From the NCBI RefSeq assembly GCF_001612745.1, contig NZ_BDBA01000030.1, forward strand, positions 1 through 64,000: a DNA stretch of 64,000 nucleotides, written 5' to 3'. Of this stretch, positions 1 through 64,000 are shown one piece after another. The DNA is from Nocardia amamiensis NBRC 102102 (lineage in GTDB: Bacteria > Actinomycetota > Actinomycetes > Mycobacteriales > Mycobacteriaceae). The notes below the pieces were generated by a model. The model saw only the letters and a list, made by a program, of their open reading frames with translations. It was not told the DNA's origin and ran no database searches. Within the stretch, counting starts at the first letter, position 1, and the number at the start of each line of letters is the position of its first letter. The position numbers and the translations under genes are program-made.

Positions 1-2
1 GC

Positions 3-275
3 TGGGTCGCCATCGGCCTGGAACCGGATCGGGTGCGCGTGAGCAAGGCCGAGTTGGCTTCGCTTGCCGAGGGATACGGCCGTCGTCCTCCTACTGTCAC
101 GATCGTCGCGCCCCCGCTGGCGACCGATCCGGGCCATGCCGCCGACCAATTGGCGGCCTACGCCGACGCGGGCGTGGAACGTGTCATCCTGGCTCCATCC
201 GGAGCGCAGTGGCGCGCCGACTACGAGTTCGCCGCGAAGATCAAGGAGCGAGTGAATACCCTGCTCACCCGCTGA
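3..275 (+). CDS. Luciferase-like (F420/flavin) oxidoreductase, C-terminal fragment
   Basis: The window opens inside this gene; frame 3 is open from the edge and ends at TGA 273-275. The visible 90 residues hold the motif AAYADAGVERVILAP, which looks like the last beta-alpha unit of luciferase-like monooxygenases, where the partner residues of the barrel are followed by a short basic tail. The start and active site are outside the window. The stop overlaps the end of the convergent exporter gene by 11 bases, so the two transcripts meet tail to tail. Assignment is by family resemblance of a short piece only; another TIM-barrel oxidoreductase is possible. Confidence 0.55.
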   Translation, partial: WVAIGLEPDRVRVSKAELASLAEGYGRRPPTVTIVAPPLATDPGHAADQLAAYADAGVERVILAPSGAQWRADYEFAAKIKERVNTLLTR

Positions 276-915
276 ACAGCAGTCCGAGGCCCAGGCCGAG
301 CAGCACCACCGCGATCACCGCATCCAGTACCCGCCACGCGGACGGCCGAACGAACAGCGGGCCGAGCAGTCGCGCGCCGAATCCCAGTGCGGTGAACCAG
401 AGCACGCTGGCCAGCATCGCCCCTGCCCCGAGGAACCAGCGGTCCGGACTGCCATAGGTGCTGGCGAGCGAGCCGAGCAGCACCACGGTGTCCAGGTAGA
501 CGTGCGGGTTGAGCCAGGTCAATGCCAGGCAGGTGGCCACCGTGGCACCGAATGCCGCGGTGGCCTTTGCCGACTCGACGGTGAGCGCGGTGGAGCCGAA
601 CGCTCGCCGCGCCGCCAGCGCCGCGTAGCCGATCAGGAACGCCGCACCCGCGTAGCGCGCCACCACCACGACCCCGGGAGCGGCCTGGACGATCACGCCG
701 AAGCCGCCGACCCCGGCCGCGATCAGCACGATGTCCGAGACCGCGCACACCGTCACCACCGCGAGCACGTGCCCGCCGCTGATTCCCTGCCGCAGGACGA
801 ACGCGTTCTGCGCACCGATCGCCACGATCAGCGAGAGGCCGAAGCCCAAACCGGACGCGGCCGCCACCGCCGCGGAAGAAATGCTCACATCCAGCGACGC
901 TAAGCCGGGCACCAT
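265..915 (-). CDS. lysE: LysE/ArgO-family amino-acid exporter
   Basis: This 216-residue membrane protein has the family hallmark near its N-terminus, SLIVAIGAQNAFVLRQG (about residues 28-44), followed by some five further hydrophobic segments and the WLNPHVYLD motif. LysE and ArgO proteins export surplus L-lysine and L-arginine across the cytoplasmic membrane. Length matches the family (about 200-235). The ATG at 913-915 leaves a 47-base gap to the divergent LysG/ArgP-type regulator, the classical arrangement known from Corynebacterium, in which the regulator activates the exporter when basic amino acids accumulate. Whether lysine or arginine is the main substrate cannot be told from sequence. 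Confidence 0.9.
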   Translation of the reverse strand: MVPGLASLDVSISSAAVAAASGLGFGLSLIVAIGAQNAFVLRQGISGGHVLAVVTVCAVSDIVLIAAGVGGFGVIVQAAPGVVVVARYAGAAFLIGYAALAARRAFGSTALTVESAKATAAFGATVATCLALTWLNPHVYLDTVVLLGSLASTYGSPDRWFLGAGAMLASVLWFTALGFGARLLGPLFVRPSAWRVLDAVIAVVLLGLGLGLLFSG

Positions 916-962
916 ACCCAGACAAGCTAAAGATTCTTACTGGTCATTAGCATCTCTTAATT
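916..962. promoter_or_regulatory. Divergent lysE-lysG promoter/operator region
   Basis: These 47 bases are conspicuously AT-rich compared with both flanking genes and must contain the start signals for both divergent genes. LysR-type regulators normally bind such a shared region. No canonical Shine-Dalgarno is evident before the regulator ATG at 963, so the regulator transcript may have a very short leader. Confidence 0.6.
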
Positions 963-1844
963 ATGGACCTTCAGCTCGACCAGCTCCGCGCTCTCGACGC
1001 CGCGATCACCGAGGGGACATTCGACGCCGCGGCGCGGCGGTTGAGTGTCACCCCGTCGGCGGTCAGTCAGCGGATCAAAGCCCTGGAAGACGCAGCAGGA
1101 CGGATTCTCGTGCAACGCACCAAACCGGTGCGCGCCACCGAATCCGGTCTCGCCGTGGTCCGGCTGGCCAGACAGATCCAACTGCTCGCCGCAGACACCG
1201 AACGCGAGTTGGGCGGCCGCCCCTCGGACGGTCCGATCCGGGTACCGATCGCGGTCAACGCCGACTCGCTGGAGACCTGGGTGATGCCCGCGCTCGGTCG
1301 CGCCCCACGCGGAGTGTGCTTCGAGATCCATCGCGAGGACGAGGAGCACACCACCCGGCTGCTGCGCGACGGCACCGTGATGGCCGCGATCACCTCCATC
1401 GCGCAACCGGTGCAAGGCTGCAAGGTGGAGCGGCTCGGCGCTATTCGCTACCGGCCGATGGCCAGTCCGGAGTTCGCAGGCACCTGGTTCGCCGACGGCG
1501 CGACGGCGAAGTCCTACGCGGCGGCTCCGGTGGTGCTGTTCGACCGCAAAGACGACCTGCAAGATCGCCTTTTGCGCAGGCGCAGCCGCAAACCGCTGAA
1601 CCCGCCACGCCACTATGTCCCGTCGTCCTCCGGGTTCGCCGAGGCGGTCCGTCTCGGACTCGGCTGGGGGATGCTGCCCGATCTGCAAACGGAAGACGAT
1701 CAGGCCGCCGGTCGCCTGGTCTCGATCGATCCAGGCGTCGTCATCGACGTTCCCCTGTATTGGCAGCAGTGGCGCCTGGACTCCCCCGCCCTCAGCGCGG
1801 TCGCAGCGACCATCGCCGCATCGGCAGCGGCCGTGCTGCGCTGA
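963..1844 (+). CDS. lysG: LysR-type regulator of the LysG/ArgP group
   Basis: The 293-residue protein begins with the LysR winged helix (residues 1-60: QLDQLRALDAAI, then AARRLSVTPSAVSQRIKALE) and has an effector-binding domain of normal size. The opening MDLQLDQLRAL and the SVTPSAVSQRIKALE helix are typical of ArgP/LysG, also called IciA. These proteins sense lysine, arginine or histidine and switch on the adjacent exporter. Divergent pairing with lysE supports this role strongly. The next gene is separated by about 300 bases with no recognisable coding content. Confidence 0.9.
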   Translation: MDLQLDQLRALDAAITEGTFDAAARRLSVTPSAVSQRIKALEDAAGRILVQRTKPVRATESGLAVVRLARQIQLLAADTERELGGRPSDGPIRVPIAVNADSLETWVMPALGRAPRGVCFEIHREDEEHTTRLLRDGTVMAAITSIAQPVQGCKVERLGAIRYRPMASPEFAGTWFADGATAKSYAAAPVVLFDRKDDLQDRLLRRRSRKPLNPPRHYVPSSSGFAEAVRLGLGWGMLPDLQTEDDQAAGRLVSIDPGVVIDVPLYWQQWRLDSPALSAVAATIAASAAAVLR

Positions 1845-2144
1845 GCGTCGTTTCCCGGCAAGACATTCACGGCCCCTGACGTCGCCGGGCCGGAAGTGCG
1901 AGTACTCCCGCCCCGGCGACGCCGTATCCGAGTTGGTGCGACCGTGGGCACGGCAGCACCGCAGTGTGGTTCGGAGTCGAGGCAAGGGTGGATGGACTTC
2001 GAGTCGGCGGCCCCGGACGACACTCGCCGGTTCATGCACGTCCGATCCGGCGGTCTCGGGCTGTCGAGAGGTAGTTTGATCCCGCACGGCGACCACAGGT
2101 TCGGCTCCACCTCGCACCCGACACCAGATGCTCGAGGAGTTCAC

Positions 2145-2894
2145 TTGGCACGGCACCGTCGTTCGCACCGATCGCGCACTCGTGACGCAGCCGCCGGGGC
2201 TGGCGTGATCGGCATCCTGCTGACCGGCCTCGGAACCGACGCGGCCGCACGCCCGATCGGCCCCTTCGACGTCGGCGGAGCGATCGAGGTCGAATACGAC
2301 CAAGCCGGTGGGCCCGCCTTTTTCGGCGATCCCGTCTCCCCCGAATCCCCCGCCGCACGCGGCGGCCGCTACCAAGCTTTCGAGCGCGGCTCCTCCATCT
2401 ACTGGCACCCCGACACCGGAGCGCATCAAGTCGGTGGCGCCATCCGCGACAAATGGGGCGACCTCGGGTTCGAGGGCGGGCTGCTCGGCTATCCCGTGGC
2501 CCGGGAAGCGGCAACACCGTCCAAGCCCGGCCGCTACAACGTCTTCCAGAACGGCTCCATCTATTGGTCGATCGGCACCGCCGCCCATCAGATCGGCGGC
2601 ACGATCCGGGACAAGTGGGCCTCCTACGGGTGGGAGAACAGCCCGCTGGGCTTTCCCATCACCGACGAATCACCCGCGCGCGGCAGCTTCGGGCGCTACA
2701 ACCTCTTCGGCGGCGGTGCCATCTACTGGTCTCCGCTCACCGGCGCCCATGTCGTCTGGGGAGCGATCCGGGAATCCTGGGAAGCCGCAGGCGGCGAAGC
2801 GGGCCGCTACGGATACCCCACAAGCGACGAATACGACTTCCAGAACGGCAAAGCCCAAGACTTCCAAGGCGGCCGGATCACCTGGCGACCGTGA
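2145..2894 (+). CDS. Secreted LGFP-repeat protein
   Basis: I take the TTG at 2145 as the start because GAGGAG lies at 2134-2139, five bases upstream, and because it yields a secretory signal: a basic stretch (RHRRSHRSRTR), a hydrophobic core (AAAGAGVIGILLTGLG) and an alanine-rich cleavage region. An open frame extends upstream to a GTG at 1896 but reads as arginine-rich noise. The mature part has about four LGFP-type repeats (roughly residues 45-95, 96-150, 151-200 and 201-249), each with GGAIRDKW-like and LGYP/LGFP-like cores and an IYW strand. LGFP repeats occur in mycolata cell-wall proteins, where they are thought to bind the envelope. No catalytic domain is present, so a wall-anchoring or structural role is inferred. 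Confidence 0.85.
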   Translation: MARHRRSHRSRTRDAAAGAGVIGILLTGLGTDAAARPIGPFDVGGAIEVEYDQAGGPAFFGDPVSPESPAARGGRYQAFERGSSIYWHPDTGAHQVGGAIRDKWGDLGFEGGLLGYPVAREAATPSKPGRYNVFQNGSIYWSIGTAAHQIGGTIRDKWASYGWENSPLGFPITDESPARGSFGRYNLFGGGAIYWSPLTGAHVVWGAIRESWEAAGGEAGRYGYPTSDEYDFQNGKAQDFQGGRITWRP

Positions 2895-2983
2895 TATCAC
2901 GCGGGATGAGCGACCGGCGCATCGTCCGGACGCCGTGAACTCCTGGCAATCCGGCGATTCCGTGCGATCACGTCGGCTCCGCC

Positions 2984-3011
2984 GGCGGCCCCAACCAATG
3001 TTGGGGCCGCC
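2984..3011 (+). terminator. Hairpin terminator after the LGFP gene
   Basis: GGCGGCCCCAAC and GTTGGGGCCGCC form a perfect 12-bp stem around the loop CAAT, 90 bases past the stop of the LGFP gene. There is no T-tract, which is common for actinobacterial terminators. Confidence 0.7.
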
Positions 3012-3118
3012 GCGGCCGAACCAGCCTGTGCCCGAGTCGATCCTCAGACCCCGACCTCGACAGGGATACTGCCACATCGTTTCGGCGGCGTCGCAGCGAT
3101 GATCGTCCATCGGTACGC

Positions 3119-3136
3119 ACATGCGCGCGTGCATGT
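3119..3136. promoter_or_regulatory. Imperfect palindrome, possible regulator site
   Basis: ACATGCGCGCGTGCATGT is palindromic apart from one central mismatch pair. Twelve of its bases (GCGCGTGCATGT, 3125-3136) recur exactly at 4561-4572, on the other side of the XRE regulator gene. A binding site for that regulator is a guess from position and repetition. Confidence 0.35.
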
Positions 3137-3513
3137 GCATGGACGACTGCGGACCCGGAATCCTCGGAAATCCAGGTCGGCGACCCTGAATTGATAACGA
3201 ATCAGCATCAGCGAAGGGCTTCCGATACCGAACTGTTGTCTGCCATCGCGAGCGCTGCAACCAATTCGACTCGACGACAACCTTATCCGCGATCTCGGAA
3301 ACCAGTCACCCTCTGTTACTTGATGATTCATCGAAGTCACGGCGGCGATGCGAACCGCCGGGTGTCGAAGTGGGCCGCGACGCGCACGAAGCGGACGCCG
3401 CGCCTCGGGATCTCCACATCGACGGAGAACCCACCAGCTATTGCGCCGCGCCGGCTATCCGGTTGTCGCCACCGCGGAACACTGCATGGCGAGGCGCGGA
3501 TCTCGGTCGAGAA

Positions 3514-4419
3514 TCAGGCGTTCCGCTCACCGGGCCGGGTCTCCGACAGCAGCGCGCGCAGGAAGCGCACGCTGTCCGCGGGCGACAGCGCTTCCACGCT
3601 GAGCCGGTTCATGACCGACATGTATACCTCCACGTCACGCCGTTTCTCGAAGTAGAGCGAGCTGGTGAGTTGCTCGGTGTAGACGATGTCGGGCAGTTCG
3701 GGCTCCGGGAACCGGAGAATGCTGAACGGCCCGCCCGCGGCGGAGTGCCCTCCCGCCGCGTACGTCAGGACCTGGATCCGGACATTGGGGCGTGCGGCCA
3801 TCTCGACCAGATACTCGATCTGCTCCCGCAGGACTTGCGTTCCGCCAACCGGGCGGCGCAGCGCGTTCTCATCGATGACCGCCCAGAGGGTCGGCGCGGC
3901 CATCCGGTCGAGAATCCGCTGGCGGCGCATGCGGATGGCGACCCGGCGCTCGGTCTCGTTCTTATTGGCGAGCTGGATCACCGCACGCGCGTAGTCGGCG
4001 GTCTGCAGCAGACCAGGAATGAATTGCGCCTCGTAGGTGCGGATCGTGGTGGCGGCTTGTTCGAGACCGATGTAGGTCTCGAACCACGCTGGGAGCAGAT
4101 CACTGTAGCGCTGCCACCAGCCGGGGTCGTTGGCGCGGCGAGCCAGTTCGAAGTATGTTTCGCGTTCAGTGGGGTCGACAATGCCGTATAGGGTCAGCAG
4201 GTCGCGCAGATCGCGTTCCTTGAACCCGGTGCGGCCCAGCTCCAGACGGCTGATCTTGGCGTGCGAACCGCGAATGGAGTCGCCCGCGGCCTCCCTGGTG
4301 ATCCCACATCCCTCGCGGAGCTGACGCAGACGACTGCCGAGCGCGATCCGCAGCACGGTCGGACCGCGTTCTGCAGCAGGGAATTCCGCGCTGTCGCCGC
4401 TGTCCTCATCGTTGGTCAT
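3514..4419 (-). CDS. XRE-family regulator with DUF5753 domain
   Basis: The 301-residue protein has an N-terminal helix-turn-helix (about residues 25-80: LGSRLRQLREGCGITREAAG, then HAKISRLELG) and a long C-terminal DUF5753 domain containing FETYIGLEQAATTIRTYE and PGLLQTADYARAV. This two-domain form is very common in Streptomyces and Nocardia, usually beside small DUF397 or DUF6879 genes; here its neighbours are DUF574 methyltransferase genes instead. GGAGG precedes the ATG at 4417-4419 at good spacing. The ligand and targets of this family are mostly unknown; autoregulation is plausible. Confidence 0.9.
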   Translation of the reverse strand: MTNDEDSGDSAEFPAAERGPTVLRIALGSRLRQLREGCGITREAAGDSIRGSHAKISRLELGRTGFKERDLRDLLTLYGIVDPTERETYFELARRANDPGWWQRYSDLLPAWFETYIGLEQAATTIRTYEAQFIPGLLQTADYARAVIQLANKNETERRVAIRMRRQRILDRMAAPTLWAVIDENALRRPVGGTQVLREQIEYLVEMAARPNVRIQVLTYAAGGHSAAGGPFSILRFPEPELPDIVYTEQLTSSLYFEKRRDVEVYMSVMNRLSVEALSPADSVRFLRALLSETRPGERNA

Positions 4420-4679
4420 GAGTGCCTCCGGTCGATCGAGGGGGGTAGACCGCGGGGCTCGATGCCTCCACCATTACAGCTCACGTGACGTCGGCTGCTG
4501 ATCCTACTCGGCTCTACTTCAGCCCCGATCACGATGCGAGCACGAACCGCAAACTCCGGTGCGCGTGCATGTATTCGCAAGAGCGGCAACGCAATAACTT
4601 GACCACAAGGCTGGGCAAGGCGGAACCGGTGTGCGTAAAGTCGCCCCCGACGGTGGCCGCCGCGCGGAGGAGGAGAGCC

Positions 4680-4928
4680 ATGACGTCAGCGGAAGGGTCG
4701 ACCCGGCTAGCGGGAGTCGATCCCACCACCCCGAGCATCGCACGCGTGTACGACTACGCCCTCGGCGGGACGAACTTGTTCGACGTCAAAAGGGCGTTCT
4801 TCGCGGGGCTGGACATGGTTCCACCCGGACTGGTGCAGCTGCACGATTGGTGGCCCGGCGGACCCGCGCTGCGCACGCCGTGGCCCGACGAACGCCTCAT
4901 CCTCGGCGGCGTCGGCCGCAAACCGTAA
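4680..4928 (+). pseudogene. Internally deleted DUF574 methyltransferase remnant
   Basis: The 82-residue product joins the N-terminal motif of DUF574 methyltransferases (TPSIARVYDYALGG, residues about 19-32) directly to their C-terminal end (PPGLVQLHDWWPGGPALR, then DERLILGGVGRKP). The intact copy at 5534-6466 has both ends in the same order, separated by about 200 residues that carry the SAM-binding fold, which is missing here. The reading frame survives the deletion and a strong GGAGGAG lies just before the ATG, so a peptide could still be made. It cannot be an active methyltransferase. A functional small protein is conceivable but unsupported. Confidence 0.75.
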
Positions 4929-4954
4929 ACCATTCCCCCACTACGGAGCGCGAT

Positions 4955-5419
4955 ATGACATCGAACGACGTGCAGATCAGCGATCAGGACATCCAAGACA
5001 AGCTGTCCGAGGTCCTCCGTTTCACCAGCATCGATCTCGCCACCTCCAAGGACGGCGTCAACTGGTGCTCGAATGCGTTCTTCGCCGAGCTGGACGGCGA
5101 TCCGTTCCGCTTGACGCTCGTACTCGAGTCCGGGGGACGGACATTGGCGGGGCTACGCGCGAACCCGAGTGTCGGAGTCAAAGTCGTCCCCGACGGATTC
5201 CTCAACCCGTTCGCCCAGGGTTTGGGCACGGCCGCGGTGCGAACGCAATCCAGCGAGCGAGAGGAGACATTCCAGGCCCTGCTGCGCAAGGAGCCGCGGA
5301 TCGAGCCGTTCCTGTCCACACCGATCGAGGCGGTGGTGGTGCGGGTCGACTGGTGGCGGGTCACCCATGTGCAGGGCGGTTTACTGCCGGGACGCGTGCT
5401 GTACCGGCACGGCACATAA
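4955..5419 (+). CDS. Pyridoxamine-phosphate-oxidase-like split-barrel protein
   Basis: This 154-residue protein resembles the FMN/F420-binding split-barrel family. The order fits: an N-terminal helix, a strand with VNWCSNAFFAELDGDPFRLTLVLE, a GRTLAGLRANPSVGVKV segment typical of the N-x-P-x-V turn, and a C-terminal VVVRVDWWRVTHVQG strand. Such proteins are often flavin- or deazaflavin-dependent reductases or heme-handling proteins, but many have no known substrate. It sits 26 bases after the methyltransferase remnant, on the same strand. A weak GGAGCG precedes the ATG at 4955. Confidence 0.7.
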   Translation: MTSNDVQISDQDIQDKLSEVLRFTSIDLATSKDGVNWCSNAFFAELDGDPFRLTLVLESGGRTLAGLRANPSVGVKVVPDGFLNPFAQGLGTAAVRTQSSEREETFQALLRKEPRIEPFLSTPIEAVVVRVDWWRVTHVQGGLLPGRVLYRHGT

Positions 5420-5533
5420 GCGGCAAATCAGACGAATTCGGCTCCGGCCGAATGGATCAGCACCAACTGCCCGGCAAATCAGCGCACCCTTAGGCTGATG
5501 AGCCAGGCCACTGAAACGCAGAGAGAGGTCTCC

Positions 5534-6466
5534 ATGTCCGATTCCGCTCCCCAGACCGGTGTCAGGGTGCCGGTCGGCGTGGACACCACACGCGCGAGCA
5601 TCGCCCGCGTCTACGATGCGACCCTGGGCGGCAAAGACAATTACGAAGTCGACCGTTTCGTCCGCGACAAGGTCGCCGAGGTCGCGCCGCGACAGGGCGA
5701 TGTGGCCTGGATGAACCGTCGCTGGCTGCACCGTGTGGTGCGATATCTCGCCGGTACCGTAGGCATCGACCAATTCCTCGATGTCGGTGCCGGTTTGCCG
5801 ACGGTCGGCAACACCCACGAGATCGCGCAACAGCAGAATCCCCAGGCGCGCGTGGTGTACGTCGACAACGACCCGGTGTGCAACATCCACGGCCGGGTGT
5901 TGCTCGAACGCAACGAGTACACCCATTTCGTTCCCGCGGATCTGACCGAGCCCAAGACCTTGCTCGCGCACTCGGAGGTCACGCCACATCTCGACATCAC
6001 GCGTCCGTTGGCGCTGATCCTGTGCGGAATCCTGCACCACGTCGACGACGCGCTCGATCCCGCCGGAATCATGCGGCAGTACATCGACGCACTCCCCGCG
6101 GGCTCGTACGTCGCGATCACCCACTTCTGGGATCCGGCCGACGGATCCGAAGCCCACGATATGGCCGTCGAGCTGCAACGACGTTTCACCGAAATGGGTT
6201 TGGGCTCCGGCTGGTACCGCACCCGCGAACAGATCGCCTCCTACTTCGGCGATCTGGAGTTGATCGAACCCGGCCTGGTCGAACTCGACGACTGGTGGCC
6301 GATGGGTCCCGCGCTGCGCCCGCGCCTGACCGAGGAACGCCTCCTGCTGGGCGGGGTCGGATTCAAAGCGGGCTCCACCAACGGTGTCGTGACTGCGTTG
6401 CGCCCCCGATCGACGGGCACGCACGATCTGCCCGATTCCGCCGATGATTACTCGGCAGAGAGGTAA
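5534..6466 (+). CDS. DUF574-family SAM-dependent methyltransferase
   Basis: The 310-residue protein carries the DUF574 pattern: TTRASIARVYDATLGGKDNYEVD at the start, then FLDVGAGLPTVGNTHEIAQ (SAM-binding glycine loop), VVYVDNDPVCNIHGRVLL (acidic ribose-binding position) and a C-terminal LVELDDWWPMGPALRP. The start at 5534 is preferred because GAGAGAGG lies eight bases before it; an ATG at 5498 would add 12 residues without a ribosome site. DUF574 enzymes are abundant in actinomycetes and their substrates are unknown. A DUF6081 gene starts eight bases after its stop. Confidence 0.9.
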   Translation: MSDSAPQTGVRVPVGVDTTRASIARVYDATLGGKDNYEVDRFVRDKVAEVAPRQGDVAWMNRRWLHRVVRYLAGTVGIDQFLDVGAGLPTVGNTHEIAQQQNPQARVVYVDNDPVCNIHGRVLLERNEYTHFVPADLTEPKTLLAHSEVTPHLDITRPLALILCGILHHVDDALDPAGIMRQYIDALPAGSYVAITHFWDPADGSEAHDMAVELQRRFTEMGLGSGWYRTREQIASYFGDLELIEPGLVELDDWWPMGPALRPRLTEERLLLGGVGFKAGSTNGVVTALRPRSTGTHDLPDSADDYSAER

Positions 6467-6473
6467 TGCCGCA

Positions 6474-7178
6474 ATGACATACGACGACCTGAACGGACCA
6501 GATCTCCGCGAAGACCGGTGGCGTTTTCTGGAGGTTCCGCTCGGCGAAGGCCAGACCTGGCGCTACGCCGACCCCGCCGCCGAGACCGAGATCGGGGACG
6601 GCACAGTGTCGGTCCGCATCGCCGCCTTCACCCGGTCCAATGCCGACATCCAGATCCTCGACAACCCGAAGCAGCTGCTGGTGTCGACCGAGTCGTTCGA
6701 TCTCACCGGCGGATCACGCACCTTCGCGGTGGAGATGGCTGCCGAGAACATCGGCGTCACCGGCGAGGATTACCGGGACGGGTTCGCCGCCTTCAACGTT
6801 CTCGATATGGGCAGTGCCCAGGTGTTCGACCTGATCGCGACGAGCACGAACGCCTATGCGATCCACGAAAGGCTGTTCGTGCCGGGTGTCGTCCCGAAAG
6901 AGCAGGCATTCACTCATGTGGTGCACGCGCCGCTGGCTGGCGTCGACATCAAACCCGGCGAGTTCCATCGCTACGCCGTCACCATCGACCGGGCTGCGGG
7001 CACCGTCGGCTGGTACGTCGACGACTCGCCGGTATACACCACTTACGCTCCGCAACTGCCCGAGTCGGTGCAAATCGGGTTCGGCATCATCACGCTGCAT
7101 CCGATCGAGGACGGCCACAGCACGTCGCTGCGCGGGCAGGGACTGCACGGGTCCTGGCGGAACTTCACCGTCGACTGA
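6474..7178 (+). CDS. DUF6081-family protein
   Basis: The 234-residue soluble protein has no signal peptide or membrane segment. Recognisable blocks are the opening YDDLNGPDL, then VSVRIAAFTRSNADIQILDN and a C-terminal HSTSLRGQGLHGSWRNFTVD; it looks like a beta-rich, lectin-like sandwich and I assign it to DUF6081 from memory of that pattern. Function is unknown. It follows the methyltransferase after seven bases, with AGAGAGG before its ATG, so the two are probably co-transcribed. A strong terminator hairpin follows. Confidence 0.7.
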   Translation: MTYDDLNGPDLREDRWRFLEVPLGEGQTWRYADPAAETEIGDGTVSVRIAAFTRSNADIQILDNPKQLLVSTESFDLTGGSRTFAVEMAAENIGVTGEDYRDGFAAFNVLDMGSAQVFDLIATSTNAYAIHERLFVPGVVPKEQAFTHVVHAPLAGVDIKPGEFHRYAVTIDRAAGTVGWYVDDSPVYTTYAPQLPESVQIGFGIITLHPIEDGHSTSLRGQGLHGSWRNFTVD

Positions 7179-7196
7179 TCGAGTCCGAAAACACGT

Positions 7197-7224
7197 GGTG
7201 CCCGGTCGCCTTCGACCGGGCACC
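7197..7224 (+). terminator. Terminator of the methyltransferase-DUF6081 operon
   Basis: GGTGCCCGGTCG and CGACCGGGCACC form a perfect 12-bp stem with loop CCTT, followed by GTTTCG. It lies 19 bases after the DUF6081 stop. Confidence 0.85.
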
Positions 7225-7249
7225 GTTTCGTCCGCCGCCTATCGCGGGG

Positions 7250-7444
7250 CTACCACCGCTCGGACATCTCCTTCCGTGGCCATTCGGCACCGCCCTGGCG
7301 GGCGTACTCGTCCGACATGACGTCGGTCTCCGCCACGTCGAAGTCGTACTCGTCGAACTCGCGACGGCGCGGGTCCCACACCATCGCCGCGGCCGCCACT
7401 GCCAGCAGCGTAATGACTATGGCGGCTATGACTCCATACAGCAC
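7250..7444 (-). CDS. Small single-span membrane protein
   Basis: The 64-residue product starts with one hydrophobic helix (about residues 2-22, LYGVIAAIVITLLAVAAAAM) followed by a charged, acidic tail (RRREFDEYDFDVAETD). I use the GTG at 7442-7444 because AGGAGG lies nine bases upstream; an in-frame GTG at 7451-7453 touches that AGGAGG and is too close. Small proteins of this kind often join membrane complexes, but no family is recognised. It stands alone, convergent with the preceding operon. Confidence 0.6.
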   Translation of the reverse strand: MLYGVIAAIVITLLAVAAAAMVWDPRRREFDEYDFDVAETDVMSDEYARQGGAEWPRKEMSERW

Positions 7445-7857
7445 GTCTAACACCCTCCTGAAGAATTAACGAAATGCCGACACGGCCGTGCCGGATACTC
7501 AACGCGCACAGCTCTTTTCACGTCGCACGAATTTTAAACCCAGCCGGTCCCCACGGCAGGCCGAGGATCGGTGACCCCACTCACCATCGCGCCGATCCGG
7601 CACGGGAACACGGCGCACACCGATTCAGCGGAAACACCACCGCGAACGTTCAGCGTCGCCTAGGCTCAGCGCTGTCCCGGTGGCTCCGGGACATCCCACG
7701 CGGAACCGGTAAGCCCAATCCGGCCGCGATTGCTGGTGGTAGCGGTGGGGTTCACCCAACCCGATGAACCTCGCCGTTCCCCAATTCCCCCTAAATCCCG
7801 CGGACATTCGCGTGGAATCACGCGCATCGGGCATCCGTAGAGCTACCGTCTTCGGTC
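7445..7857. other. Gene-free region with short hairpin
   Basis: No supported gene. A perfect 8-bp inverted repeat, TGTCCCGG with CCGGGACA around TGGCT, lies at 7673-7693 and could be an operator or RNA hairpin. Confidence 0.4.
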
Positions 7858-8154
7858 ATGGACGACATCGAACTGCAGCCACCGACCGTCGCCTCCCCCA
7901 AACACACCGGCCTGGTCCTGGACATCGCCGCCCTGAGCATCCACAACCCCCTCGCCGGACCCGGCGAGATCACTTATCCCTTCATCCGCTGCACCGACCA
8001 CCGAGTCCTGCGCCTACCGGAGCCGCTGCACCGGTGGGCAACCGAAACCATCGCACTCAGCCACGCCACGCACGCCGCAGGCGCACCGCCCCTGTTTCCC
8101 GGTCAGGTCGAATTCGGCATTCTCGACGGCATCATGTACGCCGAAATCCTCTGA
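7858..8154 (+). CDS. Hypothetical protein, 98 residues
   Basis: A soluble, mixed-composition protein with no signal or membrane segment; I do not recognise a family. Codon use is strongly GC-biased at third positions like the neighbours, which supports it as a real gene. No Shine-Dalgarno is visible before the ATG at 7858, but TACCGT at 7844-7849 could be a -10 box placing the transcription start at or near the ATG, so a leaderless message is possible. It stands alone between two gene-free stretches. Confidence 0.55.
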   Translation: MDDIELQPPTVASPKHTGLVLDIAALSIHNPLAGPGEITYPFIRCTDHRVLRLPEPLHRWATETIALSHATHAAGAPPLFPGQVEFGILDGIMYAEIL

Positions 8155-8703
8155 ACGACAGGCGCGCCCAAGCCACGGCCGTCGCATTGCGGCAGCCGGA
8201 CTTCAGCATCGAATGTGGTGTGTCGGCGCGAATGATCGCGGCATCACCCCCGCGCCGCGGCCCGCGCCGGCCAGCGGAAGGCGCACGAACTCGACATGCG
8301 GCCGTGCGCCAGGGCTCGGCCGGACGACGGTGATTCTGCGGGTGTCGAACCAGCCGGGCGCCGCGGCGGTTTGTGCCGGTGCGTCGAGTCCGCTGCGTCG
8401 GCGGCGAGGTGGTCCGGCACGCGTGTGAGCCGGCCGATTGGTCGTCTGGGCGGCCGCCGAGCCTGACCGCCGGGGCGCATTCCCCGCTGAGCCGGGACCT
8501 GAGGACAGCAGTGCGGGGCGTAGCGGATCGAGGTAAGGGAGGGCAGGGGCAGATCGTGGACCCGCGGGCTCTGCGGTGGACGAAAAGGCTGGTGGGCGGC
8601 GCGACAGGCCCCGCATGTGGCGCGCGTTCCGGGAGCACGACACACTGGACGCCGTGAATCGCATGTCAATCCGACCGCGCGACCGCGCACTGGACGGCCT
8701 GCC
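8155..8703. other. Gene-free region, nothing recognised
   Basis: About 550 bases with long open frames on both strands that are compositional shadows of GC-rich DNA. No credible start signal, domain or strong hairpin was found. Confidence 0.4.
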
Positions 8704-10179
8704 GTGACCGATCTCGCTCGCGGTGAGAACCGCCCCGCGCCCGGAGATCGGCTGACGGTTACCGTCACCTGCTCGGCTCCCGTCGACGTTTCGGCGCTGT
8801 TGCTGAATGCCGCGGGCAGAGTACGCTCCGACGCCGACTTCGTGTTCTTCAATCAGCCTGTCGCGACCGGCGTCACCTACCGGCACGGTCAAGGCGCCGG
8901 TGACGTGGTGGACATCCAGACCAGCGCGTTGCCCGCCGATGTGGACCGGGTCGTCGTCACCGCGAGCCTGGACGGCAGCGGGCCGCCCACGTTCGCGGCC
9001 GTCGGCTCGCTGCGCGCGACCATCGCGTCCCCCTCGGGCACGCTGGCCTTCCCGATGACCGGGCTCAGCACCGAGACCGCGGTGGTCTGCGTGGAGATCT
9101 ACCGGCGCGGCGGCGGGTGGAAGGTTCGCGCGGTCGGCCAGGGTTACGACAACGGCTTGGCCGGGATCGCGACGGCGTTCGGCGTGAACATCGACGACGA
9201 ACCCGCGCCGCCCGCTCCTGCTCCCCCACCGGTATCCGGACCAGCGGCTGCGGCGCCTCCGTCGTATCAGCCCGCGCCACAGTCCGCCTATCCCGCGCCC
9301 CCGGCCTATCCCGCGCCCCCGGCCTATCCACCGCAACCGGCCTACCCTCCGCAACCGGCCCATCCACCGCAACCGGCCTATTCCGCGCCCGCCGCGGCGC
9401 CGCCACCACCGATGCCTTCACCTCAGCAAGGAGCGCTGCCGATGCAGAGCGAACTGTTCGCCCCCAGCCACGCCGAAGTCACCGGCGCAGGCATTCAGAA
9501 GCAGGGCGGCAAGATGATCAAGGTCGCCGTCAACGGCGAGGTCATGGCGCGGGCCGGGTCGATGGTCGCCTACCAGGGCGACCTGCATTTCCAGGCGCTC
9601 GGCGCCGGCGGTATCGGGCGGGCGATCCAGCAGCGGCTGACCGGTGAAGGCGTTCCGCTGATGAAGGTCTCCGGCCGCGGCGACCTGTTCGTCGCGAACG
9701 GCGCAGCCGACGTGCACACCATCGATCTGGACGGCACGGACGGCCTCACCATCAACGGCGCCAACGTGCTCGCGTTCGATACCAGCCTGCGCTACGACAT
9801 CCGGATGGTGCAGGGCGCCGCCGGATTCGCCAGCAACGCCGGATTGTTCAACTGCGTCTTCACCGGCCGCGGCCGCATCGCCATCACCACGCATGGCACA
9901 CCGGTGGTGCTCAACGTCGATCAGCCGACCTATGCCGATCCGCAGGCGGCGGTCGCCTGGTCGTCGAGCCTGCAGACCGGCATCAAGCGCAACGACTCTT
10001 TCGGCCTCGGCAGGCTGATGGGCCGCAGCACCGGCGAGGGGATCACGCTGTCGTTCTCCGGCCACGGTTTCGTCATCGTGCAGCCCTCGGAGCTTCCGCC
10101 CGGCGGCTTCCTCGGCGGCACCGGCGGCGGCCAGGAGGCGGGGCAGAGCGGCGGCGTGCTGGGCGGGCTGTTCGGGTAG
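8704..10179 (+). CDS. TerD-AIM24 fusion protein
   Basis: The 491-residue protein has three parts. Residues 1-160 resemble the TerD/calcium-binding tellurite-resistance fold (LARGENRPAP, NAAGRVRSDADFVFFNQP, then a DFIGLN-like LPADVDRVVVTASL segment). Residues about 165-240 are a proline/alanine/tyrosine linker with repeats of the type YPAPPA and YPPQPA. The rest (about 245-491) matches AIM24-type proteins (SHAEVTGAGIQKQGGKMIKV, LFVANGAADVHTIDLDG), a TRAP-like beta fold. TerD proteins act in stress-linked ion or phage responses; bacterial AIM24 proteins are poorly understood. The GTG at 8704 is chosen as the nearest start to the TerD domain. It is monocistronic, convergent with the phosphoesterase. 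Confidence 0.85.
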   Translation: MTDLARGENRPAPGDRLTVTVTCSAPVDVSALLLNAAGRVRSDADFVFFNQPVATGVTYRHGQGAGDVVDIQTSALPADVDRVVVTASLDGSGPPTFAAVGSLRATIASPSGTLAFPMTGLSTETAVVCVEIYRRGGGWKVRAVGQGYDNGLAGIATAFGVNIDDEPAPPAPAPPPVSGPAAAAPPSYQPAPQSAYPAPPAYPAPPAYPPQPAYPPQPAHPPQPAYSAPAAAPPPPMPSPQQGALPMQSELFAPSHAEVTGAGIQKQGGKMIKVAVNGEVMARAGSMVAYQGDLHFQALGAGGIGRAIQQRLTGEGVPLMKVSGRGDLFVANGAADVHTIDLDGTDGLTINGANVLAFDTSLRYDIRMVQGAAGFASNAGLFNCVFTGRGRIAITTHGTPVVLNVDQPTYADPQAAVAWSSSLQTGIKRNDSFGLGRLMGRSTGEGITLSFSGHGFVIVQPSELPPGGFLGGTGGGQEAGQSGGVLGGLFG

Positions 10180-10205
10180 CGCGGCGCTACGCCGTGTCCT
10201 CTGCC

Positions 10206-10265
10206 GGCATGAGCGGAAGCCTCCGTGGTCACGCTCGGCCGCCTCCGGGCCCGGCCGCTCATGCC
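10206..10265. terminator. Possible bidirectional terminator
   Basis: GGCATGAGCGG (10206-10216) pairs perfectly with CCGCTCATGCC (10255-10265) around a long GC-rich loop between two convergent genes. The second arm overlaps the last codons of the phosphoesterase gene, which lowers confidence. Confidence 0.4.
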
Positions 10266-12067
10266 TGGAGCGAAACGAGCTCGACGACGGTGATGTCCGA
10301 CGGTGCGCCCACGCGCACCGGCGGGCCCCACGCCCCGGCTCCCCTGCTGACGTACAACTGGGTGTCGCCGTAGCGCTCCAGCCCGGCAACGGCCGGATTC
10401 GCCAGGCCGGCAAGGTAATTGCCGGGCCAGATCTGCCCGCCGTGGGTATGGCCGGACAGCTGGAGATCGACACCGTGCGCGACCGCGTCCTCGATCAGTA
10501 TCGGCTGGTGCGCCAGCAGTACCGCCGTGCGGGCGCGGTCGCGGTCGCTGAGCGCCTTGCCGAAATCCGGGCCCTGGCCGGTCCGTTCGCCCTGCACGTC
10601 GTTCACGCCCGCGAGGTCGAATCCCGGTAGCTCGGTGCGGGCATTCGCCAGCAAGTGCATGCCGAGTTCCTGGACGTGCTCGATCCACTGCTCGGCGCCG
10701 GAGAAGTACTCGTGGTTGCCGGTGACGAAGAACGCGCCATGCCGGGCCCGCAGCCGCGCCAGCGGCTCGACGGCCGAGCGCAGGTGCTCGACGCTGCCGT
10801 CCACCAGGTCACCGACGACGGCGATGAGGTCGGGCTGAGTGTCGTTGACGGTCCGGACCACCCGCTCGGCGAAGCCGCGGCCCAGGATGGGGCCGAGATG
10901 GACGTCGCTGACCACCGCGATGCGGAATCCATCGGCATTGCGCGGCAATTTCGCCAGGGGCACGGCCACACGCTTGACGCTGGGTCCGTTGAGGACGCCA
11001 TACGCTCCGAGGCCAACGGTGGTCGCGGCGGCGGCCGCAGCGGCTCCACCCACCACCCGCGAGACGAAGACGCGACGAGGTAGTCGAGCGGCCGTAGGCG
11101 GCGCGGTGGCGACGGACTCAGCCGACCCCGCTGCCCTGGACCCCGCCGACCCCGCCGCCCTGGACTCAGCCGACGCTGTCGCGGCAACCTCGTCCGGCAC
11201 GGAATCCGGCGCTGCTACGGAGTCCTCGACGGCACCCGGTTCACCCGCAACAGCCGTGGCCCGCCCGGAATTCGGTGCTGCTGCGGAGTCCGCGGCGGCA
11301 GGGGTTTCACCCGCAACAGCGGTAGCCCGTCGGGGATCCGATGCGAGCCCACCCGAGTTCCCAGCAGCAGTCGCTTCACTCGCAACAGCCCTCGCCTGCA
11401 GAGAATCCGGCGTTGCTACAGAATCCACGGCAGCAGCCGGTTCACTCGCAACAGCCGTAGCCCGTAGGGGATCCGATGCGAGCCCACCCGAGTCCCCGGC
11501 AGCAGTCGCTTCACTCGCAACAGCCCTCGCCTGCACGGAATCCGGCGTTGCTATGGAATCCACGGCAGCAGCCGGTTCACTCGCAACAGCCGTAGCCCGT
11601 AGGGAATTCGATGCGAGCGCACCCGAGTCCGCGGCGGCGGCAGGTTCCCGCGCAATAGCCTTGTCCTGGTCGGGACTCAGAGCGGATGTGGGCTCCACCT
11701 CGACCGTAGCGGCCGGTGCGTCCAGCGGTGGGTCGCGATCGATCCAGCGCAGCAGCAGGAACCGGATCGGCTCGCCGACCAGCAGCGCCAGCAGCAGGTA
11801 GACGAACAGCGCACCCCAGAGGTAGCCGGGCCAGGCGATGATCCGGACCACGGCGAACGGAGCGGACGCCACTTCGGCGACCGTCGCACCGATCAGCAGC
11901 AGCGGCCCTGCCAGCACCACCGCGGTGCCGACGCGTCGCCCCGGGGAGCCCTCGTTCGTCGTGTCCCGCACCAAGCGCCGCCACAGGTACCAGTGCAGCG
12001 CGCCGAACACTGCGACAACACCGACCACCGCGAGGATGGCTCCGACGGCAACAAGCACAACGACCAC
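10259..12067 (-). CDS. Membrane metallophosphoesterase with tandem repeats
   Basis: The 602-residue protein has an N-terminal membrane region of about three to four helices (residues 1-110), a low-complexity alanine-rich region (about 120-325), another hydrophobic helix after RRVFVSR (about 337-357) and a C-terminal calcineurin-type phosphoesterase. All metal motifs are present: DVHLGP, GDLVDG, GNHEYF and GHTHGGQIW. This is the YkuE/YaeI-like class, whose members act on lipid-linked or phospholipid-derived phosphates. Two near-identical 45-residue repeats sit at residues 158-202 and 203-247. The start is GTG at 12065-12067. Substrate is unknown; an outward-facing catalytic domain is inferred. 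Confidence 0.9.
   Translation of the reverse strand: MVVVLVAVGAILAVVGVVAVFGALHWYLWRRLVRDTTNEGSPGRRVGTAVVLAGPLLLIGATVAEVASAPFAVVRIIAWPGYLWGALFVYLLLALLVGEPIRFLLLRWIDRDPPLDAPAATVEVEPTSALSPDQDKAIAREPAAAADSGALASNSLRATAVASEPAAAVDSIATPDSVQARAVASEATAAGDSGGLASDPLRATAVASEPAAAVDSVATPDSLQARAVASEATAAGNSGGLASDPRRATAVAGETPAAADSAAAPNSGRATAVAGEPGAVEDSVAAPDSVPDEVAATASAESRAAGSAGSRAAGSAESVATAPPTAARLPRRVFVSRVVGGAAAAAAATTVGLGAYGVLNGPSVKRVAVPLAKLPRNADGFRIAVVSDVHLGPILGRGFAERVVRTVNDTQPDLIAVVGDLVDGSVEHLRSAVEPLARLRARHGAFFVTGNHEYFSGAEQWIEHVQELGMHLLANARTELPGFDLAGVNDVQGERTGQGPDFGKALSDRDRARTAVLLAHQPILIEDAVAHGVDLQLSGHTHGGQIWPGNYLAGLANPAVAGLERYGDTQLYVSRGAGAWGPPVRVGAPSDITVVELVSLQA
11327..11596. repeat. Tandem 135-bp repeat, two full copies
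   Basis: Copies at 11462-11596 and 11327-11461 encode near-identical 45-residue blocks of the phosphoesterase, differing at only a few positions. Degenerate half-copies continue toward 11200. The unit length is a multiple of three, so copy-number changes keep the frame. Confidence 0.9.
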
Positions 12068-12158
12068 AACGGCACTCTCTGTGAGCTTTTCGGGATCCGC
12101 GGCACCAACTTACGTCACGGCATCCGTGACGCGCGCCGAGCCGGGTTCCCGCTTCCGG

Positions 12159-12671
12159 TCATCTCGTCCGCTCGAGCACGCCGCGCACGAAGGCGGCCTG
12201 ACCCGCGTGTTGCAAATCGTCGGCGATCGCGCTGACCAGCCGCACGCCCAGCGTCACCGGCGGGTCCCATCGGGTGTCGACGACGCGGTCCAGATCGCCG
12301 TCCTCGAGTTCACGAACGAAACGCAGCGTCTGCTCGTGCACGGCGTCGAAGTAGCCGGTGAGCAGTTCGGCCGACGCGCGGATGACGGCCACGTCGGCGG
12401 GCCGGTCGCCGTATCCGGTCGCGGTTTTGTCGACCGGCAGGCCGAACCGGTCGAACCAGCCCTGCGCGGTCCATACCTGCTCGATGCCTGCCACATCGGC
12501 AATGTGGTCGTCCTGCACGCGGGTCAGATGCCACACCAGCCACGCGATCGAGTTGGCTCCTGCATCGACCCGATGGACCAGGTCGTCCTCCCCCAGTCCG
12601 TCCACCGCCTCGTGCACTGTCTCCTTGATCCGTTCGTAGCCGTCGGTCAGCACATCGGCACTCGTGGCCAT
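12159..12671 (-). CDS. DinB-like/mycothiol-type metal-binding protein
   Basis: The 170-residue protein has the four-helix DinB pattern with likely metal-binding histidines in SIAWLVWHLTRVQDDH and DDLQHAGQAAFVRGVL. Actinobacterial members include mycothiol-dependent transferases and maleylpyruvate isomerases; the exact reaction here is unknown. I choose the ATG at 12669-12671 because GAGAGGAG lies just upstream and the domain begins directly after; an open frame upstream has no such signal. It is divergent from the small secreted glycine-rich protein gene. Confidence 0.8.
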   Translation of the reverse strand: MATSADVLTDGYERIKETVHEAVDGLGEDDLVHRVDAGANSIAWLVWHLTRVQDDHIADVAGIEQVWTAQGWFDRFGLPVDKTATGYGDRPADVAVIRASAELLTGYFDAVHEQTLRFVRELEDGDLDRVVDTRWDPPVTLGVRLVSAIADDLQHAGQAAFVRGVLERTR

Positions 12672-12777
12672 GGTCGACTCCTCTCGATGTCCGGTGCCCT
12701 GACGGTACCCAGCGCGGCCACCCCGCACGAGCGCCGACGCGGCCGGCGAGGCGGAATTCTCGCACGATCGCACCACA

Positions 12778-12806
12778 TTGAACGTGCCGTTATATGGCGG
12801 TACGAT
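12778..12806 (+). promoter_or_regulatory. Promoter of the glycine-rich secreted protein gene
   Basis: TTGAAC (12778-12783) and TACGAT (12801-12806) are separated by exactly 17 bases, close to the housekeeping sigma consensus. The start codon follows at 12887, giving a leader of about 75 bases. Confidence 0.6.
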
Positions 12807-12886
12807 ATTCAGTGGCGAGATCAGGTTCGGTGGAGGCAACTGGGTCACCGGCCGGACGACTACCTACCGCAGTGAGGAAGTACCGA

Positions 12887-13201
12887 ATGATGCACGACCA
12901 CAAGGCCGGACGCGCACGGCGCACGGCTGTCCGCGTGGCGATGGTCGCCGCGCTCGCACTGACGCCGGTCGCCGCCACCGCGGCGCCCGCGCTGGCGCAG
13001 CAGCCGACCGTCGCGCAGGCCGAAGAAATCCACGGACGCGGGTGGCATCACCACGGCGGGTGGGGTCGCCACGGCTACGGCGGCTGGGGCGGCTGGGGCG
13101 GCTACGGATACTGGGGCAGCCCATACGGTTTCTGGGGCAGCCCGTTCGGCATGTGGCCCGGCATCTTCGTGCCGCTGCTCGGCACTGGAAGCGCCTTCTG
13201 A
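12887..13201 (+). CDS. Small secreted Gly/Trp/His-rich protein
   Basis: The 104-residue product has a clear signal peptide (ARRTAVRVAMVAALALTP then ATAAPALA, cleavage near residue 40) and a mature part rich in glycine, tryptophan, tyrosine and histidine, with runs such as HGRGWHHHGGWGRHGYGGWG and repeated YWGSPYGFWGSPFGMW. TGAGGA lies nine bases before the ATG at 12887. The histidine cluster suggests metal binding and the aromatic repeats suggest surface or wall association; both are inference. I do not recognise a named family. Confidence 0.7.
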   Translation: MMHDHKAGRARRTAVRVAMVAALALTPVAATAAPALAQQPTVAQAEEIHGRGWHHHGGWGRHGYGGWGGWGGYGYWGSPYGFWGSPFGMWPGIFVPLLGTGSAF

Positions 13202-13832
13202 GCACCAGCGTCTTACCTCAGCTGATTCCGGCTCCGCGGCATCCGCTTCGGGGCAGCGGCCTTTCCCGCACGCTGCGACCGTGGAGCCGGAATCGCCTGT
13301 AGCCGAATGGACTCGGCTCTCGATGGCCGAACCCGCCGCCCACCCGAACCTTGCACCTTCCCCGGCGATCGTCCCGGTGAGACGGAAATCCGCAACAGGA
13401 TGGCGTCCTCGAATTGTGCTTCCGCACAACGAGACTGCTTGAGCGATCGAAGCTCGCAGCCCATGGCGGCTTCTCCACACACCAGAGCGATGCCGCAGCA
13501 GCATCGGGGCAGCACCACCGGCGTGCTCGCACCGCACCATGTGCTCGCGCCTGGAATTTTCGAAGAAATACGTCATTCCAGCGATCGAATTATCTGCCAT
13601 ATCGGCCGGGTCAGCAGACATTTGGCAATCCATCGAAAAATGTGGACGAAAGTCCCACTGCCCATCCATAATTCGCGCACCCGTAGCGGTGGAGCGATGT
13701 GGTTATTTTTCAGTGAAATTCGCAGAACGATTGCTTCGGCAAAGCCGTGCGGCCAGAATGGGTAGGGCCGAGAACCGGCACTTCGGGGATTCGTCGGCAC
13801 TCGTGGCCGACACGACTATGTGGGGAAATACG
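13202..13832. other. Gene-free region with a long inverted repeat
   Basis: No supported gene over 630 bases. GATTCCGGCTCC at 13224-13235 pairs perfectly with GGAGCCGGAATC at 13283-13294 around a 47-base loop; it may end the upstream transcript or form a structured RNA. The right half is noticeably more AT-rich. Confidence 0.45.
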
Positions 13833-14387
13833 ATGAGAGTCAACAGATTCGCCGCCACCGCCCTGCTCGCGGTCGGAGCCACCGGAATAGCGACGGGCGT
13901 CGCGAATGCCCATCCCGCCGCGCCCGCGCAGGTCAGCGTGCACGGTGTCGAGCAGGGAGTCGGATTCACCTCGGCGCCTGCTCCTGACGGCAGCGCGGTG
14001 GTCACCACTGTGGCCGCGGGCAGCTTCGCCTTGACCACCGACGCCAGAGCCGTCGAACTCCGTGACGGCGCTGGGCAGGTCATCACGACCGTTCCGCTGG
14101 CCTTCCAGTCCTCCGGAGCGACGTACGGACTGGCGCCGACGATCACCGATGCCGGCCGCACCCTCACGGTGACTCCGGTCGGCGCTCCCGCGGCGACCGA
14201 TCGGCTCAACCAGTTCGTCAACGAGCAGGAAACGCTCGCGCGCAAGCAGCACAACGCGGGGGTGGGCGCCCTCATCGGCGCGGGAATCGGGGCCGTGATC
14301 GGCTTCTTCCTCGGCGGCGTCGGTGCGCTGGTCACTGTTCCGATCGGAGCGGGAATCGGTGCGCTGATCGGTTTCGCCACACCGTAA
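13833..14387 (+). CDS. Secreted protein with glycine-zipper C-terminus
   Basis: The 184-residue protein starts with a signal peptide (MRVNRFAATALLAVGATG, cleavage near ANA-HP) and has a beta-rich middle (SFALTTDARAVELRDGAGQV, then VPLAFQ). Its C-terminal third is a hydrophobic glycine-rich stretch (GVGALIGAGIGAVIGFFLGG) that would insert in or lie on a membrane. The protein at 60928-61626 has the same layout and alignable motifs (GMPLKFR for VPLAFQ), so the two are paralogues. The family recurs in Nocardia genomes as far as I know, without assigned function. The ATG at 13833 starts the signal directly. Confidence 0.75.
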   Translation: MRVNRFAATALLAVGATGIATGVANAHPAAPAQVSVHGVEQGVGFTSAPAPDGSAVVTTVAAGSFALTTDARAVELRDGAGQVITTVPLAFQSSGATYGLAPTITDAGRTLTVTPVGAPAATDRLNQFVNEQETLARKQHNAGVGALIGAGIGAVIGFFLGGVGALVTVPIGAGIGALIGFATP

Positions 14388-14398
14388 TCCGCCGGTTC

Positions 14399-14431
14399 GG
14401 TGTGCGGCCGCCGATCGCGCGACCGCACACC
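14399..14431 (+). terminator. Terminator hairpin after the secreted protein gene
   Basis: GGTGTGCGG pairs with CCGCACACC around a 15-base loop, 12 bases after the stop codon. Confidence 0.65.
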
Positions 14432-14787
14432 GCCGCCGGAATTGCGTAGACACCGTTCATTTCGCGTGCGGTGTGAAAGTACAGGGGCTGACCACAAGGC
14501 ACCGAACTCCAGCACCGGCCTGTGCGCCGAGGACGGTTTCACGCCGGAAACAGCGCCCCACGCCCGCCGAGCTCTGCGCAGATGTCATGACTCACGCGAA
14601 AGTCCGCCATCCGCTGGTCCAAGAGCCTGCGCGCCGGTCGGCGCCCCGGCGACATCTCACCCACCGCGGTCTCCGCTGCCGCTGACCGACTCCGTGCAGC
14701 CCGGCGCAAAACGGGATCTCGGAGGCGCTCACTGCGGCATGATGAGAGAGCACGGAGACGATCGGAGCGACGACACAGGATCGCGAG
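14432..14787. other. Upstream region of the GAF regulator, no gene seen
   Basis: About 350 bases with no supported coding sequence; it should contain the promoter of the GAF-domain regulator at 14788. Confidence 0.4.
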
Positions 14788-15990
14788 ATGGCACAGAGCC
14801 GTTCCCTCGCGCAGCAACGGGCTGCACTGGAACAAGAGTGGTCCCGATGGATACCCGCCGGAACACCGCAGGGTGATTCCGCGCTGCGCAGTGAGGTCGC
14901 GCAATCCTGGCTGCGATCGCTGCGCACCGTCGATCCCGCGTGTGACCACGCTCCCCACGACGAAGCCGACGTAGCCGCCCGCTGGGCCGAGTCCCCGCTG
15001 CGCACACCGGTATCCGAGCTGACCGACCAGCTGCGCGGCGTCACCGAGGACGCGGGCTACGTCGCCGCGATCACCGACGAGAGCGGCACCATTCTGTGGT
15101 CGCACGGCGGCCCGGTCATGCGCCGCCGCGCCGAGCAGGTGAACTTCGCGCCGGGCGGGCGATGGGACGAGGCGCACATGGGCACGAACGCATTGTCACT
15201 GGCGCTGCGCACCGAACGGCCGCACACCGTGTTCTCCGCTGAGCATTTGGTGGCTGCCCTGCACGGATGGGTCTGCTATTGCGCGCCGATCCGCGGCGCG
15301 GACGGCCATCAGCTCGGCGTGCTGGACCTGTCCACGACCTGGGACCGAGCCCACCCGCTGGCCATGGCCACGGCACGCGCCCTGGTCAGCGCCATCGAGA
15401 CCAAGCTGCACCACCGCATGGCAGCGCCGGGCGTCCGGCTGACCTGCCTCGGCACCGGCCGCCTGACCCGCGCCGGAGCACCTGTGCGGTTGCGCCCCAG
15501 GCACCTGGAGATCTTGGCGCTGCTGGCGCTCGAGCCGGAGGGCTATACGCATGAGCGGCTGCACTTCGCGGTGTACGGCGATCGGCCGGTCGGCGCGAGC
15601 ACACTCAAGTCCGAGATGTCCTACCTGCGGCGCGCGACCGGCGGTGACATCACCAGCCGGGTCTATCAGCTGGTGAGCCCACTGTCCTGCGACGCGGTGG
15701 ACGTGCTCGCGGCGCTGGAAGCAGGCGATACCGCCATGGCCGTCGAGTTGTATCGCGGGCCGCTGCTGCCCGACTCGGATACTCCGGGAATTGTGCGGTG
15801 GCGCGAGTATCTGGAGGTCGGCGTGCGCACCGCGGTGCTGTCCAGCGCGACCGCCGAGCACGCGCTGCGCTACGGGGAACGCGCGCCCCACGACATCGAA
15901 GTGCACGAACACGCGCTGCGCCTGTTGCCCGCCGGCGACGGTCGTCGTGCGCTCGCCGCGGCGCGGCTGCACAGCGCGCTGCACGACTGA
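14788..15990 (+). CDS. GAF-domain transcriptional regulator of aldehyde oxidation
   Basis: The 400-residue protein has an AcoR-like N-terminal part (residues about 30-215; [17 protein letters not shown], then the GAF core with [16 protein letters not shown] and [10 protein letters not shown]) and a C-terminal winged-helix region (about 235-320; [19 protein letters not shown]). It lacks the sigma54 AAA domain of classical AcoR, as expected for actinobacteria. It lies directly upstream of an aldehyde dehydrogenase and a DUF779 gene, a neighbourhood repeatedly seen in Mycobacterium, Rhodococcus and Nocardia. Activation of that operon in response to an alcohol or aldehyde is inferred. Confidence 0.8.
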
Positions 15991-16054
15991 GACCCGGGCC
16001 CCGCCCGTGCGCCTCAATGTTTCCTCAACCCTCGCGCGGCATAGTGACCTGCAT

Positions 16055-16072
16055 CACGGCCGGACCGCCGTG
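16055..16072. promoter_or_regulatory. Inverted repeat before the aldehyde dehydrogenase gene
   Basis: CACGGC and GCCGTG flank a six-base spacer 37 bases before the dehydrogenase ATG. It may be the GAF regulator's site, or simply part of a GC-rich leader. Confidence 0.3.
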
Positions 16073-16108
16073 CGCTTCACGTCCGCAACCAGCGAGGAGT
16101 CACCCGCC

Positions 16109-17626
16109 ATGAGCTATGCAAAGCCGGGAACCGAGGGCAGCGTCGTCGAATTCGCCACGCGCTACGAGAACTTCATCGGCGGCGAATGGACCGCCCCCGT
16201 GGAGGGCCGGTACTTCGAGAATCCCTCCCCGGTGGACGGACAGACGTTCTGCGAGGTGGCACGGTCGTCGGCCGCCGACATCGATCTGGCGTTGGACGCC
16301 GCGCACCAGGCGGCCGACGCGTGGGGTGCCACCTCGGCCACCGAGCGCGCGAACATCCTGAACAAGATCGCCGACCGGATCGAGGACAACCTCGAGGCGC
16401 TCGCGGTCGCCGAGACCTGGGAGAACGGCAAGCCGGTCCGCGAAACGCTGGCCGCCGACCTGCCGTTGGCGGTCGATCACTTCCGCTACTTCGCCGGAGC
16501 CGTCCGCGCCCAGGAGGGCGGTATCAGCGAGGTCGACGCCGACACCATCGCCTACCACTTCCACGAACCGCTCGGTGTGGTCGGGCAGATCATTCCGTGG
16601 AACTTCCCGATCCTGATGGCCGCCTGGAAGCTCGCGCCCGCACTGGCCGCGGGCAACGCGGTGGTGCTCAAGCCCGCCGAGCAGACGCCGGCTTCGATCC
16701 TGAAGGTGGTCGAGCTGATCGCCGATCTGCTGCCTGCAGGAGTGCTGAACGTGGTCAACGGCTTCGGCGTCGAGGCGGGCAAACCACTGGCCGCCAGCCC
16801 GCGGGTGGCCAAGGTCGCGTTCACCGGAGAGACCACCACCGGCAGGCTGATCATGCAGTACGCCAGCGAGAACATCATCCCGGTCACGCTCGAACTGGGC
16901 GGCAAGAGCCCCAACATCTTCCTGCCCGACGTCATGGCCGCCGACGACGCCTTCCTGGACAAGGCCATCGAGGGATTCGTGATGTTCGCGCTCAATCAGG
17001 GCGAGGTGTGCACGTGCCCGTCCCGCGCGCTGATCCACTCGTCGATCTACGACGAGTTCATCGCCCGGTGCCTGGAGCGGACGAAGGCGATCAAGGGCGG
17101 CGACCCGCTGGAGGAGACCACCATGATCGGCGCGCAGGCTAGCAACGACCAGTACGAGAAGATCCTGTCCTACATCGACATCGGGCGTCGCGAAGGCGCG
17201 CAGGTGCTCACCGGCGGCGGTGCGCGCAAGGTCGAGGGCTACCCCGGCGGCTACTACGTGGAGCCGACGATCTTCGCCGGCCGCAACGACATGCGGATCT
17301 TCCAGGAGGAGATCTTCGGGCCGGTCGTGTCGGTGACCACGTTCGACTCCACCGACGAGGCGCTGAAGCTCGCCAACGACACCCTCTACGGTCTCGGCGC
17401 CGGGGTGTGGACCCGCGACATCAACGCCGCCTACCGGCTCGGCAGGCAGATCAAGGCCGGCCGCGTCTGGACCAACTGCTATCACGCCTATCCCGCGCAC
17501 GCGGCCTTCGGCGGCTACAAGAAGTCCGGTATCGGACGCGAGAACCACCGCATGATGCTCGACCACTACCAGCAGACGAAGAACCTGCTGGTCAGCTACT
17601 CCCCGGACAAGCTCGGATTCTTCTGA
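16109..17626 (+). CDS. NAD-dependent aldehyde dehydrogenase (AcoD/ExaC type)
   Basis: The 505-residue enzyme has the full aldehyde dehydrogenase set: [26 protein letters not shown], the glutamate in [10 protein letters not shown] (about E262), the catalytic cysteine in NQGEVC (C301) and [12 protein letters not shown]. It oxidises aldehydes, probably acetaldehyde, to the acid with NAD(P)+ in the cytoplasm. GAGGAG precedes the ATG at 16109. The stop overlaps the DUF779 start (TGATG), so both are translated together. Upstream lies the GAF regulator. Substrate range beyond short aliphatic aldehydes cannot be read from sequence. Confidence 0.95.
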
Positions 17627-18027
17627 TGCCCGATCCGGTCCAGCGCGTCGAACTCACCGAGCCCGCGGAAGTGCTGCTGCACAAGCTGATCCAGCAGCAC
17701 GGCCCGGTCATGTTCCACCAGTCCGGCGGCTGCTGCGACGGCAGCTCACCGATGTGCTATCCGCGCGGCGAGTTCCGGGTCGGCGCGTCGGACGTGCTGC
17801 TCGGGCACCTCGCCGCGGACACGCCGTTCTGGATGAGCGCGGACCAGTTCGAGTACTGGCGCCACACCCACCTCACCGTCGACGTGGTGCCGGGACGCGG
17901 CAGCGGGTTCTCCCTGGAAGCGCCCGAAGGCGTGCGCTTCCTGATCCGTTCGCGGTTGCTCACCGACGAGGAAGTGGCCTTCCTCGACGCGTATCCGCCA
18001 CGAACCGGTGCCGACCAGCCCCAGTGA
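17626..18027 (+). CDS. DUF779 protein, aldehyde dehydrogenase partner
   Basis: The 133-residue protein shows the DUF779 signature: HGPVMFHQSGGCCDGSSPMC near residues 25-44 and a later FWMSADQFEYWRHTHL. The conserved GGCCDGS cysteines suggest metal or thiol chemistry. DUF779 genes are nearly always next to aldehyde dehydrogenases of this type; here the ATG shares a base with the dehydrogenase stop, so translation is coupled. A role in maturing, protecting or assisting the dehydrogenase is inferred. A strong terminator follows. Confidence 0.9.
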   Translation: MPDPVQRVELTEPAEVLLHKLIQQHGPVMFHQSGGCCDGSSPMCYPRGEFRVGASDVLLGHLAADTPFWMSADQFEYWRHTHLTVDVVPGRGSGFSLEAPEGVRFLIRSRLLTDEEVAFLDAYPPRTGADQPQ

Positions 18028-18075
18028 CCGGGGCATCGGCCGACTGAGCGATACGACTGCGCCGGTGCACCGACC

Positions 18076-18112
18076 GGGCTGCTCACCGAAATGCCGCCTC
18101 GGTGAGCAGCCC
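18076..18112 (+). terminator. Terminator of the aldehyde dehydrogenase operon
   Basis: GGGCTGCTCACCGA and TCGGTGAGCAGCCC form a perfect 14-bp stem with a nine-base loop, 49 bases after the DUF779 stop. Confidence 0.85.
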
Positions 18113-18213
18113 GCCCCTCCCGGGCGCGGCCGGAAAAAAATTCCATGCGGGAATAAGTGAGGAGCGGATACGGTCATCCGAGATGATTAGATAAGCGAAC
18201 GAGAGGGGCCGCC

Positions 18214-19623
18214 GTGGCGACCGAGACTGTGACGGCGCCGGTCGGCCTCCGCTCCGAACGGGGCGCCATCCTCGGTTCGCTGATGCTGGCGACCGGGCTG
18301 GTCGCGCTCGATTCGACGGTCATCGCCACGGCGGTGCTGACCATCACCGACAGTCTCGGTGGTTTCGCGCAGTTCCCCTGGCTCTTCTCGGTCTATCTGC
18401 TGGCGCAAGCGGTGACGGTGCCGATCTACGGCAAGCTCGCCGACACCGTCGGCCGCAAGCCGGTGATCCTGTTCGGCATCGCGATGTTCGCGGTTGGTTC
18501 GCTGCTGTGCGGGGTGGCGACCAGCATGCTCGCGCTGATCGTCTTCCGCGCGGTGCAGGGCATCGGCGCCGGGGCGATCCAGCCGATGACGATGACCATC
18601 GCCGGTGACCTGTACACGCTGCAGGAGCGCGCCAGGGTGCAGGGCTATCTGGCCAGCGTGTGGGCCATGTCGAGCGTGGCGGGCCCGCTGCTGGGCGGCC
18701 TGTTCGCCGAATACGTCAGCTGGCGCTGGATCTTCCTGATCAACCTTCCGCTCTCCGCGCTCGCCTGCTGGATGCTGGTGCGCAACTTCACCGAGAGCGC
18801 GCCGCGGCGCACCCAGCGCGTCGACTACCTCGGCGCGGCCCTGCTCACCCTCGGCGCGGGCGCGCTGATCCTGGGACTGCTCGAGGGCGGCCAGGCGTGG
18901 GCGTGGTCCTCCCCCACCAGCATCGGGATCTTCGGCGGCGGCGCGGTCGTGCTCGTGCTGTTCGGGCTGGTGGAGCGCGGCGCCGAGAATCCGATCCTGC
19001 CGCTGTGGGTGTTCACCCGCCGCGTGGTGATCGCCAGCAGCTTGGTGTCCGTGCTGATCGGTGCGGTCTTGCTCGGATTGACCTCCTACGTCCCGACTTT
19101 CACCCAGGGCGTGCTCGGCACCGGTGCGCTCGTCGCGGGGCTCACGGTTGGCGCGCTGACCCTCGGCTGGCCGCTGGCTGCGTCCCAGGCCGGGAAGGTA
19201 TACCTGCGGGTCGGCTTTCGCGTGAGCGCCCTGATCGGCAGCGGACTGGCCGCGCTCGGAGCCGCCAGCACGCTGCTGATCACGCAGAGTTCGTCGCTGT
19301 GGCAGGTCGCCGCGTCCTGTTTCGTGATCGGCACCGGCATGGGCCTGGTCGCCACTCCGACCTTGATCGCGGCGCAGACCAGCGCCGAATGGACCGAACG
19401 CGGCGTGGTGACCTCGGCCAATATGTTCGCCCGCTCGATCGGCAGCGCCGTGGGCGTGGCGGTGTTCGGGGCGATGGTGAACGCCCGGATCGGCCATGCC
19501 GATCACCCGCAGCCCGCGGCGCTGGCCTCGGCGGTGCACCTGGTCTTCGTCGCGATCGCGGCGATGGCGGTGGTGATGGTGGTCGCCTCGGCCATGATGC
19601 CGAGCCGCTCATCGAGCGACTGA
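18214..19623 (+). CDS. MFS drug exporter, DHA2 family
   Basis: The 469-residue protein has about 14 hydrophobic segments and the usual major-facilitator motifs: LDSTVIATAVLTI in helix 1, GKLADTVGRKPVIL (motif A, about residues 70-84) and AVQGIGAGAIQPM (motif C-like). DHA2 (EmrB/QacA) exporters use the proton gradient to expel drugs, dyes or other toxic compounds. The GTG at 18214 has GAGAGGGG just upstream. No regulator is adjacent; the small DUF4345 membrane gene follows after 49 bases on the same strand. Confidence 0.9.
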   Translation: MATETVTAPVGLRSERGAILGSLMLATGLVALDSTVIATAVLTITDSLGGFAQFPWLFSVYLLAQAVTVPIYGKLADTVGRKPVILFGIAMFAVGSLLCGVATSMLALIVFRAVQGIGAGAIQPMTMTIAGDLYTLQERARVQGYLASVWAMSSVAGPLLGGLFAEYVSWRWIFLINLPLSALACWMLVRNFTESAPRRTQRVDYLGAALLTLGAGALILGLLEGGQAWAWSSPTSIGIFGGGAVVLVLFGLVERGAENPILPLWVFTRRVVIASSLVSVLIGAVLLGLTSYVPTFTQGVLGTGALVAGLTVGALTLGWPLAASQAGKVYLRVGFRVSALIGSGLAALGAASTLLITQSSSLWQVAASCFVIGTGMGLVATPTLIAAQTSAEWTERGVVTSANMFARSIGSAVGVAVFGAMVNARIGHADHPQPAALASAVHLVFVAIAAMAVVMVVASAMMPSRSSSD

Positions 19624-19672
19624 CGCGCGAAGTCAGCCGGTTTTCGGAAGTTCGCCCGATACCCTCCGAAGC

Positions 19673-20077
19673 ATGCTGGGCTTCCTGACCGAACCGGACT
19701 TGGAGGAAACAGTGGCGGTAGCCGTCTGCGCGATCATCGGGGTGTGCTTTTTGGGAATGGGCGGCTACGGGCTCGGCGCGCCCGCCGCGCTGATCCGGCC
19801 GTTCGGCGTCCAGCTCACCGAAACACCGGCGCGCTATGAAGTGCGCGCCGTCTACGGCGGCTTCGGCGTGGCGATGGCGGCCGTGCTCGCGGTGGCCGCG
19901 CTGGACGTCGGATCACTGCGCTCCGGGATCATGGTCGCGGTCGGCGCCGCCTTGGCGGGTATGGCGCTCGGCCGAGTCGTCTCCGCTGTGCTCGACGAGC
20001 GAACCTCCTTCTACCCCAATTGGTTCTACTGCGCGGTGGAAGCGATCGGCGCTACCGCGCTGTTCCTCACGGTGTAA
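19673..20077 (+). CDS. DUF4345 membrane protein
   Basis: The 134-residue protein has four hydrophobic segments and the family pattern RPFGVQLTETPARYEVRAVYGGFGVAMA (seen in pieces around residues 41-70). DUF4345 proteins are small integral membrane proteins without assigned function. It follows the DHA2 exporter closely and may be co-transcribed, though it has no known part in export. Confidence 0.75.
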   Translation: MLGFLTEPDLEETVAVAVCAIIGVCFLGMGGYGLGAPAALIRPFGVQLTETPARYEVRAVYGGFGVAMAAVLAVAALDVGSLRSGIMVAVGAALAGMALGRVVSAVLDERTSFYPNWFYCAVEAIGATALFLTV

Positions 20078-20283
20078 TGACCAGGCGCGAGCCGCGCACG
20101 CCGACTCGCGCTACCCGTTTCGGCGGTTCAGCGCACCACGGCTTGGCTTGGGGCGCTGGACGGCATGAATCAGCCCGGCACGCTACCGCGCCGCGTGGAG
20201 GCGCCCTGATGCCGGGCAGCGGATTCCTACCAGACCGGACATTCCGCATGCCATGATCGGTTCGATACCGATGAGAACCTGTC

Positions 20284-21471
20284 ATGACTGAACAACCGAC
20301 GCGGCTGCCGCGACTACGCCGCTACGCCCTCCGCACCATTGTTGCCCTGCTCGCGGTCGTCGCCGTCCTTGTCGGCGCGGCGTTCGCGACAACAAGTCTC
20401 CTGCGCATCCCGGCGCCGCCGACACTGCTGAACCTCATGGCCGACCCGCCGTCCACCCAGGGCGCGTTGTTCGAGAGCAGGACGGTGGCCGCCTCCGCCA
20501 CTCCGCGTCCGCTCCCGGTCGCGACGCGACCACTGCCGGACCGGGTTCCGTGGAAGGGCTCGCAGGTTTCGGTCGCCGACTTCCTCCGCATGACGCACAC
20601 CAATTCGTTCCTGGTCCTGCGTGACGGCGCCCTGACCAACGAGTGGTATCGCGACGGCGTCGCGGCGACCACACGCCAGTCCTCGTGGTCGGTGGCGAAA
20701 TCCATCGTGTCGCTGTTGACGGGCCGAGCTATCGACGCCGGGAAGCTCCGCGAAGACGATCGCCTGGTGGGCATCCTCCCCCAGCTGGCCACCGGCGGCC
20801 CCTACGACCGCGTCACCATCCGCGACCTGCTGGACATGGCCTCCGGCGTCGACGTCGGGGAGAACTACAACAAATACCTGCCGCTGACCGGCACCGCCCG
20901 CATGTATCTCACCGAGGACCTGGCCGGATTCGTCCGCGAGCACCGCGGCCTGCGATTCGATCCCGGCAGTGCGGGCGATTACCGCAGCGTGGACACCCAA
21001 CTGCTGGGCATGGCGGTGGCGAAGGTCGAGGGGATGCCGCTCGGCGAGGTGTTGCAGCGTGACATCTGGGATCCGATGGGCGCCCAGGACGACGCGCTGT
21101 GGAACCTCGACCGCGCGGGCGGTGACGAGAAAGCGTTCTGCTGCCTGAACGCGACGGCCCGCGATTTCGCCAAGATCGGCCAGCTGGTGCTGGACGGCGG
21201 ACGCGCGGGCGATGCGCAGATCGTGCCGCCCGCGTGGATCGAGCGCATCCGCACCCCGGGCCCGCACCTGGTCGGCGACTGGCCTTATGCCGCGCAGTGG
21301 TGGCATCCGACCGGTGGGGACGGCGCGGACCTCACCGCCGTCGGGGTCTACGGACAGTACGTCTACGTCGACCCGCCCAGCGGCACGGTCATCGTGGAGC
21401 TCAGCGACCACGGGACCACGCAGGACGAGCAGGAGACGATCGAGGTGTTCCGCGCGATCGCCCGCGGCTGA
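20284..21471 (+). CDS. Membrane-anchored serine hydrolase, beta-lactamase family
   Basis: The 395-residue protein has one N-terminal membrane segment (about residues 17-40, TIVALLAVVAVLVGAAFATT) and an external class-C-type beta-lactamase fold. The nucleophile motif is SVAK (S136-K139) and the second catalytic element is Y-R-S in GDYRSVDTQLLG. Proteins of this group include esterases, D-aminopeptidases and wall-modifying hydrolases; true beta-lactamase activity is not implied. It is probably a signal-anchored envelope enzyme. The flavoprotein gene follows 66 bases later. Confidence 0.85.
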   Translation: MTEQPTRLPRLRRYALRTIVALLAVVAVLVGAAFATTSLLRIPAPPTLLNLMADPPSTQGALFESRTVAASATPRPLPVATRPLPDRVPWKGSQVSVADFLRMTHTNSFLVLRDGALTNEWYRDGVAATTRQSSWSVAKSIVSLLTGRAIDAGKLREDDRLVGILPQLATGGPYDRVTIRDLLDMASGVDVGENYNKYLPLTGTARMYLTEDLAGFVREHRGLRFDPGSAGDYRSVDTQLLGMAVAKVEGMPLGEVLQRDIWDPMGAQDDALWNLDRAGGDEKAFCCLNATARDFAKIGQLVLDGGRAGDAQIVPPAWIERIRTPGPHLVGDWPYAAQWWHPTGGDGADLTAVGVYGQYVYVDPPSGTVIVELSDHGTTQDEQETIEVFRAIARG

Positions 21472-21537
21472 GGCGGCCGCGAAATACAGCGGGCGCGCCC
21501 GGCGTTGGCACTGGGGATCGGCACTGTGAGGAGACCC

Positions 21538-22530
21538 ATGATCGACGTCCCGTTGTCCGTACTGGATCTCGCGCCGGTGCAGTCCGGCCGCACCGTCGGC
21601 GAGGGACTGGACGCGACGACCGAATTGGCCCGGCGCACCGAAACTTTGGGCTATCACCGGTTCTGGGTCGCCGAACACCACAACATGCCCGGCATCGCCA
21701 GCTCGGCGCCGAGCGTGCTGCTCGCCCACCTGGCGGCCGCCACCTCGACCATGCGGGTCGGTTCCGGCGGGGTAATGCTGCCCAACCACGCTCCCCTGGT
21801 GGTCGCCGAGCAGTTCGGCACCCTGCACGCGCTGCACCCGGGACGGGTCGACCTGGGCATCGGACGCGCGCCGGGCACCGATCAGGCGACCGCACGCGCG
21901 CTGCGGCGGACCGAGAACGGCTTGTCGGCGGAGTCGTTCCCCCAGGAACTGGCCGCGCTGCTCGGTTACTTCCGCGGCGCCGATCCCGCTGGCATCGCCG
22001 CGACGCCGGGCCGCGGCGAGGAGCCGGAGATCTGGCTGCTCGGCTCCAGCGGCTACAGCGCGCAGGTCGCGGCGGTGCTGGGCCTGCCGTTCGCCTTCGC
22101 CCACCACATCGCCCCGGACAACACCGAGCCCGCGCTGGCACTGTATCGCGAGCATTTCCGGCCCTCGGAACGGCTGCCACGCCCGCACGCGATGGTGGCG
22201 GTCGCCGCCATCTGTGCCGATACCGACGAGCGCGCCGAAACCCTCGCCGGACCCCGTGACCTGGCTTTCCTGAATCTGATCCGCGGCACACCGCGGGCTC
22301 TGGCGACGCCGGAGGAGGCCGCTGCGTTCGAACCGTCGGAACAGGAGCGCGCGTTCATCAAGCAGCGCCGGGCCGGGCAACTGCTCGGCTCGCCGGAGAC
22401 GGTGCGCGCCCAGCTCACCGACCTGCTGCGGCGCACGGAAGCCGACGAGCTGATGATCAACACGCTGGTCTACGACATCGACGACCGGGTGCGTTCATTC
22501 GAATTGATCAAGGAGAAGGTCGCCGCGTAG
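21538..22530 (+). CDS. Luciferase-like flavin-dependent oxidoreductase
   Basis: The 330-residue TIM-barrel protein opens with [20 protein letters not shown] and carries [20 protein letters not shown] and [15 protein letters not shown], which mark the widespread group-1 luciferase-like family (YhbW type). Members use FMNH2 or a related reduced flavin; most have no known substrate. GTGAGGAG lies before the ATG at 21538; an upstream TTG/GTG extension to 21505 adds nothing conserved. It follows the serine hydrolase on the same strand. Confidence 0.9.
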
Positions 22531-23019
22531 GCGAGCGCTGCGGGCGATGCACACCGCCGAGCAAAACACGGGCGAGTGGATCATGACGGCGGCCTCGTGG
22601 GCATGCTCGAGCCGCGCGAGAGGAATGGGGAGCGAGGCATGGCATAGCCCCGCCTGTGGTCCTGCCGGAGCCCCGGCAACCAACCGGAGCATGGGCGTGG
22701 AGGCCCCGCCGGAGCCGGTTGATCAGTGCGGCCGGATACCGTGGTTGGCGAGCGATTCGCGGAGCCGGTGCCTGCCGTCGAGGCGAGCCCGGCCCAGCAC
22801 CGCGCTCGGCCCAGGATTGTGAGAGTTGTTGCCGGGCATAGACTTCAGTGTTCCGGCGCTCGGATTCTCCACGTGCGCGCGCCGGGCTTCCGGTTCGCAG
22901 CTCCCCGTACGGTCATCCGTGCTGCCAAGCGGCGCGCCGTCAGCGGTTCTCCGCAGCACCTGCCGGACACAGGTAGCCTGAGTAAGGCAATCCTAATTAT
23001 TCTCGTATCGGAGGTTCTC
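22531..23019. other. Gene-free region ending in an iron box
   Basis: No supported gene in about 490 bases. Its right end carries the IdeR-type site and ribosome site of the siderophore-interacting protein gene. Confidence 0.5.
22978..22996 (+). promoter_or_regulatory. IdeR/DmdR-type iron box
   Basis: CTGAGTAAGGCAATCCTAA matches 13 of 19 positions of the IdeR consensus TTAGGTTAGGCTAACCTAA, including the AGGC core and the CCTAA end. It lies 24 bases before the TTG start of a siderophore-interacting protein gene, the expected target type. Repression under iron sufficiency is inferred. Confidence 0.65.
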
Positions 23020-23781
23020 TTGGCCCGCCCTCGCACCACCCTCACCGTGCAACGCACCGAATGGCTGACACCGCATCTCATCCGGGTCCATCTCGGCGGA
23101 CCCGGCTTCGCCGCGTTCCGGCCCAGCGAGTACACCGATTCGTATGTGAAGTTCATCTTCCCGCGCGACGGGATCGAGGTGTTGCGCACCTACACCGTCC
23201 GCTCGGTGGACCCGGTCGCCGGGGAGATCGCCGTGGATTTCGTCTTCCACGGCGCGGAGGGAATCGCGGGACCGTGGGCGGCTGCGGTCCAGCCGGGCGA
23301 AACCATCGATCTGCAGGGTCCGGGCGGCGCGTACTCGCCCCGCCCGGACGCCGACTGGCACCTGCTGGCCGGTGACGAGGCGGCGCTGCCCGCGATCGCG
23401 GCGGCGCTCGAGGCGATGCCGGGGGACGCGACCGGGCTCGCGTTCGTCGAGGTCGCCGGTCCGGACGACGAGCTCCTGCTGAAAAGGCCGGATGGCGTCG
23501 AGCTGACCTGGCTGCACCGCGGCGTCCGACCGCCGGGCGAACTGCTCGCCGAGACCGTCCGCCAGGCGCCGTGGGCGCCGGGTCAGGTTCAGGTGTTCAT
23601 CCACGGCGAGGCCAAGGCGGTCATGCAGGACCTGCGCCGCTACGTGCGCAGGGAGCGCGGCGTGTCCGCCGAGTGGGCCGCGTCGATTTCCGGCTACTGG
23701 CGCCGCGGCCGCACCGAGGAAGGCTTCCGGGAGTGGAAGGCCGAATTCAACGCGGCCGAGGTGGCACCGGCCAACGGCTGA
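23020..23781 (+). CDS. Siderophore-interacting protein (ferric reductase)
   Basis: The 253-residue protein has an N-terminal FAD-binding barrel (VRVHLGG-like IRVHLGGPGF; R-T-Y-T in LRTYTVRSVDP, the FAD motif) and a C-terminal NAD(P)H domain (HLLAGDEAALPAIAAALEAM). It resembles ViuB/YqjH-type reductases that release iron from ferric siderophores in the cytoplasm. The TTG at 23020 is chosen because GGAGG stands six bases upstream; the open frame further upstream contains the iron box and is not coding. The box predicts iron control. A terminator follows 10 bases after the stop. Confidence 0.92.
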   Translation: MARPRTTLTVQRTEWLTPHLIRVHLGGPGFAAFRPSEYTDSYVKFIFPRDGIEVLRTYTVRSVDPVAGEIAVDFVFHGAEGIAGPWAAAVQPGETIDLQGPGGAYSPRPDADWHLLAGDEAALPAIAAALEAMPGDATGLAFVEVAGPDDELLLKRPDGVELTWLHRGVRPPGELLAETVRQAPWAPGQVQVFIHGEAKAVMQDLRRYVRRERGVSAEWAASISGYWRRGRTEEGFREWKAEFNAAEVAPANG

Positions 23782-23790
23782 ACCGCCATC

Positions 23791-23815
23791 GGTGGGCGTT
23801 CTGTGAACGCCCACC
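23791..23815. terminator. Terminator between convergent genes
   Basis: GGTGGGCGTTC and GAACGCCCACC form a perfect 11-bp stem with loop TGT between the reductase stop and the end of the HD-domain gene. Confidence 0.8.
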
Positions 23816-23859
23816 GCGACCGCGTTGTCGCACAGTGGCATTCGGCAGTCACAATGCGG

Positions 23860-24582
23860 TCAGTCGCCCCAACTGCTCAGCTCCAAAATCCCCTCCCAGG
23901 TCAAGGACGGCAGATCCGGGTGACGCTGTTGCAGGAGCACACCGGCCAAGCTCCCCGGCAGCGCTTTCTGCGGCTTTGCCAGGGCTTGCGCTTCGATCGC
24001 GTCACCGAGGGCGCGGGTACCACCCAGCCGCGGATACGCCGCGTGCACCAGGTCGGCGAAACCGGGCGGCAGATCGGTCGGCGCGCCGCCGACGTCGAGA
24101 CCGATGCCCTCCACGGCGATCCAGGTTTCCGGCGGTCGGCGACGGCGCCACACGGGCGAGTCGGTGAAGCCCGCGGTATGCGCGGCGATCGCATCCCAGA
24201 TCGTGTCCACCCTGACATCGGTGACGCCGTTGTCCTCGAGGAATCGCGCGGCATAGTCGGCGCCGTCGACCTCGAATTTCTGGTCGCCGTCGGCGATGTC
24301 GGCCAAGCCGATGTCATGCAGCGCGCAGATGAGATACAGGGTCTCCTCATCGTAGTCGGCGCCGGGCCGCAGGCCCTGCCGTTCGGCGATGGCGCGTCCG
24401 AAGAGAAAGCCGCGCACGCTGTGGTTGCGCAGGAACGGGGCAAGCTGTGCCGCGATCAGCTCGTCCACCTTGCTTACCAACTCGGTCGACGGAGTATCCA
24501 GCGAAAGCGATTGTGCGGTAACTGGTCTCGTGGCACCAGTGGATTCGCTCGCGGCCAGCTCGGGACGGTCTGAAATCGACAT
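23860..24582 (-). CDS. HD-domain hydrolase (cyanamide-hydratase-like)
   Basis: The 240-residue protein has an HD-type metal site: NHSVRGFLFGRAIAERQG supplies the first histidine and ICALHDIGLADIADG the HD pair, followed by a later histidine in AIAAHTAG. This pattern and length fit the HD proteins related to fungal cyanamide hydratase and to metal-dependent phosphohydrolases. The substrate is not evident. I use the ATG at 24580-24582, with AGGGAG upstream. The GlxA-type regulator gene lies 84 bases upstream on the same strand and may control it. Confidence 0.75.
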   Translation of the reverse strand: MSISDRPELAASESTGATRPVTAQSLSLDTPSTELVSKVDELIAAQLAPFLRNHSVRGFLFGRAIAERQGLRPGADYDEETLYLICALHDIGLADIADGDQKFEVDGADYAARFLEDNGVTDVRVDTIWDAIAAHTAGFTDSPVWRRRRPPETWIAVEGIGLDVGGAPTDLPPGFADLVHAAYPRLGGTRALGDAIEAQALAKPQKALPGSLAGVLLQQRHPDLPSLTWEGILELSSWGD

Positions 24583-24666
24583 GGTCGGCTCCCTGTGAGT
24601 TATGAGTGTTGTCACGCGAGGGGGCGTGATATCGACGTGTCGACACCCCGCCGAGTGATGGTGCGA

Positions 24667-25611
24667 TCAGCGCGCGGGCGCGCGGAAGCGCCTGCGGTAG
24701 TCGCTCGGCGAGGTGCCGAGCAATTCGACGAAGGTGCGGCGCATCGTCTCCTCTGAACCGAACCCGCAGCGGCGAGCGACCAACGCCATCGGGTCGTCAC
24801 CGGATTCGAGCAGCGCCTGCGCGGCCTCGACTCGAGCCTGTTTGACATAGCGTCCCGGCGTCATACCGATTTCCTGCTGGAACAGTCTGCTCAGGTGGCG
24901 CTCGCTCAACGCGGCCCGGGCCGCCATCGCCGCCAGGCTGTGGTCCGCGCAGAGGTCGGCGACAACGGCGTCCACCACTTGGCGCACGCCGCCGGTACGC
25001 GGCGCCGGGATGCTGGTGCGCACGCTGAACTGCGACTGCCCGCCCGGCCGGTGCAGGAATACGACGAGGTGCTTGGCCAGGTTGCGCGCGAGTTCGGCAC
25101 CATGCTGCTCCTCGACGAGCGCCAAGGCCATATCAATGCCAGCGGTGACGCCCGCCGAGGTGATGATCGGCCCGTCCCGCACGTAGATCGCGTCGGCGTC
25201 GACCCGGACGCGCGGAAACCGCTGGGCCATATCAGCACACGCCATCCAATGGGTGGTTGCGCGCCGCCCGTCGAGCAGTCCCGCTTCCGCGAGCACCAAC
25301 GCCCCGGTGCACACTGACGCCACCCGGCGAGCCTTACCTCCAACCGCGCGCACCGCGTCAACGAGTGCGTCCGGAACACGATCCTCCGGCGCGTATCCCG
25401 GCACCAACAGCGTCTCGATCGGCCCACCGAAGTCGCTCAGCGCACCGTCGACACCCAGCGACACCCCCACGTCGGTGCGCACGGCCGCACCATCCGGCGA
25501 GGCGAACCGAACCCGATGCCCCGCCCAATGCAGCACCTGCACCGGCCCGGCGACGTCGAGCATCAGCACACCGTCCGACACCGCGACCACGACGTCACCA
25601 CTTTCTTGCAT
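24667..25611 (-). CDS. GlxA-type AraC regulator with DJ-1/PfpI domain
   Basis: The 314-residue protein joins an N-terminal DJ-1/PfpI-like domain (DVVVAVSDGVLMLDVAGPVQV; the nucleophile elbow VASVCTGALVLAEAG) to a C-terminal AraC helix-turn-helix pair (ADHSLAAMAARAALSERHL, then PMALVARRCGFGSEETMRRTF). These regulators sense small metabolites through the first domain. The ATG at 25609-25611 is used because the domain starts at once; upstream sequence is cysteine/arginine-rich noise. Its likely target is the HD-domain gene downstream, by position only. Confidence 0.9.
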   Translation of the reverse strand: MQESGDVVVAVSDGVLMLDVAGPVQVLHWAGHRVRFASPDGAAVRTDVGVSLGVDGALSDFGGPIETLLVPGYAPEDRVPDALVDAVRAVGGKARRVASVCTGALVLAEAGLLDGRRATTHWMACADMAQRFPRVRVDADAIYVRDGPIITSAGVTAGIDMALALVEEQHGAELARNLAKHLVVFLHRPGGQSQFSVRTSIPAPRTGGVRQVVDAVVADLCADHSLAAMAARAALSERHLSRLFQQEIGMTPGRYVKQARVEAAQALLESGDDPMALVARRCGFGSEETMRRTFVELLGTSPSDYRRRFRAPAR

Positions 25612-25798
25612 AAGCCCAGTCTCGAGCCATTGGGCCAGGTCCGCAATGACGTGTACCCCACAGATCCGGACATGCTGGTTGTCCTCAGGACACGCACCAC
25701 AGTGGCGGCAACACGCCGCACACTGCCCGCGTCGACGGCTGACTAGCCCTGAGGTTCCCAAAAGGCACAAACGGCCGTCGCAATCCAGCGAATTCGGC

Positions 25799-26035
25799 TC
25801 AGTCCCAGGCCCAGAGCTGCCAATACGGCAGGGGTGGCACGTTGCCTTCAGGATCGTCGGCCGACTCGACCTCGACCGTGTAATCCGGGTTCCAGTTCTT
25901 GAGTGCCACAACAAATCTCGCGATGACATCCGCTGGTGCTGTGTACGAGATGGCGGGATGGCGGGAACCCTTACCGAATTCGACGCGGACCACACGACGC
26001 GGAAGTTCCGGAAGCTCACTGCCAGTGGTGCTCAT
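25799..26035 (-). CDS. Hypothetical protein, 78 residues
   Basis: A small soluble protein with VVRVEFGKGSRHPAISY, a helix around ADVIARFVVALKNWN and an acidic/tryptophan-rich end (PYWQLWAWD). I recognise no family. The start at 26033-26035 is chosen where conserved-looking composition begins; GGGGCG nearby is a weak ribosome site. Codon use fits a real gene, but the call is tentative. Confidence 0.45.
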   Translation of the reverse strand: MSTTGSELPELPRRVVRVEFGKGSRHPAISYTAPADVIARFVVALKNWNPDYTVEVESADDPEGNVPPLPYWQLWAWD

Positions 26036-26247
26036 GCACGCCCCGCTGGTTGCCCTGGTGGCGTCACCGGCCATGATCGGGGCTCCCGTGCTGGCGGCCC
26101 AACGGTTCGCAGCCGAAGCGTTGAACCCGTCCGACGCCGGAGCACGGTGGTGCTCGGCTGTGATGTTGTCCAAGCTGTCGCCGCTGCTCGGGAAGTGAAG
26201 ACCGCAGAATACGGCTGACGCAACGGATTGTCGGCTACTGTCCGATC

Positions 26248-26586
26248 ATGCTGATATTCGAGGTCAACGACGGCGAAATGATGGAATCCTTTGCGGCCCA
26301 AGCTGAATCGGCTGGCATCTCCAATGCCGCGATCGTGTCTCTGATCGGGGGTGTGGACGCGTTCGCGGTATCCACGATGCCCGCCCATGACGCTGGACAA
26401 GACGTGATCAGCGGCTACCGGATACCGGCCGAAATGCATGGCTCCGGTGAAATCAAGGACGGCAAGGTGCACCTGCACGCCACATTCGCCGTCCAAGGGG
26501 ACCGGGCCATCGCCGGGCATGTCCATTCAGCCGAGATCAGCACATGGTTCGCCCGCGCCTACGTCATGCCGCTCGACGGCGCGTGA
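26248..26586 (+). CDS. PPC/DUF296-domain protein
   Basis: The 112-residue protein spans one complete PPC (DUF296) domain: LIFEVNDGEMMESFAAQAES, then AIVSLIGGVDAFAVST, the conserved EIKDGKVHLHATFAVQGD and a C-terminal AGHVHSAEISTWFARAYV. The histidines in HLHA and HVH look like a small-molecule or metal site. Bacterial single-domain PPC proteins form trimers and their role is unclear; DNA binding is documented mainly for plant proteins with an added AT hook, which is absent here. The DUF6879 gene follows on the same strand. Confidence 0.8.
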   Translation: MLIFEVNDGEMMESFAAQAESAGISNAAIVSLIGGVDAFAVSTMPAHDAGQDVISGYRIPAEMHGSGEIKDGKVHLHATFAVQGDRAIAGHVHSAEISTWFARAYVMPLDGA

Positions 26587-26654
26587 GGCCGCGGCTGGAT
26601 ATTCCGGCGCACAAGTCGGGTATCGAGGAGCCGAGGAGAAGGAGATTCGCCACG

Positions 26655-27182
26655 ATGCTCTCGCTGACGGGTGAACAGCTCGACGAGCTGTTCCGATCAC
26701 GATGGCGGCGCGCGTTCCACCTCGAGTTGCAGGACACCTACGCCGTGCCGGGCGAATACGAGCCCGTGCGTCAGTTCCTCGCAGGTGAACCCGAAGACGG
26801 GGCCTGGCAACGACCCTGGCTCGATCTCGTGCGTGAAATCACCGACACCGGCAAGCTCGTTCAGCGGGTGCGAGTGGTGACCGAACCGCACACCGACTAC
26901 ACCCGGTGGGCAGTGTCGGTATCGCCGCGCAACATCGCCTCCGGTGAGGAAATCCGTTGGCTACCACGACATACGATCGGATCCGCCACGCTGACCGCTG
27001 ACGACTTCTGGCTATTCGATGACCACTTGGCCGCGTTCAGTGTGTTCACTCCCGATGGTGAGGGTGCCGGATTCGCGGTCACTACAGACCCAGTGATTGC
27101 TGCCCACTTCCGCACCGTCCGTGATCGAGTCTGGCCGGTGGCAATCCCGCACGACGAATATGCACGCGCAGTGCGGCAGTGA
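26655..27182 (+). CDS. DUF6879-family protein
   Basis: The 175-residue protein has the family pattern: FRSRWRRAFHLELQDTYAVP near the start, then QRVRVVTEPHTDYTRWAVSV and a late DDHLAAFSVFTPDG. These small proteins often accompany XRE/DUF5753 regulators in actinomycetes and have no known activity. Here the upstream neighbour is the PPC protein instead. GAGGAGAAGGAG precedes the ATG at 26655. The regulator of this type at 3514-4419 is far away, so a partner elsewhere is possible. Confidence 0.8.
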   Translation: MLSLTGEQLDELFRSRWRRAFHLELQDTYAVPGEYEPVRQFLAGEPEDGAWQRPWLDLVREITDTGKLVQRVRVVTEPHTDYTRWAVSVSPRNIASGEEIRWLPRHTIGSATLTADDFWLFDDHLAAFSVFTPDGEGAGFAVTTDPVIAAHFRTVRDRVWPVAIPHDEYARAVRQ

Positions 27183-27395
27183 CCAACCTCTGAGAATCCC
27201 GCGAAGCGCTCGGGCAGAGACTTCCTTCCGTGGAATCCGCAAGAATGCGGACCTCACTTGCCGCGCTGACAACCCCGGTCTTACGGTCGAAGGTTTCGTA
27301 GTTCGTGTACGGCAGGCAGACATCCTCTCGAGCAGATCTGTGGGCCTGGTGCCTGCATTGCGATGCCATGAACCAGCTCCGACCTGAGCCAGCCG

Positions 27396-27434
27396 GGAGC
27401 CGCCCGAGGGCGGGTATTGCCCTGGGGCGGCTCC
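27396..27434 (-). terminator. Terminator of the ABC transporter operon
   Basis: GGAGCCGCCC pairs with GGGCGGCTCC around a 19-base loop that itself contains GAGGGC/GCCCTG. It begins 12 bases beyond the stop of the binding-protein gene, in the direction of transcription. Confidence 0.75.
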
Positions 27435-27446
27435 ACGGACGACGCC

Positions 27447-28499
27447 CTACTGTCGCGGCGCGCGCAACGCCTCCTCCACGAACTTCGTGGTGTAGGTATC
27501 GGACAGGTTGATGCGATCACGCATGGGGCGCACATTCTTCGAGTACTTCCCGAGGATGTCCAGCACGTTCTGCGCGCCTTCCGGTTTCATCATGCCGTCG
27601 CCGTTGAACATGCCGATCGAGTCGCGGATCGACTGGACGTAGAGGTCCTTGCCCGCGCTGGCGTATTGCGGGGGCATCTTCGCCGCGATCTCCTCCGGGG
27701 TGTGCGTCTTGATCCATTGCAGCGTTTGCACGAACGCGGTGGCGAGCTTCTGCACGATCTCCGGGTGGGCGTCGACGGTCGCGCAGCTCATGTACAGCGA
27801 CGTCGCCGGGTACAAGCCACCAAGGGCGGCCCTCGTCCCCGCCTCGGTGCGCATGTCGACCAGGATCCGCGCCTCGCCGGAGTTCACCATCTGCGCGACG
27901 GTCGGGTCGGTGGTCATGCCCGCGTCGATGCCGTCGTGGTTCATGCCCGCGATGAATGTTTGTCCCGCACCGACTTTCACCCGCGTGTAGTCCGCGGTGG
28001 TCATGCCCTCCTTGCCGGTGAGCGCCTGGGTGAGGAAGTCGGTCGAGGAACCGAGCGAGGTGACGCCCAGGTTCCTGCCGCGCAGGTCGGCAAGCGAGGT
28101 GATGGTGGACGCGTCGGCCGTCGAGACCAGCTCCACCTCGCCCGGCACGTCCGACATCTGCACCACCGAGCGAATGCACTGGTCCTTGGCCTGCAGGTCG
28201 ATGGTGTGGTCGTAGAATCCGACCACGCCCTGCACGTCGCCGCTGAGCAGCGCGGTCTCCGCGGTGGCGCCGGACTGCTCGCCGAGCAGCTTCACGTCGA
28301 TGTCGTTGCTCTGGAAGAAGCCCAACTGCTGGGTGAGCATGGCGGGAAGGTAGATCACCTTCTCCAACCCGCCCACCATGATGGTGATCTGCGGGCGGCC
28401 ATCCGCCATCGGAATGTGGCGGGAGTCCCGGCAGCCGGTGGTCAGCAGCAGTGCCGCGATCGCGACGACGACGAGCGCCCAATACTTGCGATGCCTCAT
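27447..28499 (-). CDS. ABC transporter substrate-binding lipoprotein
   Basis: The 350-residue protein starts with a lipoprotein signal (WALVVVAIAALLLTTGC, lipid cysteine C23). The mature part has the NMT1/SsuA-type fold: ITIMVGGLEKVIYLPAMLTQ, LLGEQSGATAETALLSGDV and LRGRNLGVTSLGSSTDF. This class binds nitrate, sulfonates, taurine or thiamine-precursor pyrimidines; the ligand cannot be told here. The ATG at 28497-28499 is right after the permease stop (gap of two bases), so translation is coupled. It is the last gene of the ABC operon, with a terminator close behind. Confidence 0.9.
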   Translation of the reverse strand: MRHRKYWALVVVAIAALLLTTGCRDSRHIPMADGRPQITIMVGGLEKVIYLPAMLTQQLGFFQSNDIDVKLLGEQSGATAETALLSGDVQGVVGFYDHTIDLQAKDQCIRSVVQMSDVPGEVELVSTADASTITSLADLRGRNLGVTSLGSSTDFLTQALTGKEGMTTADYTRVKVGAGQTFIAGMNHDGIDAGMTTDPTVAQMVNSGEARILVDMRTEAGTRAALGGLYPATSLYMSCATVDAHPEIVQKLATAFVQTLQWIKTHTPEEIAAKMPPQYASAGKDLYVQSIRDSIGMFNGDGMMKPEGAQNVLDILGKYSKNVRPMRDRINLSDTYTTKFVEEALRAPRQ

Positions 28500-28501
28500 G
28501 A

Positions 28502-29389
28502 TCAGATCCCGTGGTTCGAGTTCGCCTGGGACGGCCGCCATTTCAGCAACCGGTTCTCCGCCATGCCGATCCCCCACTCCGCGATCAGCGCGATCACGGT
28601 GATGATGATCATGCCCGCGTAGATGCCCGCCGAGTCGAAGGTGCCCTGCGCGTTGCTGATCAGCAGGCCCAAACCCTTACTCGCACCCGCGTATTCGCCG
28701 ACCACCGCGCCGATCAGGGCAAACCCGAAGGCGGTGTGCAGGCTGGACAGAATCCAGGTGGTCGCGCTAGGCAGCACGATCGACACCAGCACCTGCCTGC
28801 GGCTCGCGCCGAGGATGCGGGCGTTGTTGATCACGTTGCCGTCCACCTCGCGCGCCCCGGTGAACGCGTTGAAGAACACCGCGAAGAACACCAGCACCAC
28901 CACGGTCGCGACCTTCGAACTGAGCCCGAGGCCGAACCAGATGATGAACAGCGAGGCGAGCACGATACGCGGAACCGCGTTGAGCGCCTTGATGAACGGC
29001 GCGAGCACCTCCGCCCAGTACCGGCTGCGGCCAAGCAGCACGCCGAGCACCACACCGGCCACCGTGCCGATCGCGAAACCGAGCACGGCCTCCTGCACCG
29101 TGGTGTAGATCTGCAGCCAGATCGAGCCGAACTGGGTTCCCTCGGTGAACCATTCGACCAGCCGCGCCCAGATCAGCGACGGCTTGGAGTAGAAGAACGG
29201 ATCGATCCACACCGTCGCGGTGAGCTCCCACGCGCCCAGCCACAGTGCGACCAGCGCGGCGCGCAGCCCCCAGGTGCGCAGGCGGGCGCGGCGGGCGTTG
29301 TTTCGCACCCGGGCCAGGATCTGCTCTTCGGTCTCGTTCTCCACCACCGGCGTTGCGACGGCGTCCTTGACCAGTACGTCATGCGACAC
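28502..29389 (-). CDS. ABC transporter permease, SsuC/TauC type
   Basis: The 295-residue membrane protein has about six helices and the inner-membrane permease signature EYAGASKGLGLLISNAQG, with the preceding RILGASRRQVLVSIVLPSA coupling loop. It starts at GTG 29387-29389, which overlaps the ATPase gene by 11 bases. Together with the neighbouring ATPase and lipoprotein it forms a complete importer; the fused order ATPase-permease-binding protein indicates one transcript. Confidence 0.92.
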   Translation of the reverse strand: MSHDVLVKDAVATPVVENETEEQILARVRNNARRARLRTWGLRAALVALWLGAWELTATVWIDPFFYSKPSLIWARLVEWFTEGTQFGSIWLQIYTTVQEAVLGFAIGTVAGVVLGVLLGRSRYWAEVLAPFIKALNAVPRIVLASLFIIWFGLGLSSKVATVVVLVFFAVFFNAFTGAREVDGNVINNARILGASRRQVLVSIVLPSATTWILSSLHTAFGFALIGAVVGEYAGASKGLGLLISNAQGTFDSAGIYAGMIIITVIALIAEWGIGMAENRLLKWRPSQANSNHGI

Positions 29390-30185
29390 GGGAGGCTCCC
29401 TTCGCCCGGGCTGCCTCGACCTCGTCGCGCAGCGTTTCCCAAATTTCCTTGTAGATGTCGCGGAACTCGACGGTCAGCCGCACGTCCTCCACGCTGCGCG
29501 GCCGCTCCAGCCCGACGGTGAAGTCACCGCAGACGGTGGCCGGGCTCGCGGTCATGACCACCACCCGGTCGGCGAGCACGATCGCCTCCTCCAGATCGTG
29601 GGTGACGAAGATGACCGCGGCGTTGGTGCCCGCCCAGACCCGCAGCAGCTCGTCCTGCATGAGCTGGCGGGTCTGCACGTCCAGCGCGCTGAACGGCTCG
29701 TCCATCAGCAGGATCTCCGGTTCGTTGACCAGCGTCTGCGCCAGCGCGACGCGCTTGCGCATACCGCCGGAAAGCTGGTGCGGGTAGTAGCGCTCGAACC
29801 CGGCCAGGCCCACCTTGCGCACCCACGCCGACGCCTTCTCCCGCGCCTCGGCTTTCGACGCGCCGCGCAGGCGCGGGCCGAGCGCAACGTTGTCCAGGAC
29901 GCTCTTCCACGGCAGGACCGCGTCCTGCTGGAACATGTAGCCGATCCCATCCGGGATGCCGTGGACATCCCTGCCGCGCACCAGCGTCCGCCCCGCCGAC
30001 GCCGGTTCCAGACCGGATACCAGCGAGAGCGTGGTGGATTTCCCACATCCGGTCGGGCCGACGACGGCGACGAATTCGCCGGGCCGCACCTCGAGGTTCA
30101 AATTCCGCACGGCGGTGTGGATGCCGCCGCCGGTGCCGGGGAAGCGCTTGGTCGCGCTCCGCAGCTCGATGAGTGATTGCGTCAT
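29379..30185 (-). CDS. ABC transporter ATP-binding protein
   Basis: The 268-residue ATPase has Walker A (GPTGCGKST, about residues 43-51), the Q-loop FQQDAVLPWKSV, signature LSGGMRKR, Walker B ILLMDEPFSALD and the switch histidine in FVTHDLEEA. It belongs to the SsuB/TauB/NrtD group and powers the adjacent permease. It is the first gene of the operon; AGGAG lies before the ATG at 30183-30185. The divergent two-component system and the palindrome in between suggest shared control. Confidence 0.95.
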   Translation of the reverse strand: MTQSLIELRSATKRFPGTGGGIHTAVRNLNLEVRPGEFVAVVGPTGCGKSTTLSLVSGLEPASAGRTLVRGRDVHGIPDGIGYMFQQDAVLPWKSVLDNVALGPRLRGASKAEAREKASAWVRKVGLAGFERYYPHQLSGGMRKRVALAQTLVNEPEILLMDEPFSALDVQTRQLMQDELLRVWAGTNAAVIFVTHDLEEAIVLADRVVVMTASPATVCGDFTVGLERPRSVEDVRLTVEFRDIYKEIWETLRDEVEAARAKGASRVA

Positions 30186-30247
30186 TGCTTCCTACTCCTG
30201 CGAGATCGGGATAGGGCGACCGTACGTGTCCCGCGTCACACCGCCGA

Positions 30248-30263
30248 GGTTGTGCGCACAACC
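30248..30263. promoter_or_regulatory. Perfect 16-bp palindrome between transporter and two-component genes
   Basis: GGTTGTGCGCACAACC is a perfect palindrome in the 148-base divergent region. A second element, two copies of CGCAGG ten bases apart (30274-30286), lies beside it. Either may bind the response regulator; position is the only support. For the sensor gene, TATGCT at 30322-30327 could be a -10 box that places the start at the ATG. Confidence 0.55.
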
Positions 30264-30333
30264 GCCACAAACGCAGGATTCGCAGGTTTTGCGCATTCTG
30301 CTCACACTCGTCTGAGTGGTCTATGCTGCGGCT

Positions 30334-32022
30334 ATGGCCAGTGAGGGCGCGGGGGCCGTGCGGTTGCGGACACAGGTTCTGCTGTTGCAGATCGTGGTCG
30401 TCACGCTGACCCTCGGCGTCGCGTTCGCGGTGTTCGGCTATCTCAGCGATCAGCGGCTGCGCGAGACTTACGGACAGCGCGCGCTGGCCATCGCCCGCAC
30501 TATCGCCGCCGACCCGTTGGTGCGCCGAGAGGTGGCTCGCTACGCACCGGGCACGATTACCGACGATCCCGCCACGTACCAGGAGCTCGCAACGGGTTCC
30601 CTGGAGCGGCTGGCAGTGGACGCGACTCTGCGCAATAACGCGTTGTTCGTGGTGATCGTCGACGATGCCGGCATCCGCCTCGCGCATCCGGACCCTGGCC
30701 GGCTGGCCGAGCACGTCAGCACCGACCCGTCCGAAGCGCTCGCCGGACGCGAGACGATCACCGAGGCACGCGGCACGCTCGGCGACTCGGTGCGCGCGAA
30801 AGTCCCGGTCCGCGCCCCTGATTCCGAGCACGTGGTCGGCGCGGTGAGCGTCGGCATCTCCACCGACGCGGTACACGAGCAACTGCTGGACGATCTGCGC
30901 ACCGCGGGCCTGCTGGTCGGCGCGGCGCTGCTGGTCGGCATCGCGGGCTCGGTCCTGCTCGCCCGGCGGTGGCGCGGGCTCACACTCGGGCTGGAGCCGG
31001 ACGAACTGGCGGAACTGGTCCGCGGCCAGGCCGCCGTGCTGCACGGCATCGGCGGCGGCGTGCTCGCCGTCGACGCGGCGTGGCGGACGACCTTCGTCAA
31101 CGACGAGGCACGCAGACTGCTCGGCATCGCCCCGGATATCGGGCGGCCGGTGGACGAGATCGGGCTGACACCCCGGGTGCTGGAGTCATTTCGCCGGAGG
31201 GACGAACAGCCCGCGTCGGCGACGGTCGGTTCGCATGTCGTCATCATCTCGGCGCGACGGGTCAGCCGGGAGGGACGCGACCTCGGCGCGGTGCTCACCG
31301 TACGCGACCGCACCGACGTGGAGTCGCTGACCAGGCAATTGGACGCCGTGCAGTCGATGAGCACGGTGCTGCGCGCGCAGCGCCACGAATTCTCCAACAA
31401 GATGCATCTGATCAGCGGACTGCTGCACAGCGGGCGAGTCGAGGAGGCGTCGCGATCGATCGACGAGCTGGTCGGCGCGGGCCCGCTCGGCCCGGCGACA
31501 CCCGGTATCGACGCCATCCATGACGCCTATCTCCAAGCATTCCTGGCCGCCAAGGCCGCACACGCCCGAGAGAACGGTGTCGAGCTCGTGCTCGGAGCCA
31601 ACACCTGGGTCGAGGGCAGCCTCGCCGATCCGGTGGACGTGACGACGGTGCTGGGCAACCTGCTCGACAACGCGATGGAGGCCGTCCGCGCCACCGCCCG
31701 CCCGATGCGTCAAGTGGAAGTCGAACTGGTGCAGGAGGATTCGACATTACACATCGCGGTCGCCGACAGCGGCGACGGAGTCGCGCCCGAACTGGTCGAC
31801 ACGCTGTTCACCGAGGGGGTCTCCACCCACGACGGCCACGGTGTCCCCGGCGGGCGCGGCGTCGGCTTGGCCCTGATCCGCCAGATCGCGCGCGCCCACG
31901 GCGGCGACGTGCGCCTGTCCAGTCCCCGCGGCGGCAGGCCACCGCTCACCGGCGCCGAATTCATCGCACGTATACCCGGAGTGCTCGTCGACAGCGAGGT
32001 GCCATGGCCGCAGCAGATTTGA
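30334..32022 (+). CDS. CitA/DcuS-type sensor histidine kinase
   Basis: The 562-residue kinase has a first membrane helix (about residues 15-38), an extracytoplasmic PAS-like sensor domain (about 40-180, ending in VVGAVSVGISTD), a second helix (about 190-210), a cytoplasmic PAS domain and a kinase core. The phosphorylation site is in QRHEFSNKMHLISGLL (H351), the form typical of CitA/DcuS kinases, with LGNLLDNAMEA as N-box. The family senses citrate, C4-dicarboxylates or similar small acids. The stop overlaps the regulator start by 19 bases. It diverges from the ABC operon, which is its likely target. Confidence 0.92.
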   Translation: MASEGAGAVRLRTQVLLLQIVVVTLTLGVAFAVFGYLSDQRLRETYGQRALAIARTIAADPLVRREVARYAPGTITDDPATYQELATGSLERLAVDATLRNNALFVVIVDDAGIRLAHPDPGRLAEHVSTDPSEALAGRETITEARGTLGDSVRAKVPVRAPDSEHVVGAVSVGISTDAVHEQLLDDLRTAGLLVGAALLVGIAGSVLLARRWRGLTLGLEPDELAELVRGQAAVLHGIGGGVLAVDAAWRTTFVNDEARRLLGIAPDIGRPVDEIGLTPRVLESFRRRDEQPASATVGSHVVIISARRVSREGRDLGAVLTVRDRTDVESLTRQLDAVQSMSTVLRAQRHEFSNKMHLISGLLHSGRVEEASRSIDELVGAGPLGPATPGIDAIHDAYLQAFLAAKAAHARENGVELVLGANTWVEGSLADPVDVTTVLGNLLDNAMEAVRATARPMRQVEVELVQEDSTLHIAVADSGDGVAPELVDTLFTEGVSTHDGHGVPGGRGVGLALIRQIARAHGGDVRLSSPRGGRPPLTGAEFIARIPGVLVDSEVPWPQQI

Positions 32023-32681
32023 CCGTCCTCGTCGTCGACGACGACTTCCGTGTGGCGAATCTGCACGCCGGAATAGTCGAATCCATCGCGGGCTTCACCG
32101 CGGCGGGCACCGCCAACACCCTCGCCGCCGCACGCAAGGTCATCGCGGCCGAACCGATCGATCTCGCACTGGTCGACATCTACCTTCCCGATGGCTCCGG
32201 CGTCGATTTCGTCCGGGAACTCCGCTGCGACGCGATGATTCTCACCGCGTCCACCGAAAGCGACACGGTGCGGGCGGCTGTCGCGGCCGGCGCGCTGGCC
32301 TACCTCGTCAAACCGTTCCCGCACACCGAACTGGCTGCCCGACTGGCCGCCTACGCCCGCTACCGGCACATCCTCGCCACACCGCAGGTCGACAACACCC
32401 GGGTCTCCGCCGCGCTGCACGCGCTACGCCCCGTCGCCGCCGCCGCGACCCAGCCGGCAGCGGTGGCGCCATCCCCGACGAAAGAGCTGGTCCTGCAATG
32501 CATTCGCGATGCAGGGGTGCCCCAATCCGCTGGTGAGGTGGCCGCCGCCATCGGCGTCTCCCGCGCCACCGCCCAACGCTACCTCGCCGCCCTCGTCTCC
32601 AGCGGCGCCGTACGCATGGGCCTGCGCTACGGCAGCACCGGAAGGCCGGAACAGGAGTACTCGGCGGCGGCTCAGCACTGA
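32004..32681 (+). CDS. CitB/DcuR-type response regulator
   Basis: The 225-residue protein has a receiver domain (acidic pair VVDDD, phospho-acceptor in ALVDIYLPDGSG, about D58, and lysine in YLVKPF) and a C-terminal winged-helix of the CitB type (SAGEVAAAIGVSRATAQRYLAAL). It starts inside the kinase gene, so the two are translated together. By family it activates transport and catabolic genes for the ligand sensed by the kinase; the divergent ABC importer is the obvious candidate. Confidence 0.92.
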   Translation: MAAADLTVLVVDDDFRVANLHAGIVESIAGFTAAGTANTLAAARKVIAAEPIDLALVDIYLPDGSGVDFVRELRCDAMILTASTESDTVRAAVAAGALAYLVKPFPHTELAARLAAYARYRHILATPQVDNTRVSAALHALRPVAAAATQPAAVAPSPTKELVLQCIRDAGVPQSAGEVAAAIGVSRATAQRYLAALVSSGAVRMGLRYGSTGRPEQEYSAAAQH

Positions 32682-32710
32682 GCGAACGGCCCGCCGCCCT
32701 CGTTCACTCG
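32681..32710. terminator. Probable terminator between convergent genes
   Basis: GAGCGAACG and CGTTCACTC pair with a single mismatch around a 12-base GC-rich loop, directly at the end of the response regulator gene and overlapping the end of the AhpD-like gene. Confidence 0.5.
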
Positions 32711-33285
32711 GCGCGGGCGGGGAATCGCCGCGCCCACGGCTCGTGCGGAGTACGCGCGGCGTTGAGCACGCCGCTGAGCAGTCGATACCAGCCCGCGATG
32801 GTGACGAGTTCGAGGATCTGATCGTCGCGGTACCGGGCGGCGAGTTCCGGCCACAGGTCATCGGAGATGTCCGCGGTGTCGTGCAGTTCGTCGGCGAGCC
32901 GCACGAGCACGGCGTCCTGCGGCGACCACACCGGGTCATCGGCGGTTCCGGCCGCCGCCGCGTCGGTCTGCTCGACGGTCAAACCGACCTGGGGCGCTTG
33001 AACGACGGCGTGCACACCCCACTCGTACTCCGCACCCGCCCTGGCGCAGACGCGGTGGATGACGATCTCGCGGTCGCGCGGCGGGACGCGACCGTGACCG
33101 AGGATGCCCGCGCCGAGTGGACGCATCCGCCCGAATAGTTCCTCGTGGATCGCGAGGGTGCGGAACAGCGCCAGCGGCTCGACCGCGGCGCCGGGCGGCA
33201 TCCATTTGCGCAGCTGTTCCTCGATGCCGGGCGCGTACGGCGGGCTCAGCGGTGCGATGCGCGAGGTGGTTTGTTTCGCTGCCAT
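32704..33285 (-). CDS. AhpD-like carboxymuconolactone decarboxylase family protein
   Basis: The 193-residue protein is helical and has the family core HGRVPPRDREIVIHRVCARAG (seen around residues 63-83) followed by EYEWGVHAVV, the position of the E-x-W-x-H type active site. Only one cysteine is seen in that core, so the AhpD C-x-x-C redox pair is absent; a gamma-carboxymuconolactone-decarboxylase-like or unknown activity is more likely. GAGAGG lies before the ATG at 33283-33285. It diverges from an HxlR regulator with operators in between. Confidence 0.8.
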   Translation of the reverse strand: MAAKQTTSRIAPLSPPYAPGIEEQLRKWMPPGAAVEPLALFRTLAIHEELFGRMRPLGAGILGHGRVPPRDREIVIHRVCARAGAEYEWGVHAVVQAPQVGLTVEQTDAAAAGTADDPVWSPQDAVLVRLADELHDTADISDDLWPELAARYRDDQILELVTIAGWYRLLSGVLNAARTPHEPWARRFPARAE

Positions 33286-33309
33286 GGTCAGGCCTCTCGA
33301 TGTAGGTAT

Positions 33310-33366
33310 CCTTGCTTCGGAAATCAAAGCAAGGATGGTGGCGATGGTAGCTTCGGAATCCGAAGC
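33310..33366. promoter_or_regulatory. Two related operators of the HxlR regulator
   Basis: GCTTCGGAATCCGAAGC (33350-33366) is a perfect 17-bp palindrome. GCTTCGGAAATCAAAGC (33314-33330) is a degenerate copy starting exactly 36 bases earlier, and is also framed by the perfect repeat CCTTGCTT/AAGCAAGG (33310-33334). They lie between the divergent genes and over the regulator's first codons, as expected for a self-regulating repressor. Confidence 0.75.
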
Positions 33367-33709
33367 AGACAAGGTGCCCGTGGTCGGCTCACCCGTGAGC
33401 GGATCACGCTCGGGGCGCCCGATCATGGTGCTGCTGGATCTGCTCGGCAGGCGGTGGGCGCTGCGGGTGCTGTGGGAACTGCGTGACGGGCGTGCGGTCA
33501 CCTTTCGCGAGCTGCAAGCGCGGTGCGATGGCGTGTCGGCCAGCGTGCTCAACGACCGGCTGCGTGAATTGCGTGCGGCACGCGTCGTCGTCGCGGGGAA
33601 AGACGGGTACCACCTCAGCGGCGACGGCGTGGACCTGGTCGCCGCACTCGCCCCGCTACAGGTGTGGGTACAGCGCTGGACCGACGATCCCGGAGCCGAG
33701 TCGAGCTGA
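33344..33709 (+). CDS. HxlR-family transcriptional regulator
   Basis: The 121-residue protein shows the HxlR winged helix: MVLLDLLGRRWALRVLWELR, TFRELQARCDGVSASVLNDR and a basic wing region. The ATG at 33344 is preferred because AAGG lies nine bases upstream; the ATG at 33335 is too close to it. The perfect palindrome covers codons 3-8, so binding would block initiation. HxlR proteins often respond to aldehydes, quinones or disulfide stress; the divergent AhpD-like gene is the likely target. Confidence 0.88.
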   Translation: MVASESEADKVPVVGSPVSGSRSGRPIMVLLDLLGRRWALRVLWELRDGRAVTFRELQARCDGVSASVLNDRLRELRAARVVVAGKDGYHLSGDGVDLVAALAPLQVWVQRWTDDPGAESS

Positions 33710-33925
33710 GCTTCCAGCACCGAGAAACCGTCCCTACGATGCCGCCCGCGACCGCCGCGACTGCTCGACCGGGACCACGGCCACCTCGATGCCGTTCTCG
33801 GCCGGCAGCAGCGCCGTCACCAGGCCGTCGGACGCTGTCTGCGCCTTCGATCCGCTCCGCGCCGGCGTCAAGGGGCGGCGTCGGCATGACGACCGCGACC
33901 TATCCGGCGACGGTAGCGTCACGGT

Positions 33926-34978
33926 ATGAGTTTCCTCGAGGTCGCCATCGTGGGCTATGGCTTGGCCGGGTCGGTGTTCCACGCTCCGCTGATCGCCGCC
34001 GAGCCACGGATGCGGGTGGCGGCGGTGGTCACCTCGTCGCCGGAACGTGCGGAGCACGCGCGCCACGAGCACCCGGGCGTGCGCGTGGTCTCGCACGCGG
34101 AGGAGCTGTTCGCCGCGCCGGGCGGGATCGATCTGGCCGTGATCGCGACGCCCAACCGCACACACGCGCCTCTGGCCAGGCTGGCGCTCGACGCCGGGTT
34201 GCCGGTGGTGGTGGACAAGCCGTTCGCGGTGTCGGTGGCCGACGCCGAAGACCTCGTCGCCCGAGCGGAGCGGTCCGGGCTTGCGCTGTCGGTCTTCCAG
34301 AACCGGCGCTGGGACGGCGACTTCCGTACCGTATGGGAACTCGTGCGGACCGGAAAGCTGGGCCGGGTGCACCGTTTCGAGTCGCGGTTCGAGCGCTGGC
34401 GTCCGGTCCCGAAAGGCGGCTGGCGGGAGATCGGCTCCGCCGACGAGGGCGCGGGCATTCTGCTCGACCTCGGCAGCCACTTGGTGGACCAAGCCGTGAC
34501 GCTGTTCGGCCCGGTGCGCTCGGTGTACTGCGAACTCGACCGGCGGCGTGCGGCGATCACCACCGATGACGACGCGTTCGTCGCGCTCACCCACACCAGC
34601 GGCGTCCGGTCCCAGCTCTGGATGAATGCCATCGCCCCGCAACTAGGTCCGCGTTTCCGGGTGCTCGGCTCCGAAGCCGGTTACGTCACCTACGGGCTCG
34701 ACCCGCAGGAAGACGCGCTGCGCTCCGGTCGCCGCCCCGACGACGGATTGCCATGGGGCACTGTCGAATCCGAGCGCTGGGGCGTCCTGGGCGCCGAACC
34801 GGACTTCGCGCCGCTACCGACAGCGCCGGGCGACTACCCCGCGTTCTACTCCGCGATGGCCGCCGCCGTCCTCGACGGCGCGCCGGTTCCGGTGGACCCG
34901 CGCGACGCTCTCACCACCGTGCGCCTTTTGGCGAAGGCGCGAGAGTCGGCTGCCACAGGTGTGACCGTCACCGCCTGA
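33926..34978 (+). CDS. Gfo/Idh/MocA-family oxidoreductase
   Basis: The 350-residue enzyme has an N-terminal Rossmann fold (VAIVGYGLAGSVFHAPLI, residues 6-23), DLAVIATPNRTHAPLA and the catalytic-lysine motif VVVDKPFAVS (E/D-K-P). The C-terminal domain has DLGSHLVDQAVTLFGPV with the expected aspartate and histidine. It resembles YdgJ/inositol-dehydrogenase-like sugar or polyol dehydrogenases using NAD(P). No sugar operon is adjacent, so the substrate is open. Confidence 0.9.
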   Translation: MSFLEVAIVGYGLAGSVFHAPLIAAEPRMRVAAVVTSSPERAEHARHEHPGVRVVSHAEELFAAPGGIDLAVIATPNRTHAPLARLALDAGLPVVVDKPFAVSVADAEDLVARAERSGLALSVFQNRRWDGDFRTVWELVRTGKLGRVHRFESRFERWRPVPKGGWREIGSADEGAGILLDLGSHLVDQAVTLFGPVRSVYCELDRRRAAITTDDDAFVALTHTSGVRSQLWMNAIAPQLGPRFRVLGSEAGYVTYGLDPQEDALRSGRRPDDGLPWGTVESERWGVLGAEPDFAPLPTAPGDYPAFYSAMAAAVLDGAPVPVDPRDALTTVRLLAKARESAATGVTVTA

Positions 34979-35066
34979 CCGGGACTGGCCACCTCCGCCG
35001 CGACTCGATAACGTCGATCTCCGAGGTCGGCCCGGGCGGGGCCGGTCGGGTGGAGAGGAGATCCGA

Positions 35067-35957
35067 ATGGGCTCAACGGTTTTTGCGGTGTTTCTGCCGC
35101 TGGCCCTGGCCTTGGTGATGTTCGGGCTCGGATTGACTTTGACGGTGGACGATTTCGCGCGCGTGCTGCGGTATCCGAAGGCGGCGCTGATCGCACTGGT
35201 GTGCCAGATGGTGGTGCTGCCGGCGCTGTGCCTGGGCATGATCTACCTGTTCGGCCTCGAGGGTGCGCTGGCAGTCGGCATGATGCTCCTGGCCGCGTCA
35301 CCGGGCGGACCGTCGGCGAACCTGTTCAGCCACATCGCGGGTGGCAACGTGGCGCTGAACATCACGCTGACGGCGATCAATTCGGTGCTCGCGGTGTTCA
35401 CCATGCCGGTGGTGGTCGCGCTGGCCTACACGTTGTTCCTGGACGGCGACGGATCGCTGGGACTGCGACCGGACAAGTTCGCGCAGGTGTTCGCCATCGT
35501 GCTGGTGCCGGTCGCGATCGGCATGGCGGTGCACCGCCGGTTCCAGGCGTGGTCGGAGCGGATGCGCGGCACGGTCAAGATCCTGTCCATCGTGGTGCTC
35601 GCACTGGTGGTCGCCGCGGCGGTCGGCAAGAACTTCGAGACGCTCACCGAGAACATCGGCACACTGGCCTCGATCTGCCTGTCGTTCGCAGTGATCAGCC
35701 TGACCATCGGCTACTTCGTGCCCCGGTTGTTCCGGGTGGATACCGACCAGGCGATCGCTTCCGCCATGGAAATCGGCATCCACAACGGGGCAATCGCGAT
35801 CGCCGTCGCCGCTTCGGTTCTGCGCGAGGACGCAATGGCCGTGCCGGGCGCGGTGTACGGCGTGCTGATGAACATCCCCGCGGCACTCGCGGCATATCTG
35901 CTGGCCAGGCGGACGCGACGGGACCGGAGCGCACCGGAGCCCAGCATGGCGAGCTAG
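35067..35957 (+). CDS. Bile acid:sodium symporter family transporter
   Basis: The 296-residue membrane protein has eight to ten hydrophobic segments and the SBF motifs LLAASPGGPSANLFSHIAGG (crossover region with the first sodium site) and AMEIGIHNGAIAIAVAAS (second crossover). Family members import organic anions, pantoate or similar acids with sodium. The last codons overlap the convergent MBL gene by four bases. The ATG at 35067 follows GGAGAGGAG at good spacing. Confidence 0.9.
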   Translation: MGSTVFAVFLPLALALVMFGLGLTLTVDDFARVLRYPKAALIALVCQMVVLPALCLGMIYLFGLEGALAVGMMLLAASPGGPSANLFSHIAGGNVALNITLTAINSVLAVFTMPVVVALAYTLFLDGDGSLGLRPDKFAQVFAIVLVPVAIGMAVHRRFQAWSERMRGTVKILSIVVLALVVAAAVGKNFETLTENIGTLASICLSFAVISLTIGYFVPRLFRVDTDQAIASAMEIGIHNGAIAIAVAASVLREDAMAVPGAVYGVLMNIPAALAAYLLARRTRRDRSAPEPSMAS

Positions 35958-36880
35958 CGCCGATCCTCTTGCGCCGCCGAGGTAGCCGGGGCGTGTTCAG
36001 CGCACAGGCACGCGATACCTTTTGCGATCCATTCCCGGCCCGCCCACTCCGGGTGCCGCTGGATCATTACTGCGGCGACTTCCTCTGCGATGGCGTGCTC
36101 GCTCATCGCCGAGTCGCGGCGGATCCAGGTTTCGTCGCGTAACAACCGCAGGTAGTCACGGACGTCGGTGAGCAGTTGGGGGCCACCGACATCGCCGTGT
36201 CCTGGCACCACGGTGCGCCGCGGCGCGGCGGAAAGCTGCTCCATGACCGACAGCCACCGTATGCCGGACACATCCGTGTCGTGGGGCGGGAACCACGGGA
36301 AGATCGCGAAGTGTGCGGCTTCGACCAGGTCTCCGGTGAACAGCACATCCGCGTCGGCTACCTCGATGACCTGATCGCCGTTGCTGTGCGCGCGGCCGGT
36401 GGCTCGCATCCGGACGATCCGACCGCCCAGATCCAGATCGTAAACGCGGTCGTACACGAGATCCGGCCGAGGTAGACGTAGGCCCGCCACTCTGCGAGCG
36501 ATCGATTCGCCGAGTCCTCGGAACATCTCGAGGTAGCCCTGGCCTTTGCGGTCCAAGTCGTCGGCTTGGGCCCGGTTGACGAGGTAGGTCGCCGCGCCGG
36601 CGAAAGTGTCGGCGCCAAAAGCATGCTCGGGATGAAAGTGCGTCGTCGTCAGAAACAGTTCGCGGCCCGCAGCGTAGTCGGTGACGAACTTCAGGACGGT
36701 CTCCGCGTTGGCGGGTCCCATCCCGGTATCGACGACCAAGACCGCGTCGCGACCACCGATTACGCCGATATTCGGGACCAGCGGCACTCGCCGGTCCCCG
36801 ATCACCACGAGGTCGGCGGCGAGTTCGCGGACATCGGACAACTCCACGACGGGATCGCGCAAAGCAATTGATTCAGTCAT
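35954..36880 (-). CDS. MBL-fold metallo-hydrolase
   Basis: The 308-residue protein has the metallo-beta-lactamase order: DAVLVVDTGMG, the metal motif THFHPEHAFG (H81, H83, H86), a histidine in RAHSNGDQV, VLFTGDLVE and VVPGHGDVGG. In the canonical HxHxDH the fifth position is aspartate; here it is glutamate (E85), which may alter the second metal site. Function is therefore a guess among lactonase, glyoxalase-II-like or sulfatase-like roles. It diverges from a LysR regulator 83 bases away. Confidence 0.85.
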   Translation of the reverse strand: MTESIALRDPVVELSDVRELAADLVVIGDRRVPLVPNIGVIGGRDAVLVVDTGMGPANAETVLKFVTDYAAGRELFLTTTHFHPEHAFGADTFAGAATYLVNRAQADDLDRKGQGYLEMFRGLGESIARRVAGLRLPRPDLVYDRVYDLDLGGRIVRMRATGRAHSNGDQVIEVADADVLFTGDLVEAAHFAIFPWFPPHDTDVSGIRWLSVMEQLSAAPRRTVVPGHGDVGGPQLLTDVRDYLRLLRDETWIRRDSAMSEHAIAEEVAAVMIQRHPEWAGREWIAKGIACLCAEHAPATSAAQEDRR

Positions 36881-36963
36881 AAGTCCAGTTCATCGCGCCG
36901 GGCAGCGCATCGTCCAAGTCCGATTCGGTGCTCGGCGATACCGCGCGGGTATCGTTGCCGCTG

Positions 36964-37842
36964 ATGGACTTGCGGACGCTGCGCTATTTCGTGGCTGTGG
37001 CCGAGGAACTGCATTTCGGCCGTGCCGCCGCCCGCCTGCACATGACGCAGCCGCCGCTGAGCCGTGCCATCAGGCAGCTCGAAACCGACTTGGGTTGTGA
37101 GCTGTTGCGGCGTTCGCCAACCGGGGTCTCGCTCACGCCCGCCGGGCGATCACTGCACCGGGACGCCCGTGCCCTGCTGACTCAGGCCGATCAGGCGCGC
37201 GCACGGGCACAGGCCGCGGCCGGAGCTTCCAGTCTCACCGTCGGCACACTCGCCGACAGCGCCGAACAGGTCGGAACCCGCCTGGCCACCGCATTCCACC
37301 AGCGCCATCCCCGGGTGGACATCCGCATCCACGAAACCGACTTCACCGACCCGACCGCCGGCCTCCGCAGCGGCCTGGTCGACATTGCACTCACCCGGGC
37401 GCCGTTCGATCGCAGTGGCATCACCGTCCACGTGCTGCGCTCCGACCCGATGGGAGTCGTCCTGCGCGCGGACGATCGTCTGGCACGACGCCCGAGCCTC
37501 TCCATCGACGACCTCACCGACCGCCGATGGTTCCGGTTACCCGACGACACCGATCCCGCTTGGCGGGCATTCTGGTCACCACCCAACGGACAACATCATT
37601 GCGGCCCGGTCGTGCGGACGGTTCACGAATGTCTGCAAGCCGTGTTGTGGAACGGCAGCGTCGGGCTGGCACCGCTGACGAACACACTGCCCGACGGCCT
37701 CACCGCGATCCCGCTGCTCGACATGCCGCCCAGCGACCTGGTCGTGGCCTGGAACAACACCGATCACAACCCGTTGATCCGCTCATTCGTGCGGATAGCG
37801 ACGACGGTCTACCGCCCCCGCAACCGCGTCACTCAGACGTGA
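36964..37842 (+). CDS. LysR-family transcriptional regulator
   Basis: The 292-residue protein begins with the LysR helix-turn-helix (LRTLRYFVAVAEELHFGRAA, then LHMTQPPLSRAIRQLE), the form close to CatR/BenM/CynR-like activators, and ends with a periplasmic-binding-protein-like effector domain. The ATG at 36964 is used because the domain starts there. It is divergent from the MBL hydrolase, which it probably controls. The ligand is unknown. Confidence 0.9.
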   Translation: MDLRTLRYFVAVAEELHFGRAAARLHMTQPPLSRAIRQLETDLGCELLRRSPTGVSLTPAGRSLHRDARALLTQADQARARAQAAAGASSLTVGTLADSAEQVGTRLATAFHQRHPRVDIRIHETDFTDPTAGLRSGLVDIALTRAPFDRSGITVHVLRSDPMGVVLRADDRLARRPSLSIDDLTDRRWFRLPDDTDPAWRAFWSPPNGQHHCGPVVRTVHECLQAVLWNGSVGLAPLTNTLPDGLTAIPLLDMPPSDLVVAWNNTDHNPLIRSFVRIATTVYRPRNRVTQT

Positions 37843-38028
37843 AACGCCTAGCTACAGGCCATACGGAAGCGCCAGCTCGGTTTGCTTCAGGGACAGCCGA
37901 TCGTTCTGGTTGCGCAGCCCACATTTCCGCGCGCAGTAGCTCGATCAGACCGGGCGATCCGGACATGGGCTCGTCCACTGGGTAGCCTTTCGGAGGGTCG
38001 ACGCCATTCGAAGGGAGCCAGCAGCGCG

Positions 38029-39777
38029 ATGCAACCGCTCGGTGCGAGCGATCCGGCGCGGATCGGCGACTATCGGCTGCTCGGTGTGCTGGGCGCGGGC
38101 GGCATGGGCCGGGTCTATCTGGGGCGGAACGCGGGTGGGCGCACGGTCGCCGTCAAGGTCATCCGTCCGGACATGATCGACGCCGAATTCCGCGAGCGCT
38201 TCCGTCGCGAGGTCACCGCGGCGCGCCGGGTCGGCGGACGGTTCACCGCGCCGGTGCTCGACGCCGACGTCGACGCCGATCCGCCCTGGCTGGCCACCGG
38301 TTATGTGGCCGGTTTCGCGCTGGCCGACGCGGTCGACACCTACGGTCCGTTCACCGAGAACTCGCTGCTCGTGCTGACGCACGGACTGGTCGAGGCGCTG
38401 ATAGCGGTCCATCAGGCGGGTGTGGTGCACCGCGACCTCAAACCGTCGAATGTCCTGCTGGCCCTCGACGGGCCGAAGGTGATCGATTTCGGCATCGCCC
38501 GCGCCATCGACGACAGCAAGCTCACCACGACCGGAAAGGTCATCGGCTCACCGGGATTCATGTGCCCGGAACAGGTGACCGGCGATCCGATCGGTCCGCC
38601 CGCGGACATTTTCGCGCTCGGCGGCGTGCTCGTGTTCGCGGCGACCGGCCACGGGCCGTTCGGCATCGGCGAGACACTGCAAATGCTGTGGCGGGTGGTG
38701 TACGAGCAGCCCCAGCTCGACGACGTGCCGGAACGCCTGCGTCCGCTGGTGGCTGCCTGCCTGACCAAGGACCCCGCTGCGCGCCCGACCCTGGACCAAC
38801 TGCTCACGCAGCTGACCGCCCTTGGCATCCCCGATCGCGGCGGCTGGCTGCCCGGCCCACTGCTCGAACAGGTCAGCAGGCGCGCGGTCGAACTGCTCGA
38901 CTTGGACTCAGGAACGATCGACCGGCTGGAGCACACGACGCTTGGTCCCCTGGACGGCCCGGAGTCTGCGACACGCCGTCCGGCCGACCAGTCGGAACCC
39001 CCGGTGCCCGGTCCGCCGGACAGTGCGCGCACCGTCAGCATTGCCCGCCCGACTCCGCCACCGCAGTACGCCCAAAGCGGCAACGCCGACCACTCGGCGT
39101 CGGCACAAAGCTCGCAGCGAGGCCAACACCACTCCCCCGCGTTCGCGCACCATCACGGTGATCAGACGACTTATTCACCTGCGCAAAAGAATTCGCTTCA
39201 GCTCGGCCCGCTTACCGCACAGGTGCCCACTTCGCGTCGCCCCCGCCGCGCCCTTCTGATCGCGGGCGCGCTCGTGGTCGCCGTCGCGGTCGCGGTGGCG
39301 GCTTTCGTTGTCGGCGCCCAGTTGCGTGCTGGGGATGCAATCGGTTCGACCACGACGGGCAGCATTGACTCCGCCACAGCCACTACCGCGCAGCCCGCTG
39401 GCACGAAACCGACGAGCAGCGGCGCTTCCGTCACGAGCCTGCCGAACGCGTTCGTCGGCGAGTGGAAGGGTGTCGCCAAAGACCTCCTGGGAAGCTACGA
39501 CATCATAGTGAGACTCAACCCGGGAAACGTCGGCGAGCGGGTCGGCGAATCAACTAATACTGGCCGAGTCCTCGGAGTGAGGTGTGGCCGAGCGGAGACG
39601 CTGACTTCCGCAAGTGCGGGCAGCGTTGTACTGACCGCTAAACTCACTGACGACAGCGGCGGCTGCAATGATGACGGCGTAGCCTCGCGATTGGAATTGC
39701 GTCCGGACGGAACAATTTCCTATCGAACTCAGGGCGCGGCCGGCGATATGACAGGAATCCTCAATCGAACTGGCTGA
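38029..39777 (+). CDS. Membrane Ser/Thr protein kinase (PknB-like)
   Basis: The 582-residue kinase has a complete catalytic domain (residues about 14-270): glycine loop LGAGGMGRVYLG, lysine K43 in VAVKVI, HRDLKPSN (D136) and DFG (153-155). A proline/serine-rich juxtamembrane segment follows, then one membrane helix (about 407-430, LLIAGALVVAVAVAVAAFVV). The external part (about 465-582) starts with FVGEWKGVAKDLLGSYDI and looks like a small beta sandwich rather than PASTA repeats. It probably links an extracellular signal to phosphorylation. AAGGGAG lies upstream of the ATG. A strong terminator follows. Confidence 0.93.
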   Translation: MQPLGASDPARIGDYRLLGVLGAGGMGRVYLGRNAGGRTVAVKVIRPDMIDAEFRERFRREVTAARRVGGRFTAPVLDADVDADPPWLATGYVAGFALADAVDTYGPFTENSLLVLTHGLVEALIAVHQAGVVHRDLKPSNVLLALDGPKVIDFGIARAIDDSKLTTTGKVIGSPGFMCPEQVTGDPIGPPADIFALGGVLVFAATGHGPFGIGETLQMLWRVVYEQPQLDDVPERLRPLVAACLTKDPAARPTLDQLLTQLTALGIPDRGGWLPGPLLEQVSRRAVELLDLDSGTIDRLEHTTLGPLDGPESATRRPADQSEPPVPGPPDSARTVSIARPTPPPQYAQSGNADHSASAQSSQRGQHHSPAFAHHHGDQTTYSPAQKNSLQLGPLTAQVPTSRRPRRALLIAGALVVAVAVAVAAFVVGAQLRAGDAIGSTTTGSIDSATATTAQPAGTKPTSSGASVTSLPNAFVGEWKGVAKDLLGSYDIIVRLNPGNVGERVGESTNTGRVLGVRCGRAETLTSASAGSVVLTAKLTDDSGGCNDDGVASRLELRPDGTISYRTQGAAGDMTGILNRTG

Positions 39778-39848
39778 CTTGGCACACCAATGAAATACCT
39801 TCCCATGAATTTTCACGGATTGCTCAGAAGGTAGGGTGACCAGCAATC

Positions 39849-39885
39849 GGTGTTGCCGATGCGCAGAGCACGCATCGGCAACACC
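39849..39885. terminator. Strong terminator between convergent genes
   Basis: GGTGTTGCCGATGCG and CGCATCGGCAACACC form a perfect 15-bp stem with a seven-base loop, between the kinase gene and the small secreted protein gene; it can serve both strands. Confidence 0.9.
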
Positions 39886-39898
39886 ATACAGTAGTCAG

Positions 39899-40117
39899 CT
39901 AGTTGACGATTGGTTGCTTGAGTATCCAACCATCGAGTTTGCCGCCCACGCAGACTTGAACGGTACCGCCTTGCCCATTCGGTCGGGTTACTACCACGCC
40001 ACCTCCGGCAAGGCAGTACTCCACGGTCGACTGGGCATGCGCATGCCCGGCTCCTGATATGAGGGATACAACACCGAACAGCCCCACAGCAGCGATTGTC
40101 ATAGATCTTAAAAACAT
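39899..40117 (-). CDS. Tiny secreted two-cysteine protein
   Basis: The 72-residue product has a signal peptide (MFLRSMTIAAVGLFGVVS, cleavage near AHA-QS) and a short mature part with two cysteines in the arrangement YCLAGGGVVVTRPNG and VQVCVGGKLDGW, likely a disulfide hairpin. Similar small secreted proteins occur in Nocardia, to my recollection, without known role. The ATG at 40115-40117 starts the signal; an ATG at 40160-40162 would add 15 residues. The gene and its upstream side are clearly more AT-rich than the rest of the window. Confidence 0.6.
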   Translation of the reverse strand: MFLRSMTIAAVGLFGVVSLISGAGHAHAQSTVEYCLAGGGVVVTRPNGQGGTVQVCVGGKLDGWILKQPIVN

Positions 40118-40525
40118 TACGCCGATCTTTCGTTCAAGAATTACATTGCCAATTTGATTCAACCACGCAAGATCAGCAGCCCCCTAGCAACGGAATTTAT
40201 CCGGTCTTGACATCAAGATACCACAAACAACTATGACGGCAATACCAATTCCCACAGCGACCGGTCGGTCCGGTTTCAGCTCTGTCTCGCTCGGGTTGGA
40301 TAGCCACCTCGCCTTCGCTCTGCCCAGCACGAGCCGAGGACGGACTCCGCCACACCACGCCCGTAACCCACCCGTCTCTGCCTGCGCTCGTCCGGCCACG
40401 CCAGCCTCCACCCCGGCTATGCTCCGGGCACCGCGACCGCCTGCCCCATCGGGGCGGCCGTGCCAGGCCTTACGACCAAAACGCTTGCCCGAGCGCGGGC
40501 GTGTGCGGGCGGTTAAGGTGCGGCG
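40118..40525. other. Partly AT-rich gene-free region
   Basis: About 400 bases between divergent genes. The left part (to about 40260) is AT-rich and should hold the small protein's promoter; the right part returns to high GC. No gene is supported. Confidence 0.45.
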
Positions 40526-41305
40526 GTGGATAGAGCGGAATTTGTCGAGCGCGGCGCCTCCATCGCCGACCGTCTCACGACTACGCAAGCGCAACCGCCG
40601 TGGTGGCTGGTGGCAGCGGCCGCGGTGGCGGCGCTCGTGCTGGTGGGTTACACCCCGATCTGGCGGTTCACCCGCAACATCGTCACCATCGCGCACGAAG
40701 GCGGGCATGCCGTGGTCGCGCTGCTGACCGGGCGGAAGCTCAACAGCATCCGCTTGCATTCGGATACGTCGGGCCTGACGGTGTCGAGCGGAAAACCCTA
40801 CGGCCTCGGGATGATCCTCACCACGATGGCAGGCTACCCGGCGCCGCCGCTGCTCGGTCTCGGGTTCGCCGCCCTGCTCGGGGCGAGCCGGATCACGCTG
40901 ATGCTGTGGACCGCGATCGCGTTGCTGGCGGCGCTCTTGATCAAGATCAGGAATATCTACGGCGGCATCACCGTGCTCGGTCTCGGCGGGGCGGTCTTCG
41001 CGGTGTCCTGGTTCGGAACCGACACGCTACAGGCGGGTTTCGCGTACCTGGGCGCGTGGTTCCTGCTGTTCGCCGGGGCGCGTCCGGTGGCCGAACTGCA
41101 GCGCGGCCGCTCCCGCCAGCAGCGTTCCCGACATCACGAAGTCGACTCCGACGCCGATCAACTCGCGCGGCTCACTCGACTGCCCGGCCTGCTGTGGGTC
41201 TTCGTGTTCGGCGCGATCGCGGTGGGTTCGCTGCTGCTCGGCGCGGGACTGCTGATCTCCGACATCGCCGAACTCAGCCTGCCGAACATGTCCGCCGGTT
41301 CGTGA
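40526..41305 (+). CDS. M50-like membrane metalloprotease
   Basis: The 259-residue protein has about six hydrophobic segments and the zinc motif HEGGH (residues 57-61) at the start of a helix, followed by AVVALLTGRKLNSIRL. This matches the M50B-like family of small membrane proteases related to site-2 proteases. The distal LDG/NPDG motif typical of S2P is not obvious, so proteolytic activity is inferred. It starts at GTG 40526. There is no anti-sigma factor or other candidate substrate nearby. Confidence 0.8.
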   Translation: MDRAEFVERGASIADRLTTTQAQPPWWLVAAAAVAALVLVGYTPIWRFTRNIVTIAHEGGHAVVALLTGRKLNSIRLHSDTSGLTVSSGKPYGLGMILTTMAGYPAPPLLGLGFAALLGASRITLMLWTAIALLAALLIKIRNIYGGITVLGLGGAVFAVSWFGTDTLQAGFAYLGAWFLLFAGARPVAELQRGRSRQQRSRHHEVDSDADQLARLTRLPGLLWVFVFGAIAVGSLLLGAGLLISDIAELSLPNMSAGS

Positions 41306-41573
41306 TCGGCGTTCGACAGCAATACTTGTCCGTGCCGCAGGCGTGAGACCAACCACTCAGTCGGAGGCGATCAACGGAATACGATCGGTAGCCAGGCGCG
41401 ATTCCTCGATACCTGCGGTGTCGCGCGGCGCTGACCACGCGGCCCGCACAGCGCAGGCGGGCCGGCTCGGTTAGGCTCGAAGCCAGCCCTGTGCCGCCGC
41501 CAGCGGCGCATCGCCGAGCAACGCCGCTTCGGGCGTCCCGATGCCAGCACTCACGACATCCGGAGCGACGACG

Positions 41574-42485
41574 ATGTACACCCGTGCGCGCACACCGATT
41601 CCGCGCCACCGCTTTTCGATGATCACGCTCGCCGCGATGATTCTCCTCACGGGTGTGCTGGGCGGCGCCACGGCTTCCGCCGCACCGATCGACACGGCCT
41701 GCGGAACCCCGTTGACAGCCACCGAAACCGCGGCCGTGGCAGCGCTCTCCGACACCGCGACGCTGACCGGTTCGTCGCTGCGGCAACTGGAACAGGCCAT
41801 CGGCAATCATCGGCGGATCACCGAAATCCTGGTCCGCCATCGCGACTGGCGCGGGCTGTTCGCGCTCGGGCTCGACGCGGTCGAATACGCCGCGGTGCTG
41901 CCGTTGCAGCGCGACCCCGCGTCGTTCGCCGACCCGGAGTGGGCGCACCGGATCAGCCTCGAGCTGCTGTCCCGCTTCCTGCGCAATGTGCATGCCGAAT
42001 TCACCGGCTCGCCCGCGGAACCACACTGGGCGCACTACTTCGACCTGACCCACCGCTGCGAGCTGTCTCCCGCGCGCGTCGCGATGGCCGGTTACAACGC
42101 ACACCTGACCGTCGACCTGTCCTACGCCGTCGCGTCGGTCGGCAGCACACCAGCGAACGCTGCCGACTATTTCCGTCTCGTCGACGCGATCGCCCAGCAA
42201 GGCACGCTGATCGTCGGCTCGACGAAGGCGGTCTACGGCGCCGACCTCGGACCACTGTGGCGCTTCTACTTCCTGGGCGAGGGCCTGGACGCGCTGCTCG
42301 GACAAGGCGTCGCGACCGGTCCACTGCTTCGTTTCGCCGACGCGGGCGCCAACGTCGTCATCTTCGGTAACGGTCTCGCCCTGAGTGACCCGGTCCTGGC
42401 TCCCACAGCGACCGCCGAGATCGACACCCTCTGGCGCGGCCTCGATCTCGCTTTCGAAGTGCTGTCCCACCTCGGCGGTCTCTAG
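41574..42485 (+). CDS. Secreted DUF5995 protein
   Basis: The 303-residue protein has a signal peptide (FSMITLAAMILLTGVLGGAT, cleavage near ASA-AP). The mature part is helical, with RHRDWRGLFALGLDAVEYAA and the DUF5995-like PHWAHYFDLTHRCELSPARV and MAGYNAHLTVDLSYAV. The conserved histidines may bind metal. DUF5995 proteins are of unknown function and frequent in actinobacteria. The ATG at 41574 gives a normal signal. Gluconokinase converges on it ten bases past the stop. Confidence 0.75.
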   Translation: MYTRARTPIPRHRFSMITLAAMILLTGVLGGATASAAPIDTACGTPLTATETAAVAALSDTATLTGSSLRQLEQAIGNHRRITEILVRHRDWRGLFALGLDAVEYAAVLPLQRDPASFADPEWAHRISLELLSRFLRNVHAEFTGSPAEPHWAHYFDLTHRCELSPARVAMAGYNAHLTVDLSYAVASVGSTPANAADYFRLVDAIAQQGTLIVGSTKAVYGADLGPLWRFYFLGEGLDALLGQGVATGPLLRFADAGANVVIFGNGLALSDPVLAPTATAEIDTLWRGLDLAFEVLSHLGGL

Positions 42486-42494
42486 CCGACTCGG

Positions 42495-42995
42495 TCACCT
42501 ACCCAGCATCGCCACGACCTCACGGACCAGCTCCTGGGGCGTGCGGGTCGCATCGACGGTGACGCCCTTCTCGTCGGCGTCCAGTGGCTCCAGCGTGGCG
42601 AGCTGGGAGTCGAGCAGGCTCAGCGGCAGGAAGTGTCCGCGGCGGTTGGCGATGCGTCGCTCGAGTTCGTCGCGCGGCACGTCCAGGTGCAGGAAGAACG
42701 CCTCGGGCACGGTCGCGCGCAGCCGGTCACGGTAGCTCCGCTTGAGGGCCGAACAGGTGACGACGGCGCCCCGACCGGACCGCTCGGCCAACGCGGCGGC
42801 AAGGGCGTCCAGCCATGGGGCGCGGTCGGCGTCATCCAAGGGCGTCCCCGCCGCCATCTTCGCGATGTTCGCGGGCGGATGGAAGTCGTCGCCCTCGGTG
42901 TATGCGACGCCCAAGGCGTCTGCGAGGCGGGTGCCGACTGTCGTCTTCCCCGAACCCGACGCGCCCATCACGACGATCACCGGTAGATCGCGCAC
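42495..42995 (-). CDS. gntK: Gluconokinase
   Basis: The 166-residue kinase has P-loop GASGSGKT (residues 11-18), GDDFHPPANIAKMAAGTPL, DADRAPWL and CSALKRSYRDRLR, a nearly complete signature of GntK. It phosphorylates D-gluconate to 6-phosphogluconate with ATP, feeding the pentose phosphate pathway. It starts at GTG 42993-42995. It stands alone here; no gluconate permease or dehydrogenase is adjacent, although a PQQ-type sugar dehydrogenase is encoded about 4 kb away. Confidence 0.95.
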   Translation of the reverse strand: MRDLPVIVVMGASGSGKTTVGTRLADALGVAYTEGDDFHPPANIAKMAAGTPLDDADRAPWLDALAAALAERSGRGAVVTCSALKRSYRDRLRATVPEAFFLHLDVPRDELERRIANRRGHFLPLSLLDSQLATLEPLDADEKGVTVDATRTPQELVREVVAMLGR

Positions 42996-43322
42996 TCGAA
43001 CACTCCGTCCTGGCCGTATCCCGCGTCGCGGACTTTCGTCATCGGCGACAACCTGGCGGCCATTACTTCGTCTACCCGTGCAGTGACGATCGAAGCCACC
43101 GGGTCTTAGATTTCAATGACCGCGACCTCGCGAACCCGGCTGGTGTGAACTACCCGCCGAGCCAAGGCTTTCGAGTGAACGCGGATCGACGAACGGGAAG
43201 TAGCGACATGTTTGCAACGACGCAACGGGCGCACCATACCGCCCTCACGGCACCAGGGCAGGCGCCGACCCACGGACTCGGTACCGGAGCCGTGGCCGCC
43301 TCGGGCGTCTGATCGGGCGGCC
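42996..43322. other. Divergent promoter region, no gene seen
   Basis: About 330 bases between gluconokinase and the PucR-like regulator. No domain or strong hairpin was recognised. Confidence 0.4.
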
Positions 43323-44489
43323 ATGCCTTCCACGCGCACCGCATCCGCCGAATTCGTCCCCGCCGACGAGCACATCGTGCGACACCTGCTGGACATCATT
43401 CCCCAGCGGCACGCCTCGCGAGGGAACCTGCTGCGGGAGGAGATCCGCGCCACCGTCGCCCACTGCCTCGACCTGGTGGCATCCGATCGGGCTGAGCACC
43501 CGGCCCGGATGGATCGCATCCTGACCGCGGCGACACGATGGGCTTGCGCCGGCATTCCGCTGGACACCGTCCAGCATCTCGTCCACGCGGGTTTCCGGCT
43601 GTATCTCGACGATCACCTGCAAGGATCCGCACACGCCTGGCGGCACAACGACATACGGCGAATCTTCGACGTCCTGCATGCGGTCATGGCGACCGTGTCG
43701 CTCGCCTACCTGTCGATCGCGCCCGGCGCGGAGCAGGCGGCTCCGCACGCCGTCGCCGCGGCATTGCTCGGCGGGCAGCACACCGCGAAGGTGTACCGGG
43801 AGCACGGTTTTCCGGTCGCCGACCGCTACAGCGTGCTGGCCGTGGCGGTCGGCGAACGGGCCGAGAAGCATCCAGCTCGACACGGCGGGGATGGGCACGC
43901 CCTGCGGCAGCGGATGCGGATCTGCCTGGCCGTCCAGTGTGGGCGGCAGGTGCCGAGCCTGCTGAGCGCGAACGGCGGCACCATCCTGGTACCGGTGTCG
44001 CTGCTCGCCGAGACCGCCCTGGACGACCTGGTCGCCGCACTGGCCGCGGCCATCTCCGCACCGATCACGGCCGCCGCGGTGGCCGCCGACCAGGACCGGC
44101 TGCCCGACGCCGCCGACCAGGCGCACGAATTGCTCGACATGGTGCAGCGCCTGCAGAGCCCACCCGGACTGTACCGTTTCGACGACTTGGCCCTGGAATA
44201 CCAGCTCACGCGACCCGGACCTGGTCGCGAACGGCTGGCCGCCCTGCTCGACCCCTTGGACGACCATCCCGAGCTGTTGCAAACCCTGCGCGAGCACATT
44301 CGCAACGACTTCAATCGCCAGCGCACCTCGCGTGCGATGTACCTGCACGCCAACACCGTCGACCACCGCCTCAAACGGATCGGCCGCCTCACCGGCCTCG
44401 ATACCGCCCTCCCCCACGCGCTGTACCGTCTGCGCGCCGCGTTCATCGCACGCAGCTACGCACAACCGACATCCATGCGCACCCCGTGA
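43323..44489 (+). CDS. PucR-like regulator with C-terminal helix-turn-helix
   Basis: The 388-residue protein ends with the CdaR/PucR helix-turn-helix: LLQTLREHIRNDFNRQRTSR, AMYLHANTVDHRLKRIGRL and LYRLRAAF. Its N-terminal half is a helical region (RATVAHCLDLVASDRAEHPA) of the kind found in many actinobacterial PucR-like proteins, with no PucR purine domain. The ATG at 43323 is the first plausible start. Its target is unknown; the luciferase-like gene downstream (gap 85 bases) is a candidate. Confidence 0.82.
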   Translation: MPSTRTASAEFVPADEHIVRHLLDIIPQRHASRGNLLREEIRATVAHCLDLVASDRAEHPARMDRILTAATRWACAGIPLDTVQHLVHAGFRLYLDDHLQGSAHAWRHNDIRRIFDVLHAVMATVSLAYLSIAPGAEQAAPHAVAAALLGGQHTAKVYREHGFPVADRYSVLAVAVGERAEKHPARHGGDGHALRQRMRICLAVQCGRQVPSLLSANGGTILVPVSLLAETALDDLVAALAAAISAPITAAAVAADQDRLPDAADQAHELLDMVQRLQSPPGLYRFDDLALEYQLTRPGPGRERLAALLDPLDDHPELLQTLREHIRNDFNRQRTSRAMYLHANTVDHRLKRIGRLTGLDTALPHALYRLRAAFIARSYAQPTSMRTP

Positions 44490-44574
44490 CCGGCGGAATC
44501 GCTCTTTCCGCCCACTCTCGAGCGCCCAGGTCCGCGGCCTCATCGGCCGAACCCACCGGCTAGTGTCGTCGGAT

Positions 44575-45495
44575 ATGGAACTACGCATCTTCACCGAGCC
44601 GCAGCAGGGCGCGAGTTACGACACGCTGCTCACCGTCGCCAAAGCCACTGAGGACCTGGGCTTCGACGCGTTCTTCCGCTCCGACCACTACCTGAGCATG
44701 GGCGACGCCGACGGCCTGCCCGGCCCGACCGACGCCTGGATCACGCTGGCCGGGCTGGCCAGGGAGACCAAGCGGATCCGGCTGGGCACCCTGGTCACCG
44801 CGGCCACGTTCCGGCTGCCGGGCCCGCTGGCCATCCAGGTCGCCCAGGTGGACCAGATGTCCGGCGGCCGCGTGGAATTCGGCCTCGGCACCGGCTGGTT
44901 CGCCGCAGAGCACGCCGCCTACGGCATCCCGTTCCCCGCCGACAAGTTCGCGCGGATGGAAGAGCAACTGGCGATCATCACCGGGCTTTGGGCCACCAAG
45001 CCCGGCGACACCTTCAGCTACGACGGCAAGCACTATCAGCTCACCGACTCTCCCGCCCTGCCCAAGCCGGTGCAGGATCCCATACCGGTGCTGATCGGCG
45101 GCCAAGGCGCCACCCGCACCCCGCGGCTGGCCGCACAGTACGCGAGCGAGTTCAACATGCCGTTCTCCTCGATCGAGGACAGCACGCGTCAGTTCGATCG
45201 GGTTCGCGCCGCCGCCGAATCATACGGACGCAAGGCCGACGACCTGGTCTACTCCAATGCCCTGGTGGTGTGCGTCGGCGCGACCGACGCCGAAGTCGCG
45301 CGCCGAGCCGCGGCCATCGGACGCGAGGTGGACGAACTGAAGACCAACGGCCTGGCCGGTTCGCCCGCCGAGGTGGTGGACAAGATCGGCCGGTACGCCG
45401 AGATCGGCACCAGCCGCGTCTACCTCCAGGTCCTGGATCTGTCCGACCTCGATCATCTCGAACTGATCTCCGCACAGGTGCAGTCGCAGTTCTGA
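44575..45495 (+). CDS. F420-dependent luciferase-like oxidoreductase
   Basis: The 306-residue barrel protein opens MELRIFTEPQQGASYDTLL and has FDAFFRSDHYLSM, GRVEFGLGTGWFAAEH and PVLIGGQGATRTPRLAA. This pattern marks an F420-type subgroup of the luciferase-like family common in mycobacteria and Nocardia. It would use reduced or oxidised F420 on an unknown substrate. It follows the PucR-like regulator on the same strand. Confidence 0.9.
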   Translation: MELRIFTEPQQGASYDTLLTVAKATEDLGFDAFFRSDHYLSMGDADGLPGPTDAWITLAGLARETKRIRLGTLVTAATFRLPGPLAIQVAQVDQMSGGRVEFGLGTGWFAAEHAAYGIPFPADKFARMEEQLAIITGLWATKPGDTFSYDGKHYQLTDSPALPKPVQDPIPVLIGGQGATRTPRLAAQYASEFNMPFSSIEDSTRQFDRVRAAAESYGRKADDLVYSNALVVCVGATDAEVARRAAAIGREVDELKTNGLAGSPAEVVDKIGRYAEIGTSRVYLQVLDLSDLDHLELISAQVQSQF

Positions 45496-45653
45496 GTGCG
45501 CGCCGCCCGTCCGGATCACCTTTCGTCGCGCGACAAGACCTGGCGCACTCATGCTCTGCAAACCTGGCGAACGCGCTGTCCGGCCTGTTTATCGCGGGCG
45601 ACCAGCCGGTGAACGACGCCCATGCGGGGCCGATCCGGCCTATGGTTGGGCCT

Positions 45654-46556
45654 ATGACGCCGCTGCAGCGCTATATCGCTGAGGAGATCGCTACCGACCA
45701 TGCCGACGGCATCCTGACCAGGCGGGAGGCGCTGCGCCGATTGGGTCTGCTCGGCGTCGGTGCCAGTGCCGCGGTAGCGCTGCTCGCCGCGTGTGCGGGG
45801 AACGACGACACCAAGATCACCGATTCGTACCCCTCGCCTTCGGCTCCCTCGGCACCGCCCGGCACGGCCAACGCGATTCCCACTGCCGCCATCACGTTCG
45901 CTGGGCCGGGCCAGACGCAGGTGCAGGCCGCGTGGGCGGCGGCGGCGCAGCCCCGCGGCGGAGTGTTGGTCATCCATGAGAACAAGGGCCTCAACGACCA
46001 CATTCGTTCGGTGGCCGGGCGATTCGCGGGTGCCGGATACTCCGCGCTGGCGATCGATCTGCTCTCCTCCCGAGGCGGTACCGCCGCGTTCACCGATCCG
46101 GCCGCGGCGACCGCCGAGCTGAGCCGGATTCCGCAGGAGGAGTTGTTGGCCGACCTGGGCGCCGGGCTGGCCGAACTCCAGCGCCGAGTCGACGGAAAGA
46201 AGGTGGGCGCCACCGGTTTCTGCTTCGGCGGCGGCCTGACCTGGCTGCTGTTGACCTCCGGCGCGGCGCAACTGGCCGCGGCGACACCCTTTTACGGGCC
46301 GTTTCCCGACAACGGTGATCTCGCCACGTCGAAAGCGGCGGTGCTGGCGGTCTACGCCGCGGCCGACGCTCGTGTGAACGCTTCGCGTCCCGCCGCCGAA
46401 GCGGCACTGGCCCGCACCGGCGACCCGTACGAGGTCTTCACGGCACCGGACGCCGACCATGCCTTCTTCAACGACACCGGCCAGCGCTACAACGCCACGG
46501 CCGCCACCGAAGCTTGGCGGCGCGTACTCGACTGGTACAGCGCGTATCTCGGCTGA
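45654..46556 (+). CDS. Tat-exported dienelactone-hydrolase-family lipoprotein
   Basis: The 300-residue protein has a twin-arginine signal with lipobox: LTRREALRRLGLLGVGASAA, then LLAAC (lipid cysteine C47). The mature alpha/beta hydrolase has the dienelactone hydrolase elbow GFCFGGG with a cysteine nucleophile, VIHENKGLNDHIRSVAGRFA (the ENRG-like motif) and DADHAFFND (histidine). It probably hydrolyses a lactone or ester outside the membrane. An ATG at 45642 is an alternative start. Downstream gene is a separate unit. Confidence 0.9.
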   Translation: MTPLQRYIAEEIATDHADGILTRREALRRLGLLGVGASAAVALLAACAGNDDTKITDSYPSPSAPSAPPGTANAIPTAAITFAGPGQTQVQAAWAAAAQPRGGVLVIHENKGLNDHIRSVAGRFAGAGYSALAIDLLSSRGGTAAFTDPAAATAELSRIPQEELLADLGAGLAELQRRVDGKKVGATGFCFGGGLTWLLLTSGAAQLAAATPFYGPFPDNGDLATSKAAVLAVYAAADARVNASRPAAEAALARTGDPYEVFTAPDADHAFFNDTGQRYNATAATEAWRRVLDWYSAYLG

Positions 46557-46845
46557 TGACGTACCGCCCGAACCGCTTCGGTCGACTGGCGCATCAGTCG
46601 CCGGGCGCGCCGACGCGTAAGGGCGTTCGCGCCCGTTATGCGGATCACCGCTTTCGGCGCAGGTATACCCGTTGGCGTTGCATGCGCCACCGATCGGAAG
46701 TTCTCCTGTCGCCGGGGGCGGACACATGGGAAGGGTGAGACCGCCAACCCACGGTCGTCCGCATGGACCCGCAACGGCCAGCTCGCTTGCGGCGGACGAT
46801 GAGGCGTTCGAAACATCGTCGTACCTGGGAAAGGCGCGGCCCCGT

Positions 46846-47949
46846 GTGGCACGGTTCCGCGTGGCTGTCGCCGGGTTGCTGATCGCGGGTGCGATGGTGT
46901 CGTGCGCAGAGGAGAGCCCGACCGGACCAAGCGTCCCACCGGTAACCACCGGAGTCGGCACCACCTCGCCGAGTCTCCCGACCGGGCGGCCCGACCTCGG
47001 TGCGCCCGAGCTGATAGCCGAGAATATCGACGTTCCATGGGGATTGGCGTTCCTGCCCGACGGCGCCGCGCTGGTGGCCGAGCGCGACACCGGACGGATC
47101 CGGCGACTGGTTCCGGGACGCGCACCGGAACAGGTGTACCAAGTGCCCGGCGTCGCCGCACGCGGCGAAGGCGGGCTGCTCGGGATCGCCGTCCCCCCGG
47201 ACTATGCCGAAACCCGTTATGTCTATGCGTATTTCACCGCCGAGACGGACAACCGAATCGTGCGCTTCCGGCTCGACGGCCAGCCGGAAGTGCTGTTCGC
47301 GGCTATCGCGAAGGCCGGTAACCACAACGGTGGACGGATCGCGTTCGGGCCGGACGGCATGCTGTACGCCGGAACGGGCGATGCCGGGCAATCCCGCCGG
47401 TCGCAGGACCCAGCGAGCCCGAACGGCAAGATCCTCCGGCTGACGCCCGAAGGCCGCCCCGCCCCGGGCAATCCGGACCCCGGCTCGCCGGTCTACAGCC
47501 TCGGCCACCGCAATGTGCAGGGACTGGCATGGGATCGAGCCGGCCGCTTGTTCGCGGCGGAGTTCGGTCAAGACCGGTTCGACGAAATCAACCTGATCGA
47601 GCCGGGCCGCAACTACGGCTGGCCCGCCGTCGAGGGCGCGGGCGGCGCCGACCGCGGCTACACCGATCCATTGGTCACGTGGACCACCGCGGAAGCCTCC
47701 CCCTCGGGCATCGCCATCACCGCGGACACCCTGTACGCCGCCGCGCTGCGCGGCCGACGGCTCTGGACCGTACCGCTGGAAGACGGCCGCCTGGGCACAC
47801 CCCGCGCGGAACTGCGCGACCGCTACGGCCGCTTGCGCACGGTAGCCGTCGCGCCGGACGGCGCGCTGTGGCTGACCACGTCCGACACCGATGGCCGCGG
47901 GAACGTCGACCCCGGCGAGGATCGCGTGCTCCGCTTTCCTGCTCGCTGA
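46846..47949 (+). CDS. PQQ-type sugar dehydrogenase lipoprotein
   Basis: The mature protein is a six-bladed propeller of the glucose/sorbosone dehydrogenase family: NIDVPWGLAFLPDGAALVAE, GEGGLLGIAVPPDY, AGNHNGGRIAFGPDGMLYAG (catalytic histidine) and GHRNVQGLAWD. The GTG at 46846 is chosen because it gives a compact lipoprotein signal (RFRVAVAGLLIAGAMVSC); the ATG at 46726 would put about 40 extra residues before it. Such enzymes oxidise aldoses or related alcohols in the envelope using PQQ; no PQQ synthesis genes are in the window. Confidence 0.85.
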   Translation: MARFRVAVAGLLIAGAMVSCAEESPTGPSVPPVTTGVGTTSPSLPTGRPDLGAPELIAENIDVPWGLAFLPDGAALVAERDTGRIRRLVPGRAPEQVYQVPGVAARGEGGLLGIAVPPDYAETRYVYAYFTAETDNRIVRFRLDGQPEVLFAAIAKAGNHNGGRIAFGPDGMLYAGTGDAGQSRRSQDPASPNGKILRLTPEGRPAPGNPDPGSPVYSLGHRNVQGLAWDRAGRLFAAEFGQDRFDEINLIEPGRNYGWPAVEGAGGADRGYTDPLVTWTTAEASPSGIAITADTLYAAALRGRRLWTVPLEDGRLGTPRAELRDRYGRLRTVAVAPDGALWLTTSDTDGRGNVDPGEDRVLRFPAR

Positions 47950-48099
47950 GCCGGAATCCGATTCGAGGACGACCGTGGTGGCTCGCGGCGCGTGCTACCC
48001 GCGCCCGTACGTGATCGCCGATCCCCACAGCTTTCCGCCTCCGCTGTCCGAACTACCGACCCCGGCCGCGGCTGTGACGGCCATAACTCCGCATATCAG

Positions 48100-48128
48100 T
48101 TGTGCACAATTTAGTTGCCCTCTATATT
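48100..48128 (+). promoter_or_regulatory. ohrR promoter with operator over the -35 box
   Basis: TTGTGC (48100-48105) and TATATT (48123-48128) are 17 bases apart. The expected start of transcription falls at 48135-48136, on the ATG itself, so the message is likely leaderless. The perfect palindrome TTGTGCACAA (48100-48109) covers the -35 box and is a candidate OhrR site. Confidence 0.6.
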
Positions 48129-48135
48129 ATTGCTC

Positions 48136-48582
48136 ATGGCCGATCACCTCACCCTCGACGAGCAACTGTGCTTCCCGCTGTACGCGGCGTCCCGGGCGAT
48201 GACCGCGGTCTACCGCCCGAAGCTCGAACGACTCGGGCTCACCTATCCGCAGTACCTAGTGATGCTGGCGCTGTGGGAACGCGACGGACGCAGTGTCGGC
48301 GACGTCTGCCACGCGCTCGCTCTGGATTCCGGCACGCTGTCCCCGCTGCTCAAGCGGCTGGAGGCGGCGGGCCTGGTCGAGCGGCGGCGATCGGCGGCCG
48401 ACGAACGTCGCGTCGATATCCAGCTCACCGACCGCGGACGCGCGCTGCGCGCCGAGGCAGGCGACATCCCGGCCGAGATGGCCGAGGCCAGCGGCCTGTC
48501 CCCGGCGGAGTTCCTCGCGTTGCGCGACATCCTGCGGCGACTGACGCGATCGCTGATGTCCCAGTTGAACGAAGGAGAATAG
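48136..48582 (+). CDS. ohrR: Organic-hydroperoxide sensor OhrR (MarR family)
   Basis: The 148-residue protein has the OhrR redox sensor cysteine in [15 protein letters not shown] (C12) and the MarR winged helix ([57 protein letters not shown]). OhrR represses the adjacent ohr gene until its cysteine is oxidised by organic peroxides. The ATG at 48136 fits the sensor cysteine position; no Shine-Dalgarno is present, in line with a leaderless message. ohr begins two bases after its stop, so both are one transcript. Confidence 0.95.
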
Positions 48583-48584
48583 AC

Positions 48585-49007
48585 ATGCAGATCCTCTACA
48601 CCGCCGAAGCCCTGGCCGGCGGCGACGGACGCAACGGCAACGCACGCACCACCGACGGCAAGATCGACGTGGCGCTGTCCACGCCGAAGGAGCTGGGCGG
48701 CAACGGCGAGGGCACCAACCCCGAGCAGCTGTTCGCGGCGGGCTACGCGGCCTGCTTCCACTCGGCGCTGCGCCTGGTGGGCAAGCAGGTCAAGGCGAAC
48801 ATCGACGATTCCGCGGTCGGCGCGAAGGTCGGCATCGGCCCGAACGGCGCCGGCGGCTTCGGTCTGGCGGTTACGCTGGAGGTCTCGCTTCCCAATCTGT
48901 CCAGGGAGGACGCGCAGGCGCTTGCCGACAAGGCGCACCAGGTGTGCCCGTATTCCAACGCGACCCGCGGCAACATCGACGTCGACGTCGTTGTCGCCGA
49001 CGACTGA
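48585..49007 (+). CDS. ohr: Organic hydroperoxide resistance protein Ohr
   Basis: The 140-residue peroxidase has both catalytic cysteines, in [12 protein letters not shown] (C57) and [13 protein letters not shown] (C121), plus [10 protein letters not shown]. Ohr reduces fatty-acid and peroxynitrite-derived hydroperoxides using lipoyl or other thiol partners in the cytoplasm. GAAGGAGAA precedes the ATG at 48585. It is the second gene of an operon with ohrR and a quinone-oxidoreductase-like gene. Confidence 0.97.
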
Positions 49008-49023
49008 TCGAGAAGGAGCGTAT

Positions 49024-50007
49024 ATGCGTGCCGTTGTCATCGAAGCATTCGGCGAACCGAAGGACGTGCTCACCACCACCGAACGCCCGGCTCCTGAGCC
49101 CGGACCGGGCGAGGTGCGACTAGCGCTGATCCTGTCGCCGATCCACAATCACGACTTGGCCATCGTGCGCGGCGTGTACGGCTACCGGCCCGAGTTGCCC
49201 GCCATCCCGGGCAGCGAGGCGGTCGCCCGCGTCGACGCGGTGGGTCCCGAGGTCACCGGACTGTCGGTGGGCCAGCGCGTCACGGTCTCCGGCGCGAAGA
49301 GCGTGTGGGCCGAGTACTTCGTGGTCCCGGCCCGGGCGGTGATTCCGGTGCCGGAGTCGGTGTCCGACGAGACCGCGGCACAGCTGCTCGCCATGCCGTT
49401 GAGCTCGCTGATGCTGGTGGAAGACCTCGGTCTGAACGCAGGCGAGTGGCTGGCGATCAACGCCGCCAACGGCGCGGTCGGCAGGCAGGTCAACATCTTC
49501 GCCCGGCAGCGCGGGTTGAACGTACTGAACCTCGTACGCGGGCCCGCCTCGGTCGCCGCGCTGCACGAACTCGGTTTCGAGCCGGTGCTCGACACCGAGA
49601 GCGAGGGCTGGCGCGACCACGTCGAAGCCGTGACCTCGGGCGCACCGATCGCGCGGGCGGTCGATCAGGTGGGCGGGCGCGCCGCGGCCGACGAGCTTGC
49701 CCTGCTCGCACCGGGCGGGCAGCTGATCTCCTTCGGCGCGCTGTCAGGCCAGCCGCTGTCGCTCGATCCCGGCGCTCTCATCTTCAAACAGACTGTGGTC
49801 AAAGGCTTCTGGGCGACCAAGCGAATCGAGGAGATCGGCGCTGAGCAGCGCAGGCGGCTGATCGGCGAGCTGATCGACCTCGCCGCGCGCGGTGTGCTGA
49901 AGCTGGACATCGAGGCCGCCTACCCACTGGATTCCGCGGTTGAGGCCGCGGTCGCCACCGAGACGCCAGGGCGCAACGCGAAGATCGCGTTGAAAGCTCA
50001 GTCCTGA
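49024..50007 (+). CDS. Zinc-free quinone oxidoreductase-like enzyme
   Basis: The 327-residue protein is of the medium-chain dehydrogenase family: [38 protein letters not shown] and the cofactor fold [20 protein letters not shown]. The zinc-binding residues of alcohol dehydrogenases are not seen, so it fits the NADPH quinone/enone reductase side. GAGAAGGAG precedes the ATG 17 bases after ohr, so it belongs to the peroxide operon and may reduce toxic carbonyls from lipid peroxidation (inference). Confidence 0.88.
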
Positions 50008-51554
50008 CCGAAGTCGAGCACGGCCATCGCGGCGTTGTGCCCGGGGATGCCGCTGACCCCGCCGCCCCGGATCGCCCCCGAACCGCACAGGAATACGTTG
50101 CGATGGCCGGTCGACACGCCCCAGCGGGCGGCGGGGTCGGCCGGGTCGGCCTCCTCCGGGAGAAAAGGAAAGGCCAGGTCGCGGTGGAAGATGTGACCGC
50201 CGGGTAGGCCCACCTCGCGCTCGAGCTCGGGCGGGGTCTTCGCCTCCAGGCAGGGCGCGCCGTTCGCATCGGTCGCCAGGCAGTCCGCGATCGGTTCGGC
50301 CAGCACCGAATCCAATTGCGCTAGTGTCGCTTTCAACAACTCTGCCTTTGCGCCCTGGGGGTCGGCAGCGAAGAGTTTCGCCCGGGCGTGCAGACCGAAC
50401 AGCGTGAGGGTGTGCATGCCCTGCGCGGCGAGGCCGGGAGCCAGGATCGTCGGGTCGGTCAAGGTGTGGCAGTAGATTTCGGCGGGCGGGGCGGATGGGA
50501 TACGACCGATCGCCGCCTCGCCATACGCTCGATCGAGTTGGGCGTACGACTCGCCGATGTGAAAAGTCCCGGCGAACGCCTCGCGGGGATCCAGCTCGGC
50601 GTCGCGCAAGCGCGGCAACCGGCGCAGCAGCATGTTCACTTTCAACTGCGCGCCTTCGGGTTTCGGCGGCAACGGCTCGCCGAGCAACTCGGCGAGTAGG
50701 TACGGCGCGGCGTTCACCAGGACGTAGCGCGCGCCGACCTTTCCGTCCGGATAGCCGACTTCGGCTGTACCGCCGTCGGTTTCGATGCTGGTGGCCGCGC
50801 AACCGGTGACGATCTCGGCGCCCGCCGTGCGCGCGGCCTCGGCCAGTGCTTCGGTGAGTGCGCCCATGCCGCCCACCGGCACGTCCCAGTCGCCGGTGCC
50901 CCCGCCGATCACGTGGTAGAGGAAGCAGCGGTTCTGCCGCAGCGAGGGATCGTGCGCGTGGGTGAAGGTGCCGATCAGCGCGTCGGTGAGCACCACGCCG
51001 CGCACGGTGTCGTTGTCGAAGGTCGACTCGATGGTCTCGCCCAACGGTCGTTCGAACAACGCTTCCCAGGTGGCCGCGTCAGCTACCAGATTTCGCAGTT
51101 CGTCCTTGGTGGGCAGCGGCTGCGTCAACGTCGGGAACACGCGCCGCGCCAGCTGCCCGGTGGCGCCGTAGAACCGTTGCCAGGCGCGGAATTCCCGATC
51201 CGCCCCAGTGAGCCGCGCGAAACTCGCCTCGGTTCGCGCCTGATCCGCGGATACGAGCAGTCCACCGTCACCGACCGGCGTATAGGACGAGATCTCTCGC
51301 CGCCTTGTCGTGAATCGCGGTCCCAATTCGTCGACGATCGACCGCGGCAGCAGACTCACCAGATACGAGTACCGCGACAGCCGCGCATCGACGCCCGCGA
51401 ACACCCGTTCCGACACCGCCGCGCCGCCCGTGTGCCGCTGCCGCTCGAGCATGAGCACCGACCGCCCGGCCCGCGCCAGATACGCGGCCGCCACCAAACC
51501 GTTGTGGCCGCCGCCGACGATCACCACATCGTAGGAGGAGCGTGTCGGCGTCAT
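49998..51554 (-). CDS. FAD-dependent phytoene-desaturase-like oxidoreductase
   Basis: The 518-residue protein has the dinucleotide fold VVIVGGGHNGLVAAAYLARA (residues about 10-29), the FAD-contacting ERQRHTGGAA, and a C-terminal VFLCGSGAIRGGGVSGIPGHNA. It belongs to the amine-oxidase/phytoene-desaturase clan (PYROXD2-like group), found in many bacteria without assigned substrate; no carotenoid genes are nearby. The ATG at 51552-51554 is used. Its end overlaps the quinone oxidoreductase gene by ten bases in convergent orientation. Confidence 0.88.
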   Translation of the reverse strand: MTPTRSSYDVVIVGGGHNGLVAAAYLARAGRSVLMLERQRHTGGAAVSERVFAGVDARLSRYSYLVSLLPRSIVDELGPRFTTRRREISSYTPVGDGGLLVSADQARTEASFARLTGADREFRAWQRFYGATGQLARRVFPTLTQPLPTKDELRNLVADAATWEALFERPLGETIESTFDNDTVRGVVLTDALIGTFTHAHDPSLRQNRCFLYHVIGGGTGDWDVPVGGMGALTEALAEAARTAGAEIVTGCAATSIETDGGTAEVGYPDGKVGARYVLVNAAPYLLAELLGEPLPPKPEGAQLKVNMLLRRLPRLRDAELDPREAFAGTFHIGESYAQLDRAYGEAAIGRIPSAPPAEIYCHTLTDPTILAPGLAAQGMHTLTLFGLHARAKLFAADPQGAKAELLKATLAQLDSVLAEPIADCLATDANGAPCLEAKTPPELEREVGLPGGHIFHRDLAFPFLPEEADPADPAARWGVSTGHRNVFLCGSGAIRGGGVSGIPGHNAAMAVLDFGQD

Positions 51555-51763
51555 CCGTCCTCGATAGCACGGATCGCTTCCGGGCGACAGCCTCCCCGCC
51601 GACAGCGGCACAGATGCCGCCGCCAGGCCGCATTTCAGTCGCCCAGCCGATGTGCTGGCGAATGTTCCATCAGACCACGCGAGCGGACCGAGCAGAGTTC
51701 TGCTCGACATCGCTCCACCCAGCGAACGCGGCGGGCGATTTCACAACGAGTAGCGCCCCACCG

Positions 51764-52453
51764 TCACTGCTCGGCGTTCCAGAAGCCGATGAAAACTGCT
51801 CCCCACCAGCAGATCTGGGAGATCACGCCGGTAGCGGCCGCCCAGGCGAGCACGCGCGGGGACAGCGCGGCGGAGGGGTGCTGGTCGAGTTGTTTGCTGA
51901 GCATCAAGGCCTGGAGTCCATTGAGCGTGAGGACGAGCACCAGGACCAGTTTGATCCGGGTCAGCGTCGATGCCAGGTTCGGCTCCAGGACGCAGCCGCT
52001 GGCGATCAGGCCCACCAGCCCGGCCCAGATCGGCGCGTGCAGCCGGTTGGCGCCGTGCAGCGCCTCGGCGAAGGTGCTGCGACCGGCCAGCCAGCGCATG
52101 GCCAGGTAGTCCGCCATCAGGACACCGCCGAAGCCGACCACCAGGGCAGCCAGGTGCACGAACAGCCCGGCGGTGTGCAGGACCGGATGGACGACCAGAT
52201 GGGCGGAGATCCAGACGGCTGCCGCCAGCACCGACGCCGCGAGCACGCCGGCGGCGGCCACGATCCACCACGAATCGTGCAGGCTCAAAGGCTTCTCGGG
52301 TTCCGCCACCGGCCACCGCCTGCTACCGCGCGTCAGCCGGGCGCCGGTATGGTGCTCGCCCCACCGCACGGTGTCGGCCCGCGGACCCGGCAGCACCACG
52401 ATGACGGGCGCGGCAACCGGGACAGGACTGTCGACGAGTGGGATTCCGGGCAC
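51764..52453 (-). CDS. Five-helix membrane protein under probable iron control
   Basis: The 229-residue protein has a soluble N-terminal segment (about 60 residues) and five hydrophobic helices (WWIVAAAGVLAASVLAAAVW onward) with conserved-looking histidines in ISAHLVVHPVLHTAGLFVHL and an LTRIKLVLVLVLTL helix. I do not recognise a named family; heme or metal handling is possible given the histidines. The GTG at 52451-52453 is chosen because GGAGG lies just before it; a TTG at 52481-52483 has no ribosome site. An IdeR box sits 36 bases upstream of this start. Confidence 0.65.
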   Translation of the reverse strand: MPGIPLVDSPVPVAAPVIVVLPGPRADTVRWGEHHTGARLTRGSRRWPVAEPEKPLSLHDSWWIVAAAGVLAASVLAAAVWISAHLVVHPVLHTAGLFVHLAALVVGFGGVLMADYLAMRWLAGRSTFAEALHGANRLHAPIWAGLVGLIASGCVLEPNLASTLTRIKLVLVLVLTLNGLQALMLSKQLDQHPSAALSPRVLAWAAATGVISQICWWGAVFIGFWNAEQ

Positions 52454-52488
52454 GGATTCCTCCGAACGATATCGTGCGAGCAAGTGAG

Positions 52489-52507
52489 TTAGGTCAGGCT
52501 AAACTAT
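52489..52507. promoter_or_regulatory. IdeR-type iron box between divergent genes
   Basis: TTAGGTCAGGCTAAACTAT matches 16 of 19 positions of the IdeR consensus TTAGGTTAGGCTAACCTAA. It lies 36 bases before the minus-strand membrane protein start and 67 bases before the plus-strand Hsp70-like gene. Control of the former fits the spacing best; both are possible. Confidence 0.8.
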
Positions 52508-52573
52508 CTTCTCGGGTCGGGTAAAGGTCGTGCCGGATGAGGGACGGCACGACCGAACACGATGGGAATGGGT

Positions 52574-54430
52574 ATGTCATGTGGTGTTGGTTTGAGTGTC
52601 GGCACGGTGAACTCGGTGGCGGCGGTCGTCTCCGAAGGAGTCGAGAAAGGGGTACGAGTATGCCGCACTCAGGCCGCACCGCGCGGCGCCAACGATGATT
52701 TGCCGTTCATGGCCGAGATCCAGGATTCCGCTGCTGGAGCCTCTGTGGGACCGATTGCCGATCATCCTGTTCTGGCCGACGCCGAAGTCGTTGCGGCGAT
52801 GGCGGGTTACTTGACCGATGGCATGGATTTGCACGTTGATACGGTATTGGCCTGTCCGGCAATATATTCCGCGGAAGAATTGTCCGCACTGCGCGAGGCG
52901 CTCGATGCCGCCGGGCTGGCGCGAATCGCATTGACCCCGGAACCGATTGCCGCTGCGGCATGGCTCGAAATGCAGTGTGAGCCAGACAAACCCGCAGTAA
53001 TTGCGGTCTACGATCTAGGTGGCGGCGGTCTCGACATCACATTGCTGCGGACCGATACCGATGACGACGCGCGGATCATCGGCCGCCCGGCGCGCTCGTC
53101 GGCGTTCGGTGGGCGGGCGTTCAGCACGCTGCTGGCCCACTACGCCCACGATCTCACCGCCGACACGACCTCGCCCGGCCTGCCCGGGCAACTACCGGAT
53201 GCGGCGGTGACCGGGGTACGGGCCGGACTCGTCCGATCATCGATACCGCTGCTGCACGAGTGCGTCCGAGCCGTAGGGCTCGCACCCGCGGATATCGACC
53301 GAATCCTGCTGGTGGGCGGCGCGGCCCGACCAGCCGAGGTAGCTCAGGTGCTCGCGGACGAACTCGGCTGTCCGGTCGTCACCGCGTCCGATCCCGCGCA
53401 CTGCATCGCCATCGGCGCGGCGGCGCTGGCCGCACGCGGTCTCGGCGGCGCCGAACTCTTGGTGCCGCCGCGGACCGGCCATCCAGCGAAGGGCGTCGCG
53501 GCGCTGGCCGGGGCCGCAGCCGTCTTTGCCACGGCGGGTGTGGTGGCGATGTCCGTCGGAGATCCTGCCGAGCCGAGCACACAGCAGGCGCTGGATCCGC
53601 GTGCGGCCGCGCCGTTCATCGTTGCCGAGAGTGCGATACCGGACGGTGAGCAAGCAGACCGTGCCGGCTCGACCCAGCCGCGTATCGCGCGCTGGATCCG
53701 CACTGATTACCTTGTCGGCTACCGTAATTCGGCACTCGAAGCCGTGGTTGCCGCACCTTCCGGACGGCCGGCCGCGCTGCTCGAATCCCCGCATTCCACG
53801 CTGAAGCCAGCGACGACCATGGTGGAATCGCCCACCTCCGATTCGCCGCAGCTGCCGGTCCGGCCGGTGCAGACATCGGGATCCGGTGTATCGCAACCAG
53901 GAACCGGCGAAGCCCCAGAATTACCCTCCGACCTGGCTATACCGACGGTTGGGAGCATTCATCCCCCGGAGGCGCCAACCGCGTTCCACCTCGAACCGGT
54001 GAGTGACGTGGGTCCGCCGATCGCTTCCACAACGAATACGTCCGGTCGATCGGGGGCGGCCGCGATAGGTGGATCAGTGAGTACTCCGAGCGCCGCGGGT
54101 GCAGCAGCAGGGAGCCGCTTCGCCACGAGCACATCGAGCCGGTCCGATGGAAGCACAGGAGGCGACTCCGCCACACGAACATCGAACCGACCCACCGGCA
54201 GCACAGGAAGCGACTCCCACACCGCATCATCGAGTCGGATCAGTAATGGCACGGGAACCGAGTCCAGCGCGAGCACCGGCACGAACAATTCGAGCCGCTC
54301 GGGCGGAGATGCGGGAAGCCATTCCGGCACGAGCGCGTCGAGACAGACGGGCGGAAGTACGGGCAGCGACTCCAGCACGAACGCGGGAAGCGGCTCCGCT
54401 GGAAAGACCGGATCCCGCGCTGGATCGTGA
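52574..54430 (+). CDS. Hsp70-like membrane protein with Ser/Thr/Gly-rich tail
   Basis: The 618-residue protein has an actin-like ATPase region resembling Hsp70 (residues about 1-285): GVGLSVGTVNSVAAVV (phosphate-1 like), LTPEPIAAAAWL, VYDLGGGGLDITLL (phosphate-2) and ILLVGGAARPAEV. The region is shorter than DnaK's and no peptide-binding domain follows. A single hydrophobic helix (about 305-327) leads to a long, probably external tail that is rich in serine, threonine and glycine. Three in-frame ATGs at 52562, 52568 and 52574 are possible; the last begins the conserved strand. Related proteins occur in mycobacteria; function is unknown. Confidence 0.78.
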   Translation: MSCGVGLSVGTVNSVAAVVSEGVEKGVRVCRTQAAPRGANDDLPFMAEIQDSAAGASVGPIADHPVLADAEVVAAMAGYLTDGMDLHVDTVLACPAIYSAEELSALREALDAAGLARIALTPEPIAAAAWLEMQCEPDKPAVIAVYDLGGGGLDITLLRTDTDDDARIIGRPARSSAFGGRAFSTLLAHYAHDLTADTTSPGLPGQLPDAAVTGVRAGLVRSSIPLLHECVRAVGLAPADIDRILLVGGAARPAEVAQVLADELGCPVVTASDPAHCIAIGAAALAARGLGGAELLVPPRTGHPAKGVAALAGAAAVFATAGVVAMSVGDPAEPSTQQALDPRAAAPFIVAESAIPDGEQADRAGSTQPRIARWIRTDYLVGYRNSALEAVVAAPSGRPAALLESPHSTLKPATTMVESPTSDSPQLPVRPVQTSGSGVSQPGTGEAPELPSDLAIPTVGSIHPPEAPTAFHLEPVSDVGPPIASTTNTSGRSGAAAIGGSVSTPSAAGAAAGSRFATSTSSRSDGSTGGDSATRTSNRPTGSTGSDSHTASSSRISNGTGTESSASTGTNNSSRSGGDAGSHSGTSASRQTGGSTGSDSSTNAGSGSAGKTGSRAGS

Positions 54431-54688
54431 CGCATGAGCGACGGGCGCCGCCGGCCTCGATGGACCTGACCACAGGGCTTGGCGCCCACTCCCTTCCCCG
54501 CGTGCTCCGACCGTAGCCTTCGTCCGGGACATCCGCCGTGAAACGACTCGCGCGCGCACTCGCGTTAATACGATGTGGATGTCGCGCAGCCGAATTCGCA
54601 CTGGGTTTCAGCGCATCAGCCGCAGGAGCTCGGCTGACCCGATTCGCTCGGATCGACACAGGTTCGGCACGTTCGAGGGGAGACACCG

Positions 54689-55726
54689 ATGATCACCAAG
54701 AGCACCGGGTCGCCGCGGCGGCGCGGTCCGGTCGCAGGTCATCGCCGCTCACTGCGGCCGCCCGCACCGGCTTCCCGGGTGCGGAGTGTGTTACGGCATC
54801 TTGTCGACTGGCCGGGCTGGACGAAGCTTGCGGCGATGACGACGACGGTCGCCGCGATCGCCGCACTCTGGTTCACCAGCCAGTCGTTGCGGGCCACCGA
54901 CAATCAGTACAAGCTGTCTCAGCAGGTGGCGGTGACCGACCGTTTCCAGAAGGCGGTCGACCAGTTGACCTCCGACAAGATCGACATCCGCCTGGGCGGC
55001 ATCTACCTGCTGGAGCGGCTCGCGAAGGACTCACCCGCTGATCATCCGACGATATTCGCGGTGCTCTCGGCGTTCCTGCGAACCCACACCAGCGCATCCG
55101 CGTGCGAGACGCCGACTCCGGCAACTCCGGCACCGGTCGACGTCCAAGCCGTGCTCACCGTCATCGGCACCCGCGAAGCGAGCCGCGACGACCACCGCCG
55201 GACGTTCGACCTCCGTCGGACATGTTTGTCCGGCATGCAACTGAATGCGGCGAATCTGACGCGTACAGAACTCGGATACGCGAATCTCACCCATGCAGAA
55301 CTCGCCTTCGCGAACCTCGTCGGCGCTCAGCTCGATCGCGCGAGCCTGACCGGCGCACACCTCGGCGGAGTGAACCTGAGCTGCGCCAGAGACAGCGGCG
55401 GGAGCCTGAGCTGCGCGAGCCTCGGCGAGGCGAACCTCACCGAGGCAAGCCTCTCCGACGCCGACCTCACCGGCGCGGCATTCGTCCGGGCGAATCTCAC
55501 CAACGCACAACTGGCCCGCGCGAACCTGACCGACGCCAACCTCCTCGGCGCGAATCTGACCGGCGCCAACCTCGTCGGCGCCGACCTCACCAACGCCCAG
55601 CTGACCGCCACGTTCACAACGGGGACCCTCGACGCGAACCTCACCGACATCTACTACGACCACGCAACACGATGGCCGGAAGGATTCACCCCGCCGAAGA
55701 GCCGCCCGAGCATCGAGCGGCGGTAG
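54689..55726 (+). CDS. Membrane pentapeptide-repeat protein
   Basis: The 345-residue protein has one hydrophobic segment (about residues 46-64, KLAAMTTTVAAIAALWF), a helical part (VTDRFQKAVDQLTSDKIDIR and LGGIYLLERLAKDS, a motif common in this class) and a C-terminal pentapeptide domain (about 185-320) of A-N-L-x-x repeats such as ANLTRTELGYANLTHAELAF. Pentapeptide repeats form a right-handed beta helix that can mimic DNA or bind partners. Function is unknown; the gene follows the Hsp70-like gene by about 260 bases. Confidence 0.88.
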   Translation: MITKSTGSPRRRGPVAGHRRSLRPPAPASRVRSVLRHLVDWPGWTKLAAMTTTVAAIAALWFTSQSLRATDNQYKLSQQVAVTDRFQKAVDQLTSDKIDIRLGGIYLLERLAKDSPADHPTIFAVLSAFLRTHTSASACETPTPATPAPVDVQAVLTVIGTREASRDDHRRTFDLRRTCLSGMQLNAANLTRTELGYANLTHAELAFANLVGAQLDRASLTGAHLGGVNLSCARDSGGSLSCASLGEANLTEASLSDADLTGAAFVRANLTNAQLARANLTDANLLGANLTGANLVGADLTNAQLTATFTTGTLDANLTDIYYDHATRWPEGFTPPKSRPSIERR

Positions 55727-55999
55727 ACCGCAGCCGGAAGCGTACGTGCGCAGTCGGAGTCATGACACCACCGACGGTGCGGCTCGCAGTACCGCGCGTG
55801 CCTCCATGAGAGCGAACCCGAGCAGGTTCAGCCCATGCCATTGGGCCGGATCTTCGGCCCGAGGGCCGCCGTGACACCTGCCCCTCCCCGAGCGGGCCAT
55901 GCCCCCTCCCCCGCCAAATCGTGAATTGCCCGTAGTACGGGTGGTTCTGCCCCATCCCGGTTCACCCCCTACCTGACCTGGTACCACGAAGACTTGACC

Positions 56000-56479
56000 T
56001 CAGTCCCGTCGTGCGCCCCTAGGCCACACCACGGTGACAGGCATATGTCGCTCGCGAGCCACTGCCACCACATCCGCTGTGCCACCGAATCCCCGGGCGG
56101 GTAGACCGTCCCACACCGCAATGAGCTCGTCCGCCTCGTCAAGCATTCGCACACCGCCCGCCTGGTGGGCTTCCGAATCGGATTCTTCCCGACCGACTTC
56201 GATGATTTTTGTTGCGGCCGAATACAACTCGTCGTAGGTGGTGTGGTGTTCGGCGGGCAGACTGTCCCGATACTTGCGGGCGGGAACCACCACGATCAGA
56301 GAGCCGCCGAGATCGAGCACCGCACGGGCGAACAAACTATCCGGCCCGTCCGCGATGCAGCTCACAGCAACTAGTTCGCTGCTTGCGCGTTTCGCGACCT
56401 CCGAGCGCAACGCGGTCTCGACCAGCGCTGTCGCATCAGGTGGCAGTCCTCGATGCCCGGTAATAGCAACACGCGTCAT
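56000..56479 (-). CDS. SLOG-domain protein (YspA/cpYpsA-like)
   Basis: The 159-residue protein starts with the SLOG-type strand and loop VAITGHRGLPPDATALVETA and has CIADGPDSLFARAVLDLGGS, VVVPARKYRDSL and DEADELIAVWDGLPARGFGG, consistent with a nucleotide- or nucleotide-sugar-binding Rossmann-like fold. SLOG proteins bind or process nucleotide signals in DprA, LOG and some defence systems. Its ATG overlaps the stop of the XRE/TPR regulator (ATGA at 56476-56479), so the two are translationally coupled. The ligand is unknown. Confidence 0.75.
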   Translation of the reverse strand: MTRVAITGHRGLPPDATALVETALRSEVAKRASSELVAVSCIADGPDSLFARAVLDLGGSLIVVVPARKYRDSLPAEHHTTYDELYSAATKIIEVGREESDSEAHQAGGVRMLDEADELIAVWDGLPARGFGGTADVVAVARERHMPVTVVWPRGARRD

Positions 56480-57723
56480 TGCTCGTCCCGTCGGTAGAGT
56501 GTCGCCAGCGCGTCATCCAGCCGCCGGGCTTCCAGCGTTTTCGCCGGTAGGGTAGCTCGGAAGCCCCTGGCACGCCTGGTAATTCGCTCGCTGCGGTGAC
56601 TGAGGCCAACTGTTAGCGCTTCGGTGGCCAGCTCGCAGCCGCCCTCGATATCGCCGGTGCGAGCCAACACGTGCGCGTGTTCGACCTGCGCCAACGCCCG
56701 TGGCTTCGCCGTGTTCAGCGCTGGCTCGGCCGCAATGAACGCCGAACGTGCTGACCGGAAATCGCCGAGTCGCGCAAGGGTGCTCGCCTGATACCGCGCT
56801 GCCTTGGCCTCATCGAACACGAATACCCATGGCCAACGCGGTTCGCCACGCTGACGGCTCGCCAGCTGCTCGGCACGGCGTAACGACTCTGTGGCACTCT
56901 TTCGGTTCCCCGTAGCCGCATGAGCTACCGCTAGCAAGGAGGCCAACCACGCTCCGGCGCTGTCTGGTACATCCGTGCCCAGTTGCGCCGATGCAGTATG
57001 AAGTAGAACCAGTCCCGCACCCGCGTCGCCGCTCTCCACGGCGTAGTGCCCGAGGCTCGCTGTCATATACGCGACGAGGAGCGGATGATGCGTCCGCTCA
57101 GCATGGCCTAATGCCTCCGTATACCTCCGCCGCGCGGCGGCGTCGTCACCCCGATCTGCCGCAAGCCACGCCGCAAGGCCAGCTATTTCCGACAGGACGC
57201 GAAAGCCAGCCGAAGTTCGCAGCCGATCACCCACGATGCCAGTGACAAGACCAAGGTGTGCCTCGACAGCCGGTTGAAGCCGATCGGACGGCACCGACGA
57301 TTCCATACGGCGGTAATGCGTGGTCGGACCAGCGATCGCATCGACCAAATCGCTGTCGCTCGGCGCTGAGTTGACTAAAACCGCGCCAGCGCTCATCGCC
57401 ACCGCGGTCTCGAGGAACTGCTTGCGGTTCACGTCATCATCGCCCGACAGGCTTCGGTGCCGGGTGAACCCGAGTTCGGCATCCGTCGCTACGTTCAGAA
57501 CAGCTCGGAGTGCCGCACGGTAGTGCTTTCGCGGCCACGTCGTTTCGCCTCGCTCCCATTTGCCGACGTGCCGTTCATCAACGGCACCCCGCATATTGGT
57601 TGCCCGGAAAACGTGGTCATTGACCGCATCCGCCAGTTCTTGCCGAGTCATCGAACGGCCAGGCGCTCCGGGCGATTCCACCCGCAACCGCGCCTCCACT
57701 AGCAGGTCATTCCGTCCGGTCAC
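56476..57723 (-). CDS. XRE-type regulator with TPR-like repeats
   Basis: The 415-residue protein has an N-terminal DNA-binding region (about residues 5-70: SMTRQELADAVNDHVF and HVGKWERGETTWP) and a C-terminal helical repeat region of TPR type (RRRYTEALGHAERTHHPLLV; GDFRSARSAFIAAEPAL; LARTGDIEGGCELATEAL). Similar Streptomyces/Nocardia proteins regulate nearby genes by sensing peptides or proteins. The GTG at 57721-57723 is the likely start; GAGAGG is about 12 bases upstream. It is coupled to the SLOG gene and divergent from a decayed conserved gene. Confidence 0.85.
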   Translation of the reverse strand: MTGRNDLLVEARLRVESPGAPGRSMTRQELADAVNDHVFRATNMRGAVDERHVGKWERGETTWPRKHYRAALRAVLNVATDAELGFTRHRSLSGDDDVNRKQFLETAVAMSAGAVLVNSAPSDSDLVDAIAGPTTHYRRMESSVPSDRLQPAVEAHLGLVTGIVGDRLRTSAGFRVLSEIAGLAAWLAADRGDDAAARRRYTEALGHAERTHHPLLVAYMTASLGHYAVESGDAGAGLVLLHTASAQLGTDVPDSAGAWLASLLAVAHAATGNRKSATESLRRAEQLASRQRGEPRWPWVFVFDEAKAARYQASTLARLGDFRSARSAFIAAEPALNTAKPRALAQVEHAHVLARTGDIEGGCELATEALTVGLSHRSERITRRARGFRATLPAKTLEARRLDDALATLYRRDEQ

Positions 57724-57978
57724 GGGACTTCGGCCTCTCTGCTGGACCTCACCCGAGAATAAGCACAACCGCAGTAGTCAGCCAGCGTTCCCACTGATTT
57801 CCCACAGTCTTCCCCGACATCCGCCGTCGACCTCGTGTGCGCGACACGACACCGTAGATACCAGCCCCGACGCCGGGTGCTCCCGGTTCCTCATCCCGGC
57901 ACGCCGCCATTCAGTGTGGTCGGCGGTGATGGCCTCGGCGTCGGGTGCTTACCAACCGGACGAGCGAGGGAGGCGCGG

Positions 57979-58300
57979 GTGGGTTCACCAGGACGGATCG
58001 GGGACACGCCGTTGTCGGTCTGCCACTTCTACCGGCAGGTGTGTGACCTGCCCGCAGAGGTGGAACCAGCACATCTAGGACGGATCGCGCTACGGACCGG
58101 CAGCGTGTGCGGGTTGGTGATGCCCGCTTTCGTCGGGTGGGAGGTCAAGGCGTGGATGCAGCGCCACGGCCACCGGCTGGGACCGGTCCTGACTCATCCG
58201 CGCTCACGGCGCTGGACGTTCCTGACCGGCCCGGACTTGCCGAACGATGTCGGCTTGTTCGCCGAGATGGCCCGGCTGGGTTGTGCGGCAGTAATGCCCT
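57979..58300 (+). pseudogene. Truncated member of a conserved Nocardia family
   Basis: From the GTG at 57979 (GGGAGG six bases upstream) the frame reads SPGRIGDTPLSVCHFYRQVC, DLPAEVEPAHLGRIALRTGS, VCGLVMPAFVGWEV and HPRSRRWTFLTGPDLPNDVG, which I recall as a frequent Nocardia/Rhodococcus hypothetical family. Similarity fades after about 58300; the expected C-terminal third is missing, and the frame then runs on through the antisense esterase gene without a credible domain. A frameshift or fusion event near the esterase end is likely. The C-terminal boundary is approximate. Confidence 0.55.
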
Positions 58301-58413
58301 CGCGTCCGCTCGCCCGCGGGTGCCGTCGGTACTCCTGCCGGTACAACCAACCGATTGATCGGAGCCCGAGACATCATCCCGCGCGATTGAGGGAGCCCGG
58401 CCGTGTCTCCGAC

Positions 58414-59436
58414 TCACACGTGTGCCGGTGCGTGGAACCAGTGCGGGATGGTGGCACGAGCATTGGCGCCGTGCAGCGCCTCGGCGAGCGCCTCGACAAC
58501 GAGCGTGCGAGCGACTTTGGTGGCGTGGCATTCGCGCAGACTGTCCAGCATCAGGAAGTCGTGCACCATGCCCAGAGCTCGTACCGCGGTCACCTCGACC
58601 CCCGCTTCGCGCAGCTTGGCAGCGTATGCCTCGCCCTCGTCGCGCAGCACGTCGGCCTCGCCGGTGATCACCAGCGTGGTCGGCAGGCCGTGCAACCGGT
58701 CCAGGCTCGCCCGCAGCGGCGAGGCGTAGACCTCCTTACGCTCCTCCGGGTGGGTGGTGTATTGATCCCAGAACCATTGCATGCCTTCGCGAGTCAGGTA
58801 GTAGCCCTCGGCGAACTGCAGGTAGGAGGCGGTGTCGAAATCCGCGTTCGTCACCGGGTACAGCAGCACCTGCGCCGACAGGTTCACGCCACCGCGGTCC
58901 TTGGCCATCAGCGCGAACACCGCCGCCATGTTGCCGCCGACGGAGTCGCCGCAGACAGCCATCCGGGAACCGTCCAGGTCGTGTTCGGCGCCATGTTCCA
59001 CGACCCAGGTTCCGACGGCCCAGTTCTGCTCGATCGCGGTCGGGTACTTGGCCTCCGGCGACCGGTCGAACACCGGGAACACCACCGCCGCCTGGGCGCC
59101 GTCGGCCAGTTCGCGGACCAACCGGTCGTGGGTGTTCTCGTCACCGAAGACCCACCCGGCGCCGTGGATGTAAAGGATTACCGGCAGCCGGCCGCGCACG
59201 CCCTTGGGCCGGATGACGCGGGTGCGCACCGAGCCCGTCGGACCGCCGGGAACCGTCACCCGCTGCGCATCGATCGGAGGTTTGTCGACCCCTTCTCCGC
59301 ATTGCAGATCGGCGAGAAGCTCACGACCCTGCGCGAGCGAAACCTCGTAGATACGAGGGTGCGCCGCGGTCGCCTCGGCAAGGCGCCGGGCCTCTGGCTC
59401 CAGGGCGGGGCCGGGAGGGTTCGGAAGCTGAGGCAT
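58414..59436 (-). CDS. Alpha/beta hydrolase, hormone-sensitive-lipase family
   Basis: The 340-residue protein has the HSL oxyanion motif HGAGW (in PVILYIHGAGWVFGD), the nucleophile motif GDSVGGNMA and the late D and H (GEADVLRDEGEAYA and MVHDFLM). It is a carboxylesterase or lipase-like enzyme of unknown substrate. AAGGAG precedes the ATG at 59434-59436. The third residue of HGGGW is alanine here, a known variation. It lies downstream of a TetR/DUF1304 operon on the same strand. Confidence 0.92.
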   Translation of the reverse strand: MPQLPNPPGPALEPEARRLAEATAAHPRIYEVSLAQGRELLADLQCGEGVDKPPIDAQRVTVPGGPTGSVRTRVIRPKGVRGRLPVILYIHGAGWVFGDENTHDRLVRELADGAQAAVVFPVFDRSPEAKYPTAIEQNWAVGTWVVEHGAEHDLDGSRMAVCGDSVGGNMAAVFALMAKDRGGVNLSAQVLLYPVTNADFDTASYLQFAEGYYLTREGMQWFWDQYTTHPEERKEVYASPLRASLDRLHGLPTTLVITGEADVLRDEGEAYAAKLREAGVEVTAVRALGMVHDFLMLDSLRECHATKVARTLVVEALAEALHGANARATIPHWFHAPAHV

Positions 59437-59665
59437 GAAGGGCTCCTTTCCGGTATCACGGCGGATCCGCCGAAGAGTGACCCCCTTCCTCGATCACGGT
59501 ACGCCCTGCCGCATCCACCCAGTTGATTCGCTAGAAAATAGCTATCGCAGATGGGAGGTGCCCTCTGGGCGCGGGCATACCTGTCGAGGACGCGCTGGGC
59601 CTCGAGCCCGAGGTCCGGGTCGGTGAGCCGGACGCGTCCGAGTCGGCGCGGCAGAGACGGGGCCG

Positions 59666-60235
59666 TCAGGGCAGGCGAGTGCGGTGCAGCGTGACGAGCA
59701 GGCGCCAGACCTGGTGGGCGATCTGGTCAGGGGTGGCTTCGATAAGCCCGTGCAGCCAGTCGGCGAGCACGCCCGCGAACGTCGCGGCCACGGCCGAGGC
59801 GATCAGGTCGGGTTCCGGCGCCCTGGCCAGAGTGCGTTCGGTGTGGCTGCGGGCGCGCAGATCCCGGTGCAGCACCTGGCCGAGGGGGCCGCCACCACCC
59901 GGACGCAGCAGCGTGCGGTATAGGCCGGCGTGCGGAGTGAGGCCGGTGAAGAAGGCGGCCAGAGCGGGCGGCGGGGTCTCGGGGTCGGGGATGCCGCGCC
60001 AGGCGTGCAGGGCGTCCACGGCGTCGCGGACCACGTCGGCGCAGGCGTCGACGGCCAGCGCCTCCAGGTCGCTGTAGTGGAGGTAGAACGTGGCGCGGCC
60101 GATCCGGGCCTGGCGCACCAGCGCGGCGACGCTGACCTCTGCCAGCGGGCGCTGCGCGCACTCGTCCAGCAGGGCTTTGCGCAGCCTGCCTCGGGTCCGG
60201 GCGGACCGGGGGTCTTGCAAATGCGGGGACGTCAC
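59666..60235 (-). CDS. TetR-family transcriptional repressor
   Basis: The 189-residue protein has the TetR helix-turn-helix: RGRLRKALLDECAQRPLAEV, SVAALVRQARIGRATFYLHY, then a longer effector domain with VAATFAGVLADWLHGLIE. It begins at GTG 60233-60235, overlapping the DUF1304 stop by four bases (GTGA), so it is the second gene of that operon. The tandem operators just upstream of DUF1304 are its likely binding sites. Ligand unknown. Confidence 0.9.
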   Translation of the reverse strand: MTSPHLQDPRSARTRGRLRKALLDECAQRPLAEVSVAALVRQARIGRATFYLHYSDLEALAVDACADVVRDAVDALHAWRGIPDPETPPPALAAFFTGLTPHAGLYRTLLRPGGGGPLGQVLHRDLRARSHTERTLARAPEPDLIASAVAATFAGVLADWLHGLIEATPDQIAHQVWRLLVTLHRTRLP

Positions 60236-60594
60236 CGGCTCAGCAGGACGGCGGCCAGGGCAAGCGCCCCGGGCAGCGCCTGGGCGATGAGGATGCGCCG
60301 GTTCGCGGTGGCGCCGCCATACAGCCCGGCGACAAGCACGCAGGCCAGGAAAAAGACCTGGACCCGGAACCCGGTCGGATCACCGGCGATCAGGCCCCAG
60401 ATCAGCCCGGCCGCCAGGAAACCGTTGTAGAGGCCCTGGTTCGCGGCCAGCGGAGCGGTGACTCGGGCGAGAGCGGGATCGAAACCGGACAGCTTGCGCC
60501 CGGGCCGCTTCTCCCACAGAAACATCTCCAGAACCAAGAAGTACACGTGCAGGGCGGCCACCAGGCCGACCAGGACATTCGCAGTCGTCTCCAT
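60232..60594 (-). CDS. DUF1304 membrane protein
   Basis: The 120-residue protein has four hydrophobic segments and the DUF1304 pattern LVGLVAALHVYFLVLEMFLW, APLAANQGLYNGFLAAGLIWG and a short C-terminal helix. Function of the family is unknown; E. coli homologues are small integral membrane proteins. The ATG at 60592-60594 is used, with ATGAGG just upstream; ATGs at 60600 and 60606 add four residues at most. It is the first gene of an operon with the TetR repressor, under two operators. Confidence 0.85.
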   Translation of the reverse strand: METTANVLVGLVAALHVYFLVLEMFLWEKRPGRKLSGFDPALARVTAPLAANQGLYNGFLAAGLIWGLIAGDPTGFRVQVFFLACVLVAGLYGGATANRRILIAQALPGALALAAVLLSR

Positions 60595-60619
60595 CGTCAT
60601 CCTCATCTGCTTAAACTTT

Positions 60620-60656
60620 ATAGACAGATGTCCATCTTACATAGACAGTTGTACAT
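60620..60656. promoter_or_regulatory. Tandem TetR operators before DUF1304-TetR
   Basis: ATAGACAGATGTCCAT (60620-60635) and ATAGACAGTTGTACAT (60641-60656) are two near-palindromic sites 21 bases apart, i.e. on the same DNA face. Both have the ATAGACA-NN-TGT form of known TetR operators. They lie just before the first gene of the operon. Confidence 0.75.
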
Positions 60657-60854
60657 CTACTGCGCCCACCTCGTTGGCACCGACAGCGTGCAGCGAAGAT
60701 CCACCGGTCCCGACTCGGAGAAGCCATGTGGAGTGGGAGTTCCTGGGGTTCGACGATGGGTACAGAGCGACGGCGTGGCGAGGCCGGGCGGACGCACTCC
60801 TGCGTAGCCTGCCCGGGCGCGGAACCCGACGGTGTCCCGGCCGACAACGGCGAA

Positions 60855-60884
60855 GACCCCGCCCGGCCGTAGCCGAACGGGGTC
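60855..60884 (-). terminator. Possible terminator after the secreted protein gene
   Basis: GACCCCG (60855-60861) pairs with CGGGGTC (60878-60884), with partial further pairing inside. It is about 44 bases past the stop of the gene at 60928, in the direction of transcription. Confidence 0.5.
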
Positions 60885-60927
60885 GGGTGTCCCCCAACGA
60901 ACGCTACGTTGGGTTCTTCGCCACTAT

Positions 60928-61626
60928 CTACTTCGCCGGGGCCGGCGGAGGCTGGTTGATAGTGGAGAAGTACTGGATGGCCGCGCCGATGGCGATCGGG
61001 GCGGTGACCAGCAGCTGGCCCGCGATGGTGCCGAGGGCGCCGACGGCGACGATGCCGCCGAGGCAGCCGATGGCGGCGGCCGGGATGAACGCGCCGAACA
61101 GGCCGACGATCGCCGCGGAGGCGACGGTAGCGCCGGCGATGCCGCCGAGCACGCAGCCGACCGCGGCGCCGCCGATGCCGCCGACCAGGGTGCCGAGGGT
61201 GGCGCCCATCGAGATGGTGCTGGTCATCCGGGACCAGGCGGCCTGCTCCCGGTCGTATTCGGTCTTCCAGGGCGCCTTGTCCTCGAACGGCAGGGCGACC
61301 GGCTTGTAGGTCGCGTGCGCCATGTCGAACTGCGGAGTCAGCGTCGCCGAGCGACCGGCGATGTCGGCCGCGATCGGGAATTCGAAGTCGTCGACCCGGA
61401 ACTTCAGCGGCATGCCGGTGAGCACGGTGCCATTGGCGGCCTTGATCTTGAAGACACCGCCCTCGACGACCATCGAACCGGCGTCGGTGGTGACGATGGA
61501 CTGGGTGTCGGTGGCGTAGGCGGTGAAGTCGACCGCTTCCTCGGTCCCGGGCTGCGCACCGGCCGCGCCGGACGCGATCCCGACTGCGGCGACCAGACCT
61601 GCGGCCACCGCGACGATTTTCCTCAT
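60928..61626 (-). CDS. Secreted protein, paralogue of the 13.8-kb protein
   Basis: The 232-residue protein has a signal peptide (MRKIVAVAAGLVAAVGIA, cleavage near AGA-QP), a beta-rich middle with SMVVEGGVFKIKAANGTV and GMPLKFRVDD, and a C-terminal half of glycine-rich hydrophobic segments (GATLGTLVGGIGGAAVGCVL and AAIVGLFGAFIPAAAIG). The layout and the PL-F motif match the protein at 13833-14387, with a longer membrane region. Function is unknown; envelope association is inferred. The ATG at 61624-61626 starts the signal, with AAGG upstream. Confidence 0.78.
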   Translation of the reverse strand: MRKIVAVAAGLVAAVGIASGAAGAQPGTEEAVDFTAYATDTQSIVTTDAGSMVVEGGVFKIKAANGTVLTGMPLKFRVDDFEFPIAADIAGRSATLTPQFDMAHATYKPVALPFEDKAPWKTEYDREQAAWSRMTSTISMGATLGTLVGGIGGAAVGCVLGGIAGATVASAAIVGLFGAFIPAAAIGCLGGIVAVGALGTIAGQLLVTAPIAIGAAIQYFSTINQPPPAPAK

Positions 61627-61711
61627 CCTTGCTTCTTTCCTCTCGGGTTTTCTCGGGGGTTGCGGCCACGTCTGACGCGCCGCACGCCTGCCGCGATGCA
61701 CGGCGGGCAGG

Positions 61712-62644
61712 TCAGAGATCGAGCACGAGCCGGCCCGACCTGGCCCGGGAGACGCACAGCATCATCGTGTCGCCGCGCGCCTGCTCGTCGGCGGTGAGTA
61801 CCGTGTCGCGGTGCTCGATATCGCCTGCGAGAACCGCGGCTTCGCAGCTACCGCAAGTGCCTTCGCGGCATGAGGTGACGATGCCGATCCCGGCCGATTC
61901 CAGGACGTCGGCGATGGACTGGTTCGCCCCGACCTGGAACGTCCGTCCGCTGGCGGCCAACCGCACCTCGAAGGTCTCGTTCGGGGCGAACTGCACCCGC
62001 CGTGGCACGAAGCGTTCCAGGTGCACGGGGAGACCGCGGCGCGCTCCTTCGGCTTCGACGGCGGCCAAGAGGGGTTCGGGACCACAGCAGTACACGGCGG
62101 TGTCGCGGAGGCCGTCGAGAATCCCGGGCAGCGGCAGCAGGCCGTGCTCGTCCTGCGGCAGCAGGTGCGCCCGGGGGTAGCGCTCGGCGATGGCGTCGGC
62201 GAATGCCATGTGCCGCCGGGTGCGGCCGCCGTAGTAGAGCGACCAGCGCGCGCCCGCGGCTTCCGCGGCGGCCAGCATGGGCAGGATCGGGGTGATCCCG
62301 ATCCCCCCGGCCAGGAATGCGTAACTCGCGCGCTCGACGAGTTCGAAGTTGTTGCGCGGCTGTGACACTCGCAGTACCGACCCGGGCTGCGCGGCGCGGT
62401 GCAGATAGGCCGAGCCGCCGCGCCCGTCCGGCTCGTGCAGCACCGCGATGCGCCAGCGCGACCGGTCGGCGGGGTCGCCGCACAGCGAGTACTGCCGCAC
62501 CCCTGCCGCGCCCACCGCGACGTCGATGTGCGCACCCGGTGTCCACGACGGCAGTTCGCTGCCGTCGACGGCGGCCAGATCCAGCGAAAACACGCCCACG
62601 GCCTCGTCGCGGCGGCGCCAGACTCGTAGTGCTATGTCAGTCAT
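61712..62644 (-). CDS. 2Fe-2S flavin oxidoreductase (phthalate-dioxygenase-reductase type)
   Basis: The 310-residue protein has the modular order of this family: an FMN/FAD-binding barrel with RQYSLCGDP (R-x-Y-S), an NAD(P)H domain with AGGIGITPILPMLAAA and YCCGPEPLL, and a C-terminal plant-type ferredoxin domain (SCREGTCGSCEAAVL and a later cysteine in MMLC). It would pass electrons from NAD(P)H to an oxygenase or demethylase such as a Rieske or P450 enzyme; no oxygenase is in the window. It diverges from the acyl-CoA dehydrogenase gene. Confidence 0.92.
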   Translation of the reverse strand: MTDIALRVWRRRDEAVGVFSLDLAAVDGSELPSWTPGAHIDVAVGAAGVRQYSLCGDPADRSRWRIAVLHEPDGRGGSAYLHRAAQPGSVLRVSQPRNNFELVERASYAFLAGGIGITPILPMLAAAEAAGARWSLYYGGRTRRHMAFADAIAERYPRAHLLPQDEHGLLPLPGILDGLRDTAVYCCGPEPLLAAVEAEGARRGLPVHLERFVPRRVQFAPNETFEVRLAASGRTFQVGANQSIADVLESAGIGIVTSCREGTCGSCEAAVLAGDIEHRDTVLTADEQARGDTMMLCVSRARSGRLVLDL

Positions 62645-62790
62645 TTCCGTCCCCTAGCCCGGCAACGTCTCCGCGATCACCGTCGCCGAGACCGACCGCG
62701 CCCGCAGCGGACGAACGGGCAGTCGATTCGCACAATCGACGTTGACTATCGCCCCCGCCCGCACCCGCGCGCCGCCCGGAGACTGACGCC

Positions 62791-63951
62791 ATGAGCACTG
62801 TGGCGGAATTGGTGGACAAGACCACCCAGTTCATTCGGGACCAGGTTGTTCCGGTGGAACGCGAGGTCGTCGTCGACGGGCGGGTGATGGACGACGCGCT
62901 GCGGCTCGAGCTGCAGAAGAAGGCGAAGGAGGCCGGTGTCTTCGGCCCGCTGTCGGATCCGCGGTACGGCGGACTCGGGCTGGACACCCGCGCGCAGGCG
63001 CAGGTGCTCGAGGCCGCGGGCGCCAGCCTGCTCGGACCGATCGCGCTGAACGCATGGGCGCCGGATGACGGCAACATCCACCTGCTCGCGCACGTCGCGA
63101 ACGAGGACCAGAAACAGCGCTACCTCGCGCCGCTGGCCTCCGGCGACGTGCGGTCCGCGATCGCGATGACCGAACCGGCACCCGGCGCCGGATCCGACCC
63201 CGGCATGCTGCAGACCGTCGCCGAGGAGACCGACTCCGGTTGGATCATCAACGGCGCCAAGCATTTCACCACCGGCGCGCAGGGTGCGGCGTTCACCATC
63301 TGCGTGGCCCGCACCGGCGACGGGCCGACGATGTTCCTGGTCGACCAGGACAACCCCGGGCTGCGGGTGGGCCGCCGGATGCCGACGCTCGACCACACCA
63401 GCGCGCCGGGCGGTCACTGCGAGGTGACCTTCGCCGACTGCGAGGTGCCCGATTCCGCCGTGCTGGGCGAGGTCGGCCAGGGTCTGACGCTGGCTCAGGT
63501 CCGGCTCGCGCCCTCGCGACTGGTGTTCTGCATGAATTGGCTCGGGCTGGCCGTGCGCGCGCACCAGCTTGCCATCGAGCACATCGGCACGCGCACCTCG
63601 TTCGGCGTCCCGATCGCCGAGCACGGCATGGCGCAGGGACTCATCGCCGACAACGAGATCGACATCGCCGCGGCCCGCGGCGTGATCCGCACCGCCGCCG
63701 AGACCATCGACGCGCAGGGGCCGACGTCCTCGCAGGCGCGGCACGAAGCGTCGATCGCCAAGACGTTCGTCTCCGAGGCGGTCTGGCGGGTGCTCGACCG
63801 TGCGGTGCAGCTGCACGGCGGGCTCGGCGTCTGCGAAGACCACCTGGTTGCCCGATTCCTGGTGGAGGCCAGGGCTTTCCGCATCTACGAAGGGCCGTCG
63901 GAGGTCCTGCGCTGGTCCATCGCCCGCCGCGCCCTGCGCACGAAACGCTGA
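62791..63951 (+). CDS. Acyl-CoA dehydrogenase
   Basis: The 386-residue flavoprotein has all family blocks: AIAMTEPAPGAGSDPGMLQT, GWIINGAKHFTTGAQGA, RTSFGVPIAEHGMAQGLIAD, QLHGGLGVCEDHLVARFLVE and RIYEGPSEVLRWSIARRAL. It introduces the first double bond in a fatty or branched acyl-CoA; the late position of the catalytic base cannot be settled by eye. Its stop is followed after ten bases by the next gene, so it is probably the first gene of a catabolic operon running out of the window. Confidence 0.95.
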   Translation: MSTVAELVDKTTQFIRDQVVPVEREVVVDGRVMDDALRLELQKKAKEAGVFGPLSDPRYGGLGLDTRAQAQVLEAAGASLLGPIALNAWAPDDGNIHLLAHVANEDQKQRYLAPLASGDVRSAIAMTEPAPGAGSDPGMLQTVAEETDSGWIINGAKHFTTGAQGAAFTICVARTGDGPTMFLVDQDNPGLRVGRRMPTLDHTSAPGGHCEVTFADCEVPDSAVLGEVGQGLTLAQVRLAPSRLVFCMNWLGLAVRAHQLAIEHIGTRTSFGVPIAEHGMAQGLIADNEIDIAAARGVIRTAAETIDAQGPTSSQARHEASIAKTFVSEAVWRVLDRAVQLHGGLGVCEDHLVARFLVEARAFRIYEGPSEVLRWSIARRALRTKR

Positions 63952-63961
63952 AGGAGACATC

Positions 63962-64000
63962 ATGACAACGCGTGAGATCGCCGGGTTCGCGGCGGCCTAT
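63962..64000 (+). CDS. Start of a gene cut by the window edge
   Basis: The ATG at 63962 follows GAAGGAG at normal spacing, ten bases after the acyl-CoA dehydrogenase stop. Only 13 codons (MTTREIAGFAAAY) are visible. Tight spacing suggests the same operon; acyl-CoA dehydrogenases are often followed by a phosphotransferase or a second dehydrogenase, but nothing visible decides this. Confidence 0.6.
   Translation, partial: MTTREIAGFAAAY

Follow-up and report, generated by a model that had tools for sequence, protein, structure and literature searches.

A SLOG-fold protein encoded in overlap with an NsdA-family regulator in Nocardia amamiensis, a possible two-protein signalling switch of actinobacteria

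The window, a stretch of 64,000 nucleotides from Nocardia amamiensis NBRC 102102, carries two overlapping genes on its minus strand. The downstream gene (56000..56479, ATG start) encodes a SLOG-fold protein of 159 amino acids, designated P0001 and characterized by its open reading frame, an AlphaFold2 model, PDB fold matches and dN/dS. The upstream gene (56476..57723, GTG start) encodes P0002, a TPR-like regulator of 415 amino acids that was assigned to the NsdA family by the NCBIfam model NF053720. The regulator stop TGA and the SLOG start ATG share the four bases ATGA (56476..56479, minus strand), as the first-pass annotation had claimed, and its frames, strand and coordinates were all correct. 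The overlap suggests that the two proteins are produced jointly. Both genes are under purifying selection, with a dN/dS of about 0.06 for each between the window and the related locus L032, a rough value since dS exceeded 1. The GC3 of the pair was 0.66–0.67, whereas six further window genes had values of 0.84–0.91, suggesting that the pair is of foreign origin.

To characterize the small protein, we built an AlphaFold2 model of P0001 from 37 Nocardia sequences. The model had a mean pLDDT of 93.6 and a pTM of 0.89, and it showed the Rossmann-like fold of the SLOG superfamily. Its best PDB fold match was YpsA (2nx2; Z 18.6, rmsd 2.6, 154 aligned positions), which Foldseek likewise placed first; further matches were DprA (3uqz, Z 15.7), ShosA (8zva, Z 15.1) and LOG (5zbl, Z 12.5), and the ThsA SLOG domain with 3'cADPR (7uxs) was a much weaker one (Z 8.1). 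P0001 is confidently predicted to be a YpsA-like SLOG protein, and the earlier claim that it has a SLOG fold agrees with the model. Residues T7-G8-H9, G45, D47, W123-D124-G125 and G133-T134 were invariant in all 37 family sequences. G45-x-D47 falls in the same alignment column as the GxD/E motif of YpsA (GVE in YpsA itself), which the available passages of one study present as a predicted substrate-binding motif and the signature of the YpsA clade (PMC6459960). The 37/37 alignment gives the firm count for GxD, as the regular expression run over the rows of the tree branch was loose.

LOG enzymes carry the catalytic motif GGxGTxxE, with its Glu. P0001 reads GGTADVVA at this place and was rejected as a LOG phosphoribohydrolase. 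The Glu was found in 3 of the 117 rows of the window's branch of the SLOG tree, where three more rows gave no motif match, against 7 of the 29 rows of a second branch. Its absence from nearly all of the window's branch favours ligand binding over LOG chemistry, and P0001 appears more likely to be a binder than a LOG-type enzyme. P0001 was also rejected as a DprA protein, because it scored 16.6 bits against Pfam DNA_processg_A, below the cut-off of 29.6; this Pfam family matched 8 of the 37 family members at E ≤0.01. Searches with P0001, alone or as a profile, returned nothing over curated cut-offs in Pfam, NCBIfam or PADLOC and nothing convincing among PDB sequences, where the antibody chains retrieved look like chance matches. 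The matches in PHROGs, which has no curated cut-offs, were weak (1.8e-5 and 0.0018), and one annotated phage record matched P0001 with 32.7% identity (1e-11).

P0002 scored 190.9 bits against NF053720, whose cut-off is 75, and 36.1 bits against the NsdA equivalog NF050130, whose cut-off is 830. It was therefore rejected as NsdA itself, and it seems better classed as an NCBIfam NsdA-family TPR-like regulator than as a generic XRE protein. An alignment of 16 P0002-type sequences, the window's included, had a mean column identity of 85%. Residues 1–86 (57466..57723, minus strand) form a putative DNA-binding, HTH-like region, recognized by its conservation and its predicted helices (residues 27–42, 50–57 and 65–76; pLDDT of the block 69–78). 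This region was highly conserved in Nocardia and 52–63% identical across seven loci of other genera. HTH_3 matched 2 of 14 family members (best E 0.043), with no HTH family of Pfam over its cut-off, and a PDB sequence search with the N-terminal part gave no convincing match. Residues 123–414 (56482..57357, minus strand) were modelled as a TPR-like helical superhelix, and the Pfam TPR matches were sub-threshold (TPR_12, 15 bits against 30.1). PDB fold matches of this part included MalT domain III and the RRNPP-type regulators Rap, NprR and AimR (Z about 16–20); eukaryotic TPR proteins outscored the bacterial ones (Z 22.3), and as such Z values are common for helical repeats, the TPR match is generic. 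The ligands of Rap, NprR, AimR and MalT are peptides or a sugar. PHROGs, here again without curated cut-offs, matched P0002 to phrog_10886, 'transcriptional regulator' (3.9e-26). The first-pass label of an XRE/TPR regulator thus held for the TPR part, whereas the XRE-type helix-turn-helix is plausible.

Alignment of the upstream regions revealed four conserved features, all on the minus strand. Nearest to the regulator gene is a leader, AGGTCCAGCAGAGAGGCC (57732..57749), with the ribosome-binding-site-like AGAGAGG. It is preceded by TATTCT (57756..57761), a −10-like hexamer that reads TATnnT in all 13 aligned loci. Further upstream lie the direct repeats GGGGAA-N5-TGGGAA-N5-TGGGAA (57788..57815), which have an 11-bp phasing and constitute a candidate operator, and then a conserved TCGACGGC element (57823..57830). 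A scan of the window promoter for the sigma-70 consensus and for terminators returned nothing; this consensus fits actinobacteria poorly, and the −10-like assignment of TATTCT is drawn from conservation. The repeats stand upstream of this hexamer, a placement typical of activators. Of 18 Nocardia relatives, 14 had two or three phased repeats in corresponding positions (L034 had one site, and L039, L047 and L051 had none); this figure describes the loci from which the motif was derived and is not an independent test of it. Phased repeats occurred in none of 13 rows outside Nocardia, two of which (L124 and L185) represent one contig, judged by length. In the 8.24-Mb host genome, the triple repeat was present once at ≤2 mismatches, at the P0002 promoter. 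The simplest reading is that the phased repeats are a local autoregulatory site for P0002. Upstream of position 4951 in L039, where the promoter repeats are gone, the sequence resembles a GC-rich repeat.

The proposal that the two genes form a pair was followed across related genomes, and their adjacency proved to be conserved. A SLOG relative was present in 100 of 148 Nocardia genomes. We collected 20 close Nocardia loci with 63–80% identity to P0001, leaving out short or split close matches in genomes G001, G097, G105 and G134, and P0002 or a remnant of it lay upstream of the SLOG gene in all 20: the regulator was full-length in 16, split in two in L034 and a remnant in L033, L037 and L051. 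Conversely, a P0002-like regulator (E up to 1e-50) was found in 19 of the 148 genomes when the 12 best first-look candidates per genome were scored; the SLOG gene followed directly in 18 of them, and G001 had a short SLOG remnant. The four-base overlap of the regulator frame with the SLOG start was kept in 18 of the 19 Nocardia loci with a regulator match of at least 60 bits, the window included. In L039, the two genes are about 50 bases apart and the overlap is lost. A toxin–antitoxin module was considered and rejected, because each partner does occur without an intact counterpart: only remnants of the regulator accompany the SLOG gene in L033 and L037, and in G001 the regulator is followed by a remnant of the SLOG gene.

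A wide genome scan, in which at least 567 relatives were confirmed, extended the pairing beyond the genus. The P0002-type regulator lay upstream in 67 of the 80 best named loci, 11 of which were Nocardia loci counted already; a second TPR type was found in 1 and neither type in 12. The named loci span Nocardia, Pseudonocardiaceae, Streptosporangiaceae, Thermomonosporaceae, Streptomyces, Frankia, Kribbella and others. Across the class, the SLOG gene was present in 47 of 246 genomes, and the P0002-type regulator accompanied 16 of the 20 best class-level SLOG matches and none of 20 lower-ranking ones; these two samples were chosen by rank and were not random, and they include contigs that, judged by length, are among the named ones (L184 that of L107, L185 that of L124). 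Pairing was scored without gene calling and required a same-strand match at any place in the 2.6 kb upstream, and all but two (−147 and −52) of the 101 regulator matches of at least 60 bits ended −37 to +7 bases from the SLOG start. As a control, 2.2 million bases outside this slot in the same loci contained 3 regulator matches, two of them in L042, a locus with partial second copies. Set against these 3 control matches, the proportions of 67/80 and 20/20 indicated that the pairing is not due to chance.

Trees of the two proteins were then compared. The regulator tree started from the 107 loci with a match; we removed 6 matches below 60 bits and 3 that were split or distant, and then frames shorter than 340 amino acids, frames with stops and duplicates. 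In a quick search, the 78 SLOG-adjacent regulators grouped together to the exclusion of 20 NsdA-family paralogues from the window's own genome (SH-aLRT 99). Pairwise distances of SLOG proteins and regulators were correlated (Mantel r 0.77, 77 pairs, 0 of 999 permutations as high), a correlation that mixes co-adaptation with shared descent and that shared descent alone would also give. For 49 of 77 loci, the closest relative by SLOG protein also ranked in the top three by regulator distance. The SLOG tree, made from 154 of 171 loci (130–185 amino acids, duplicates removed), placed the window in the 117-row branch, which was weakly supported (81/86) and had 91 regulator-paired rows. On these sequence comparisons, the regulator–SLOG partnership is old, and in Nocardia it is exclusive. 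Neither regulator type was upstream in 25 of the 117 rows, 11 of which fell in one sub-branch, and the SLOG gene stayed intact in L033 and L037 while the regulator was only a remnant, indicating that the SLOG protein is able to work without a P0002-type regulator. In 14 of the 29 rows of the second SLOG branch, the regulator was of a different TPR type. The SLOG genes of this branch (about 44% identity) stand behind this other TPR-type regulator on contig C47 of the window's genome (L063, 6008–6487) and in L058–L060 and L065–L068. The regulator was full-length in L060, L066, L067 and L068; on C47 it was a short fused remnant, with the SLOG gene intact.

Because the overlapping genes have stayed together through many soil actinobacteria, they probably make up one signalling switch. 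In the form that we tentatively prefer, at somewhat less than even confidence, a nucleotide-binding SLOG protein acts on an NsdA-family regulator that controls its own promoter. The ligand or substrate of P0001 would be a small nucleotide, with an adenine- or ADP-ribose-type metabolite as the likeliest candidate; P0001, made beside the regulator, would act on it. The TPR superhelix of P0002 would receive the signal, either by contact with the SLOG protein or by binding of a ligand under SLOG control, and P0002 would bind the phased GGGAA repeats that directly precede its promoter, setting the level of both proteins. As the first-pass annotation proposed, the pair would couple a nucleotide signal to transcription, for which the GxD motif of the YpsA clade and the relatives beside TIR and caspase genes offer indirect support. 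We infer the ligand class, the communication between the two proteins, the DNA binding, and the autoregulation with its sign.

The main rival to the switch is that the SLOG protein is an output, namely a nucleotide-processing enzyme or effector under the control of a regulator that senses its own TPR ligand, with no communication between the two proteins. The host genome provides a context for this explanation: 33 of its loci exceeded the cut-off of the NsdA family, and in 6 of 20 examined among the 32 others, a small partner gene started −12 to +62 bases from the regulator stop. The partners (L165, L166, L167, L173, L176 and L178) matched TrmO_N, APH, NUDIX, Thiamine_BP (twice) and GNAT. A regulator followed by a small enzyme or binding-protein gene is thus a recurrent, wider theme, and this, together with the persistence of the SLOG gene where the regulator has decayed, speaks for an output. 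However, the age and exclusivity of the partnership in Nocardia go beyond the needs of a simple target gene, and P0001 shows neither a conserved LOG active-site Glu nor any other catalytic motif that we identified. We regard the output explanation as a real but somewhat doubtful possibility.

A clue to the ligand of the proposed switch came from plasmids. Outside Actinobacteria, 13 plasmid records matched P0001, and 8 of them had a caspase gene beside the SLOG gene (4 from Agrobacterium, 2 from Rhizobium, B. subtilis pBS72 and one from Methylorubrum). A TIR gene adjoined in all 6 caspase records inspected; two Agrobacterium records are known from the caspase overlap alone. The cassettes of TIR, caspase and SLOG genes are tightly packed (L155 4651–6492, L157 3611–5980, L159 2629–4483, L160 5001–7371, L224 1611–3980 and L227 1651–3492). 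On a Novosphingobium plasmid, the SLOG gene is accompanied by a TIR gene and by a gene for an 8xMP membrane protein, also tightly packed (L158 3999–5471). The SLOG match in two Caballeronia records is overlapped by a gene annotated as DUF4231, and a TIR gene follows downstream (L163 3001–6510 and L228 3001–6510). SLOG, GIY-YIG nuclease and NADAR genes stand in a row on a B. velezensis plasmid (L226 2857–5509); there was no TIR gene within 3 kb of the SLOG gene in the Cytobacillus and B. velezensis plasmids. Agrobacterium, B. subtilis and Novosphingobium each had a Pfam ThsB_TIR match above the cut-off, and Agrobacterium and B. subtilis also had a Pfam caspase match; the remaining TIR and caspase assignments on plasmids are annotation. 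The annotated SLOG start of B. subtilis overlaps the caspase stop by four bases, and Agrobacterium has the same overlap if its SLOG gene begins at the TTG of the match start instead of the annotated start. The SLOG protein is a third component of these Thoeris-like plasmid cassettes, beside the TIR protein and either a caspase or 8xMP.

In type IV Thoeris, according to the passages covered, the N7-cADPR made by the TIR proteins switches on a caspase-like protease (PMC12847820), and another study discusses YpsA-like SLOG domains as sensors of cADPR (PMC9503650). The presence of SLOG relatives in TIR–caspase cassettes hints at an ADP-ribose-type ligand for the P0001 family. The TIR-linked plasmid SLOG proteins belong to a separate branch with only 28–37% identity to P0001, so the ligand may differ; five of them grouped together in the SLOG tree (99/93).

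These cassettes also raise the explanation of a defence or conflict module, in which a cADPR-type signal made by a TIR protein would be sensed or destroyed by the SLOG protein, with the regulator adjusting that arm of immunity. Besides the TIR–caspase, TIR–8xMP and Caballeronia arrangements and the known action of N7-cADPR, the patchy presence of the pair in Nocardia and its low GC3 fit such a module. We consider it unlikely, given the separate branch of the TIR-linked proteins, the Cytobacillus and B. velezensis relatives with no TIR gene nearby, and the surroundings in Nocardia. The window's contig, C30, has no TIR gene, and the TIR_2 and ThsB_TIR matches of the host are on C91, C23 and C133. 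No defence island was recognized around the 20 close Nocardia loci, where PADLOC matched 9 families with one or two proteins each among 147 proteins; the scan covered 147 of 179 proteins (at least 80 amino acids, within 4.5 kb), with those of L044, L045 and L049 all out and three each of L048 and L050 out as well. The neighbour proteins were predicted with our own gene caller, which shortened both genes of the window, and Pfam matched 130 families among them, of which the first 25 were considered. Membership of the window locus in Thoeris was rejected for want of a TIR gene (ThsB) in its operon. The last explanation, a DprA- or LOG-type housekeeping protein (a recombination mediator or cytokinin-type phosphoribohydrolase) that stands behind the regulator by chance, draws on the sub-threshold DNA_processg_A matches and the fold common to DprA and LOG, and is very improbable because YpsA is nearer in fold, 159 residues leave no space for additional domains, the LOG Glu is missing and the regulator link is far above chance.

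A bolder extension of the two-protein switch is an actinobacteria-wide transcriptional arm of cyclic-ADP-ribose-type signalling, in which a stand-alone SLOG receptor, from a family found with TIR–caspase cassettes elsewhere, would be wired to a dedicated NsdA-family regulator and an NAD-derived second messenger would switch gene expression rather than kill the cell; we rate this as improbable. If the ligand is an ADP-ribose derivative, TIR- and NAD-based immune messengers would be linked to transcription control in antibiotic-producing bacteria.

P0001 and YpsA of B. subtilis (SLOG superfamily, DUF1273) are alike in fold, in the column of the GxD/E motif and in their single-domain size, but they share 17% identity, and the available passages on YpsA describe it with no regulator as a partner (PMC6459960). 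Antibiotic production in Streptomyces is lowered by NsdA, and in S. rimosus the DNA-binding NsdAsr reduces rimocidin output (PMC12243394). P0002 passes the model of this family and fails that of NsdA, and it differs in having a fixed SLOG partner gene and repeats at its own promoter. Thoeris and type IV Thoeris are related through the SLOG members of TIR–caspase operons and, distantly, through the common fold of the ThsA SLOG domain; in contrast, the window's contig lacks a TIR gene and its SLOG stands as a protein of its own next to a transcriptional regulator. The protein families are already known, whereas the fixed pair, its spread and the promoter site were not found in the open-access literature searched. 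The pairing of a SLOG protein with an NsdA-family regulator did not appear in the open-access titles and abstract starts searched, and the founding SLOG survey of Burroughs (2015) may mention it. The literature passages covered named no ligand for NsdA-family regulators. A fixed partner with a ligand-binding fold offers a direct handle on their signal, and with one such promoter site per genome the switch is easy to assay.

Several minor features were seen around the loci. A divergent frame on the plus strand of the window (58042–58300) had 68% similarity to L032 over 116 residues; its counterpart in L032 overlaps a called 142-aa gene with no Pfam match. By eye, the similarity ends near 58300, and the frame is perhaps a truncated gene. 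In L043 (7537–7878), L040 (4423–4785), L044 (4245–4586) and L045 (4103–4444), a small divergent gene faces the regulator at about 180 bases; by our own reading it resembles the N-terminal part of a serine recombinase, and the L043 copy had no Pfam match. Contig C4 of genome G105 (L042) contained six SLOG matches, of which two are the halves of a split copy and one has an inner stop. Partial second copies of the regulator also lie close to the intact L042 pair, and the module seems to duplicate and decay.
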